64,000 bases of DNA from Warburgia ugandensis (taxonomy: Eukaryota > Streptophyta > Magnoliopsida > Canellales > Canellaceae), in the NCBI GenBank assembly GCA_035236585.1, contig CP141139.1, forward strand, positions 42,293,217-42,357,216. Direction: 5' to 3'. Below, piece after piece: positions 1 through 64,000 of this stretch (position 1 is its first letter; each line of letters starts with the position of its first letter). The notes beneath the pieces are model-generated. The model was not told the origin of the DNA. It did no database searches and was given only the letters and a program-made list of their open reading frames with translations. The position numbers were made by a program, and so were the translations under genes.

Positions 1-969
1 AAAAAGCCCAATCCTAACAACTCAAACAAGTCACTTAATGATGGTCAACTGCTTGGTTTTCAACATTCCCACCCATGTTGCACACATACAATGTGCCCCA
101 TAGCAGCTCTTTAGTCCAACAGCCCATGCTAAAAGACCATGTGATTAGCACGTAATCATGATCTGAAAATGGATCATAGTTTAACCTATTAACTATGGTG
201 CTGTTGTCAACTGGTAAATCATTAAACTCTTTTGACTAAGAAGCATAAACTTCTTCATCTCCCCATGATAAGCATCTCCACTCACAAGGGAAATAGATGT
301 GAGGTGGTCCAAAATAATCCTAACTAATGAAATTAAGGTAGGGTTTAGATGTACTCATGTGCAAAAGAATCATCCCCCATGATATTTCATCAAATCCGTC
401 AATCTACAACTAATCAATTTTCTTATTTGCACCACATCAAAAACTTATCGATCTAGCTATGAATAAGTTATTGACTGTAGTCAAATGCTCAAGACTAGAG
501 CTTACACTAATAACACCATAAAATTGTGGCTAGATCACTACTTAAAGTTTCAATCTCTTTGGAGTTCAAAATTTTTAAATAACAAAAAAAAAAACCAAAG
601 AAAACATTTACGTCGACAATGGACGTAAATCGATGTCAGTCAATGATTGACTTTAGTGTTTCATAGCTAGAATATCATTTGAGCATCAAAAAGAGTTTTA
701 GCACATATTAATTTAATTTCTTTGGTGTATAGCATGTGAGTTGGTAGGTTAGGAGGCATCTAATAGATGCTAGGGATGTAGAGATAGCATTACAATAAAA
801 GACTAATTATTCAATGATATCAAAAGTATGATTAGGCTTAGAAGGAACAAGCTTTGATGTTTCCTTTGTTTGTGAATAATGATAGATAAGTGATTGCTGG
901 ATGCATTTGACAATTTCTTAAGCATGTTTCACTCTCTTAGACTCTATGTTTATGATTAACTACCACAAT
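1..969. other. Unassigned AT-rich sequence
   Basis: I see no coding frame of note and no recognisable element here. It ends with ACAAT at 965-969, the probable left target-site copy of the LTR that starts at 970. It could be the host locus or an older decayed repeat. Confidence 0.4.
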
Positions 970-3066
970 TGTAACATCCCTTATTTTTAAGTCTTAATTT
1001 AAGTAAATTAAGAGTTCTAGAAAATGAAATTCTTATAAATATCACATCAAGTGTCAAAAACTTGATATTTAGATTGTAGTCAGAAGACAATTCCAATGAC
1101 ACTAGGTTTGCTAAAATCGGAGCTCAAATGAATAAGCAGTGATTTTTCTCTTGAAGGGTAATTTAGTAATTTTACTAATGGGACCAAACAATCATTTTTA
1201 AGGTCCTAATTGAAATGATGACATTTTATTTTATCAAGGAACCTAATTAGGTAAGTTAAATGAATAAAGAAATAAAAACTAAAATCATTATTTACTAAAG
1301 GAGGGGGCCATTTTGATATTGGCACCCCCCTCTTAAAACATAAACAAACAATCTGTTACCCGACTTGCAGAAGAAAGAAGAAGAGAGAAGAAGAAAAAGG
1401 AGAGAGAGAGATAAGGAACCTAGCCTGCTAGGGATGCCATGTGACACCGATGAGGAAATTGGAGTTTTCGGACTGTCAAAATTATAGGGACTTGTTGGAG
1501 TGGATGATGGCTCAGATCAGATATCTAAGCAGATAAATCTCTTCAGCACGAAGACACAATCAAAAGCCCTCAAAAACCATAGAGATTGGGCAAGAAATGA
1601 AGGAGTTTGGGGGCTAAAAAGTGAACATAGGCGATTGTCAAAAATCTGGTGATTGATGCTTCTTTCTTTGACATTTTTCGGCATCGTATGATGTTGAATC
1701 TTCAATAAAATTCAGCAAATTGTAGGTGAGATTCTGATATACTTTTCCCCTCTTTTCCCTCCCAATTATTCCCAACCAACATTCATTGTTACTGCCCCTA
1801 TTTTCCAATGATAGGAACGGTGAAACTAATGGAGGAAATCGATTGTTGAAAATAATATAGTCAATAGTACAGAATTTGATCAATGATCAGATCATTCATT
1901 TTGTTCCTTAGATGTTTACTAGCAAAATTCCCTTGGTTTCATGAAAATCTATCAAGTAATGATGCTAGAGACAAAAATAGTAACTCGGGTAACTTTACAA
2001 ATCTTGATAAAATCTAGACAAAAACCCAAGATTTTAGTAGAAGTTAAAGGTAAAAACTAAATAGAACTCTAATTCAAGAAATTTTGAACAAATCTATGTA
2101 ATTTGGTGAAGTTTTCATACTATTTATACCACGGCAAAGACGAGAATTTGGTCACCTTTTTCGGCAACGGCAACATATTTTGGCGAACCCCTAAAAATAG
2201 AGATAAATTAGAATTTTTGTGATTTAGATGAATTAGACCTGATCTTTTCATCCGTGAAGATGGATCATTGATCAAGAATCAATTGATCCTTGAAATTTTG
2301 ATTGAAAACTTGATAATGTGTAGGGAAAAATCAAGATCTTAGCATCTGACTATTAAAGACACGATCAAAAGGTAGATCCATGTAATTTATGACTATAATT
2401 ACATGTTAGTAATGAATTGTGATAAAAAATAATAGACCAATTATGAGCTAGCTAATCCAAGGTCCAATATGACTGTCCAAAATCAAATCGGTGACGATCT
2501 GTGATCAGAATGCTTGATCAGACCATTGATCTATGAGATCTGACTAGGTTACGTCATGGATCCACAAGATCAGTGGTGAGATTGTTAGATCGAGGGTTTC
2601 ATGACCCTAATCTATGAGTTGAAACACAGATCTGCAAGATCTAAATATATAAATCAGTTAATTCGAATGATCACCAGATTGGATGAGGCATCAAGAACCA
2701 TCCAACCATTTAATTTAAGATTTAATAAATTGATCTATATGGTGAAGATAAATTAATGAAGTTAAACACATATTTTCTCATATTTATGTGATAAAGATTG
2801 AGATAGGTGATTCTTAATGGCTTATCAACCTTTATGCATGACACCTATCGATTTCAAAAGATTAGAACTATGATTCCAAGTAGGTTGTTCTGACATCTTT
2901 AATTTATCCATATATTCGGATTATGACCAGATTATTTGTCAAACCAAATGACATGTATTTAACTAAATACATGTTATGATAGATTTTAATGAATTGATAG
3001 ATAATATGATTATAATTTATGAATTTATCATCCTTCATGGATTAAATAATATGGTATGTGTCTTCC

Positions 3067-3068
<2 letters not shown>

Positions 3069-3162
<94 letters not shown>
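3069..3162. repeat. (GAT)n microsatellite inside LTR copy A
   Basis: About 31 uninterrupted ATG/GAT trinucleotide units lie in the middle of LTR copy A. The tract resembles the GATGATG tails of the RTE LINEs in this window, but no LINE sequence lies beside it, so a simple slippage origin is the safer call. Confidence 0.95.
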
Positions 3163-3559
3163 ATTATATTATTAGTACTTAGGTATGACTTGAGATGTAT
3201 GAATTATAATGATATATAGATGTTATTGACACATACGAATGATAATGACAGAGATGTGGAGTGTCTAAGATTCTTGATTAGAACTACTAGCACCTGCATT
3301 TCATTTATGCATCTTGTGGATTGGATCACTCATTTTGATTTGATATGTAACTAGGATTTAACAAATGATTTGTATTTCATTGCATGTAATCGAAGTTTGA
3401 TTTAAGATTTGTGCTTATGGGTTACCTATGAGGGCAACCTAAGAGGGAGGCTAATGAGGGCAGGTGCATGTGGCACTGAGAAGCTTCTAAGTGGCAAGCT
3501 TCTAAGTGCTCATGATTATGTCATGGGTTGGGCTGAGATGAAGTGTGAGATTGTTTTTA

Positions 3560-3710
3560 CATGCATGATTTGAATTGAGATTTGGCTTTTGGCATGGATT
3601 TGCCAATAGTGAGAGAATATGCTTAGATGTATATTTGGCATGGATTTGCCTATGGTGAGCTAATATACTCAGATTAGATATGGCATGAATTTGCCTAATA
3701 TTGAATCAAA
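3560..3710 (+). repeat. Short minisatellite within LTR copy A
   Basis: Three imperfect units carry GGCATGGATTTGCC or a close variant, spaced about 60 bp apart (near 3591, 3638 and 3682). A related unit-type region (GATTTGCCCTATATGGTTAG) occurs at about 32690-33080 in LTR copy C, so the minisatellite belongs to the LTR family and varies in length between copies. Confidence 0.6.
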
Positions 3711-4545
3711 AGTGATTCAATTGTTTTAATTATTTTTTCACTAATTTGTGCATACTAACAGCATGAATTATCCTTTACGTGGTTGTCCTATGATTATACA
3801 TGTACTGATGTCATACATGGATGAAATTGTGTTATATTATCATGATACACATGATTATGAATTGTTTGATTTAACTTGGCATGGATTTTGCCTATCTAAT
3901 CATCTAATATATTATTTGATGGATTGACATAAATGCATATATTGCGAGTTGATATATGATGAAAAGTTATGATATAAAATTACTTGAAATGAATTGAGAT
4001 GTATATGATATAAGTATTATTGTAAAGTTAAGATGGTATGACTATATATTGTTCCTTAAAACAAATTATAAATGGCCTAGATATCCAATTGTATTTGGCT
4101 TTATGTATATTGCTAAAGTAGATGCTCAAACACCTACTAAGCACTACTTGTTGAGACCCAGTAAACTATTTACAATGTCTCAAATTTTGAAGAAAGTGAT
4201 TGAAGGATGAACAACTAAAGGTACGTGGAACTCTATACGAAGACAACAATAGTGCAAGACTGCTAACAATGTAAGTTTATGACTTGTATTTGATATTCCT
4301 AGACATGTATGTATATATGCATTTATACAGTTGGGCTGTGAGCTGTGATTGGATAAGATCCTGCAGAAAAAATATAAGCTTATTAGTTTTTAGAACCTCT
4401 AAAATTTAGTGTTGTGGTGTAAATGACACTCAAGTTTTGATAAACTTGTGGAAAAGAAAGATTATATTGAAATTTTTTTAAATATCTTCCACTATTCGCA
4501 TTTGGAAAATAATGAAATAGTGTTATAAAAACCTAAATCGTCACA

Positions 4546-5338
4546 ACATTGTCTTCCAAGTCTAGCTATATTTTGTGTTTGGGCCATGACAACGGAAAAT
4601 TAGGTAAAAAAAAGTGCACGAATCTCACAAATCCTCTATTATAACGATACTTTGACCAATTACAAGCTTGAGTTGCCTAAACCCTAACTTCTAATTTGCA
4701 AATCAGGTAATATCTATTTTCTAAATCCAAAAGGATTTTACTAGTTTGAGTCTCATCGCTAATGAAAAGATCAAGCCCTTTCGCCTGTTTAAATCAAGTT
4801 CCATCGAAGCCTTGATGTGTCCTAAAACTTAATTACTTTGGTTTATCTGCTATAGCCTTAAGATTAACACTAATAATGAGAGAAGGGTAATGAGAGAAAT
4901 AAAAGTAATAGAGATTATGTGTTGTTGTGCTTAGATCTGACTATCAAGATCAATAGATCTAGGAGGACAATCATGCACACACAAAGAAAAGGCACAAGGA
5001 ATTACGTGGTTTAGCTAAACTCAGCCTACGTCCATGAGAGAGGAGGTTTCACTATCTAATCAGATACAATGGAACAGGAGGAGGAGGCTCTCAGCCTCCT
5101 CCAACCCTCTATTTCTCCACATACAAACTCTCACCCACTCACACACACCAACCTTAACATTACATTTATATAAGATTTTCTACTCACATGGGTATGGACT
5201 ACATGCGGGTCCACCCAAACACATACTAATATGAAAGCCTAGGCACCGTTAAAAACACTCTTGAACTTCTTACATGGCATCTAGCTGAGTAGATGATCGT
5301 AGAAAGTAATGCATTCCAAAAACAAATTTGGGCCAACA
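4546..5338 (-). mobile_element. Probable Ty1/copia-type LTR remnant
   Basis: On the minus strand the block starts TGTTGGCCCAAATTTG (ending at plus position 5338), a typical copia LTR start. Further in it has the motif pair GGAATTACGTGGTT (4998-5011) and GCCTACGTCCATGAGAG (5024-5040), which I associate with copia LTR transcripts in many plants. I could not fix the other end or a target-site duplication. The left limit given is only the end of the neighbouring LTR. The frame at 5034-5234 is a chance frame inside this non-coding repeat. Confidence 0.4.
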
Positions 5339-6749
5339 TTGTTTAGTGATCCAAAAATAATCCCATTAATTGCTTTAGTTAAGAGAGCCTAATATGTGAC
5401 AAAGATACAAATCTTAGGAGACAAGTACCTTTAGTTTTTTATTTAAAAAAGAAAGATGGAGATTTGCTAAATGGAATAAGATCTACTAGATTTCAACAAA
5501 TTAAAAAGGCCAAATGGAACACAAAACATGGTAATGGAAAGTGTATCTTATATCCCTGAAAGTGCTTGGATTGATACAACAACTTGAATTGGTCTAAGAG
5601 AAGTCCAAGAAGAAGATGATGAAAGATTGATAGAAGGAGAAGGAGGCAGTTGTGATTTTGAAAATTTTAAAATGCTATAGAAGGGAGATGAGATCAATTA
5701 TGGTTTTATTACATTTTCTGACACATGTTTTCATAAGTTACAAAGCTTTATATAAATGGTATCATTAATCTCATTTATTAATAGATGATGATATGTAGGT
5801 GAATATAAAATGTCTTATCTTTGTAACTTTATTTTAAAAAGTAGATGCAAATATTTCAAAATCCAGCTAATTGAATGCCATTCCTTAAAGGTAGGTGTGG
5901 ACATCCACTTAGTATGGTAGTGTGGATCTAAGCCTAAAAAACATTAATTGTTAAAAATTGACTAAATGCCATGTTCTTAATGAAAAAGGATCTCAGTATT
6001 TTGAGCATAGATTAATATGTGCTTAATTTATACAAGGCCTGAACAAGAGAAAAAACTTAATGTGAGCTTTTCAATGATTACTCATAATAAGATTAAGGTG
6101 TCATAAGATTGTGATTGTCAAACACCAAATGACATGTTCTTAGCATTTACGCACAAGAAGATTACAATAATAGAGCATATAAGTTGGAAGCAAGATAACT
6201 TGAACTAGATACATGCTTAAAATAGCTCTTGAACCCTAAACTCTTTAATTCAAAATTTTCAATAATTGGCATGCTCTTCAATGATAAAGAATTGTAGATT
6301 GAGCTTTAATTAACATGATTTACAAGAGTGACAAGCAAAAAACACGAAAAATGGTGATGTGCCGACAAGATCAAGTAATAATTGAAGCCTATTTGCATGA
6401 AATTCCATCAAATTCTAATGTTATGGGACACTAGATGATCTAGTTTTAGCATGTCTATACCACAAGATTGCACTAAAATAGATCAACAGATGAGAAAGAA
6501 AAAAGAGGATAAAAGAAAACAACACAATAAAGGCGAAGCTCTCAAAGCATCAGACATAGGATGTGGGCACCTTAACACGTGGGTGGGTGCATCCACTTAC
6601 TTGATGGAGACAAGGATAGATTTATGGCTAGACTCTTTGTAATATGTCTATTAGAACCATATTGTACTATTCATTTCACTAGATAACCTTTTAGACATAC
6701 AAAATTCTAACTATTCCTATCAGATTATTCTCCTCTAAGTTTCCTCTAG
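5339..6749. other. Unassigned AT-rich sequence
   Basis: There is no recognisable gene or repeat family here. A 63-codon frame at 6451-6642 has no motif and biased low-complexity content (runs of K, Q and R), and I do not regard it as a gene. Confidence 0.4.
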
Positions 6750-6928
6750 AAAAAAAAAGGGCAGCCCAGTGCACAAAGCTCTTGAGTATGCGAGGTCCAA
6801 GGGGAGATCAACAAAGGGTCTATAGTATGCAGCATTACCTTACATTTTTGTAGGCTAGTTCCATACCTCGAACTCGTGAACTCTAGGTCACATGACAACA
6901 AATCTACTGTAGTGCCAAGTCTCCTCTT
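6750..6928 (-). mobile_element. Au-type SINE, minus strand
   Basis: Read on the minus strand, this is the diagnostic Au SINE layout. There is a tRNA-like head with a B-box-like GAGTTCGAGGT, then CATACTATAGACCC, GCATACTCAAGAGCTTTGTG and the end GGGCTGCCC followed by a T run. It lines up over its whole length with the second copy at 49666-49846. This copy is more diverged: the A-box region is altered and no clear target-site duplication can be seen. Au SINEs are non-autonomous, are transcribed by RNA polymerase III and depend on a LINE for movement. Confidence 0.85.
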
Positions 6929-9015
6929 TTTGGAATATTATTTAAATGCTAAAGTCCTAGGTAAAGGGCACCTAACCTGTGTTTCATCTTAAAATATTTT
7001 ACAAGAAAATTTCTCTTTTATTTTCTTCTTTTCTTTTAAGGTTTCAACACTGAGCCAAGTTGGTTAAAATGCATTGTCTCATAACAAAAAGGTAGTGGGT
7101 ACAACTCTGTTCACCATTTAATAGAATATATATAAAAAATAAAAATACATATTTCATAAATTTGTTGTTCTTTAAGGAATGCTAGTAAGACAAGACCAGA
7201 TGTCAAGTAGTTGTCTACGCCCAAGTTCAAGTATTCTACAACCCATTTGCCATTATTAAGAATGAAAAAATAAAGGTTGTTGACTGTGCACCACTTGTTA
7301 CATGAATATCCTACCTCTAGCTATTTTGAGTCTTTTTATTTTATTTTTGCAACTTTGGATGTCTTATAGACAAAAAAAAATTAGGATGAGTGGATGAACC
7401 TAACATGGGAAATTTTGTATATTGTCATTGCATGTAGGCCATTTGCTTACACAATGTTTCTACTTATCTATTTCCTATGATAAAAAGTATTTTCTCTTCA
7501 AACGCTAGAGTAGGTCTAAAACTCACAAGTCAACTAAAAAAACTCATCTGACAAACTCAATAAAAAGCTGATTTACTTGTCGAGATGATTCTTTATATTA
7601 TAAAAATATATATTGCAAAAACACTTTGATTGTATTTGATTTTGATCCTAGAACCTCCAAAACAACAATATAACATCCCAACCACCTCAACTAGCTTAAA
7701 TTTGTGCATTGAAAGTGAAAAATATAGATATAATATTATATTATTAAAAGGAAAAATATTGTAAACACTCATGTGGCTTGACCAATTTCAAAGAACCCCT
7801 ATAGTTTAATCACACTTAGTTAGACTTGTGAGGTTCTACTCATTTGTAAAGTTGACTTTCATTAACATTTATGGTAAAGGATGATCATAACCTCCCTTGT
7901 GTCCCTCCTATTTGATCCAAAATATTAGTTTTTGTTTTCTTCCTTTAGGGGAACATTCTTGAGAAACTTGGTGAAGATTGAATAGTGTGAGGAGATGGTA
8001 CATCTAGACTTTGAAGACTCCATACATGAGGATGTGAGTTTATGTTTTGTGAAGATAGAATTAGGAGTTCTGGTTTCATATTTAGGGCTTCTATTTTGAT
8101 CCTTTTTTTTAGGGCTTCTTAGAAATCAAGATAATTATGTGAGTTTAAAATAGGGGGGGCTGGGGTTATGCTGAAGTTGGATTTGGTTTAATAGAAGAAG
8201 GAAGAAAGTGTTTGGGCTCTGTTGACAATGGTTTCAATTAAGACAAGAATGAAGAACGGGTTCAGTTTTTTTTTTTTAAATTGGATTTGATTTAAGAGGA
8301 TAAGGAAGAATGGTTTGAGTTTGTTCATTTTGGGTTTGATTTCAGATAAGGAAAAAAGGGAAGGATCTTTTTGAAGATTTTACAAAATATAAAGACAAGA
8401 ATCTATCACATGACACCATGTGATCTCATTTTTCATCCATCTTAATGGTATTTTCCTATTAGAAGGCCAATTTTACAAATGAGTTAAATGTCAACATTCT
8501 AATTGAGTCTAATTAATTCACAAGAGGTATTTGAAATTGGTCCAAATCACATGGGTGTTTCTAACATTTTTCCCTAATAAAAATCCTACTGAAGAAGTTT
8601 TGAGTACCCTCATGTCACATGAAGTTAACTCAACTCATCTCCCATTCGAGTCAACTCAAGTTTTTAAACTATGCACTAGAGTGATCTAATCCATGTAGTT
8701 CTTAAAATGGTTGACATTCAAAGTTGAAGATTTTGGATGAATGACCAAATTGACCAAAGGTATTTTTCATATAAAAAAATGGTGATCTAGGGTTCAGAAC
8801 AAAGCCAAGTTGCTTAAAGTCTCTATCTCATAAAAGCTTTGAATCCATTCACCCATTAATAGGAAAAACAAGGAACGACATTGTGAATTACCATGTGTCA
8901 CGCTACATATATGGTAGTGTTCCTCATTTTTCTCATGTGCAATAAAAGGGAAAAGAGTATTCTCCTAAAAAAGTCTAGCAATTCTTTCAAGATATACGTA
9001 TACACACACACATAT
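6929..9015. other. Unassigned AT-rich sequence
   Basis: Apart from the tRNA-like relic near 7028 and its partial echo near 8801, I see no gene or classified repeat. There are short homopolymer runs such as T9 at 8266. Confidence 0.4.
7028..7125 (+). mobile_element. Possible tRNA-derived SINE or tRNA-like relic
   Basis: The run AGCCAAGTTGGTTAAAATGC resembles a tRNA D-arm/A-box. About 30 bases later GTGGGTACAACTCTG resembles a B-box, followed by an A/T-rich tail. A related block (AAAGCCAAGTTGCTTAAAG) recurs near 8801. It does not match the Au family. It cannot be an active tRNA gene because the stems do not close well by eye. It could be a second SINE family or coincidence. Confidence 0.35.
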
Positions 9016-9167
<152 letters not shown>

Positions 9168-9517
9168 TAAGAATTTACTAGAGGATCATGATAGATATTA
9201 TATTTGGCTAGTAGAATAAATATGAGTTGTTTTTTCTTTATCAAAAGCACATATAGCCCATAGTTAACCTGGGGGCATTTCTTATAAGTAGGTCACAAGT
9301 TGGAGGCAATGCATTGCATTCCTTTAAGGGATATAACAAAGGGTGTTTGCACATGAGATGGTGTCCGGAATGGCTCTATTATATAAAGATATATAGGATG
9401 TGTGAATTACCAATTCAAAAACAAGAAAGTAGATTCTATTGAATAAATCAAACTATCAAAACAAAAGACTCTAACCAACATAACTCAACTTTTTTTATCC
9501 TACCAATACTCATAATA
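9168..9517. other. Unassigned sequence before LTR copy B
   Basis: No gene or repeat family recognised. It ends directly at the TGTGATGACC terminus of LTR copy B. Confidence 0.4.
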
Positions 9518-9969
9518 TGTGATGACCTAGGTTTTTATAATACATTTAAATACAAAATACATTTACATAGCGAGATCGATCTCTATTAAAAATCATTTTT
9601 GAAAGCCAAATAATAGAGGAAGAATCTTTTTCTTTTAAATTCACTTTGAAAAACCCTGAGTGTCATTTTTTTTTCTTAAAAGTGATCATCAACAAAATGA
9701 GCAGTACCTTTCTACCAAAAATCCAACAAAGTTTCTCCATTTTTTGGACATAAGACATTTAACACATGTCATTTGCGAAGTACTTGATAGACATTCATTG
9801 GAAATTTAAAATATGACTGGAGACTCTGTCTCTTATTCAAATAACTTTAGACATGCAACATACCCAAAACTTATCAATCACAACCCAATTACAATTTAAA
9901 TCACATATAAGATTGGAATATCACCTAATAGTCAAGATAGATTGAGTTTCTTAATGAAACTCTAGATTA
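9518..9969 (-). mobile_element. Long LTR copy B, 3' end (split by CACTA)
   Basis: On the minus strand this piece ends ATAAAAACCTAGGTCATCACA-like, so the plus strand starts TGTGATGACC at 9518. It continues, after removal of 9970-25436, into 25437-29810. The join reads GAGGGTAATCTAGAGTTTC on the minus strand and lines up without a gap with the uninterrupted plus-strand copy C near 33604-33622. That proves that the two pieces were one LTR. Confidence 0.8.
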
Positions 9970-10500
9970 CACTACTACTCAGGTGGTTTTTAAAGTCGGT
10001 AAATGGTGCTAATAGAAGTTGCTTATGAAGCAACTTCTACTAAGGCAACTTGAAAAGTTGTCAACATTTAAAGTCATTTAAAAAACTTTCTTCAAAAGTC
10101 ACATACTTTTAAAGTCGCTTATATAAAAACGACTTCTAAAGTCATCAACTTTAAAAGTAGTTTTATTGTAAGTGACTTCAAAAACAACCAAATATTAATT
10201 GACTTTTGAAGTCCTTAGAAAAAAACAACTTCTAAAGTTGATGACTTTAGAAGTCATTTTCGGATAAGTGACTTCGAAAGAATTTCATTTGGATGAACCT
10301 TTGAAGTCGCTTATATAAAAATGACTTCAAATGTTTGTGATTTTAGTAGTCATTTTCATATTAGCGACTTTGAAAGTAAAAACATTTAAAAAATTATATC
10401 ATTAATTTTAAAATTGTTTTCAATAAAACGACTTTAGAAATTCTCAACTTTTAAAGTCATTTTTGAAAAAACAACTTTAAAAGTTTTTTTTTTCAAATTT
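9970..10500. repeat. CACTA 3' subterminal repeat array
   Basis: More than ten copies of a 10-14 bp unit near TTTAAAGTCG or CGACTTTAAA are arranged in direct and inverted order. Several adjacent pairs can fold as hairpins (for example GTCGCTTATATAAAAACGAC near 10101-10120). In En/Spm elements such arrays bind the TnpA-type protein and bring the ends together. That role is inferred from family knowledge. Confidence 0.85.
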
Positions 10501-11455
10501 GTTTGTTTGCTCAACCTCCTATATACAATGAATAATAATCAACTGATATTCAATCAATGTTTATAAACATTAAGAACCTGTTTACAAACAATGTAAATCC
10601 ACTCCTTAATACACAATACCATGTATACATAAAAATACTTCAATCTTTACAAACCTTAAAAATCAATAACCACTACATTGCATCCACATCTTAATTTTTT
10701 GATACATTATCACCTATGTATACATTGAATAACAAACATTCTATGTACCTAATACTTCAAACAATCTTTAAAAACATGAAAAACCAAACATCATATACTC
10801 CTAATAACTTTAATCTCCATGCACATTCCAAACCACCATCCACTATAATGCATCGACATCTTTCTTGATACACTACCAACTATGTATACATTGAATAACA
10901 TACATTCAATACAACTGATACAAATAATCTTTATAAACATGAAAAACCAAACATCTAACATGCATCCACTTCTTTCTTGATACCTCTAATCATTGTTAAA
11001 ATATAACACCTAATACATCCATAATGGCTACAAAACATCCATACTCACCATTTTCCATCCACATCTATCTTGAAAATAATTTACATAAGAAACTGCAACA
11101 TATGCGTTGTCTATGACATTCACATTCACTTCATTTGTAAATCCATACACATTCTAAGTAACCCTCTCATTCTTCATCTCGTAAAAGTTATATAATTCAA
11201 CTGCCACATAGTCATTTCATGTTAAAACTCCAAATTGACGTCATCCGTACTCCTTTACCCCACCCTCCAAATTTCTAATCATTCATTGCTTAAAATACAA
11301 ATATATACATATATTTCAAAATATATATATAATGTAAAGGAACACAAACAAGCCAATGAAAAAAATACTTTATTATACATTTCAAGTCCAAGTAGTTACT
11401 CCAAGTAATCTAATTGAAACTCATTACATACTCATCCTATTCATTTCATATTTCA
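10501..11455. other. AT-rich interior of CACTA, non-coding
   Basis: This is low-complexity AT-rich sequence. There is a loose duplication: a block with CTATGTATACATTGAATAAC occurs near 10714 and again near 10880, each followed by ACATTC and an AACC-rich stretch. I see no coding frame. Confidence 0.5.
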
Positions 11456-13680
11456 TTGAGATTTACTCTGGAGTAACTCTTCTTTTTTGTCCACTCAGAA
11501 AGAACAGCAGCCTGAAATAAAACATATTTAATTAAGCTAAAAAAATTTAGCTAGATCCATAAAGACTATAGAAAAATATAATATTATGCAAAATAAAAAG
11601 TGTTCTACCTTTTTTAAATAGGAGACAAGAATAAAAAAAGAAAGCATGACCACCATGCACATCCAAAATGCACAGCATCCAATGAGAGCTACATGGACTG
11701 TCATATGGATTGTAATGGAAGTTGACAATCCCTCAATAAAGAATAAATTGGCAAGAAAACAAGAAAACTAAAACTTATCCACTATTGTAGGAAATCATTA
11801 TGCCTTGTCCTTGAGAGCAATGAAAGAAGTTTGGCAAGATATCTTTAATATGCCACTCAATTGGCCATTGCTCCGTCACTCAAGAAATGGCACCAAGGTC
11901 AAGGAATTGGTAAAGTGTACCCTCCAACTCAAAAAGGCAAGTAGCATCATTCAAGAAGCTACATAAAAGAAATAATTATTACATATACCATTAAAATATA
12001 ATATGTAATTAAATATCAAATAGTTTACTAGCAAGTATGTGCATATATCGTATGTAGGAGACAATGTGAGGGTGCTATAGCTGATCCTATAGGCAAACTT
12101 GTAATAGGTCCTCTGCCATAAGTGGCACTTCAACAATGTCCTCGCAAGCCCGTCTCGCTTGATTTGTAAAGGATTGATTGCCATATTCTCATTGATGAGA
12201 CCATAGATTAACATATGGGATTAAGGCGTGTTAGGTGGGACTTCCACATGCTCCTAGGTCAGCTGTTGTAAAAGATGTAAAAAATTTTGGCTAAATAATA
12301 TAATATTAATATATGAAGAGAGCCTAATTTATGATGAAAGAAAAACTAAAGACATATACAAGTACCTATTCCATTTGTGTAGCAACTAAAGGTGACACAG
12401 GAATGGCGGCCAATCATGATGCCTCATTTTGTTTGCTGATTAATCGTATAGAGTTATTAAACAATTAAGTAGGTCTTTAGCTAAAAAATATTAATAAGGT
12501 AGTATGATAAGATACACATTGTGGACTCTATGGGAATGACCAATGCCTCCAGCCAAGTGACGTGATATGCAACTGCCTCCCCAATGGTTATAATATTTTT
12601 CATTTTTAATGGGAATGGTAGGTAGGCATCAGCATTCAAAGCCATGTTAATGGACACCCACTTAGCATGTGGTGGCATACTAATTCCATGCAAAATGCTT
12701 GATGCATGCTCATAGAATGAACCAACTGCCACGATATTTTGATGGGAATCCAGGGCCAATAGGCATTGACTCGCCTACAAATCAAATATGCAATAAAGAG
12801 GTTGAGATATAGAATTATTACAAATGAAAAATGAAAAATTATGGCTCTGTCAATGTATACACCTCTTGGGTAGGAATTTCCTTTTCTAAGGGAGGTGGAT
12901 GTCCTTCATTATCTTCTTCAAATGGGGAATTGCAACTCGTATGTGATGGGGGTATAGTAGGGCATGATTAAGGAGCAGGGGGTCGAGGAACACTCATCAT
13001 ACCTCCCTTGTGAAGCTATCTAAATAAATCACCCTTTATTTTTCTCAATGAGGTCATTGTAGGCCTGGTCATCATCTTCAACTCTAGGTATATGTCCTCT
13101 ACCAATGAATTTAGAAGAAATAATACCTCAACCCATGTCCCTAACTCGACTAGGGTGGCCCTGCTTATTGGCCATAGCCCCATACAAGATGTCATCCTTG
13201 GCAGTAGTGCTGCTTAAAGTTCCAATAGTAGCGCTTTCTTGGATAAGAATGTCTTCCAAAATTTAATTAGAAAGATATGATCATTTCATCTAATTAATTG
13301 TAAAAAAATTATAGACAGGCGGAACTACTTACTATGCATGAAGCAATTTGTGCAGTAGTTTCATCTGCAAACTTGTTGCCAGTACGGCCCACTAAATGCG
13401 CCATCTTCTAAGGGATGGAGTGATCAATGGGTTTCTAGTCCTAGCTTCTTATTTTTTATGTCAAGCAAAGGCACTATAATTAGAGAACAAGTATATAACT
13501 ATAGTAGCATTAAATTGAAATAGATAAATCATCACATATGCTTACTTCGACTCTTCTAAACGAGTGTGGCCCATCCTAGAGAGGTGGTGCCTCATATTTG
13601 TTTCATGCACCTTTCTTCCCCTTCCACTCTTCACCTGTACATTTTACATGCGTGATCAAGTGCACTAATTGAACATTATA

Positions 13681-13694
13681 TGTAATTAAAAGAA
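13681..13694. repeat. Left target-site duplication of RTE LINE
   Basis: TGTAATTAAAAGAA here is identical to 15118-15131. This fixes the insertion to the base and marks it as relatively recent. Confidence 0.92.
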
Positions 13695-15117
13695 AATCAA
13701 AGATTATACTAATAGAGGTTTGGAAGCATATGGGAGATATTGTGGTAGTTTGGTTGACCAAGTTGTTTAACAAGATTATAAAATCAAAGAAAATGCCTAA
13801 TGAGTGGAGGAAAAGCTCTATCGTACCAATCTATAAGAATAAAGGAGACATTCAGAGCTGCACTAATTATCGAGAAATCAAACTTATGAGCCACACCATG
13901 AAACTTTTTGAAAGAGTGATTGAGAAGAGGCTACGACATGAAACAAGTGTATCGGAGAATCAGTTTGGTTTCATGCCGGGGAGGTCTACCATGGAAGATA
14001 TTTTCTTATTAAGAGGAGAAAAGACCTCCACATGGTCTTTATTGACGTAGAGAAAGCTTATGATAAAGTCCCTAGAGAGTTAATATGGATGGTGTTGGGT
14101 GATAAAGGGGTTTCTCAGGGGTATATAAACATAACTAAAGATATGCATGAGGGAGCGGTAACAAATGTTAAGACCACTAATGGCATGACTGGTGATTTTC
14201 CTATCACTGTCGGATTGCACCAAGGATCCGCATTGAGTTCATACCTTTTCACATTAGCTATGGATGAGTTAACAAAACACCTACATGAGGAGATTCCCTA
14301 GTGCATGCTATTTGAAGATGATATAGTCCTACTTGATGAAACAAGGGAGGGTGTAAACATAAAGCTAGAGTTATGGAGAGAAGCATTAGAATATGAAGGA
14401 TTTAAAATTAGCCAAACTAAGACAAAATATATGGAATGTAATTTTAGCAAGGAGAGTAGGAGTGGAACACCAGCCAAGATTGATAACCAAGAGGTCCCCG
14501 TGAAAGACCACTTTCGATACTTAGGATCATTGATCCATGAGAATGGAGAGATTGAAAGGAAGGTTACCCAGAGAATCCAAGTGGGTTGGAACAAATGGAG
14601 ATGTGCATAGGTGTTTTATGTGATCAGCAGGTTTCACTCAAAATAAAGGGAAAATTCTATAGGATGGCTATAAGGCCGGTCATGCTCTACGGATCAGAGT
14701 GTTGGGTAGTTAAGGAACATCATACTCATACGATGAGCATCGCAGAAATGAGGATGTTGAGATGGATGAGTGGTAAGACAAGAAAGGATAGAATTAGAAA
14801 TGAAAATATTAGAGGAAATTTAGGAGTAGCACCAATAGGTAACAAGATGAGGGAGATTAGACTTAGATGGTTTGGACATGTTCAAAGGAGACCAACAATG
14901 GCACCAATTAGAAGGAGTAAAGCAATACATGAGGAGGTTCTAAAAGGGCAAGGGGAAGGCCCAAAAGAATGTGGATAGAAGTGGTGAGGAAGGATTCAAA
15001 AACTTTGAGACTAAATGAAGCCATGGTATCTAATAGAGTGGAATGGAGTAATAAGATTCATGTGGCCAACCCCTAATTGGGATAAGGTCTTGATGACGAT
15101 GATGATGATGATGATGA
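13695..15117 (+). mobile_element. 5'-truncated RTE-type non-LTR retrotransposon
   Basis: The copy starts inside the reverse transcriptase and runs to the 3' end. Successive frames (13730-14050, 14032-14610 and 14586-14978) carry the RTE signature in order: IVPIYKNKGDIQSCTNYR, ENQFGFMPGRSTMEDIFLLR, VFIDVEKAYDKVPRELIW, the palm motif as FEDDIVLLDE, FRYLGSLI and the C-terminal block RWFGHVQRRP. Frameshifts lie near 14030 and 14600, and a TAG at 14299-14301 replaces the usual tryptophan before CML. The endonuclease domain is absent. The 3' end CCCTAATTGGGATAAGG passes into a GATGATG tail (15091-15119), typical of RTE elements. The insertion sits in the TnpA-like gene of the CACTA element and is flanked by a perfect 14-bp duplication. 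Confidence 0.93.
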
Positions 15118-15131
15118 TGTAATTAAAAGAA
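15118..15131. repeat. Right target-site duplication of RTE LINE
   Basis: TGTAATTAAAAGAA, identical to 13681-13694. The first bases TG also continue the GATGATG tail, so tail and target share a 2-bp microhomology. Confidence 0.92.
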
Positions 15132-16000
15132 TGAAGCATCGTTTCTACACATACCTCAAACTTGGCCGAGGTGCAGTTCTATACAAATGCATTCCAAGCC
15201 TCCTAGTCAATGATGTTGGAGTAAATGGAAGGCACCATGTACAGCCTTGATGGATCATTGACATTTGGAGCTATTATGAACAAGGTAATTCTTCCATTTT
15301 CTCCATTGCTCACCTACCCCTTGTAAAGCACACATCTTCTTGTCATCTAGGAATTCAAAGCCATACTACAAATTGAACACATCAAATTACTATATTTGAA
15401 AAATAAGGAAAGTTATAATGTAAATAATACATGCACTTAATGCTTACATACCTTCACCATTTCCTATATTGAATCTTTTGTTGAGTATGGCACATTCTCC
15501 AATTATCAAATGTGTTTGGATCTATGCTTCTTACCGTAGAGCACAGGAAACTACTATAAGCAAGGGCACTCTCACCATTCTCTTGCCCTCTACTATTGTA
15601 TTGGACAATTTCTTTAATTCCCTTAGACTTTCTCTTGATAACCTTTTCCATTGTTGTTCGCCCTCTGCCCTTTCTTTTTCAAGTAGTGCTCATGTTGGCC
15701 TCTTGTTCATGCTCTTCAATGTGGTCACAATCTTCAATTTGATGTTCTTCTCATTCCACATTACTATAAAGAAACACTCGATGATATTAGAACAATGACA
15801 AAAAAAGGCTATGTAATGCATTTAAAGAAACCAAACTGATGTCCCTAATAAACATGTTTAAGTAAAAATAATAATTAAAAGAAACTCTGTCTCCACCATT
15901 CACATAAACATACAATATCTAACATACGTGACCTCAAGGAAAACAGATAAAGAATGCATGAAAAGTATTTACCTGCTTAATATAGATATTTGTAAATGGC

Positions 16001-16592
16001 CCATAAATCCCAGTCCTTTCAATAGTCTTTAACTCCACTAGTTCGAGTTCACATCTCTTAATGGGGGTAGTTATTCACAAGTAGTGATAAGCTTAACTTA
16101 TGCTAGATGTTCATCTATATATGTACATGTGCACAATTCATGTACCAAATTCCATCCAATAAAGTTTATGATTCATGTAAGTTTCCCTTGGTTATTTACA
16201 TGCTTGAAGTTCATTAAAATTTTAGTTTTATGATCATGTTTCATGTCTTGGATCACATGCACCATGTCATTTCATGCCTTGTTTGATTTAAGTTTCATGA
16301 GTCTCTTACTCTTGGAATTTTACCTTTCATGAGTCATACATAGTTTTTAGTCCATATACTTTATTTACGTGATTTCTTAAGAACCAATTTAGCTTTTTAG
16401 ATAGTTTAGTTACTATTTTGGTTAGATCCCATGTAAGCAAACTTTTATTCCACACATTTTAGCCATTTTCTAACTATTTTGGAAAGATCATTCACTTGAA
16501 ATTCATTTTTCTTCTTTTCCTCAATAAGTTTTTTAGGTGAATTTTTTTCTATCATTTTTTATTTTCTAATACTCATTTTCATGAGATATACT

Positions 16593-16594
<2 letters not shown>
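16001..16594. other. AT-rich CACTA interior, no gene seen
   Basis: T-rich sequence between the TnpA-like remnant and a CT microsatellite. No domain recognised. Confidence 0.4.

Positions 16595-16684
<90 letters not shown>
16595..16684. repeat. (CT)n microsatellite
   Basis: About 44 CT dinucleotide units with no interruption. It abuts the copia gag fragment on its right. Confidence 0.97.
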
Positions 16685-16686
<2 letters not shown>

Positions 16687-17260
16687 TCTAATAATGCTTT
16701 CTTAAAGTTTTTCCTTATAATCTTTGTTGGTAGCTTTCTTAAAGTTTTTCTTTCCACTATTCTTTCTTCCCTTAATGGTCTTCGTAAACTTCCTAGTAAG
16801 AAGTGCAATATCTTCAACACTTTTAGTCCCATCCTCTATAGTGGATCTAAGCAATATTCCTTTCTTTTTCTTCGGCTCCTCTTCTCTTTTGAACTTATGA
16901 TCAATCTTATAGGTCATGAGTGACCTTATAACCTCATCAAGTTTCAAACTCTAATCTTTAGCTTCTTAGATTGTTGACCCTTTGGCATCTCAAAATTTAA
17001 GAAAAGACCTATGAATATTATTCACCAATTTAGTGAGTAAAAAACTTACCAAAAGATTTCAAACCACTAATAACAGTGGTAAATGTAGTAAAGATTTCAA
17101 AAATAGAATCATTGCTTTTCATCATAAAAATATTCATAGTTATGGATTGCCAATAGGTTGTCTCAAATTCTTTGGCTGATGTGTAGGATGACATTGGATA
17201 GAATTCATTAACATCTAAAGCACAAACTTATGGTTTTGGTATTGCAAGTAATTTTAAAGC
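16685..17260 (-). pseudogene. Ty1/copia gag fragment inside CACTA
   Basis: Minus-strand reading gives pieces of a plant copia Gag of the UBN2/gag_pre type. Around 17140-17080 the sequence reads as MMKSNDSIFEIFTTFTTVIS, then GLKSFGKFFT. The frame 16947-16702 gives MKLDEVIRSLMTYKIDHK, followed by EEPKKKKGILLRS and EDIALLTRKFTKTIKG, which match the conserved end of that Gag domain. The pieces are in different frames, with at least one stop between them. No LTR, protease or RT accompanies it. It is either a truncated insertion or a fragment captured by the CACTA element. Confidence 0.75.
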
Positions 17261-17540
17261 TACACTACTTGACCTAAGAGAGATTGGTATTGATTTAACT
17301 AGGAAAGCACAGAACATGAAAACGAAAACATGCATTGGAGTTACTAGATGTTATTACCAAAAAATGTTAACAAAAGAAAAGAGGAAGTAATCAAGCACAC
17401 TTGTAAGATCACGCTTGTCAGTTTGATTAGTCTGAATGAATACCTTCAAAACTAAGATTTGCACACAAGTCACATAATTCTCTATAGAAAACCATGAAAA
17501 TTGGTCATTAAAAATCAATCAATCAGCAGCAGTAAATAGA
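17261..17540. other. CACTA interior, unassigned
   Basis: No coding signal beyond the Gag fragment's N-terminal edge. It ends at an abrupt switch to C-rich sequence. Confidence 0.35.
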
Positions 17541-17935
17541 GGTACCCCCCCCCCTCCACCCACACACTGCTTGAATCCCCCCTCACCTTCACTATACCTC
17601 TCCCACATCCCTAGAACCTAGTTCCAGCTCACCTCCCTGCCCCCCACCTCCCCCCTCTCTAGTACCCCACCCGAACCCCTCCCCCCGCCCCTAGTTCCTC
17701 CCTCTTCAATCCCCACCCAAACCCCTCCTTGCCCCCTAGCTCCCCTCTCTCCAATCCCCAGCCAAACCCCCTCCTTGTCCCCCAACTCCCCCTCTCCAAT
17801 CCCCACCCAACCCCCTCCATGCCCCCCTCTCCAGTACCCCATCCAAGTCCCCACCCCACCCCCCACCTCCCCTCTCTCCAGTCCACACCCGAACCCGCTC
17901 CTTGCCCCCCACCTCCCCTCTCTCTGGTACCTCAT
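17541..17935. repeat. C-rich minisatellite (G-rich on minus strand)
   Basis: Degenerate tandem units of about 40-48 bp are built from CCAATCCCCACCCAACCCCC, CTCCTTGCCCCC and CCCTCTCTCC. The composition differs sharply from the surrounding AT-rich DNA. The minus strand has many GGGG runs and could form G-quadruplexes. The open frames on both strands (17618-17935 minus, 17729-18001 plus) are translations of the repeat (Gly/Trp/Glu or Pro/Ser) and are not genes. Confidence 0.9.
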
Positions 17936-19073
17936 TTTTTCTTTATGTTAGTCGGGCATTTGATGGGAAGTCTATTTTGTGGTTTAAATAAGGGTGCATA
18001 AAGAAGTCATTTATATATAAAATGACTTTAAAGTTGTTGAGAGAAAAACTACTTTAAAAGTATACACTATTTTATAATTTTTATTCAGAATATATACACT
18101 TTTTATGTTTGTACTTCATATATAACAATTAATTAATTTTAAATGAATATATATATATTTGATTGACACTATAAGCTTCCAAAGTTTACTTGCGCCACAA
18201 AGTATTGTGATAACCAAAATTAAGAACTAAAAATATGTGATAACCAAAGAATTACAAAAACTGTACTAATAAAAGACATTAAGCAAAATAAGATGGTAAA
18301 TTAATTATGAAGTGGTAATGTGGGTGTGTTAGCTTAAATTTCCCTATCCATTTCATGAGCTATATGCATGTGTGCGTGTGTGAGTGAGATAAAGCTTTCT
18401 TGACTCTAAATTCATATAAGTCAAACTTTTGTATAATTTTTATTTGATTTGCATACTTTAAAAGTGTACACTTTTGAAGTTAACATAGGTTCATGCATAC
18501 ACTTTTTTATTATTTTTTATTTATAACTTTTTTATTCAAAATATACACACCTTTTATGATAGTAGTTCATATATAACAATTAATTAATTTTAAATGAATA
18601 TATATATATGATTGACACTATAAGCTTCCAAAGTTTACATGCATCACAAAATACTTTAGAAACACTCCTAAATTAAGAACTAAAAATATGTGATAACCAA
18701 AGAATTACAAAAATTGTACTAATGAAAGAACATTAAGAAAAAAAATATTTTTATTCAAAATATGTATACCTTTTATGTTAGTACTTCATATATAATAATT
18801 AATTAATTTTAAATGTGTGTATATATATATATGATTGACAATATATGCTTCCAAAGTTTACTTGTGCCACAACATACTGTAGAAACACTCCTAAATTAAG
18901 AACTAAAAATATGTGATAACCAAAGAATTACAAAAACTATACTAATAAAAGAACAATAAGCAAAATAAGATGATAAATTAATTATGAGGTGGGAATGTGG
19001 GCGTGTTAGCTTAAATTTCCTTGTCCATTTCATGACCTATATGCATGTGTGTGTAGCTGGCTATTAATCCATA

Positions 19074-19107
<34 letters not shown>

Positions 19108-19148
19108 GCTCAGGATAAAAGAGCTAATTAAAATTATAAATATGGAAT

Positions 19149-19222
19149 TAGGGTTTAGGGTTCAAGATTCAAGGTTAAGGTTTAGGGTTTGGGGTTAAGG
19201 TTCAGGGCACAGGGTTAGGGTT
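19149..19222 (+). repeat. Degenerate telomere-like heptamers, block 1
   Basis: Heptamers close to the plant telomere unit (TTTAGGG) are mixed with TTCAAGG, TTAAGG and TTCAGGG variants. This is an interstitial array inside the tandem repeats of the CACTA element, not a chromosome end. Confidence 0.8.
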
Positions 19223-19717
19223 CTATATACTTAATTATAAATGAATATGTGTGTGTGTGTGTGTGTGTGCACATATTTGATTGACACTAAGCTTCCAAAG
19301 TTTACTTGCATCACAAAATATTTTAGAAACACTCCTAAAGAAATAAAAATATGTGATAACCAAAGAAGTACAAAAATTGTAGTAATAAAAGACACAAAGC
19401 AAAAAGAGATGAATAATTAACTATGATGTGTGTTACACTTTTAAAGTCATTTTCAACAAAACGACTTTAAACTTCTTAACTTTTAAAGTCATTTTTTTAA
19501 AATAACTTTAAAAGTATTAAATTAATTTTTTTGTTCAAAATGTATGAACCTTTTATGTTAGTAACTTACAATATCTAACCATTAATACACAATAAAATAG
19601 ATTTTTTTTTATAGTCAACATCGATTCATGAAGTCTTTGTATGCACATATATATAGCTCACTTATCAATCCATTCATATAGCTCATGACGAAAGACCTAA
19701 AATTTATATATAAATTC

Positions 19718-19828
19718 AGGGTAGGGGTTCAAGTTCAAGGTTCAAGGTTCAAGGTTCAGGGTTTAGGGTTCAAGGTTCGAGGTTCAAGGTTTAGGGTTCA
19801 GGGTTTAGGGCACAGGGTTCAAGGGTCA
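19718..19828 (+). repeat. Degenerate telomere-like heptamers, block 2
   Basis: A second block, about 570 bp after the first, is richer in the TTCAAGG variant but still contains several TTTAGGG units. The spacing shows that it is part of the larger tandem unit and was duplicated with it. Confidence 0.8.
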
Positions 19829-20399
19829 AATTATGAAGTGGGAATGTAGGAGTGCTAGCTTAAATTTCTTTGTCCATTTTGTGACCTATGCCTGTCAAAG
19901 TGGTTCTTATATTAACGTTAATTTTCTTGAAACCAAATTCACATAATTCCAACATTTGTAAATTATTATTTAAGAATCAAATATCTTAAATAATTAATAT
20001 GGTAAATTTAGGAGGTCTATCCCCTTTTGTTGCTAAATCTGTTACATATAAAGAAGTCGTTTATATTATAAATTACTTTTAAAGTGTAGACTTTTAAAGT
20101 TGTTTATAAATAAATAACTTTAAAAGTATACAATATTTTATACTTTTTCTAATTTTTTATTCAAAATATATACACCTTTTATGTTAGTACTTCACAAACA
20201 AATAATACACAATGAAACGACCCCTTTTATGATAGTGAATATTGATTCATGCATTCTTATATATATATATGTATATATAGCTCACTATCAATATTCCATA
20301 TATTTCATGACAAATGCAGAGCTAAAAAATTATAAACATGACATTATATATATATATATATATTACAATAGATGAATATACATATTCCATGTACCCCAA

Positions 20400-23300
20400 A
20401 ATATATATTGTTTTCAATTCCCAAGCACCTTCCTCACCATTGTCATGCACATAATCATCATTATCACCAAGTAGTACTTCAATTGATGGGATTGTTTTGG
20501 TAATAGAAGGATAATTTATTTTAGCATCTCCTAGATCATCTTCATCATAAAAATCCCTCGGACAAGATCATAAAACAATTGAACATCTCTTATCACGTTC
20601 ATCTTGTACGTAAAATACTTATTTTTCTTGAGATGCCAAAATAAATTGATCATTTTTATAGCTGATCCTATTGAGGTCAACTAATGTCAATCCAAGGGCA
20701 TCAGTTTTGATGCTATTATGTTCCACCCAATTGCACTTAAACACAACCACAGTTCTAAAAGTATAATCTATGGCCTAAATCTCTCTTATAACCCTATAAT
20801 AAATATCATCCATCACTATTGGCCTATTATCCTTTGAGCTTGAAAAGAATGTAGCATTGGCAACTAAGCTAACTCCACTATTCTGTTGCACTCTTGAGTT
20901 ATCACAGTCATTCATGTAAAAGCGATAACCATTGATGGCAAATCTGACATCTTTTATTACTTCTAGTTGTGATCCCATCGCCATCCAACCTAAGGTTTCT
21001 AATATATCATTGCTTGTTACTTCTCACTGATCTTGAATCTGTGTATATTAAGTAGGCTTAAATAAGATTAATATATATATATATATACAAAATGTAGTTT
21101 TTTAACTTAAGTGAGATTTCTTTCATTTTACCTTCTTACGCAGGGAATTATTGAAAGTGCGACAATGCTCAAATTGTAGCCACTTTTGTTTTTTTGCATA
21201 ACTTGGATTCTTTGCCTTGAGTACATCCATGTGTTCATTGCGCACACACACAAATTAGTAGAGTAAACATGGAAAATGCAATCAACCATCAGCAATTTAA
21301 TTTTACTTTAAGTGCATGCATGGATGATCAATTTACTCAATGTAAGGTTGGACTTCATCAACATTTTACAACACATAAAGATGTGTCTGGTCCCGTTCTT
21401 TATAGTCAACGGTCAATACACGACCACTCAATAGAAGTTCGCAACCTTTGGATCATGAAATGCAACTAAGTGTTTCTTTCTTAGGATTCCAATGCCATCC
21501 ACTCCTTCAAAGTACACTATGTAAAACTCCACTTCTTCCTCTACAATATAACATTCGATTATTCACCCCTCTGGCCAGTTGTGATTATGTACATACCCTT
21601 TTAAACTTTTCATGTACCTATAAAACAGATACATCCATCATAAGTATAGAGTCTGACCTCATCAATGAGGTGCAATGTTAAGTGTACCACTATGTCAAAG
21701 AAGGATGGTGGGAAGATTGTCTCAAGCTCATATAAAGTTGTCATTAAATGACTTTAAATTTCTTGTAATTTTGAAACATTAACCACCTTCTTGCATAAAG
21801 CATTAAAGAAGTGGCAGAATCTTGTAATATCTCCCCTAACTTCATCTAGTAACATAAAACGTATTGCTACTAGCAGTAGTTGTTGCATCAATGCATGGCC
21901 ATCGCGGGGTGTCATCCTCAACAATTTTACACATTATTCTCCTCTCCTCTCTATCGAGAGTATAATTTTCCTTAGGCAGGTATGTTCTTCAACTGCCCCT
22001 ATCCTTAGGTTGCTACCTTCTCTTCAAACCCACGTTCATAAGATCCATTCGAGCTGCAAGTCCATCCTTTATTTTTCCTGGGATATTAAGCAAGGTATCG
22101 GTCAAGCTTTCACACACATTCTTCTCAATGTGCATGACATCAAGCGCATGGTGCATATGCAGTGATTTCCAATATGGCAGACGAAAAAATATTGATTTCT
22201 TCTTCCAACAAATTTAGCAATTACTTTCACCTGCACACTTACTTGATTTCTTTGTATTCTTTCCCCACAGATATTAATACTTTCAACCTGCTCCAATACC
22301 TAACATCCGATCAACCTCTTTGGAGGTGTCCTTGTCTCTACACTCCTGTTAAATTCTCCCTTCTTAAAATGATATAGATGGTCTTTGCACAACCCTCTTC
22401 TATGCCTAAGGAATGCCATTTTCTTACCATATTTAAGTTGTACAGCACATGTTTGATCACTACAAATAGGACAAGCATTGTATCCCTTCACAGTGCATAT
22501 AAACAAATTACCGTATGTGGGGAAGTCGCTTATTGTCCACAACAATATAGCCTTTAAGGTAAATGACTCTTTCTTGTATGTGTCATATGCTTTAATGCCT
22601 AGTTCCCATAATGTCTCAGGATCATCTATTTATGGAGACAAGTACACGTCAATGTTATTCCCTGGCTACTTTAGACCCTATATCAACATAGTTAACATCA
22701 TAAATTCCTCTTCATACATAAAGATGGTGGAAGATTGTAACAAACTAATATAACAGGCCAACAACTATACCTGCTACTCATAAAACCATGAGGATTAATC
22801 CCATCTACAAATAATGCTAGGCGTAGGTTTCTAGGTTCTTCACCAAAATTAGGCCACATGAAGTTTACAAGTTTCCATGCTAGGCTATCTATTTGATGGC
22901 ATGAAAAGCTATCAGCTACTCTGTTATTAGCATGCCACACTAAATTGTTCACTGTTTCTATTATACAAAACATTCTTTTGAACCTTGGAATAGGGGAAAG
23001 TACCATAGAACCTTTGTAGGAACCCCTGTAACTGTCTCAGTTCAATTCTTCTTTAACTTCCATCTTGGCTGTCTACAAGTTGGGCATGTAATTTTATCCT
23101 TGTCCTCCTTCGTATACAAGATGCAATCATTGGGATATGCATGTATCTTTTCATACTTCAACCCTAGTGCAACCATGGTTTCTTTACCTCCCATGTGTAC
23201 CTTGTCAATTTATTATCCTTCAGTAGCATCTTACCCACTACTTTCAAGACTTCTGTAAAACCTTGATCTGAAAAACCGATCTTGATTTCATGTTGTAAAG

Positions 23301-23780
23301 TTCTACCACTACGGACAGCTTGGTATAATCTTTACACTCATGGTACAATGACTGATCAGCTTCCTCTAATGTAGCATGAAATTGTTCAGGGTCATCTTGG
23401 AAGTCATCATGTGCATCTCAAAACATTAGTATAGCTGTACTACTATCTCCAACACTTCCTATAATGTCTTGATCATATAGCATAAACCTTGTCAAGGGCC
23501 TATGTAGAATTTCTTCTCCATGCCAAATCCATGAGTGGTAGCTTTCATAGATTCTATTAAAGCACAAGTGTTCTCTAAGCACCACTATAGTTACTTTTTT
23601 CAAGTTTTCACATTTTGAGCATGGACAACGAATGCGATTACAATTAACACCTGCCCTAAGTGCAAACTTTATGAAATTTTCTGTACCCTCTTCATATTCT
23701 TTCTATGTCCTTGTCACAGACATCCAAGAATATTTGCCATTATCATAAGAAATTGAAGCAAATTTATGTGGAGACTTATA
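20400..23780 (-). pseudogene. TnpD-like CACTA transposase (tnp2 family), decayed
   Basis: Domains on the minus strand run in the family order. Near 23640-23420, IRCPCSKCENLKKVT and ICESYHSWIWHGEE-like sequence match the transposase-associated N-terminal domain. The frame 23006-22698 has RFKRMFCIIETVNNLVWHAN and LRLALFVDGINPHG. The frame 22545-22300 has LWTISDFPTYGNLF and KYGKKMAFLRHRRGL; both belong to the tnp2 core. Around 22150-21650, HHALDVMHIEKNVCESL and FPPSFFDIVVHLTLHL match DUF4218. The frame 20984-20775 has INGYRFYMNDCDNSRVQQNS, with DUF4216 continuing to about 20600. Frameshifts and stops separate the frames. In CACTA elements this protein catalyses cut-and-paste transposition in the nucleus. 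Introns cannot be separated from damage by eye. Confidence 0.88.
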
Positions 23781-24180
23781 AGACATGAAAAGATTACTTT
23801 AGGAATTTTACCAAACACTAGATATACATGAATTAGAAGTATTCAAAATAACTACATTTCATGGAAATTTTCAATTAACAATAAAAAAAAAGCAAATTAT
23901 GATAGACACATTCGTGAATGAAATCAACTTTCAAAAGAACAATTTCTAACCCACAACCTTGTAAAAATTCTTCAAATATGCATAATACATATGAGACAAA
24001 CATAGAGATACTAACTAACACTTAAAAAATCAATATTGACCCTGAATTTCTAAATCTAATTCCAATTCCCATAAGTAGGATTTGGTTTAGAGTAGGAAAA
24101 TAGAAGTTTGGTTTAGTTTTTATGCACAAATAATAAATAGAGAGCAAAAAGGCATGATGGAAGTTGACAAAATAATTCCT
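23781..24180. other. CACTA 5' leader region
   Basis: AT-rich sequence between the TnpD-like remnant and the 5' subterminal repeats. It should hold the element's promoter, but I see no confident TATA box. Confidence 0.35.
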
Positions 24181-25436
24181 AAAACAAAAGTACAATTGAA
24201 GTTGTTTCCACCAAAACAACTTTAAATGTACACACTTTTAAAGTCATTTTCAGAAATACAACTTTAAAAGTATGCACTTTTAAATTCATTTTTTATGGAA
24301 ACAACTTTAAAAGTATAGACTTTTAAAGTCGTTTTGTACAAACAACTTTAAAAAAATTTAAATTTTCACATGAAATATTTATTTATTTACCTTTTGTACC
24401 TGACAAATTTACATTAATACACAATGAAACTGATTTCACAACACAATCATATGCATATATATAAACAAACACATCAACAAGGAAATCAAATTATTTTTTG
24501 ATTATATCCAATGTTACATATTATTAGATCTTGTTAGCGAAGATCAAAGAGCAAATCTGCTATTTTTCATCAATATTTGGCCCAATGTTTAGCTGACACC
24601 ACGCCTTTTCATCAAAATAGGCCAAAAATTGATGTTGTAACCACTACTCTTCATCAAACCCTTATTTTGGGTGAACCACAAATTGTATTGTTTGCCCTTT
24701 CTTTAATAGCGAGGCTTGAGAGAGATTTCAATAAAATCATACAATTTTGGAGAAATCAGGATGATCAAATAGATTCTTTAAGCCCATGATATGTAGTGCA
24801 AAAACCCACATTATCTATAAAATAAAGACACAGAAAATTTAATAACAAGAAAAGAAATATTCCTATGATTTAAAAGAAGTTGTGGTTTACTTATAGTTTT
24901 TCCATGACACAAACAGTCAAGATATAAAAATGGAAAGTAAGAAGGGAAAAAGAGAGAAGCATAAGGCTCAAAGATGAAGCTATCATGCCAAAACTGTGAG
25001 GAGAAGAAGATAAATGAAAAATGTACTTTGATAGCTATTTATAAATCATCAAACACTTTAGAAGTTGTTTAATATTAAATGACTTTGAAAATATTTAACT
25101 TTTGAAGTTGCTTAACACTAAACGACTTTAAAAGTGAGGAAATTTTAAAGTCTTTTATATATAAACAACTTTAAGAGTCCATTCCTGCTAAATAAAATAT
25201 TTCCACCAAATTTATCATGATAATTTTCTAATCGTTTCATAAAAATGACTTTAAAAGTTCTTCCTCCAAATAATTCCCTTCTCGCACTAGGTTTTAAAGT
25301 TGTTTATGCTTAAACAACTTCTTAAGTATGTATTTTAAAGTCGTTTATTTTTAAGTGACTTCTAAAGTATTTATAAAGTTGGCAGTCGTATAAGCAACTT
25401 CTTTATGACAACTTTTAAAGCCTCTTATGTAGTAGC
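24181..25436. repeat. CACTA 5' subterminal repeat array
   Basis: Repeated ACTTTTAAAGTCGTTT / AAACGACTTTAAAAGT units occur in two clusters (24195-24365 and 25045-25436), separated by AT-rich sequence. The motif and the inverted pairing match those at 9970-10500. A 70-codon frame at 24577-24789 between the clusters shows no known domain. Confidence 0.85.
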
Positions 25437-28400
25437 TTACCCTCTTTAATCAACAAGTGGTCTTCTTAGAATCTCAATCTCCTTTCTATTTCTTTCTGAG
25501 TGGACCCATGGTAAAAATGGTTGGCTAAGTATACAACATACTCAGTGATAATCCAATAATACAAAACCAAAATCACGGCATATACATACAATGATTTTGA
25601 AGAAAGGTTTTCTCAATGATGAAATCACTTGGCCACAAGCCTTCACATGGAATGCATTTATAAGCACACATGCATATTTATGTATGTATGCGTATCATCC
25701 ACAAAATTCACATAATACCTGACAAATCAATTAACATATGATTACTTTAAAATTCATGGTAATTAGTTAAACTACATGTCTGTCATTTTGAACCACTAAA
25801 TGTATTATATTTCAAATAACTAGTTCATGACATAAAATCAAATCACTAATAGTAGGACAATTACCACAATGTCTTTTGACAACACATGTGAGGTAGACGA
25901 ACCATATAGGGCAAATCACCAAGTCATTTTGCACTTATGCAAGGTGACCAACCAATAGTTCTTGTGCAAATAGCAAGGCTAACTCAGCCAAATGTCCCTT
26001 TTCCAACACATGTAGGTAGACTAACAAAATATCTATTTACAAAAGAAATCGGTATTGATCATGCAAGATTACACAAAATACTCAATTCACATAAAATATT
26101 AGTAAATCTTATCAGGATAAAACTGTTAGTGTAAAAGAATTTGCATGTACTAAAATCTCGATGATAAAACCAACAACTAAGTATATGTGTCAACAATACA
26201 ATATCAATAAAACATAAATGTAGTTGATATGGAAAATGCTAGAATTCTAATTGTTAGCAAGCCAATAATCTATAAATCTATAATCTAACAAAACCAAAAG
26301 ATGTTTCATGCTTTTTCAAAGGTATAACCACTCAACTTACAAATGCAAATAGTTCTTTATGCTTCAAATAGAATTGAAATCATGACTGTGAAAATTGGTC
26401 TCATGTAAATAGGGTCCCTCTTTGGACAGAGCCCTCAAGCTTTTGTTCTTACGGGTATTGCACAGCTACTAGACTGTCGAACTTAGGCTCCCTCAGAACT
26501 GGTAAATATATAAATCCATGCCCACATCGTCGTGGAAAATGGATCACTCCAATCATGGTGACATACAATTCTGCCACCCTGGATGAGGTCTAATGTTTGT
26601 GATATGACCCACGTAAATATCACTTAGAAACTAGACACTGATGCTCATAGGTCTTTAGCGTCCCCTGCAGGCAACTACCATGACCACTACATCTACTCGT
26701 GGATACCTACACGAACCATGACTCACCAGACCTCATGGGGGCTACCTGACTACCACTTAGAGCACTTCCCCATGAGAAGATACTCCTACTGCATGCTGTC
26801 TCCATCACAGGGCTCATATCAAATCATCTCAGTGGCCAGTGGCCAAGTGTACCTCCAAGCATAGGGTCTCAGGACTTACCATACACAACAAGCCTCCTGG
26901 ATTTACTACACAAAGCAGGTCTTCCTCTAGGTCATACAGCACACAACAAGCCTATGAGTGATCCAGGACTTAGGACCCTCCTAGAGTGCCTAGCCAAAAC
27001 GTCAATGAAATCCATATCCACACCAGGACTTACAGCTATTTGTATAGCACACACCTAATGCATCAACATGTCCATATCCATCAAGACTTACGGCTGCTCA
27101 TAGAGTGCCTGCACAAAACATCAATGAAATCATAATTATCAAGGCTTATAGCTGCTCGTAGAGCACCTACCTAAGCATCCACAAAACAACATTCTTCAAG
27201 ACTTACGGTCAGTCATAGAGTGCCTACCAAAAACATCAATAAAATCATAGCCATTAGGGCTTACAATTGCTCATTAAGTGCCTGCCGAATGGGTAATTAC
27301 CAAAAGATCAACGTCATATATCTTAAATAATATAGGATAGTGTGCATACTTTGCACAAAATCATGCATCTCAAATATTCATTTCAAAGCATGGCTCAGTT
27401 TCCAAATTAGTTCATATTCATCTTCATACATCTCAAAGATGTACCATATGACATGCATATCTATACAAAACCGTGCAATTCAAGCATTCCTTACAAAGTA
27501 TGAAATTATGCATATACAAATCACGATCTTCTCCTGTTTCAGAAGTAAGGCAAACATTTGAATGCTTTGAACTATGTAATTCATTGTTCTTTTAAAATTA
27601 GGTTTGCAACATAAACTTAGAGTTATATATCAATCTCCACGTTTCATTTATAAAATGTCAAATAAAGAATTTATGAAAAATCATGAATCTACATGAAAAT
27701 CATATAGACAAAAGTAACATGTATCAAATCATTGATATGATAATTCAAACCATTCTAAACTAAAAATAATTCTCAAACAATTTTCTCATTTTGAAGTTCA
27801 TAAGAAAACTTGGTAGTATCAGATTACCTACCTCTTATGACACTTCTTCAACTATCAACACATCTTGTCTTCAACTCATAATGTTGATTTCTTTCACAAT
27901 TCAAATTTAACATTGCCTAAATTAATACATCCAAGTATCATAACTCAATTTAGTTTTAAACTCCATACTACTATCCTATTTATTCACAAGACTCTAGAGT
28001 TCCTAATCTTATAATGTAATTAGAAACTCACATTATAAAGTATCATTGAATAAAATATACTATTTGTTGATTATTGATTAAATATCGATTAGATGCTAGA
28101 ATCTCATATCTGCACTGTTAGTTTTCTATTTGTGGTCTAGATCCACTAAATCATGTTTGAAACTACTAATCCGCATTATAAATAGCTCAACTTATAGATC
28201 CATTGACCGATAAGTAATAGTTCAAGTCATATATTATCTATACAGTCCAATAAATAAGTTTCACATCAACTGATCTTGAATAGAATCTAGATTATGGTTC
28301 TAATTCTATATTTCACATAAGATTGAAGTCTTTCATGATCACAAATTACTTATCAACATCATAGATTAATCGATTAGACTTCTCAAAATTGATGATACTC

Positions 28401-29810
28401 AAATTTATTTAGGGATTAATAATGTTGGTTTTCTAACTTAAGGATTGATCAACATACAACTGTCTAAATCATTGAACCTCAATAATGGATGGTTGGATTT
28501 GTGTGAATCATCGGTCAACAGTCATGGATATCTAGATTCTAGTGTTTTCTATTTGATGACATGGTTGGATCATCTCCATTAAGATTAATTAAAAATGGTT
28601 AGATCTGTCTTTTACAAATGATCCAACTACCAAAACTTATTAAGAGTGTCCAATCTACCTTTTACAGATGATCTAATGGCTAACATTCATAGAAAAGGGT
28701 AGAAATTTTCATTTACAAAGGATCCAATGGTTATCATTCAATGGAGATGATCAAATAGGTCTTTATAAGGTACAGATCAATTATCATATTGTTAATGGAG
28801 TGATTACACCTCTGATCAGTTGCTGATCATCATGGTAGGTGAGAAAATCATCCTCAGGTTGACATTTAGCCATGAATTAGGGTTCAAATTTATCTCCTTA
28901 GTTCTTGGATCAATGATCGAAGCTCAAACAAGATTATTCGAGTTCCTGTTGATCTCTGTTTGTTAAACATGGATGAGATCGATTGTTCAATCTTTTTTTA
29001 GCAATGGATCAGTTAAACCGTAACTGAAAAACCATAGATCTACTAGCATCTACAACAAATCAAGGCAAGATGAAGATGGTTTTGTAGAAAACCTACCTCT
29101 AGAGGGATTACCATCTCCAATCGTCGACGAGGAAGACATAACTTCATGATTGTTCTAACAACTATTTATGCATGCATTGTTCCTCCTAGGATCCAATGTT
29201 GTTCCACCTCTAATCATGGTGGACCCAAGGGGCTTTTGATCATCCTTTTGTGTAGAGTAAATTGGACGGCCAGATTAGAGATCGGAGCCGTCGTTGTCAC
29301 TAGCGAGCTCTGTTTCTCTAGATAACAAAAAAAAAACCCCAAAATCTTTCTCCTCTAGCATGGGTTAACTTTCTAGTACACTGACCATCTTTCCCTTCTC
29401 ATTTTCTATCTTTCTTTCCTTCCTCCTTCCCTTCCTTCTCCTTTCTCTATCTCTCCCTTCTTGTTCCTCTTCTTCTTCTCTTCATAGAGTCTTCTTGTCT
29501 ATGTCGAGTTCAAGAATAGACATAATGTCTGTTCTCATTTTACTTAAGCGAGGGATGCCAGTATCAATTCTAGCACCTCCTATTAAGTGATTTAATTAAT
29601 TTCTTTTATTTTAATTAATTTATGTTAATTATAATTATGATGTTTCCTCATTATTCTACATGTTATAATTTTAGTCAAAAGATATGACGGCTACTCATGA
29701 CAGTTTTCCTATGTCGCTTTACCATTTAGGCTCAGATTTCTACAAGTGGGGCCCACTGTTGAAATTGCCAAATTACCCTTCATGAGAAAAATCATAACTT
29801 ATATATCTAA
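25437..29810 (-). mobile_element. Long LTR copy B, main part
   Basis: Read on the minus strand it contains, in order, the leader block with GAAGGGTAATTTGGCAATTT (near 29785-29765), a purine-rich tract (29520-29380 region), AGAGGTAGG (29100-29092), a long AT-rich middle, minisatellite units with CTTACGGCTGCTCATAGAG (plus orientation, 26880-27290) and the acceptor-like end before 25437. About the first 170 bp of the LTR are missing where it meets copy C. With the piece at 9518-9969 its length is roughly 4.8 kb. No internal gag-pol region is attached. Confidence 0.75.
26880..27290 (-). repeat. LTR-internal minisatellite (copy B)
   Basis: About seven imperfect units of 55-70 bp carry ACTTACAGCTATTCGTA/ACTTACGGCTGCTCATAGAG, then GTGCCT and a CATCAATGAAATC stretch. 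The same unit, on the other strand, is expanded at 61640-62540, and a shorter array lies at 54950-55140. Confidence 0.75.
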
Positions 29811-32689
29811 TATTGGAGTTCTTGAAGTGAAAGTTTTATATACATCAAATCAAGTGTTGAGACATCCATATTTGGATTGTCCTTAGAAAGATGATTCCAA
29901 CGACACTAATTTTACGGAAATCTGAGTCCAAAAAAATAAATTGCTATTTTTCTCATGAAGGGTGATTTAGTAATTTCACTAGTGGGCACCACTTACAAAA
30001 AACTCGATCCGACAATCAAGAGATGTTGGAATTTCATAATTAGTGGTATGCATTCCTTTTTACTAAAATCTTGATGTCTAAAAATTAGTGCATTATTATA
30101 ATTAAGTGTTATTAAAAAAAAGAATTAATCAAAATAAAGGAGGGGCCATAATTGATATTGGCACCCCCCTCCTCACTTAAGTGAATGAAACAGATGTTAT
30201 GTCTATTTCCCAAACCCGACAAGGAGAAAGAGAAAACAAGGAAGAAGAAGACAGAGAGACAGAGAGACAGAGAGAGAGAGGAAAGGAGAGGGGGAAAGGT
30301 GACCTGCATGCCTGAAAAAGGGTAGCCACGTCAGAGAAGAGAAGTTTTGGTGGTTGTTGGATCACCAGAGAAACAGAACTCGCTGGGGACAACAATAACT
30401 CTCATCTGTAATCCAGCCATCCAACTTACTCTACACAAAAGGATGATCAAAAGCCCCTTGGTTCCACCGTAATCGAAGGAGGAACAGCACGAGATTGAAG
30501 AGGGGAAGGTGCATACGGGAATATTCGAAGAAAGCTGCAATGCACTGATGACTATCACCATTCTTTCCAACGATTAATGATAAGCTACAGAGGTAAAATC
30601 CTTACATTAAACCATCATTTTTGTCTTGATCCATGTATAGAATTAGAGGATGCATTTAGACCTAGGGTTTTAAGGGAGAACAAAGGATGATTCCGATCTC
30701 ACTGGTTATTGGAGACTGATTAGAATTTTGAGAATCTCTGTTTGAGTTCAATTGTTAATCTGAAACCAGTGCAATAGATCTGAACCCTAATTCATGGTTA
30801 AACGTCAATCTTTTACTGATTTCCCCACTTGTTGCAATGATCAATGATTGACTGATCAGAGCCGTAGCCACTTCATTAATGCTCTAGTCATCGATCCGAG
30901 GTTGAAAGTGGTCCATCCAACCATTGTACACCCTTAAATTGGCTAAATTTGATCAATTACAATAAATCTTAGCTGTTGGATCATCTGTGTAAGGTGGATC
31001 TGGCATTTCTTAATAAGCTCTAGTCATTTGATCATCTAAAAAAAGGTTGATATAACCCTTTAATCTGATGAAAAACACTAAATTTAGATGTTCACATAGA
31101 TCCAATTGTCAATTTCATCCCTAATCTAAGGACAAAAGCCTTGATAAACCCACATGAGTTTTGATCTTCCATGTAAAGATCCGATATTTATGATCCAGGA
31201 CTTTAATTGCATAAGATTCTTAAAATTGGGATCAAAGGTTAATAATTTTGGAAAATTGTGATGACCCAAGGTTGATTAGAGCCCTAATCAATTGATTAGA
31301 ACTCTGATCAACCGTTGGATCCTTGAGGTCTCACACTAATTAGAATTGATAGTCCTGATCAATAAACTATAGAGAATTATTGGTCCACTATTGGAAATTG
31401 ACTAATTAGACTTGAATCGAATTAAATTGAATGAGAAACTTGATCTGGAATGGAAAGCAGATCTAACAATCTTGACCGTCCAATTAGCTACTACTAGGAT
31501 TTAGATAAGGCAATGGTTGATCAATGATCAGACATTGCCATCATGTTCTTTAACTCTTGAACTATATAAAACTAAAGAAAAGTTCAAATCAGGACATTAA
31601 TCTAGTAGATGTGAACAACAAAAATGAAGTACATGGCTAGAATTGCAATCATATATGGAGAATTGATTGCTAGTATTATTTATATGGAATTGAATAGAAC
31701 TTGATCATCAAATTTTGATTAGAATTGTTATTTAAAAGATATTATGACAGTTTATGTAAATTAAGAAGATTGGATCCTTGAATGATTGATCTATATACTA
31801 AATGGAAGATCAGATAAAGATATGACCATATCTCCCATGTATAACTTACGAACAGTAACGATACAACATCATAATAGACAAATATGACCTTTAGATGATA
31901 AACTAATAAATATGATTAACCATGGATCAACAAGAGATCCTAAGTCTAATAGTTTTATGACTTTGAGATGTTCTAAACTATTAGACCATGAGATAAGTAA
32001 AAATCTAAATTTATAGATTTAAAATAGTATGAAAGTTAGAACTGATGTTATAAACATCAACGTTATACGTAGCATAGATTGACACTTAAGTTGATTGACC
32101 ATGGAGAGAGGATCATAATAGTTGTGGAGAAATGATAAACCATCATAAGAGGCAGGTAATCTGGTACTACCAAGTTTTTAAATGATCTTCAAAATGAAAA
32201 AATGGTTTGAGTACTATTTCTTGTTTAGAATGGTGTGAATTATTACACCAATGATATGATACATGAATATGTTGTGAAAGTGTATATGATTTTCTTACAG
32301 ATTCATCATACCTTATGTTTCTTATATGTTATTCTTACAACCGAGGCATGTAAATTGATATCTGGTTTTAAATTCATGTTGCATACCAAATTTTGAAAGA
32401 ACCTTGAATTATTCAATCCAAAGTATTCAAACATTTACTTGAGAGACATGAGATGATCATGATTTGTATATGCATGAATTTCATATTTTGAAAGGAAAGC
32501 TTGAAAATGTATGGTTTTGTATAGGATATGCATGTCATATGATATGATTTTGAGATATATGAATATGAAAATGAGCTGGATTGGCTATTGAGCTATGCTT
32601 TGAAAAGAATATTTGAGATATGTAGTTTTGCATAAAGTATGCATACTATTTTATATGATTTGAGATTTATGATGTTGATCTTGTGGTGG

Positions 32690-33080
32690 TGATTGCCCTA
32701 TAAGGTTAGTTTGCCTACATGTGTTACAAAGGTACCTCAGGTTAGTCGGCCTGCATGTGTTGCAAAAGGACCACAAGTTAGCCTGCCTACATGTGTTTGC
32801 AAAGGGAGCTCAAGTTAGTCTACCTGCATATGTTGTAAAGGGACCTCAGGTTAGAGGTTAGTCTACTTGCATGTGTTGCAAAGGGACATTTTATGATTTA
32901 CCCTATGAGGTTAGTTTGTCTGCATTTGTTGCAAATGGACTTTTGGTGATTTGCCCTATGTGGTTAGTCCACCCGCATATGCTGTAAAAGAGATATATGG
33001 TTAGTTTGCTTGCATGTGTTGCAAAAGGACACTTGGTGATTTGCCCTATATGGTTTGTCTACCTGACATCTATTGTCAAA
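32690..33080 (+). repeat. LTR-internal minisatellite (copy C)
   Basis: Roughly eight imperfect units of 40-60 bp carry GGTTAGTCTGCCTGCATGTG-like sequence, then TTGCAAAGGGAC and GATTTGCCCTAT. The unit is related to, but not the same as, that of copy B, showing independent expansion. Confidence 0.75.
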
Positions 33081-33272
33081 GGACATTTTGAGATATTTAT
33101 TTTACTATAAATGATATGTTTTTATATGATGAGCTGGTTATTTGAAAATATAATGCATATAGTGGTTTGAAATGGCCGACATGTAGTTTAAATGAATTCT
33201 ATTTTGAATTTTAAAGTAATGATATGTTACTTGATTGTCAAGTATGATATGGATTTTATTTGTGACATAAGT

Positions 33273-33321
33273 ATACATACATACATACATACATACATAC
33301 ATACATACATACATACATACA

Positions 33322-33357
<36 letters not shown>

Positions 33358-33358
33358 T
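33273..33358. repeat. (CATA)n microsatellite followed by (AT)n
   Basis: About 19 tetranucleotide units with a short AT tail, inside LTR copy C. The overlapping frames of repeated YVCM or THIH are translations of the repeat. Confidence 0.97.
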
Positions 33359-35574
33359 ATGCATATGTGTGCTATGATGCATTCCATGTAATGGCTTATA
33401 ACTATATGATATTATTATCAGAAAACCATTCTTCAATTTATTGTATGTGCATGTCATGATTTCAATTTAGTATTAGATTATTTACTGAATATGTTGTATT
33501 CTCACCCTACTATTTTTACCACAGGTCAGCTCAAAAAGAATTAAAAAGGAGATTAAGGCTCTAAGAAAATTACTTGAAGATTTCAAGAAGATAAATAGCA
33601 AGGTGATTTAGTGTTTCATTGAGAAACTCATTCTATCTTGACTATTAGATGATATTTCTAATCTTATATGTGATTTAATTTATAATTGGGCTGTATCTGA
33701 TGAGTCCTAGGTATTTTGCATGTCAAATGCTATTTGTAAGGAGACAAAGTCTCCAATTATGCTTAAAACTTATATGAATGTTTATCAGGTACTTCGTCGA
33801 GAATCCTTGTTTTGAGAAAAGAAAAATGACACTGAGGGTTTTCAAGAATGAATTTAAAGGAAAAATATTCTTTCGCTATGCATCTAGACGAAATTCTGTC
33901 TTCGTTCCAAGTCTCCCAATTTCTTACCATCTGATGTGCCACTTTCTTTATTTCCCATGCCATATAAGCATAAGCAACTGGGATAAGAATGGCATACCCC
34001 CACTTGCGCTTGCCTAGTTTTGTCTAGAAAGAATGGCTTTACCCAGGGATGCTCAAACCATAGTGTTAGTAAAAGAGTTGACAGAGACGAAGCCAAAGAG
34101 GTTGAACTCTTGGGCAATGAAGAATTTTGTGATAATTGGATTTCTGTCTAATATCACAGAGCACACAGGAGGTGTACATTTGGTGAAAATTTATGAGCAA
34201 GAAGCCACAAGAAATCTTCACTCTCGGAATACACTTCAATCTTCAAATTCTTCTTCGTTTGTTATGTTGGTATAAACCATAATAAAAACTCGGCATTCCA
34301 ATTGCCATCCTAATCATTACATGTCTCTTACTTTTGTTTCCAAATTGATTGACTAGTCCCAATCTTAATGAGGAATGAAATCATTACGTGGTCAATCAAT
34401 TGAAGGAATCCATCTGTCTATCGATACCTTAATCGTCTTGCCATTTAATTTCCAAGCGATCAACTGATTCCCTTCTTGAGAGTATCCCTAGCATTAAGTA
34501 TCCTTTCCAAACAGATGAGAAGTGAGATTTAGCTTAGAGCTCAAAGAAATATTTCTTCTCAAAGTATTTTGCTTTCACAAATTTAACTAAATTTATTTGT
34601 CATCTGTTAGGACAGAATCAAATAAGTTTTGCCTTAAAGTAGACATTCATTGTTCAAGGTTCCCGGACACCGAGGTCCCCTACAAATTTATGAGAGCAAA
34701 ATCATTCCCAAGAAATCAAATGAGCATTTTCTTATTAGTAGAGACGTCCCAGAGAAATGACCTCTTTCTCATCTCATACTCCCTCAAAATACTTTTAGGT
34801 ACTGGAAAAGTAGCAAGGTAGTAGTAAGCCATGCCAGAGGTAGTAGCATTAACAAGCGTTGTTCTCCCTGCATGTGACAAAAGTTGTGATTTCAAGGCAG
34901 CAAGTTGTTAATTAACCCTATAAACAAGAAACTGAAAGTTGTTTTTTCGGTTATCCAGTAAACAATGGAATACCCAAGTATTTATCTCTATCTAGTTTCT
35001 TCGTGGAATTATAAAGTAACTTTATGGTGCATGCCACAACTAAATGTCATTGCTGATTTATCAGGTCCAATCTTGATACCTGATTCCGATGCAATAGAAC
35101 TCAAATCTAATGAATAACTCTTCAATTCTCAACCATGGATTTTACAAAAGTAAGTGGATCATCAAAGAAATGAAGATGTCTGATGCATGGTTAATCTCTG
35201 CATAAAACCATAGGAGACAGAGATCCAGAGGTAACCGCCTTAGTGACAGACGCAGAATTTGCATCGGAACGGACAACAAACAGGTAAAGAGACAATGGAT
35301 AGCCCTAATGCAAGCGCCTTTGGGTTTAAACCTAGCTGTCAGACTTCCATTGACTAGAATCACTGGGCTGTGGTAGAGATTTAGAACTTGTAGAGGTTGA
35401 TGATCTTCGGTGGGAATTTAATTGTTTAGAGCTCCATTCAATAGAGTCATGCTTTACAGAGATCGGCTTTAGTAGCAAAGTGAAATGTACCTCCTTTATC
35501 TGTCATAATTTCACACACAAGCAACAATTTATCATGAATACTTTGCCAAGAACATACGCAATTTGAGCTTCATT

Positions 35575-35591
35575 GATGAGGCCCGAGAGGA
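35575..35591. repeat. Left target-site duplication of second RTE copy
   Basis: GATGAGGCCCGAGAGGA here matches GATGAGGCGTGAGAGGA at 35978-35994 in 15 of 17 positions. Confidence 0.8.
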
Positions 35592-35949
35592 TGAGCGTCG
35601 CAGAAATGAGGATGTTAAGATAGATGAGTGGTAAGATAAGAAAGGATAGAATTAGAAATGAAAATATTAGAGGAAATTTATAGGTAGTACTAATAGGTAA
35701 CAAGATGAGGGAAATTAGACTTAGATGGTTTAGACATGTTCAAAGGAGACCAATAACGGCACCAGTTAGAAGGAGTGAGGCAATACAAGTAGGAGGTTCT
35801 AAAAGGGCAAGGGAAAGGCCCAAAAGAACGTGGATAGAAGTGGTGAGGAAAGTTTTAAAAACTTTGGAACTAAATAAAGCCATGGTACTTAATAGAGAGG
35901 AATGGAGGAATAAGATTCATGTGACCGACCCCTACTTGGGATAAGATCT

Positions 35950-35977
<28 letters not shown>
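35592..35977 (+). mobile_element. RTE LINE 3' end, severely 5'-truncated
   Basis: It aligns throughout with the last 380 bp of the RTE copy at 13695-15117, at about 90% or better by eye. It encodes MRMLR, then MREIRLRWFRHVQRRP (from 35705) and the closing block to CCCTACTTGGGATAAG, followed by a GATGATG tail (35948-35977). A stop has replaced one residue just upstream of the methionine at 35705. It lies in the reverse transcriptase of the L1 element, and the L1 reading resumes on both sides of it. Confidence 0.92.
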
Positions 35978-35982
<5 letters not shown>

Positions 35983-35994
35983 GGCGTGAGAGGA
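35978..35994. repeat. Right target-site duplication of second RTE copy
   Basis: GATGAGGCGTGAGAGGA. Its first six bases continue the GATGAT tail, so the target began with sequence like the element's own tail. Confidence 0.8.
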
Positions 35995-36953
35995 AAGGTT
36001 TTAATCTGTTAACCAATAACTTCATGATAATTTTATACAGCACATTGCAAAAGCTAATCAGGCAAAATTTGTCAAAGTTGCCTAGATTTTCTCCTTTGGG
36101 AATGAGCACAATAAATCTTTGTTTAATTATTTTTTATAGCACCAAAAAGAGAAGGCACAAGAAACCACGGAGCGAATGAAAGAACCAAGGCGTGACTAGC
36201 TATGTTGAAAGGAACTCGGTGGGAAGCCTTTGGAGACTAGGCGCCTTGGCTCTTCCCATCTGAAAGACTGCATTTCTACATTCTTTTAGTGACACTAGGG
36301 CCAAAAGAATGCCTTTTACATCATTCAGTAATGTTAATGAAATTTAACTACAGAAGGTGCCACTTCCGTTGAGCAGGAACAAGTAAAGACTTTTTGGAAG
36401 AATTCCATGGAAGTACTTTGGAGGATGACTGGCCCGTAAGTTCTCCTATTATCTTTCTTGATATATGATATTTGGATTCTGTCTCTTATCTTGCATGTCA
36501 TTTGACGATAACATCGTTTGTTCAAGTCTATCTACATCGAAGCTCTTGAAGACCAAGAGCGAAGATTGAATCTCCATGAGTTATTTAGTAAGGTCCCCAC
36601 TTTGGTGTGAATATTACCAAAGACTCACCTATTGCAAGTCATAAGGTCATATTTGAGATTTTGTAGTTTTTTCGTAGAAGGATAAACCTGCAGAATAATA
36701 ATATTTTCTTTCAAGGCATTATTTAGGACCTGATTGAAAGACAAACGTTGTAGCCACACAAGCCTGAATCTGAATGGTCATGGTCCCAATTACTTTGATA
36801 ATCTGTGTCAAGTAGTAGCAGGAGGTGATCAGAAGCAATTCTCAAAAGCCGAAGAAGATACGAGTCTATGCAAGCATCGCACCGATAGCAGTTAATGCGA
36901 GCATGATTAAGGTACTTCAGAATTAGATTATTCTCCTCATGACCATTGGACAA

Positions 36954-36958
36954 AGTAT
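36954..36958. repeat. Left target-site duplication of copia solo LTR
   Basis: AGTAT, identical to 37637-37641. Confidence 0.9.
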
Positions 36959-37636
36959 TGTTGCGGTGTCCCACTTAAGTAGTGTGGGACCCACATACTA
37001 GGGTTTCATTTTCTTTTGCTTGGTTGAGGTAACCAAGAGGGTGCGGTGGCAACAAATAAAAAGAGGAAAGAGAGAAAAAAAAAAAAAAAAGATTTGTGAG
37101 TTTGGGGTTCTGGCTCAGGGAGAGAAACAATCTACGAAGATCAGATGGCTGTTTCTTCTCCGATTTTGATAAAATTTTGATATGTTGTTCTTCTTGCCGA
37201 GCTCTACATTTTGAACGATCTGAATTGCTGAAAAGCTTTTATTTTGTATCTTTCTTGTATGCTCATCTTGGTGAGAACTTTCCATCTTTCTTGTACATAG
37301 TTGCATACCACTTTTGGGTGATGTTTTGTTTAGCTTGTTAAGTTGATATTGAGATTGTTTGGTGATTGGGATTGCCTCTAGTAATGCTAGGCATAAACTT
37401 TTGTACCCATTAATTTTATTAGTGAAAAATCTTGGCTGGACTAGGTCCTGTGGTTTTTCTCTTCACATCGAAGAGTTTTCCAAGTAAAAAGTTCTGGTGT
37501 TCTTGTGGTTGTGATTTGCCATTTTATTTTACCCATTTTAATTTTTGCACTAGAGGGGAAAAAGGTTATCTAGCGGTGTGTTATTGTGTACTGTGAGCCT
37601 GTGTTGTTTGTTTGTGTGAGGCCTTTTTTCCCAACA
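36959..37636 (+). mobile_element. Solo LTR, Ty1/copia-type, 678 bp
   Basis: It begins TGTTGCGGTGTCCCAC and ends TTTTTTCCCAACA, with terminal TGTTG/CAACA inverted repeats. It is bounded by identical AGTAT copies. A perfect 5-bp duplication with no internal region shows an LTR-LTR recombination product. The L1 endonuclease reading resumes on each side when it is removed. The orientation is taken from the TGTTG...CCCAACA pattern usual for copia LTRs. The family assignment is therefore structural rather than by protein. Frames inside it (37096-37341 and others) are not genes. Confidence 0.9.
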
Positions 37637-37641
37637 AGTAT
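37637..37641. repeat. Right target-site duplication of copia solo LTR
   Basis: AGTAT, identical to 36954-36958. Confidence 0.9.
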
Positions 37642-38162
37642 ATATATGGAGGTCCATGGAAAGGAATGTACATGAGGTTAATACCGTCAAGAAGGAAATT
37701 ACGATCCAAAGTACTTTAGAAATCCCACCATATTTGCTCATTTGACGTAATTATTGAGCTAAAGTCGCCAATAATTCACAAGAAGGGTGGAAGCTGAGTA
37801 ACCCAAGATAAGTTTATTCTAAGATAAGTTGAGTAATCACACCATCATCCTAATTGAGCCATTTATCGCGAAGCCCATGATCTTTTACCAAGAGCCATCA
37901 GTCCCATCAGGCAGTAGCTACAGCTAGAGACACCACTTTCCTTGCTAGGAAGACATGCATTCAGTGGCAGCACGCCTAGACAGAATCCTTAGGCGCTGCC
38001 AACATGGAGACACAGCACACTGCCACCAGACCACACGAGTTACCCATGGAGCCGGTAGTGCTAACTCTAACTCAAGAAATGGGAATGCACCCAGCTGCTG
38101 ATATGACAATAGTTCAGCCCTCATTTGAATTGGATTACGCAATGACAGTGGCAGCAGATGTT

Positions 38163-38727
38163 TGTCACGGGGTCGTAGTCTCACCTATGCTAAACCCGTG
38201 CAACACTTGTGCACATCTCCCTTTCCTGGCATAAGTCAGCCTTCAATCCCCCAATACTCTCACTTGCTAGTGCTACACTCACTCACCCACAAAAGCAATG
38301 AGAGGAACTCAAAAGAACTCAGAAAGGAAACGTCCCAATGTATTAACCTTAGCTGAGCTGAACTAACCTGAGCTGAGTTCTGAGCTTATCTGAGTTGAGT
38401 ACAAGCGAGGAGCTTACACCTATTTATACTTGTTCTCCCCCATCCACCTCCTCAATGGATGGTCTAGATTATTACATATGTCAACAATCCAACGACTAAG
38501 AACTAATCTAGAACTCACTCTAGAAAACTCTACACAACTCTCTAACCTTCTACCTTTCTAGATATTTACAAGGAATGCACTAGAAACTGGGCCTTCTAGA
38601 TTCAAGCCAAGTTCCATGGACCTTCCCAGGCAGGTTTGAGTCCCTAAGGTCAGGTCTACGTCCCAAGTGAGCCTTCCTTAGAGGATGCAAGCCCTGGTCA
38701 CGGGCTTTGCAATGCAAGTTCGTGACA
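38163..38727 (-). repeat. 3' LTR of the gag-protease-only element
   Basis: TGTCACGGGG...CGTGACA, with 6-7 bp terminal inverted repeats. The minus strand carries TATAAATA (38421-38428), a good core promoter at the usual LTR position. Differences from the other LTR are mostly transitions. Confidence 0.92.
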
Positions 38728-38740
38728 AACTCCCCCACCT
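38728..38740 (-). other. Polypurine tract
   Basis: AGGTGGGGGAGTT on the minus strand directly abuts the 3' LTR. This is where plus-strand DNA synthesis would be primed. Confidence 0.8.
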
Positions 38741-39180
38741 AATAATGTCGACGCCCTCGTCCACACGCCTTTGCTGTAGTTAAACCTTTGATCTTGGGCA
38801 AGTCTCATGTTGCCTTGTCCTCTGCATGAGATGCCCTGCTGTGTCCCTCCCTTTGACCTTGCTCTCCGACCCCTCTTGTGCACTTTTGGGACATCCTTTA
38901 GCTCCTCCATGTTGTATGCGTTCTTCCACACTTGTGCCCCTTTGCACAGTTCGAAGTTGTCACCCCTCTAGTGCTCAACCCTTGCTACTCTCCGTTGATG
39001 TGCCTCCTACACCTTGGTGTGGCAGCTACCAATTCCCATGGTCTGAACACGTCTTGGCTCGATCTTGTCCCTCTTGGAGTTTCCGCGCTGAGACACACCC
39101 TTGTCATCAACTAGTCTCTCCTTGGACCATTCAGACCTCAGTAACCTAATGGCACGTAGCCATTGTGGCACTTCTATCAG

Positions 39181-40849
39181 CTACAAGGTAGTTAGCACCT
39201 TCCCTTGCCCCCTTCCATTCTTCAACACTGAGACTGCACAAGGGTTCTCCTCATCAAAGAAGTTCAACATTCTAAGGTGTGGCATAGGGACTGCTCTAGC
39301 CTTGGTGAGGAAATCCATTCTCAAGATAACCTCATAATCCTCCAAAGGTATTACCGTTAAAGTGATGGTGCCTTGCCACTCTCCTACCTTGATTGGTACA
39401 TGCCTGGCAACTCCTAATACAGACTTCGCTTCGGAGTTGACTGCCTTGATCCTGCTCTCATCCCTCTTCATCTTGAGGCCTAATCTCTTAGCCTCTCTTT
39501 TCGAGGTGAAGTTGTGAGTAGCTCCCGTGTTCACCATAGCTCTTATGCCTTTGCCATTGAGGCACACATCTACATACATTAGACTCTTCCCTCCATTGGC
39601 AGGTTTGGTCCCTGATGCCTGCCCCGTCATAGCATTGAGGAGTCTAAGGGCCCCCATCTTAGGCTCCTCCTCTTCACCCTCATCCACTACCTTGTGGTTC
39701 TCCCTTTCAACCACCAAGGCATTAAGGGTCTTCTTCTTTGGGCAATTCATTGCCCTATGATTTCCATCACATATGAAGCAACGAATTCGTCAAGAAAGGA
39801 ACTTACCTTTGCCCTTTGGGTTGTGCCAACCTCCCTTGCCTTCTTCCTTATGACCCTTAGGTATGTCCTCCTCATTGTTACCTCCATTAACCTTGGCTTT
39901 TCCTCCTTTCTTATGCCTTTGGCCCTATTGTCAAACTCCACTAGTTTCTCAGCAGTTGAGAGTGGAGTGGCCAAGTCTTGCACTCCCCTCCTTTGTAATT
40001 CTTATTTCGCCCAAGGTTACAACCCATCCATGAAGAAGAACAACTTGTCCTTCTCATTCATATCTGAAATGTTCAGGAGCAAAGCCGTGGATTGATTCAC
40101 ATACTCCCAAATAGATCCCATATGCTTTAGACGCTTCAGACTCTTCCGAGCCAAGTATTCCGCATTCTCTGGGACGAATTGGGCTTTGATCTCTCTCTTA
40201 AAGTCTTCCCATAGGGCTATGGTGCAATGACCCTTATCTGCATCGCCATACCTTCATCTCCACCATAACATCGCATCGTCACACAAATACATTGTTGCTA
40301 CATCTACCTGCATGGCTTCCTCTGAGATCTTGGCAGCTTTGAAGTATTGCTCCATTTGCCACAGAAAATTCTCTAAGTCCTTAGCATTACGGTCCCCTTG
40401 TAGCTTGTAGGTTCAGGGATCTTGACCTTTGGAACATACTCCTTTGGTCAAAGTCCTCCACCATTAGCCACAGCCTTCTCCAATAGGGCTAAATGAATCT
40501 TAACATCATCTAGCTCAGCTACTTCCTCATGGAAGCCAGCTACTTCTCCCTCCATGGTCTCAAGATGATCAGACATGCCCTCCACCTTTTATATGGTCTT
40601 GGAATTCATGACCTTGACCACATTAAAGGAGCATCACATCTCGGCACGAAGACCAGGTAACTCCTCCACATAGGCATTAGACTTGTTCAAGCAATTAGCA
40701 AGAGTTTGCTCAAACTTACCGAACCTTTCCTCCAACATAGCGAGGCGAGCATCCAAAGCCAAATTCCTTGATGGCTCTCTAGACTTCTCCCTCCTTGACT
40801 TCTTCTGAACCTCCATAGGTATGGTGGTCTTTCCTGACTCACTTGCCAT
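39181..40849 (-). pseudogene. Gag-protease remnant of the compact LTR element
   Basis: Starts at 40849 (MASESGKTTIP), about 95 bp inside the 5' LTR. Then come a coiled-coil-like stretch (LALDARLAMLEERFGKFEQT), a second helix region, KIPEPTSYKG, and the retrotransposon Gag domain with LENF-type and MYL/LWWR-type landmarks across several frames (about 40460-40050). The zinc knuckle CFICDGNHRAMNCP lies at 39786-39739 (C-x2-C-x3-H-x4-C). The long open frame 39750-39181 carries a retropepsin-like domain: VDVCLNGKGIRAMVNTGATH, then VPIKVGEWQGTITLTVIPLE and MDFLTKARA. The catalytic aspartate of the usual DTGA is asparagine (NTGA), so the protease should be inactive. The frame stops at 39181, with no RT after it. 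Several frameshifts and stops break the Gag part. Confidence 0.88.
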
Positions 40850-40930
40850 GATGTTGCCACGAGCTTTCCCCAGTACTCACTAAGAAACTCCCATGTCGAC
40901 CGGTTCTGATACGAACTCTTGGTACCAACC

Positions 40931-40943
40931 TGCTCTGATACCA
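40931..40943 (-). other. Primer-binding site (initiator tRNA-Met)
   Basis: TGGTATCAGAGCA on the minus strand, two bases after the 5' LTR, matches the common plant LTR-retrotransposon primer site for tRNA-iMet. Confidence 0.85.
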
Positions 40944-40945
40944 AC

Positions 40946-41509
40946 TGTCACGGGATCGCAATTTCACCTATGCTAAATCCGTGTAGCACTTGTGCACAAC
41001 TCCCTTTCTTGGCACAAGTTAGCCTTCAATCCCCCAGTACTCTCACTTGCTAGGGCTACACTCACTCACCCACAAAAGCAATGAGAGGAACTCAAGAGAA
41101 CTCAGAAAGGAAAACTCCCAATGTATTAACCTTAGCTTAACGAACTAACCTGAGCTGAGCTCTAAGCTTATCTGAGTTGAGTACAAGTGAGGAGCTTATA
41201 CCTATTTATACTTGTTCTCCCTCATCCACCTCCTCAATGGATGGTACGAATTATTACATATGTCAACAATCCAATGGTTAAGGACTAATCTAGAACTCAC
41301 TCTAGAAAACTCTACACAACTCTCAAACCTTCTACCTTTCTAGATATTTACAAACAATGCACTAGAAACTGGGCCTTCTAGATTCAGGCCAAGTTCCATG
41401 GACCTTCCCAGGCAAGCCTGAGTCCCTAAGGTCAGGTCCACATTCCAAGTGAACCTTCCTTAGAGGCTGCAAGCCCTGGTCACGAGCCTTGCAATGCAAG
41501 TCCTTGACA
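40946..41509 (-). repeat. 5' LTR of the gag-protease-only element
   Basis: Same structure as the 38163-38727 LTR, with TATAAATA on the minus strand at 41213-41220. It starts TGTCAAGG on the minus strand, one substitution from the other copy's TGTCACG. Confidence 0.92.
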
Positions 41510-43081
41510 TGTTGCTGGTAACTAGATTTGCCCCAAGGTAAAAGCGGCCCCGACCAGAAGCCAGTTATTCTTCCTTTGGGAGAGTTCAAGTCCGTCCATT
41601 CTCCTGTCCTACACCAGAATAGTAGATTAAAAAAAATCCAAAAGTAGGAAAACTAGCCCAGGGAACCTGACTACATCAAGTTCACAACCATCCTTGAAAA
41701 CCTAAAGTCCCATTGGAATTAATACCTTTAAGCCACTCCCTCAGCCACCTATATATTTGCCGAGTAGACTTACCACTACTAAAAAGGGTAAGACAATGGC
41801 TAAGGAATGTGATGAGAGAGGTAACATGACATGATCTGAGCTAGTAGGCAGACCTCCAAATGACCATAGCAGAGAACCACTCTACCAAAATGAAAGTGTC
41901 ACTCATGACCTAGAGAAATAGTTAAGCAAGACCATGGCCAACATTTTCCTATTGGATTTGTTGAGGACATGAGCCCTTCACCACCATGTCATGAAAGACA
42001 TTCTCTAAAAGGCTAGGGTTCCGCCATAAATTTGACTCAAGGACCTAGAGACGAGTGCATCATTGGTATTTTGATGCAAAGCTATGGTGTTTATTGTTAC
42101 AACTTGACTCCCACTGGCAGGAACCATATTGAGGCCTTTTTACTTAGCAAGCCATGAATGCACCAAGTTGGGTTTGTAGCCTCCACCTTACAACAAAGAC
42201 TAAAACATAACTATGATGGCTAGGGGATGGTCATCATGGGCATGTATGCTCGAAATCACTAATGACTAACCCTTCTAGAGCATCCAAACATCAAAAACTG
42301 ATCTCCCACTTCATAGCTTCTAGTTTGACTCATGCTGCCAAGCACCACAAAATAGATCATGACCCAAACTGATCCCATCGTAGCCATGTTCTTTCTAATA
42401 CCAAATGCCGCTTGGTGTTCCCAAAATCCAACAACAACATCTGATCAAAAAGTGCAACATAAATAGAAGTACATCTTTAGTTAGTAGTGGAGAGCTCTGC
42501 TAAGACATTTTTGTCTCCCTAGGCAAATCAAGATAAAATGGGCCAAAACCACCTAATCCAAGCCAAGCCAAGCCAAGCCAAGCCAAGCTATGGTGTTGGA
42601 TGTCATGTCCAAGCTATCATTTTTGGCATAGGAAAACCATAGACATGATGAGCAAACCATATGCATGATGAAGGAAAAATCCTCCATATCCCATATAGGT
42701 GAAAATTTGGAGCTTTAAGCTCACACTTCAGCACGAAGACAAAAGAAAGGGCTGATTGATCCTTCACCATGGCAAGTCATCACCACGTTACTCATGAGAT
42801 GGCAAGCAAACTACACCACTATGTCATAAGAAAAAGCTCCAAAATAGTACATGGTCGAACCTAGAATGACTCGACAAGTAACTTCCTTCCATAGAAGTTG
42901 ACCAACACTTGTTGTGTCATTGCCACATCATAGCCACATGGTATACAAGCAAGCCACACCACAACGTCATAAGAAAATCTCCCCAAATGGTACAAGAGAC
43001 TATCCATATGATTTGACAAGTAACTCCCCTCCCTACATAGGGTTTGACTAGCCATTACCATGTCATTTTCATGTGACTGCT
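41510..43081. other. Unassigned, with a 150-bp tandem duplication
   Basis: The first 130 bp may be the 5' part of the L1 element (NNWLLVGAAFTLGQI can be read on the minus strand near 41570-41525). The rest matches nothing I know. It contains (CCAAG)6 at about 42558-42587 and an imperfect duplication of about 150 bp (around 42780-42930 and 42931-43080; both units have CACTATGTCATAAGAAAA or CAACGTCATAAGAAAA and GACAAGTAACT). Confidence 0.5.
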
Positions 43082-48308
<5,227 letters not shown>

Positions 48309-49241
48309 CACTCTCTCTCTCATGTGTGGAACACCAGCCAAAGAATTCCCTGAGGCTAGATGTCCCACCCTTAAATAGATATTGGGGTCTCGAATTAATG
48401 CGCAAGCACCCCATGTTGCTAATTTGATAACATGTTTTTTATCTACATGGAAATCCTCAAGTCACCTCTTAAGAAGTCTCTCTCCTAGCCCTATATTCCT
48501 TCCCTAAGTTACCTTCTTCCTTTTTCAAGCTTAGCATGTAATGGATGCCCCACTTACGCACCTCCACCCTTGCTTCCCTTCCAAGCATTCTAGCTTGGGC
48601 AGCCTTAAGGAGACATCCCACTCACTTTCTAAATTGGTTCACCATCTTAAACACTTGTTGATTAACCTCATTTGATCCCCAACTTGGTAGATAACATAAC
48701 CAAGATGAAATCGTAGCCACTCATTCAACATGACATCAAATGCCCTCTTTAGACTCTATTTTAGGAAACTTTCTAATTTGGTGCATAACACATTAACAAT
48801 CATGGATCTAGCTCATTTGTTCTCCAATTGGTTAGATAATCAAATCAAGATAAAATCCTAGCCATTCAATTGTACTAGTAACCAACATCCCATTTAGGTT
48901 TTATTTCAAGAAAGTTTCTAATTTCATAACATATTGATAAACCATGAAATCTATGCTAGATAACCATGATCTAACTTCATATAATTGACATCCAAAGCTT
49001 GATAAATCTTTCCCATGGGGTAGACACCCTAAAATGAGATGCCTCCCCCTCAGTTCTCAATTGGCTAGTCTAACTTGGAAATTCTAGAGTTATACATTTT
49101 TCACCTTATATAATATGACATATGTAAAACATTTGACCTATCATTCACATGTTTCATTCATTTCACCATGTAAACAACTTAATCCCAAATAACCATGTAT
49201 ATAATAAGTATATTATAGGATTAAAATTTAAAGTTATTACA
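48309..49241 (-). mobile_element. Older long LTR copy D, 5' part
   Basis: It resumes the CT tract after copy E and runs to GTTATTACA at 49241, which on the minus strand is the LTR start TGTAATAAC. Homology to the leader of other copies is weak by eye; the assignment rests on the two ends, the interrupted CT tract and the 4-of-5 target-site match. Confidence 0.55.
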
Positions 49242-49647
49242 CTGATAAATAAATAGAAAACTAGCCCCTTGGTTAGGGGTGTGTCTAATGAGGATAAAGA
49301 GGAGAGTTAAGAGAAATGAAAGTGAATAAGCTCTATCTTATTGGAGAGAAAGCCCATAGGACCTAAGGAAATCTCCCTTAAGAGCCTTAGGTAAGGAGAG
49401 GAAGAGAGTCTTTGGCACTTCCTAGAGCCAAGTGGGGCCTACAAGCTTTTTCTCTTCTCACTTTTAGGACCAAAATACCCTATTATCAAATTTTCCAAAT
49501 TTTCCTAGATGACAAAATAGGGGTAGTAAAGTCCAAAAAGTGCATGTAAAATTGTCATTCTTAGCCATTTTTAATACTTTCTGGCCTTGTGAATTCAAGC
49601 ACCATTGCTTACTGTGGAAAAGTAAGATTCTTGACATTTAGTGGAAA
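49242..49647. other. Unassigned sequence
   Basis: No gene or known repeat recognised. It is part of an unclassified region that runs on to 53240. Confidence 0.4.
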
Positions 49648-49665
49648 TATCTACATTGTGAAAAC
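49648..49665. repeat. Left target-site duplication of Au SINE
   Basis: TATCTACATTGTGAAAAC, identical over 18 bp to 49847-49864. Confidence 0.95.
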
Positions 49666-49846
49666 GAAGGGGAGCCTTGGCGCAACGACAAAAGTTGTCG
49701 TCGTGTGACCTTGAGGTCACAGGTTCAAGGCATGGAAACAGCCTCTTGCAAAATGCAAGGTAAGGCTATGTACTTTAAGCCCTTGTGGTCCGCCCTTTTC
49801 CCAGACCCTGCATAGGCGGGAGCTTTGTGGACTAGGGCTGCCCTTT
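49666..49846 (+). mobile_element. Au-type SINE, near-intact
   Basis: The 181-bp element begins GAAGGGGAGCCTTGGCGCAA, has the B-box-like GGTTCAAGGC, then GGAAACAGCCTCTTGC, GTAAGGCTATGTAC, CCTTGTGGTCCG and CGGGAGCTTTGTG, and ends GGGCTGCCCTTT. This is the Au SINE layout known across flowering plants: a tRNA-derived head read by RNA polymerase III, no coding capacity and a short T-rich end. A perfect 18-bp duplication shows a comparatively young insertion. LINE proteins supplied in trans would have inserted it. Confidence 0.96.
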
Positions 49847-49864
49847 TATCTACATTGTGAAAAC
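49847..49864. repeat. Right target-site duplication of Au SINE
   Basis: TATCTACATTGTGAAAAC, identical to 49648-49665. Confidence 0.95.
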
Positions 49865-50300
49865 CTATGAACACTTCCAATAGCTTTCATATTATAGTGC
49901 ATCTCATTTTTAGCAAGAATATTTGAACGTGCCATGTAAGTAATATGAGAGCCTAAAAGGTCAAGGTTGAATTAGCAACACTTTGTTGCGATGAGTTCAT
50001 TGTGCAGCAAAATCCAATGATGAGTAGTCAACACTTTCTTCACTCTGTATATATGTTGTTTAGCCTATTTTCATTTCATATATGTAAAGAGGCATGCAAG
50101 GATATGTCATACTCCCCATCTAGGCTAATTTTTCTCTTTCTCTCTCTAATTTCCAATAACTAAGCAACTAACTAATCCCTTCATTCACTCAACACACCAA
50201 ACACCATACACTACTAGAATAAGTACGACTTTTGAGTCCCTTCTTATTTAGTAATCAAGGCTAAACCTAAATCTATGAGGACCATGGAGCACTAAATTGC
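49865..50300. other. Unassigned sequence
   Basis: No feature recognised. Confidence 0.4.
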
Positions 50301-51185
50301 TTTGTCTTTTGCTTTTTCTTCAAGATGTCACATGACACTATTGGCCCCATTGTATATTTACATTCTTACACTACATTGCATGTTTACTTCAAGATGTTAT
50401 TTGACACCACTATCCTTGCTTACATGTTTACATTTCTATATTGCACATTTACATTCATGCACCTTTTATGTTTCTTTAGGGTGACTTGGTTAAGGACTCG
50501 TGACTTAATAGCTTGTCAGACCACTACGTAACCAATATTTCTCTTTCTAATTTACCTCAAGATGGCATTTGGCAATGCCGTCCTTACTATAATGCATTGC
50601 ATATTTGCCTTAGGATGCTCTTTGGTGACATGGTCCTGGCTTGCACATTTACATTTCTACGTTGAACATCTATAGTCCTATACTTTTTCTACTTCTTTAG
50701 GGTAGTCTAGTCAAGGACCCATAGTTTAATGGCCTACTAGACCACAAAATCACTTGACGTTTCTCTTTCTTATTTACCTTAGGGTGTCATATGGTGCCAC
50801 AGCCTTTGTACACTAAATGGTATGTTTACCTTAGGACATTATTTGATGCCACTGTCCTTGCTTGCACATTGACATTTTTGTACTACATACGCATTCTTGG
50901 ACTTTTTTTATATCATTAGGGTAACTTGGTTAAGGACCCATAGCTTAATGTCGTACTAGACCACTAAGTCAAACGATGTTTCTCTTTCTTTATTTACCTC
51001 AGCAAGTCATTTGGCATCCTTGTTTTTACTACACTTCATTACATATTTACCTGAAGATGCTTTCAATGCCACTATCTTTATTGCATCATACTTACATTTT
51101 TAATCATTTTTCCTACTTTTATGTAGACCTAGTTAAGGACTTGTGGCTTAATAGGCTGGCAGACCACTAAGTCTCCCACGATTAA
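50301..51185. repeat. Four-copy tandem repeat of about 220 bp
   Basis: Units start near 50310, 50539, 50761 and 50980. Each carries TTTCTCTTTCT, then TTTACCTCAAGATG or similar, GCCACTGTCCTTGCTTGCAC, and ends with TTAGGGTAACTTGGTTAAGGA, CCATAGCTTAATGGC and AGACCACTAAGTC. Each unit itself contains a half-unit duplication (TTACCTTAGGATG occurs twice). Divergence is high, so the array is old. The short open frames inside it repeat the same words and are not genes. Confidence 0.9.
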
Positions 51186-52379
51186 TACTTGTTACAAAAC
51201 ACAATGGGGAAATCGACCTTCGAAGACACTAACTAGATAATAATTGCCTCATGGCTCTGCAACCATGGATCAATGAATATACAGTTTGTTGTTTAACCAC
51301 TAAGTTGACCCTTAGCTACTAACAAGACTAGCAACTTACTAGCTTGGGAACCACATGTGCCCCTAGCGTGGCATTTCAGTCTAAGAAAAAGACATGGGTG
51401 GTGACTCCAAACCCCATATATGGTAGAATAATCTTACCACTAAAAGGAAATACCTTGGGTTAGGCTGCATGTGAACATCAACACTACTTACGTCATACCT
51501 ACATGCCTCTACTATGAACTCTAAGATTAGTGATGGGTATGGAAATACTACATACATATCTCTATATTGAGAAGGTTTCATACCCAAAAATTACATAATT
51601 ATCACAAATTTTGATTAAATCTACTATTTTGTAGGTCCATGGTACAAATGAGAAAAATACACAAAATTATCAATTTTAGCCCTGAAAGAGCGAATTCACC
51701 TTTCATGCTACATCATGGGCCATATATACCAAAAATGAAGTACTAGAGATTCAGACTGATGATTATGTGTTATTATTAAAGTCAGGGTAGTTAGAAACCC
51801 TATGCACAACTACTACTCAAATGAGGGTGAAAAAGTGGCAAATTCCAAGTCAAGTATGTTTACGTACATTTCACTACCATAAGAAGCTTATGAGAGAAGT
51901 TCAATTCATATACACTAGGATCATATAAAATAAAAGCTTCTAAAAAGTAAAAGAAGATCAAGACCCACATAAAGACCTTTTACTTATTTTCTCTATCTTA
52001 GACAACCATAGGAAAAAGATCAGCCAATGGTTGAATGTCTTATCCATACAATATATTGAAGCATAGTTGGTCCACATGATATACATGAAGATATCTCTAA
52101 GGAATTAAGGACATTCATCCTAGAGTAATTGAATCCAACAGTGGAGAGGAAATGAAGTTTAAATAAGATTTACATCTCATAATAGGATTCATCCATCCAA
52201 GTAAGGGTAAGCATGATCTAAGGGCTCAGAATGAAGATTGGAAAGATCAAAACCCTTCCCACCATTCCTATGTTGAAAAGTCAACCCAAAACCCTAAGTA
52301 GAGGAAGATCTCAACCACCCATCTTCACCCAAATCTCATCACATTATTAGGATTTATAAAACACCTCATACACTTCAAT
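51186..52379. other. Unassigned sequence
   Basis: No gene or repeat family recognised. It may be the upstream part of the element that supplies the promoter at 52848. Confidence 0.4.
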
Positions 52380-52847
52380 TTGAATCCCATGTGCCCCCTT
52401 GAGGACTTTCTAAATTTGAATCTTGAATTTTGCACCTCCTTTTCATTTCTTTCTCTTTTCTTTTCCTCTATTTATTTATCCTCTTATTCCTTACCCTACC
52501 ACCAAGTTATTTCCCTTTATTTTCTACTTATGACCTTCCAATTCTATCCCAAACTCCATTTAGAAAGGATGCCTCCCCCTCTCCAGTGGCCACTTTTCTA
52601 TTTCATTCCACCTCCTTCCCTTCATTCTTAAGTTACCTCTTCTTTCCTCTTTCTATTTCTTTCCTTTTCCAATCTCTTAGCTTTACTCTGTCTTTTCCTT
52701 TCCCTTCCCATCTTATTACCTTCCATCTCCACTCCACTTTTCTCCAATTGAATTCCATGCCCCTCCATCTAGTCCTTAATTCAAATTTAACTTAGGTGAC
52801 TTGATCTCAATCATTAAATCCTCTTATCTATCATGCTAAAAGTTTAT
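52380..52847. other. Pyrimidine-rich tract upstream of a TATA box
   Basis: A TTTCTTTCTC-type C/T-rich stretch of more than 350 bp. Open frames here (52380-52631 and 52430-52795) are Ser/Leu/Phe-rich translations of the tract with no domain. Confidence 0.5.
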
Positions 52848-52992
52848 AAATAGAGGTATTTTGAATGAATTAATGATCTTTCAACTTTCCCTGTAGTTCT
52901 GGGCTAAAGCTAGAGAAACAGAGGGAGGAAGATCACCCTCACCCAAGCTCCCTTCAAGCTTCCATGTTCAAATCATTTATAGATAAAGGTAG
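52848..52992 (+). promoter_or_regulatory. LTR-like core promoter and leader
   Basis: TATAAATAGAGG at about 52848 is followed some 30-60 bp later by a leader with CTAGAGAAACAGAGGGAGG and then ATAAAGGTAGCG, similar to the donor-like AGGTA motif of the long LTRs. It looks like the promoter and start of transcription of a plus-strand LTR element. No coding region follows before 53241. Confidence 0.5.
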
Positions 52993-53240
52993 CGTCTCAA
53001 CCATTCCAATCCTTTTTCTTGCTTATTTTCCTTTAATTTTCTCTTCCATCTTCTAGCATGCATATACTTAAGTTTTACTTAAATTAGATTGCTCATGCAT
53101 CATTCATGTCACATGTAGTGGCATGCATTTCCATTTTTTCTTTCCTATAGTTTTCATGTTAATTTCTCATCTTTCCTTGCACTGTAGTTCATGTATAGCA
53201 TAGTAGTTCCTTTCATCTTAGAGTAGTGTAGATGTATATT
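52993..53240. other. Unassigned sequence
   Basis: T-rich sequence without recognised features, ending at the CACTA terminus. Confidence 0.4.
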
Positions 53241-53739
53241 CACTACTACATGAAGTTGGTAAAAAATATTAATAAAAATTGATAACGAAAGTGACTTCTA
53301 TTGAGCCAACTTGGACCCTCAATAAGAAAAGAAGTCAGTCAAGAAATGACTTTAAAAATCTTGTTTTTCTAAAACAACTTCAAAAATAGAAACTTTTAAA
53401 GTCGTTCTAGAAAAAAGAATACCAAAGAGGGCATTTTTTAAGTCTTTTTTTTTTTTTTTTTCAAAACGACTTTAAAAACTTGTGTTTTTTAAGTCATTCT
53501 ATGAAAAATGACTTCACAACTGGCCTCTTTGAAGTCCTTCCTGGATAATTAAAGATACTAATTTTTGAAGTTGTTCTGTAAAAAACAGCTCCAAAAGATT
53601 GTGTTTGTAGTCATTTAGAAAAAACGACTTCAAAAGATGTCATTTTTTAAGTCATTTTTACATAACGACATCAAAAGAGGCCATTTTTGAAGTCATTTTT
53701 TCAGAAAGACTTCAAAAACACAAGTTTTTAAAGTTGTTC
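53241..53739 (+). mobile_element. Second CACTA element, one terminus only
   Basis: Begins CACTACTACATGAAG, matching the terminal pattern of the 9970-25436 element. It is followed by about 15 direct and inverted AAGTCGTTTT/AAACGACTTC-type subterminal units. It is cut at 53739 by the long LTR that starts with TGTAACAACCC. No other end or transposase of this copy is visible in the window, so it is either a remnant or continues past the region. Confidence 0.85.
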
Positions 53740-55194
53740 TGTAACAACCCTAGATTTTCAAGCCTTTATTGATTTTAAGTTAGAAAGGAGCAAAATTTTC
53801 CTTGCTTTAGAAAACATTATTAAAGTGATAATATTTATATAATTTTAAAATTTATCAACTTCTTTCTAGGAGTTATGGTAAAACTTCCTCATATATATAA
53901 AATAATAATTTTCTAACCTATGAAATGATAGAGATACATGCCAAAGGATCATCCATACCACCACAAGTAACTCCACACAAGCCATTCAAATAATTATTAA
54001 ATTCATATTACAGTCCTCCAATATGTCAATAGAAATTTAGGTTACATACATTCCCAAAAATGAAATCCTATACATGGATTCTATTAAAAGAACTACATTA
54101 AAAGTATTAATCCTCGCATCTAAACTAATCTAGCTACTTTCACCTTCCTTGTTCTCTAGCCCTCGAGCTACTTGGTGTATCACCTGAAATTTTTGGTTGT
54201 AAGGGGTGAGAAAAACAATAACTCACAATATGAAAGGAACTAATGTAAGTTTGAATGCCAAAATTAGATCAATCAATACATCATAAATATAGATACATAT
54301 ATATGCAATTATTGAAATATGCATTTGAGAAAAATAAAATACGATAAAATAGCTCCTCAACAAGTAGGACTCAAAGCTTGATTTGAAATCCCCTGAAGTA
54401 TCAGGTGAAGTTCAAAAGCATGACATGAGGGGTAAAGTAATCTATGAGGAAATTTGATTATCTCAAGTCATGTGCAGTTTCCCAAAGAAGCCAATAAACC
54501 ACTTGATCCACTATTGCTCGATGTGGCAAAAATTGAAAATCAAAGGTGCGTACCCATCAATCTAAGATACAAAAATCTAAGCTCACATCGTTGTGGTTGA
54601 ACTGCTCGCTCCATATCATATTGCCATACAACCTTACCACCAGGGACCAATGGTCTCAACTCTCCAGAAGGAGTAGCATGCCCAACGTGCTAACAACACA
54701 CATACACTTATGCTCGTAGGTCCCTACTATCACCCACTGAAGACTACCATGGCCTCTACTTCTTCTCATGGATACCTACATGAACCATGACTCATTGGAC
54801 CTCATGGGGGTTACCTGGCTACCACTTAGGGCATTTCACTATGAGAAGGTTCCTACTGCCCACCATCTCTATCGCAAGGCTAGTATAAAATCTAATCTCA
54901 GAGGTCAGTGGCCAATTGCACCTCCTAGCATAGGGTCTACATGACTTACAGCACATTGACTCAGTGCACTTGCCCAAAAATCCAGGACTTAGGATTGGAG
55001 TGCTTGCCCAAAACATCGATGAAATCCATATCCATAAGGACTTACTGTTGCTTGTAGATCGCCTACTTTAGCATCGACAAATCCACATCCATCAAGTCTT
55101 ATGACCACTCATAGAGTGTCTGCCTAAAGCATCGATGAAACTAAAATCTGTGGATCATAAAAATCCATATTTCAAGACTCAACACCACACTTGT
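53740..55194 (-). mobile_element. Long LTR copy F, 3' part
   Basis: On the minus strand it ends CTAGGGTTGTTACA (plus TGTAACAACCC at 53740). It has the acceptor-like TTTCAGGTG at 54190-54182, the conserved block around CCTACATGAACCATGACTC (54775-54793) shared with copies B and I, and minisatellite units at 54950-55140. It was then hit by copy G. Its 5' part should lie to the right of 57470 but is not clearly recognisable. Confidence 0.65.
55190..55194. repeat. Left target-site duplication of LTR copy G
   Basis: CTTGT, identical to 57470-57474. Confidence 0.85.
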
Positions 55195-57469
55195 TGTAAT
55201 AACCCTAATTTTTAAATTCCATTTCAAATGATTATAAATTAATTTTAATAAATATAAATTGAAAAATCTTCATGTTTAGATCCCGTAGAATTGACTTTTG
55301 AAAGACATCAAATTGGATCCCAAAATTGTAAGATTTGGATTGTACTTGAGAAAATAATTCCAACAACATAGAGAATGTTGAAATCGAAGTTCAAATGAAG
55401 AAGTTATAAAACTTTTAATATGAAGGGCACTTTTTTAAAATTAAGATTAAAAAAGGAAAAAATACTTAAAACAGAGAGGTCATATTTGATATAGGCACCT
55501 GTCCCCACTTAAGTAAAAGAAACAGACCTAATAGTCTATTCCTTCCCAAACCCGACACACACAAAGGGGGAAAACTTGATGGTAGACAAAGAGGAAGAAG
55601 GAGAGAGGAAGGAGATGAGAAGAGGGTGAAAGGAGAGAGAGGAAAGAGGGAAGCAAGCCGTTGGAGGGGGCTGGTATGCTAGCAAGGGAGAAGAAAAAGG
55701 AATTTTAGTTGCCGAATTTATAGTCATCACCAAAGAAGGTGATGGCTTAGATTGACGATCTAAGCTGATCATTCCACTCAGAGCAAGGACACGACCAAAA
55801 ATCCCATGGTTATTGGGGGATCTATGGTGATCGTGATTTCCAATTAGAGAGGAGACAATGTGTGATGAACTCAGAGACCTTATCGGTGAAAACAGTGACC
55901 AATCTAGCTCATCGAAGAGAAGAAAAAACATGGAGATGCTCCCTAGAGGTAAGATCTATGATATCCAACTCTTGATTTGGAGTTCTAAACTAAATCCGTA
56001 TGATTTCATTCTAGACCTAAGTTTTAAGGATGATTCAATCGTCTATTTTCTAATTAGTGAGTAGAAATAGGAAAATACATACTGATGCGACTCAAATCTA
56101 TCTGAGATTGTCGATTAGGCTAGAAACTAATCAGACAATCTCAACTGTCCAATCTATTCCTATGTAAACAGGGTCTGGCAACATCTGCTCAATGATTAGA
56201 TGCTACCAATAAGCTTCCCACCCCTGAATTGATAGAATACGTTAAAATTTTATGATCCGGAGGTGAAATAGGTCATATTATCTAGGCCGTCTAATCTGTC
56301 ACTATTCAAATAGTGAACCTGTGACATGTGATTGATGATCAAATGTCACAGATGAATTCTAAAGCCCTGAATTAACTAGGATGTGACTAGAATCATGAAA
56401 TTTGGATAAAAATTTATAGAATAACCTTAGCCATCCGATCAAGCAGTGCTGATCAATGATCAGATGCCACAAACTAATTCATGAACCTTGAATTGACTTA
56501 AATATAACAATACATTTGCAGTTTAATTGATTGCTACTTTAATACTTTGAAAATCTTATGGAATTTAATTTATCAAGTTAGATGGTGGATCTTTCACATA
56601 GTTCACAAGTTATGCTTACATGTGATTTTGTGATATGTTATACATTGCAATTTAAGTGAGATTACTTTGATGATTCAATCATTCGAAAAAGATATATTTA
56701 AAGTTGTTCATATTTTATATTGATATTATCTAAAATATTTTAGCATGAAACTATGAACTGAGAATGACATGAGGCTTTAATTATGTTTCTCGCCTCTAAT
56801 TTGATCATTATATTCTTTGGAACTGCTTGAAAATTGATTTGAAATATTATTTAGAATTGGATTTCAAATTTGGTAAAATAAATGTGAAACTACCTACACA
56901 AGCACAAGTTTGCTAACACATTGTAAATTGTTTACAATGTCTCAGGTTTGAAGAAATAGGATATAGGATCAGAAGATTGTGTTAGAGATCTCAAGAGGAC
57001 TTAATAGGTATATTAAACAGGTTTGCAATGTGGTTGATGATAAAATAAACTAACGTAATACCTTGATTTAATTTGACTATGCCTTATGGATATGTGGACA
57101 TGTAATTTGAAGTTGTTGTCATGTGGTTGTGACTGAATTGATCCTGGCAAGTACATTTTAAGTTATGGATGTTCTTTGTTTTGACTTAATTTTGATTTTC
57201 AAAACATAAATAGTTATGTATGTAAATGTGATGGGATGGGGACAGAGTCTCCCTTATTATTTTGTTTTATAATATTGTGTTTATCAAGGAACCAGTATAG
57301 CATGTGAAAAATGCATGAGGTCCAAAATACATAGGAAATTTTGGTAGAAATGTAGCATTTATTTCACTAAAAAAGGTTTCACTATTTGTTTTATAAATAG
57401 TTTTCAAAATCAGGGCCCCACATTCGTAAAAGATTTTGTGTAAGTGTTATAAAAACCCAGGTTGTCACA
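55195..57469 (+). mobile_element. Long solo LTR copy G, 2275 bp
   Basis: It begins TGTAATAACCCTAATTT and ends AAAAACCCAGGTTGTCACA. Perfect CTTGT copies flank it. Within it are AATTCCAACAACATAG (55357), the GATATAGGCACCTG block (about 55490), GACACACACAAAGG, the purine-rich tract (55565-55655), CTAGAGGTAAGATC (55944-55957) and TCTCAGG (56941-56947). No gag-pol is attached, so it is a solo LTR. The perfect duplication makes it the best-defined member of the family in this window and the best reference for the others. Confidence 0.9.
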
Positions 57470-57474
57470 CTTGT
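57470..57474. repeat. Right target-site duplication of LTR copy G
   Basis: CTTGT, identical to 55190-55194. Confidence 0.85.
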
Positions 57475-57900
57475 GGTGCTTATCAAATATGGATGAAAAC
57501 AATATCTCTAGGCCCTTGGCCAAATCTATAAATCTACCAATCCAAATTGCAGATAAAAATCTAATCAACAATATAATGGTGTGTTATGCATTGGTATCTT
57601 GTCCTCATAGTGTTAGATACTTTGTTAATCCCATTATTAACCTGTAGTGTAACGTTATTTGATGTTGTCTTATTTTATAAAGTTTAAGAGCTAGAAGTCC
57701 ATTTAACATGAACTTGTAACTTTCTTTTTGCCTTTAGTGTCTAGGTATTTAAGGTGTTAATGATTTTTCTTTAACTAGTCACTTATTGGATCGATAAGCT
57801 TAGTTATCTCAAAGTTTATTCTAGGTATGAGTCAGTGTTCACCTCACTTAGTTTGATTATTAGGGATGTAATTCCTAACACTTTAGTAACAAAGCATATA
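57475..57900. other. Unassigned, possibly the rest of LTR copy F
   Basis: This should continue copy F on the minus strand, but I find no conserved landmark. The frame 57462-57647 straddles the insertion junction and is not a gene. Confidence 0.35.
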
Positions 57901-58250
57901 TTTCGCTTGGCTAGACATATAGGATTTGATTAACTAAGACATAGGAGACTAAGTTGTAGGGTATTAAGTCCTAGAGGACTAAGGCATATGAAATTTAGCC
58001 ATTTGAGATTAAGTCATAAGGGATTTAGGCATAAAGGTGCAAGTCTTAAAGAATTAAGGCTTAGGTATTCATGTTATTGATGACGAAGGCATAGGAGATT
58101 AAGGTTTCAAAAACTAAGGTATGATGTCTACGGCATAAATGATTAAGGCTTAGGTGATTGAGGCATAGGAAATTGAGGTCCTAGGAACTATGTTATAGGA
58201 GAATTATGTCCCTAGCAACTAATGAAAGAGACTAAGTCAATAGGCAAAAT
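57901..58250. repeat. Degenerate 18-24 bp minisatellite
   Basis: Many diverged units contain ACTAAGGCATAGGAGATTAAG, spelled variously as TTAAGTCATAAGGGATTTAG or GATTAAGGCTTAGG. The array is old and irregular. Confidence 0.75.
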
Positions 58251-59280
58251 CTATTTTGAACCTCTTGGCTAAAGTTTAGGATCTTACCAACTCCTTATAG
58301 TGACTTACTCCACACATTATAGTAGAAAATTCGTCTTAAGGATAGCTTTGATGGATGATCTGAGCCATTCATTGAATTCTTAGACCCTCAAAACCATAGG
58401 AATGGTAAAAATAGTAAAATTTTAGGACCATCAAAACTGTAGATCAAAGGAAAAAGGAACAAACCATCTAAGCGCTTAGTCCCTGATGGACGTTGCTTCC
58501 AGGATGCACCTTGGCAGACACTAACCAAAACGTGCGCACTGGCCCCAACTGCACACGTGTGGGTACCGTGTGTACTGTTCACAGGTGCAATAGTAAGCGA
58601 GTGAGTCCTAGTGAAGGAGATGCACCTGTGTGTGTCCTAGAAGTGTGTCATGAACGCAATGTGTCCCAATGATGCAATTTTACACTATTTTGATCTAGAT
58701 TCAATCTAAACCATTGAAATTTATCTGAAACTTAGATTTTCAATTCAGAGAGCAATATAAACTCAATTTTTTATCCTAAACATCCATTGGATTTGTTTCA
58801 GTGACACAAACATAATTATGCAAACAAAATTTAGGATTAGAACACATTTTAGATTGATCCAAGCTCAAAAAATAATAGAATAACTCAAATCTATTGATCA
58901 AAAGTGATCAAAACTTAGAATTTGGATAGTCGAATAAAATAAAAACCATGGATTTAATCAATCAAAATTAGATCTGACCATCCATCATCATCTAGCCATG
59001 ATCTATCATGTAATTCTAATCTGTGATCAAATCAACAAACTCCCACATGATCCAACCGTTAATAAATCACTAAAACTCAGATCTGTGACCAATCTAACCA
59101 TTTCATCATGATCCTACCATTAATCGGCCACTAGATGCTAGGCCTACAACCAATCCATCCTATTAAGATGATTTAACCCGCGATCAACTACCTAATACTT
59201 GATGATCATGAGCCATTAATTCTTGAATTTTTTTATCAAAGGCATCAAACCTAATCAAGCCACATCAGACACAACGTTAT
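58251..59280. other. Unassigned, probable decayed LTR sequence
   Basis: It contains a small GC-rich patch (58480-58600) reminiscent of the CpG-rich zone of LTR copy E, then AT-rich sequence with many GATC-containing words like the middle parts of the long LTRs. No boundary can be fixed. Confidence 0.4.
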
Positions 59281-61469
59281 ATATGGATTTAAGCGATCAG
59301 AGGTAAGACTGCTACCAAGCCTTATTTAAATTAATTATATTTTATTTTATCTTAGTTATGCTTAATAAATTTTAGAAAATTTAGAAAATAAACAAGATTA
59401 GAATGGATTAAGCTTTAGGGAGAACAATTGGGCTATTTATATTATTAATTAGATTAATTTAATAGTTATATTATTCTAATGACTTAGATTTGAAGATTTG
59501 ATATCAGGATGACTTGGAACTACTAATCTGACCGATTAGTAATTAATTTGATATCGGATCAATAGATCTAACATTGAGATATGAAATAAACTATCTATAA
59601 GTCCTAGATTAATAGGAATTGAGGACAATTGATGATCTAGACCATTGATCTTTAATCAATGCCCAAGATTTGATAATATGACAAAAATAAAGAGGAATAC
59701 TTATGATCAGAAAGTGGTAAAAGCATCATCACCATGTTAAGGGTGATCAAAGATCAAATAAGTAACAATTAAGAAATTGTAATTAAGATAAATGACGTTG
59801 TAATGTACATGTGTTGACAGAGAAGCTGACTCATACGGTCCAAGCTTATTGAGCATTCTGAGGATTGGGTTAACCATGTTCAAGGTAGGTATTTACCATA
59901 AGGATTTTGAACATGTCATCCACTTTACTAAGACATATAGATTTTAAATAATCAAATCATTTGATTATCATGCTTTCGATTTGAGGCTACTTGACTATCT
60001 AAAAGTCATATTTTCTCATATTGTATTATTTTAGCTCTAGAAGAATGCAATATTTGCAATGAGGCATGTGATTTATGAACTTTCATAACCATGATGAATA
60101 GTTTTATATGAAAAATGAAAATGATGTTACTCATTCTATTACATGTAGTTGTGTGTTTTTAAAAGAAATGATTATAATTGAAATTACATCAATCCCATGC
60201 TTTGAGATGAGTCACGGAAATGCATGATTTTTCATGAGATATACAATATATGATGTAATGACATTTGGATTGAGATATATGTTTGTTTAGATTAATGAGC
60301 CTAGTGGGCACTATGCGAAGAGGTTATACCGGTTTTGCCTCCCAGCCTATAACCACCAAAGGTCATAGGTGTCCATACCCAAAGATGTACCTATTTTTCT
60401 CAATTGTTGTGGTATGGAAACGACCACTAAAGGTGTTCACAGCATCCTTTTCGAGACATATCTACAGTTGCATGTAGGTTGTGGTGGCGGGTCTTTAAAC
60501 ACTAGAGACACACGATTTCAGTGAGTTGGTCTTGAGCCTAGTGTACCATGAGATTTTTATTTTGTGACTCCACATAGATGGGCATGATGATGGTCTTTAG
60601 ATGAGTACTCATGATCAACTAGGTGAGGTGTTTGCCAAGGTGCATATGTACATGTGATAATGATGTTGTTAGTTTGGGATTGCCAACATTGGCAATTTGA
60701 CCAATTACTACTTTAATATTTTGAGGATCTTATGTCATTTGATTTATCAAGTTAGATGATAGATCTTTCACATAATTTACAAGTTATGCATTCATGTGAT
60801 TTTGTGATATATTATATACTACAATTGATGTGAGATTACCATGCAGATCCAATCATTTGAAATATATATACATTTAAAGTCATGCATATTTTATATTAAT
60901 ATTATTTAAAATATTTTAACATAAAATTATAAACTGAGATTTACATACAGTTTCAATTATGCTTCCTACCTTTGATCTGATCATTATATTCTTTAGAACT
61001 GCATGAAAAATGATTTGAAATATTATTTAGAATTGGATTTCAAAATTGGTATAATAGATGTGAAATTGGTACAATATCTTAGGTCTTCGAAGAATTTGAC
61101 ATGAAGCACAACAAATTGAGGTGGATTAAAATCTGGATGAAGACAATATTATAACTTACTATAATCAATGTATGTATATGACTTATCCTTTTTGGACGTG
61201 TATATGTAATTTATACAATTGGACTATGAGCTATGACTGGCTAGATCCAGAATGCATGTATTTTTGTTTTTGTTTTATACAAAAAATTCCCTAGTTATTT
61301 TGTTTCCTTGGAAGTAAATGACCCTCGGGTTTTCAAAATGAATTTAAAAGAAAACAAATCTTTTGTTGCATTGCACTTTTTTTTGTAAATTGTATTCAAA
61401 TAGGGATAGATGTAGCATTAAGAATTAGTTTTGCATTTAAAAATACGTATAAAAACCCGCATTGTTGCA
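59281..61469 (+). mobile_element. Long LTR copy H, 3' two-thirds
   Basis: CAGAGGTAAGAC at 59299-59310 matches the donor-like site. The segment 60701-61060 aligns closely with 56520-56890 of copy G (for example TTTATCAAGTTAGATG and TTCACATAATTTACAAG). TCTTAGG at 61077-61083 matches the acceptor-like site. The end ATAAAAACCCGCATTGTTGCA at 61469 corresponds to the GTTGTCACA end of copy G with two changes. The 5' start was not found. The frame 60283-60477 has no domain. Confidence 0.7.
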
Positions 61470-61639
61470 TTATACTAGAGTTTTTTCAAAAATTTATAAC
61501 ACAAGCATTTCTAACCTAATAATTCAAAGTTTGATATTTTGCAAATTCAAGAGCAAATCAAGAGGAAGTATGTGAATTACCATAATTTTCTAGGACTTAA
61601 TAAGGGTTTTTACTCTTTTTGTAAAAACTGAGAAAATTT

Positions 61640-62540
61640 TATTTAATTGATATTCTAAGTAGGCACTCTATGATCAACTGTACGTCTTGGAGATTGATTT
61701 TGGAGATGTTATTTGACTCATGTTTTAAGTAGGAGCTCTATGAGTGGATGTAACTCCTAAAGATGTTATTTGACTCATATTTTAGGCAAGTTCTCTATGT
61801 GCAACTGTAAGTCCTGGAGATTGATTTTGGAGATGTTATTTGACTTATGTTTTAGGAAGGTACTCTATGAGTGGCTACAAATCCTAAAGATATTATTTGA
61901 CTAATATTTTAGGCAAATTCTCTATGAGCAGCTATAAGTCCTGTAGATTGATTTTGGAGATGTTATTTGGCTTCTGTTTTAGGCAAGCACTCTATGAGTA
62001 GCTATAAGTCATAGAGATGTTATTTGACTAATATTTTAGGCAAGTTCTTTAGAAGCAACCATAAGTCAAGGAGATGTTACTTGATCAATGTTTTTAACCG
62101 GCACTCTTTGAGTAGTTTAAGTCCTGGAGATGTAGTTTGATCATTGTTAATTGATTATAAAGATGTTAATTGATTTATGCTTAAGGTAGGTGCTCTACGT
62201 GTAGTTGTAAGCCCTAATTCTTATGGTTTCATCGATGCCTTAGGCATGTGCTCTATAAGCAACTCTGAGCCCTAGTAGATATGGATTTCATTGATGTTTT
62301 CAGTAGGCACTCTCTAAGTAGCCCTAAGTCTTGGAGATGTGGTTTTGATTATTGTTTTGGTAGGCGCTCCATGAGTACTTTAAGACTTCGAGGCATGCAC
62401 ACCTAAGGCGGCAGTAAGACTTGGAGGCAGGCAAGTCTGGGATGACTACAAAACTTGGAGGCAAGTATGTCTAAGATGAGCATAAGACCAAGGCATGCAT
62501 TTTATGCACTGTTGTAAGTCTTGGTGACCCTATGCTTGTA
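61640..62540 (+). repeat. Expanded LTR-internal minisatellite (copy I)
   Basis: About 13 imperfect units of 55-80 bp have the form GGAGATGTTATTTGACT, then TTTTAGGCAAG, CACTCTATGAGTAGCT and ATAAGTCCTG. Early units alternate in pairs, one with GATTGATTTTGGAGATG and one without, giving a dimer of about 140 bp. The same unit in inverse orientation is in LTR copies B and F. Confidence 0.85.
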
Positions 62541-64000
62541 GGTGCAGTTGGCCACTGACCTATAAGATGATATTGATACCTACCCTGTAATGGAGACAGT
62601 GGGCAAAAGGAGTTAGCTTCTCATGGGGAAGCACTCTAAAAGGGTAGCTAGGTAGCCCCCATGAGGTTAGATGAGGATAGACTGTGCAGTATAGACAACT
62701 CGACATAAAGGCTGCAGAAGTCACCTAGGGCGAAGGTAAGGCCCTATGAGCATAGGAGTCTAGATTTTGGTTTGGGCATGTTGGACATGCTGGTCACTCA
62801 AGAGATTCTAGATCAGTCCCTTTGTAGCAAGGTTATATGTCACCATCCAAATAGTAGGACTATATGCAATCATCTCAATGGTAGGACTTTATACCCATCA
62901 TCCCAATGGTAAGACTATATGCCACCCAGTTTTCATAATTATCATCTTCATCTTGATTTGATGTGGAGAATTTATGTGTGTTTTCAATTAATAATTCATT
63001 TTTTGAGCTACGAAGAGCTTCTATTTTTTCAAGATCAAAGATTTATACAAATGTTGGTTTGCTAATGATTGGACTTTGAGCATATAGTTATGCTATTTGA
63101 CTTTATCGACTAACTCCATCTTTACTTATTATGCTTTAATGCTTACATATAGCTAATGCCTTTAGTACTAGAATTATAGTCCACATTGATTTTTCCAATC
63201 CAATGGTTTTACCATGGTTAGCTTACTAATGTGTTGGAATAATCGAGAATTATGAGTGATTCTCATGTTGATGTACTGAATCATACATACATTTGAAATG
63301 CAGTGTGTTTATGAAGGAAAGTAGGTTGGATGGCTACTTATATACATGATAATGAGAATGTTAAACACCCTGATCTTTATAAATTGACTCAAACTATAGA
63401 ATGAGAAACAACTTAGACATTGATAGTGATATTTTGAATGATCATGTATGATGAATGATCTTGAAGGACTGTATGTTATAAATAAAGTCAGAATGATTAT
63501 CTATTATGCATGGAAAATGATCTCAGTAAGATTAAATGATTATGAAATGATCAACTCATAGAATGCTTGAATCCATATGAAAATATAAGGCAACAACATC
63601 TTCAAAATCATGGAAGTCTAATGATTTATCAACAATACTGACTTCTACATGGAAACAAATTTCATGGATGTGTGATTTGAGAGATTTTAATTTTGACATG
63701 AGCACTTATTTGGAAACATCACAGGAATTTTTCTAAATCTCATAAATTGTCAAATTACATTGATTATGTAAGTCATAAATTGCATGCCCAAAATAGCAAC
63801 TTATTCCATCTATAAAAGTGCAAGCTTGCTTAGACATTATATTTTGTTTTCAATGTCTCAAACTAGAAGAATTGGAATGGAAGGATGAATAGGTTGACTG
63901 AAGAATGTGAAAGTGACACCTAGAGTTATAATTACAAAGTATTGGGATTTCTAATATTGGAATGGTGAGCTTCACAACTTAATATAATTTTCGTGTACTA
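62541..64000 (+). mobile_element. Long LTR copy I, cut by window end
   Basis: After the minisatellite come the block shared with copies B and F (CCCATGAGGTTAG, GGAGACAGTGGGC and CACTCAAGAG-like words, 62540-62940), an AT-rich stretch, and TTCAATGTCTCAAACTAGAAG (63849-63869) at the place of the acceptor-like site. The LTR end is beyond position 64000. Confidence 0.65.

Follow-up and report, generated by a model that had tools for sequence, protein, structure and literature searches.

Structure of the element

The window analysed here, 64 kb of the Warburgia ugandensis genome (C14:42293217-42357216 of a 1.12-Gb assembly in 14 contigs, which also served as the genome searched), contains on its minus strand a 3.3-kb LTR element at window positions 38163-41509, in which LTRs, a primer binding site (PBS), a polypurine tract (PPT), a target site duplication, Gag, a zinc knuckle and a retropepsin domain can be recognised. 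The 5′ LTR (40946-41509, minus strand, 564 bp) has the form TG...CA, and the 3′ LTR (38163-38727, minus strand) measures 565 bp. On the coding strand, the interior begins with GTTGGTATCAGAGC, containing the PBS TGGTATCAGAGC (40932-40943, minus strand), which we take to be of the initiator tRNA-Met (tRNA-iMet) type, and closes with the PPT AGGTGGGGGAGTT (38728-38740, minus strand). The 4-bp sequence TGTT flanks the element on both sides (38159-38162, with AGA just before it, and 41510-41513, with GCT just after it), and no 5-bp match was found between the flanks; in coding orientation the target reads AGC-AACA-TCT. The two LTRs, primer site, PPT and TGTT flanks from which an initial sequence-only reading had concluded that the element moved as a unit were all seen in this copy, and that conclusion is supported. 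The LTRs are identical at 517 of 564 ungapped positions (91.7%), differing by 37 transitions and 10 transversions, and their K2P divergence of 0.0897 corresponds to about 3.4 million years at a rate of 1.3e-8, the rate used in PMC5818461 and attributed there to Ma and Bennetzen 2004.

Pfam places Retrotrans_gag (PF03732, E=8.7e-9) at 40017-40253, inside a broken gag (39790-40849), and the retropepsin-like domain gag-asp_proteas (PF13975, E=1.3e-11) at 39304-39573, inside an open frame at 39181-39789, all on the minus strand. Read from the same open frame is a zinc-knuckle-like motif (39742-39780, minus strand), CX2CX3HX4C, which is one residue shorter than the standard zinc-knuckle spacing; Pfam listed no zf-CCHC family for the window copy. 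The frame had earlier been described as 189 codons carrying NTGA in place of DTGA: it is 202 codons long, while the Asn codon (AAC) is indeed present, at 39529-39531 on the minus strand. Openness of this frame is weak evidence by itself, because 13 of 500 random samples with the composition of the interior hold a frame of at least 202 codons (with the composition of the whole window, 0 of 60 do), and it is therefore the domain matches, not the openness, that support the domain claim for the interior. Beyond the protease there remains an untranslated stretch of about 440 nt (38741-39180, minus strand), which is too short for an integrase, has no pol match and has a matching stretch in the 40 loci that we fetched from the genome. 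The RT-RNase H protein of a relative, described below, found no match anywhere in the 64-kb window. Pfam, the means by which integrase was sought, matched none of the five pieces beyond the protease that were submitted to it (four fragments on the minus strand and an ORF on the plus strand). These results agree with the earlier description of the interior as Gag, a CCHC knuckle and a retropepsin-like domain, with no pol.

Decay of the window copy

Following the gag path from an ATG near 40849, we encountered seven stops (starting at 40634, 40589, 40448, 40254, 40017, 40002 and 39790, the last occupying 39790-39792), and reading the three frames by eye revealed two frame changes upstream of the protease frame. 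These lesions, seven stops and two by-eye frame changes, mark the window copy as dead; that this copy might be dead had been offered as one of two options, with no mention of the gag lesions. In the protease, the residue that phmmer places opposite the Asp of the DTGA motif of Ddi1 proteases is Asn, in place of the catalytic Asp of a functional retropepsin, and a second conserved site has changed from Gly to Arg (AGA, 39319-39321, minus strand). The catalytic codon AAC compares with GAC in 30 of 35 tallied copies, and AGA at the second site compares with GGG in 20 and GGA in 10, the residues there being Gly in 30, Arg in 2 and Glu in 3 of the 35 copies. The steps from GAC to AAC and from GGA to AGA each amount to a single C-to-T change on the plus strand.

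Recurrence of the pol-less structure

Searching the genome with the LTR yielded at least 41 matches (40 of 2871 candidates scored) and with the protease at least 151 (150 of 3066 candidates scored), both counts being lower bounds because only part of the candidates was scored. Of the 20 loci first fetched around LTR matches, some hold a complete element of about 3.3 kb and others a shorter or incomplete one or just a single LTR. Ten of them hold the protease and, taken together with the 30 best protease matches, give 40 protease-holding loci, 36 of them distinct including the window copy; these were chosen by similarity to the window copy, a choice that favours well-kept copies. The 3.3-kb structure, which the sequence-only reading had proposed to look for in the genome, recurs across this set. 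A 3′ LTR lies 399-513 nt beyond the protease in 39 of the 40 loci (the fetched piece of L014 stops earlier), a 5′ LTR lies upstream in 38 of the 40, usually about 1160 nt before the protease, and other copies have the same PBS and PPT as the window copy. Divergence between the LTRs of 31 copies spans K2P values of 0.021-0.136, many of them measured over just 300-370 nt of LTR. Among the first 85 protease matches, 13, counted by eye, have no stop in the matched part and belong to an open frame 576-809 aa long, enough for Gag and protease in a single frame. The family thus presents two LTRs with PBS, PPT and target duplication, encodes Gag and protease, and is multicopy. Searches of viral contigs and prokaryote genomes found no relatives.

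The RT-RNase H query had no match within the elements of the 40 loci; it matched at L022 and L028 only, with 31-35% identity, in both cases outside the element. The copies most closely related to the window copy are therefore built without pol, and since this structure recurs in the fetched loci the window copy is not a one-off deletion. The existence of a relative bearing RT and RNase H could be taken to favour an account in which one full-length element was shortened by an internal deletion that removed pol, but such an event is refuted by the position of the 3′ LTR across the fetched loci, which lie on many chromosomes and combine the same pol-less structure and 3′ stretch with the range of LTR divergences given above, and we regard it as so improbable as to be negligible. 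It had also been envisaged that most copies would carry a full pol region at this point, and this was not the case in the loci inspected, which are those most similar to the window copy.

Residues and selection in the protease

Catalytic residues were tallied over 35 distinct copies, leaving out L025, whose protease is damaged, and the duplicates L054, L055, L057 and L069. Asp (GAC or GAT) occupies the catalytic place in 34 of the 35 and Asn in the window copy only; L025 likewise has D there in its best alignment. The neighbouring residues vary, with Arg for Gly in 6 of 35 copies and Met or Ile for Thr in 6 of 35, so that DTRA is found in five copies and DMRA in one. The possibility raised earlier, that other copies keep DTGA, is therefore borne out for Asp in all 34 others, whereas Thr and Gly have changed in some. 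When the motif was masked for tree building, the variant-motif copies came out scattered, the pattern expected of repeated decay at Thr and Gly, and the neighbours of the window copy have D, at a low node support of 0.47.

Across 595 pairs from the 35 copies, dN/dS of the protease frame had a median of 0.37 and was below 1 in all pairs. The other five frames of the same alignment gave medians of 0.47-0.93. Neutral simulations of single pairs had medians of 0.63 and their lower 5% at 0.39-0.44, and tree-based neutral simulations with transition bias gave 0.61, with 0 of 60 runs at or below the observed value. Sorting shared and singleton variants by codon position, a cruder test of selection, gave no significant result (P=0.32), and the claim of selection therefore rests on dN/dS against the other frames and the simulations. 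By this comparison the protease of the family is likely, though not certainly, under purifying selection.

The confinement of Asn to one of the tallied copies, its absence from that copy's neighbours in the tree (at the low support given above), the scatter of the DTRA copies and the likely purifying selection on the protease frame together leave little room for the second option of the sequence-only reading, namely that an inactive-protease (NTGA) lineage spread while borrowing all its enzymes, protease included. We consider that account very unlikely, even though the window protease frame has no stop against nine lesions on the gag path and other changes of the motif (DTRA, DMRA) recur among the copies; the chance that all nine lesions miss the last 202 of 568 codons is about 0.02 if they are evenly spread, a post hoc figure that counts in the two frame changes identified by eye. 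The Asp-to-Asn change looks like damage of the window copy itself and not a family trait, and the odd protease is most likely a matter of decay, not of strategy. The substitution would have arisen after, or shortly before, the insertion of the window copy and would have had no part in the spread of the family.

A 5.6-kb relative with reverse transcriptase

Among the scored matches, the closest RT-bearing relative is a 5.6-kb element at C14:39548495. Its protease, 62% identical to that of the window copy, belongs to an open frame of 1125 aa, downstream of which RT and RNase H were recognised (PF00078, E=8.3e-38; PF17919; PF17917). The Retrotrans_gag match of the window copy and the protease-RT-RNase H order of this relative mark the window element as Gypsy-type. 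The relative has an LTR of 452 bp and a primer site identical to that of the gag-protease family; across 337 bp of leader and gag start the two share 74% identity, and the LTRs match mainly in the last 159 bp, at 75%. LTR pairs of the relative lie 5.1-5.2 kb apart at seven places (C14, two on C7, C13, C6, C10 and C3), with 98% identity between the two LTRs of the C14 pair.

With 77 of 36463 RT candidates scored, five of the 150 listed protease matches have a scored RT match no more than 6 kb away, all in the tier of 61-63% identity, and none of the 106 listed with at least 70% identity has one so near. Scoring of the same 77 candidates brought up a second RT lineage at C9:70916761, with an open frame of 1529 aa and an RT 71% identical. 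The LTR of the 5.6-kb relative matches in the 3′ part only, and protease identity is no higher than 62%, so the true helper may be a different element with this one as its cousin. Mobilisation by some autonomous family other than the 5.6-kb relative is a possibility that we hold to be rather unlikely: the partial LTR match, the C9 lineage and the small share of RT candidates scored are in keeping with it, whereas primer site, leader, LTR end and target code are all shared with the 5.6-kb relative. The five protease matches near RT, all of the 61-63% tier, also speak against it.

Target sites of the two families

Both ends could be read in 23 insertions of the gag-protease family, of which 20 show a 4-bp duplication and none a 5-bp one. 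Nine of those 20 insertions have the exact motif AGC-NNNN-GCT, and 14 keep at least five of its six fixed bases. Among one-sided flanks, AGC stands at positions -7 to -5 in 20 of 29 upstream flanks and GCT at positions +5 to +7 in 35 of 53 downstream flanks. These flank counts leave out L042 (the window copy, entered as W) and the four duplicates named above; they still contain an upstream flank of L064 that is open to doubt and, for L065, a pair of downstream flanks that hardly differ. L029 and L047 represent a single element fetched twice, whose kept ends differ, and no flank of theirs is double-counted. Comparison of 70 flanks of 150 nt gave five matching pairings, two between L011 and L013, which are related landing places, one within L013, one a 40-nt match between L019 and L027, and one between L022 and L045 that represents element interior, because both loci show only the 3′ LTR. 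With so few flanks alike, the AGC/GCT motif does not stem from one repeated landing place.

In the family of the relative, four elements showed a 4-bp duplication and AGC in all four cases and GCT in three: AGC-TTTT / TTTT-GCT on C14, AGC-CTAT / CTAT-GCT on C6, AGC-CTCC / CTCC-GCT on C13 and AGC-CTAC / CTAC-GGT on C7, where the far end is GGT, not GCT. For the C14, C6 and C13 elements the AGC end was known beforehand, C6 and C13 having been chosen after AGC was seen at one end, and the independent test is the other end only; the C7 element was picked without that knowledge. A search with AGC joined to the relative's LTR-start pattern, allowing at most one mismatch, found 25 LTR starts, 12 of them exact and 13 with one mismatch (in the AGC part in six), and a reversed control gave 0 matches. 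In the 18 matches whose LTR part is exact, AGC is exact in 12 and one base off in six, where 8% would be expected to be exact (P ~8e-10).

The 4-bp duplications and the AGC-NNNN-GCT preference common to both families suggest one type of integrase. We find it fairly probable, from these shared target sites, that the autonomous and the semi-autonomous Gypsy families use the same sequence-selective integrase with a 10-bp palindromic code, AGC-NNNN-GCT, cut with a 4-bp stagger, and that this code identifies the helper of the pol-less family, with the pol-less family supplying selected Gag-protease in return. The landing code may offer a practical means of telling which integrase mobilises a given pol-less family, and it contrasts with the view, argued from the duplicated bases in the account given in PMC6317226, that most plant LTR-retrotransposons recognise no particular sequences. 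A limited literature search on target preference found no description of AGC-NNNN-GCT. The landing code is the freshest part of the findings, the element itself being of an already known kind.

A probable semi-autonomous gag-protease family

We assign a probability of about 0.85 to the reading that the window copy is an old, inactivated member of a semi-autonomous Ty3/gypsy-type family that encodes just Gag and protease and depends for RT and integrase on the relative, or a close cousin of it, acting in trans. Transcription of family members driven by their LTRs would provide RNA and, from it, Gag-protease, which would form particles that then mature, a step to which selection on the protease and the open frames point. 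For reverse transcription and integration the family would rely on RT and integrase that the 5.6-kb relative or a close cousin provides in trans, as the shared element ends and target code suggest, and the integrase of that relative or cousin would set both the 4-bp spacing and the AGC/GCT preference. In this family a protease encoded without pol appears to have been maintained by selection, in keeping with the view that elements of this sort feed Gag into a shared particle pool.

Comparison with known elements

The window element is of the semi-autonomous GAG-Pro / TR-GAG kind, and the earlier comparison to TR-GAG elements with a protease retained holds, the family being one of many gag-protease elements without pol. 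TR-GAGs (Chaparro et al. 2015), as presented in PMC6022998, PMC8704663 and PMC10025401, likewise have two LTRs and Gag and lack RT and integrase. They are described in PMC8704663 as having a single Gag ORF, whereas the Warburgia ugandensis family has kept a protease that shows selection; the TR-GAG rule of Inpactor, as given in PMC6022998, admits GAG with protease. PMC8704663 also reports the detection of a TR-GAG insertion in Arabidopsis ddm1. The semi-autonomous wheat Gypsy RLG_Sabrina_SA is likewise a high-copy GAG-Pro LTR element without RT and integrase and, by the description in PMC9744471, forms a complex with the autonomous RLG_Wilma, the other family encoding RT and integrase; at 8.1-8.3 kb, against 3.3 kb for the window element, it is likened here on the basis of its description (PMC9744471).

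Gag-protease subfamilies alongside one with RT and integrase are reported for wheat RLC_famc1.4/1.5 (Fatima), which is a Copia (RLC) element, whereas the window element is Gypsy-type (PMC6097303). For RLG_Cereba and RLG_Quinta of einkorn, PMC11302176 matches the partners by LTR motifs, PBS and PPT and proposes the short partner as a Gag donor; in that account the Quinta ORF holds only Gag and an unknown domain and the element is centromere-targeted, unlike the family of the window element. A short cotton element beside CRG2 is described in PMC3334964 as probably non-autonomous too.

In the survey of PMC6911290, 87.2% of plant elements have 5-bp duplications, and 4-bp duplications are commonest in Galadriel, Phygy and Bryco; the Galadriel chromoviruses thus share the 4-bp duplication with the gag-protease family (20 of 23), although the trait is not exclusive to Galadriel (PMC6911290). 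Beta chromoviruses of the Tekay, CRM and Reina clades are reported to have 5-bp duplications (PMC3605345). The target of Tos17, given in PMC6911290 as ANGTT-TSD-AACNT, resembles AGC-NNNN-GCT in having palindromic flanks outside the duplication, whereas Tos17 is a Copia element with a 5-bp duplication and a motif other than that of the Warburgia ugandensis family.

Insertion-site preference

Flanking sequences of the gag-protease family at the fetched genome loci (L009-L071), together with those of the window copy (38156-38162 and 41510-41516), revealed a strong preference for the palindrome AGC-NNNN-GCT at insertion sites, accompanied by a 4-bp duplication. The same preference and 4-bp duplication were observed in the family of the pol-bearing relative (n = 4 elements). 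An additional lineage, whose RT is 71% identical to that of this relative, is located at G000:C9:70916761-70918404; it features a 1529-aa open frame and the match is not interrupted by a stop.

Protease motif and coding lesions

Five gag-protease copies dispersed across the tree (L020, L043, L052, L060 and L061) carry DTRA instead of DTGA, which likely reflects recurrent decay. By inspection, the glycine codon of the motif lies in a CHG context where the threonine codon is ACG. In the window copy, all nine lesions of the coding path, as we read it, precede the 202-codon protease frame (39181-39789), an outcome with a probability of approximately 0.02 in a post hoc calculation.

Other repeats in the window

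The segment 29197-30489 (1.3 kb) forms a long imperfect palindrome, with a 66% match between the sequence and its reverse complement, and direct repeats of approximately 140-310 bp, with a mutual similarity of roughly 81-88%, occupy 18071-19430.
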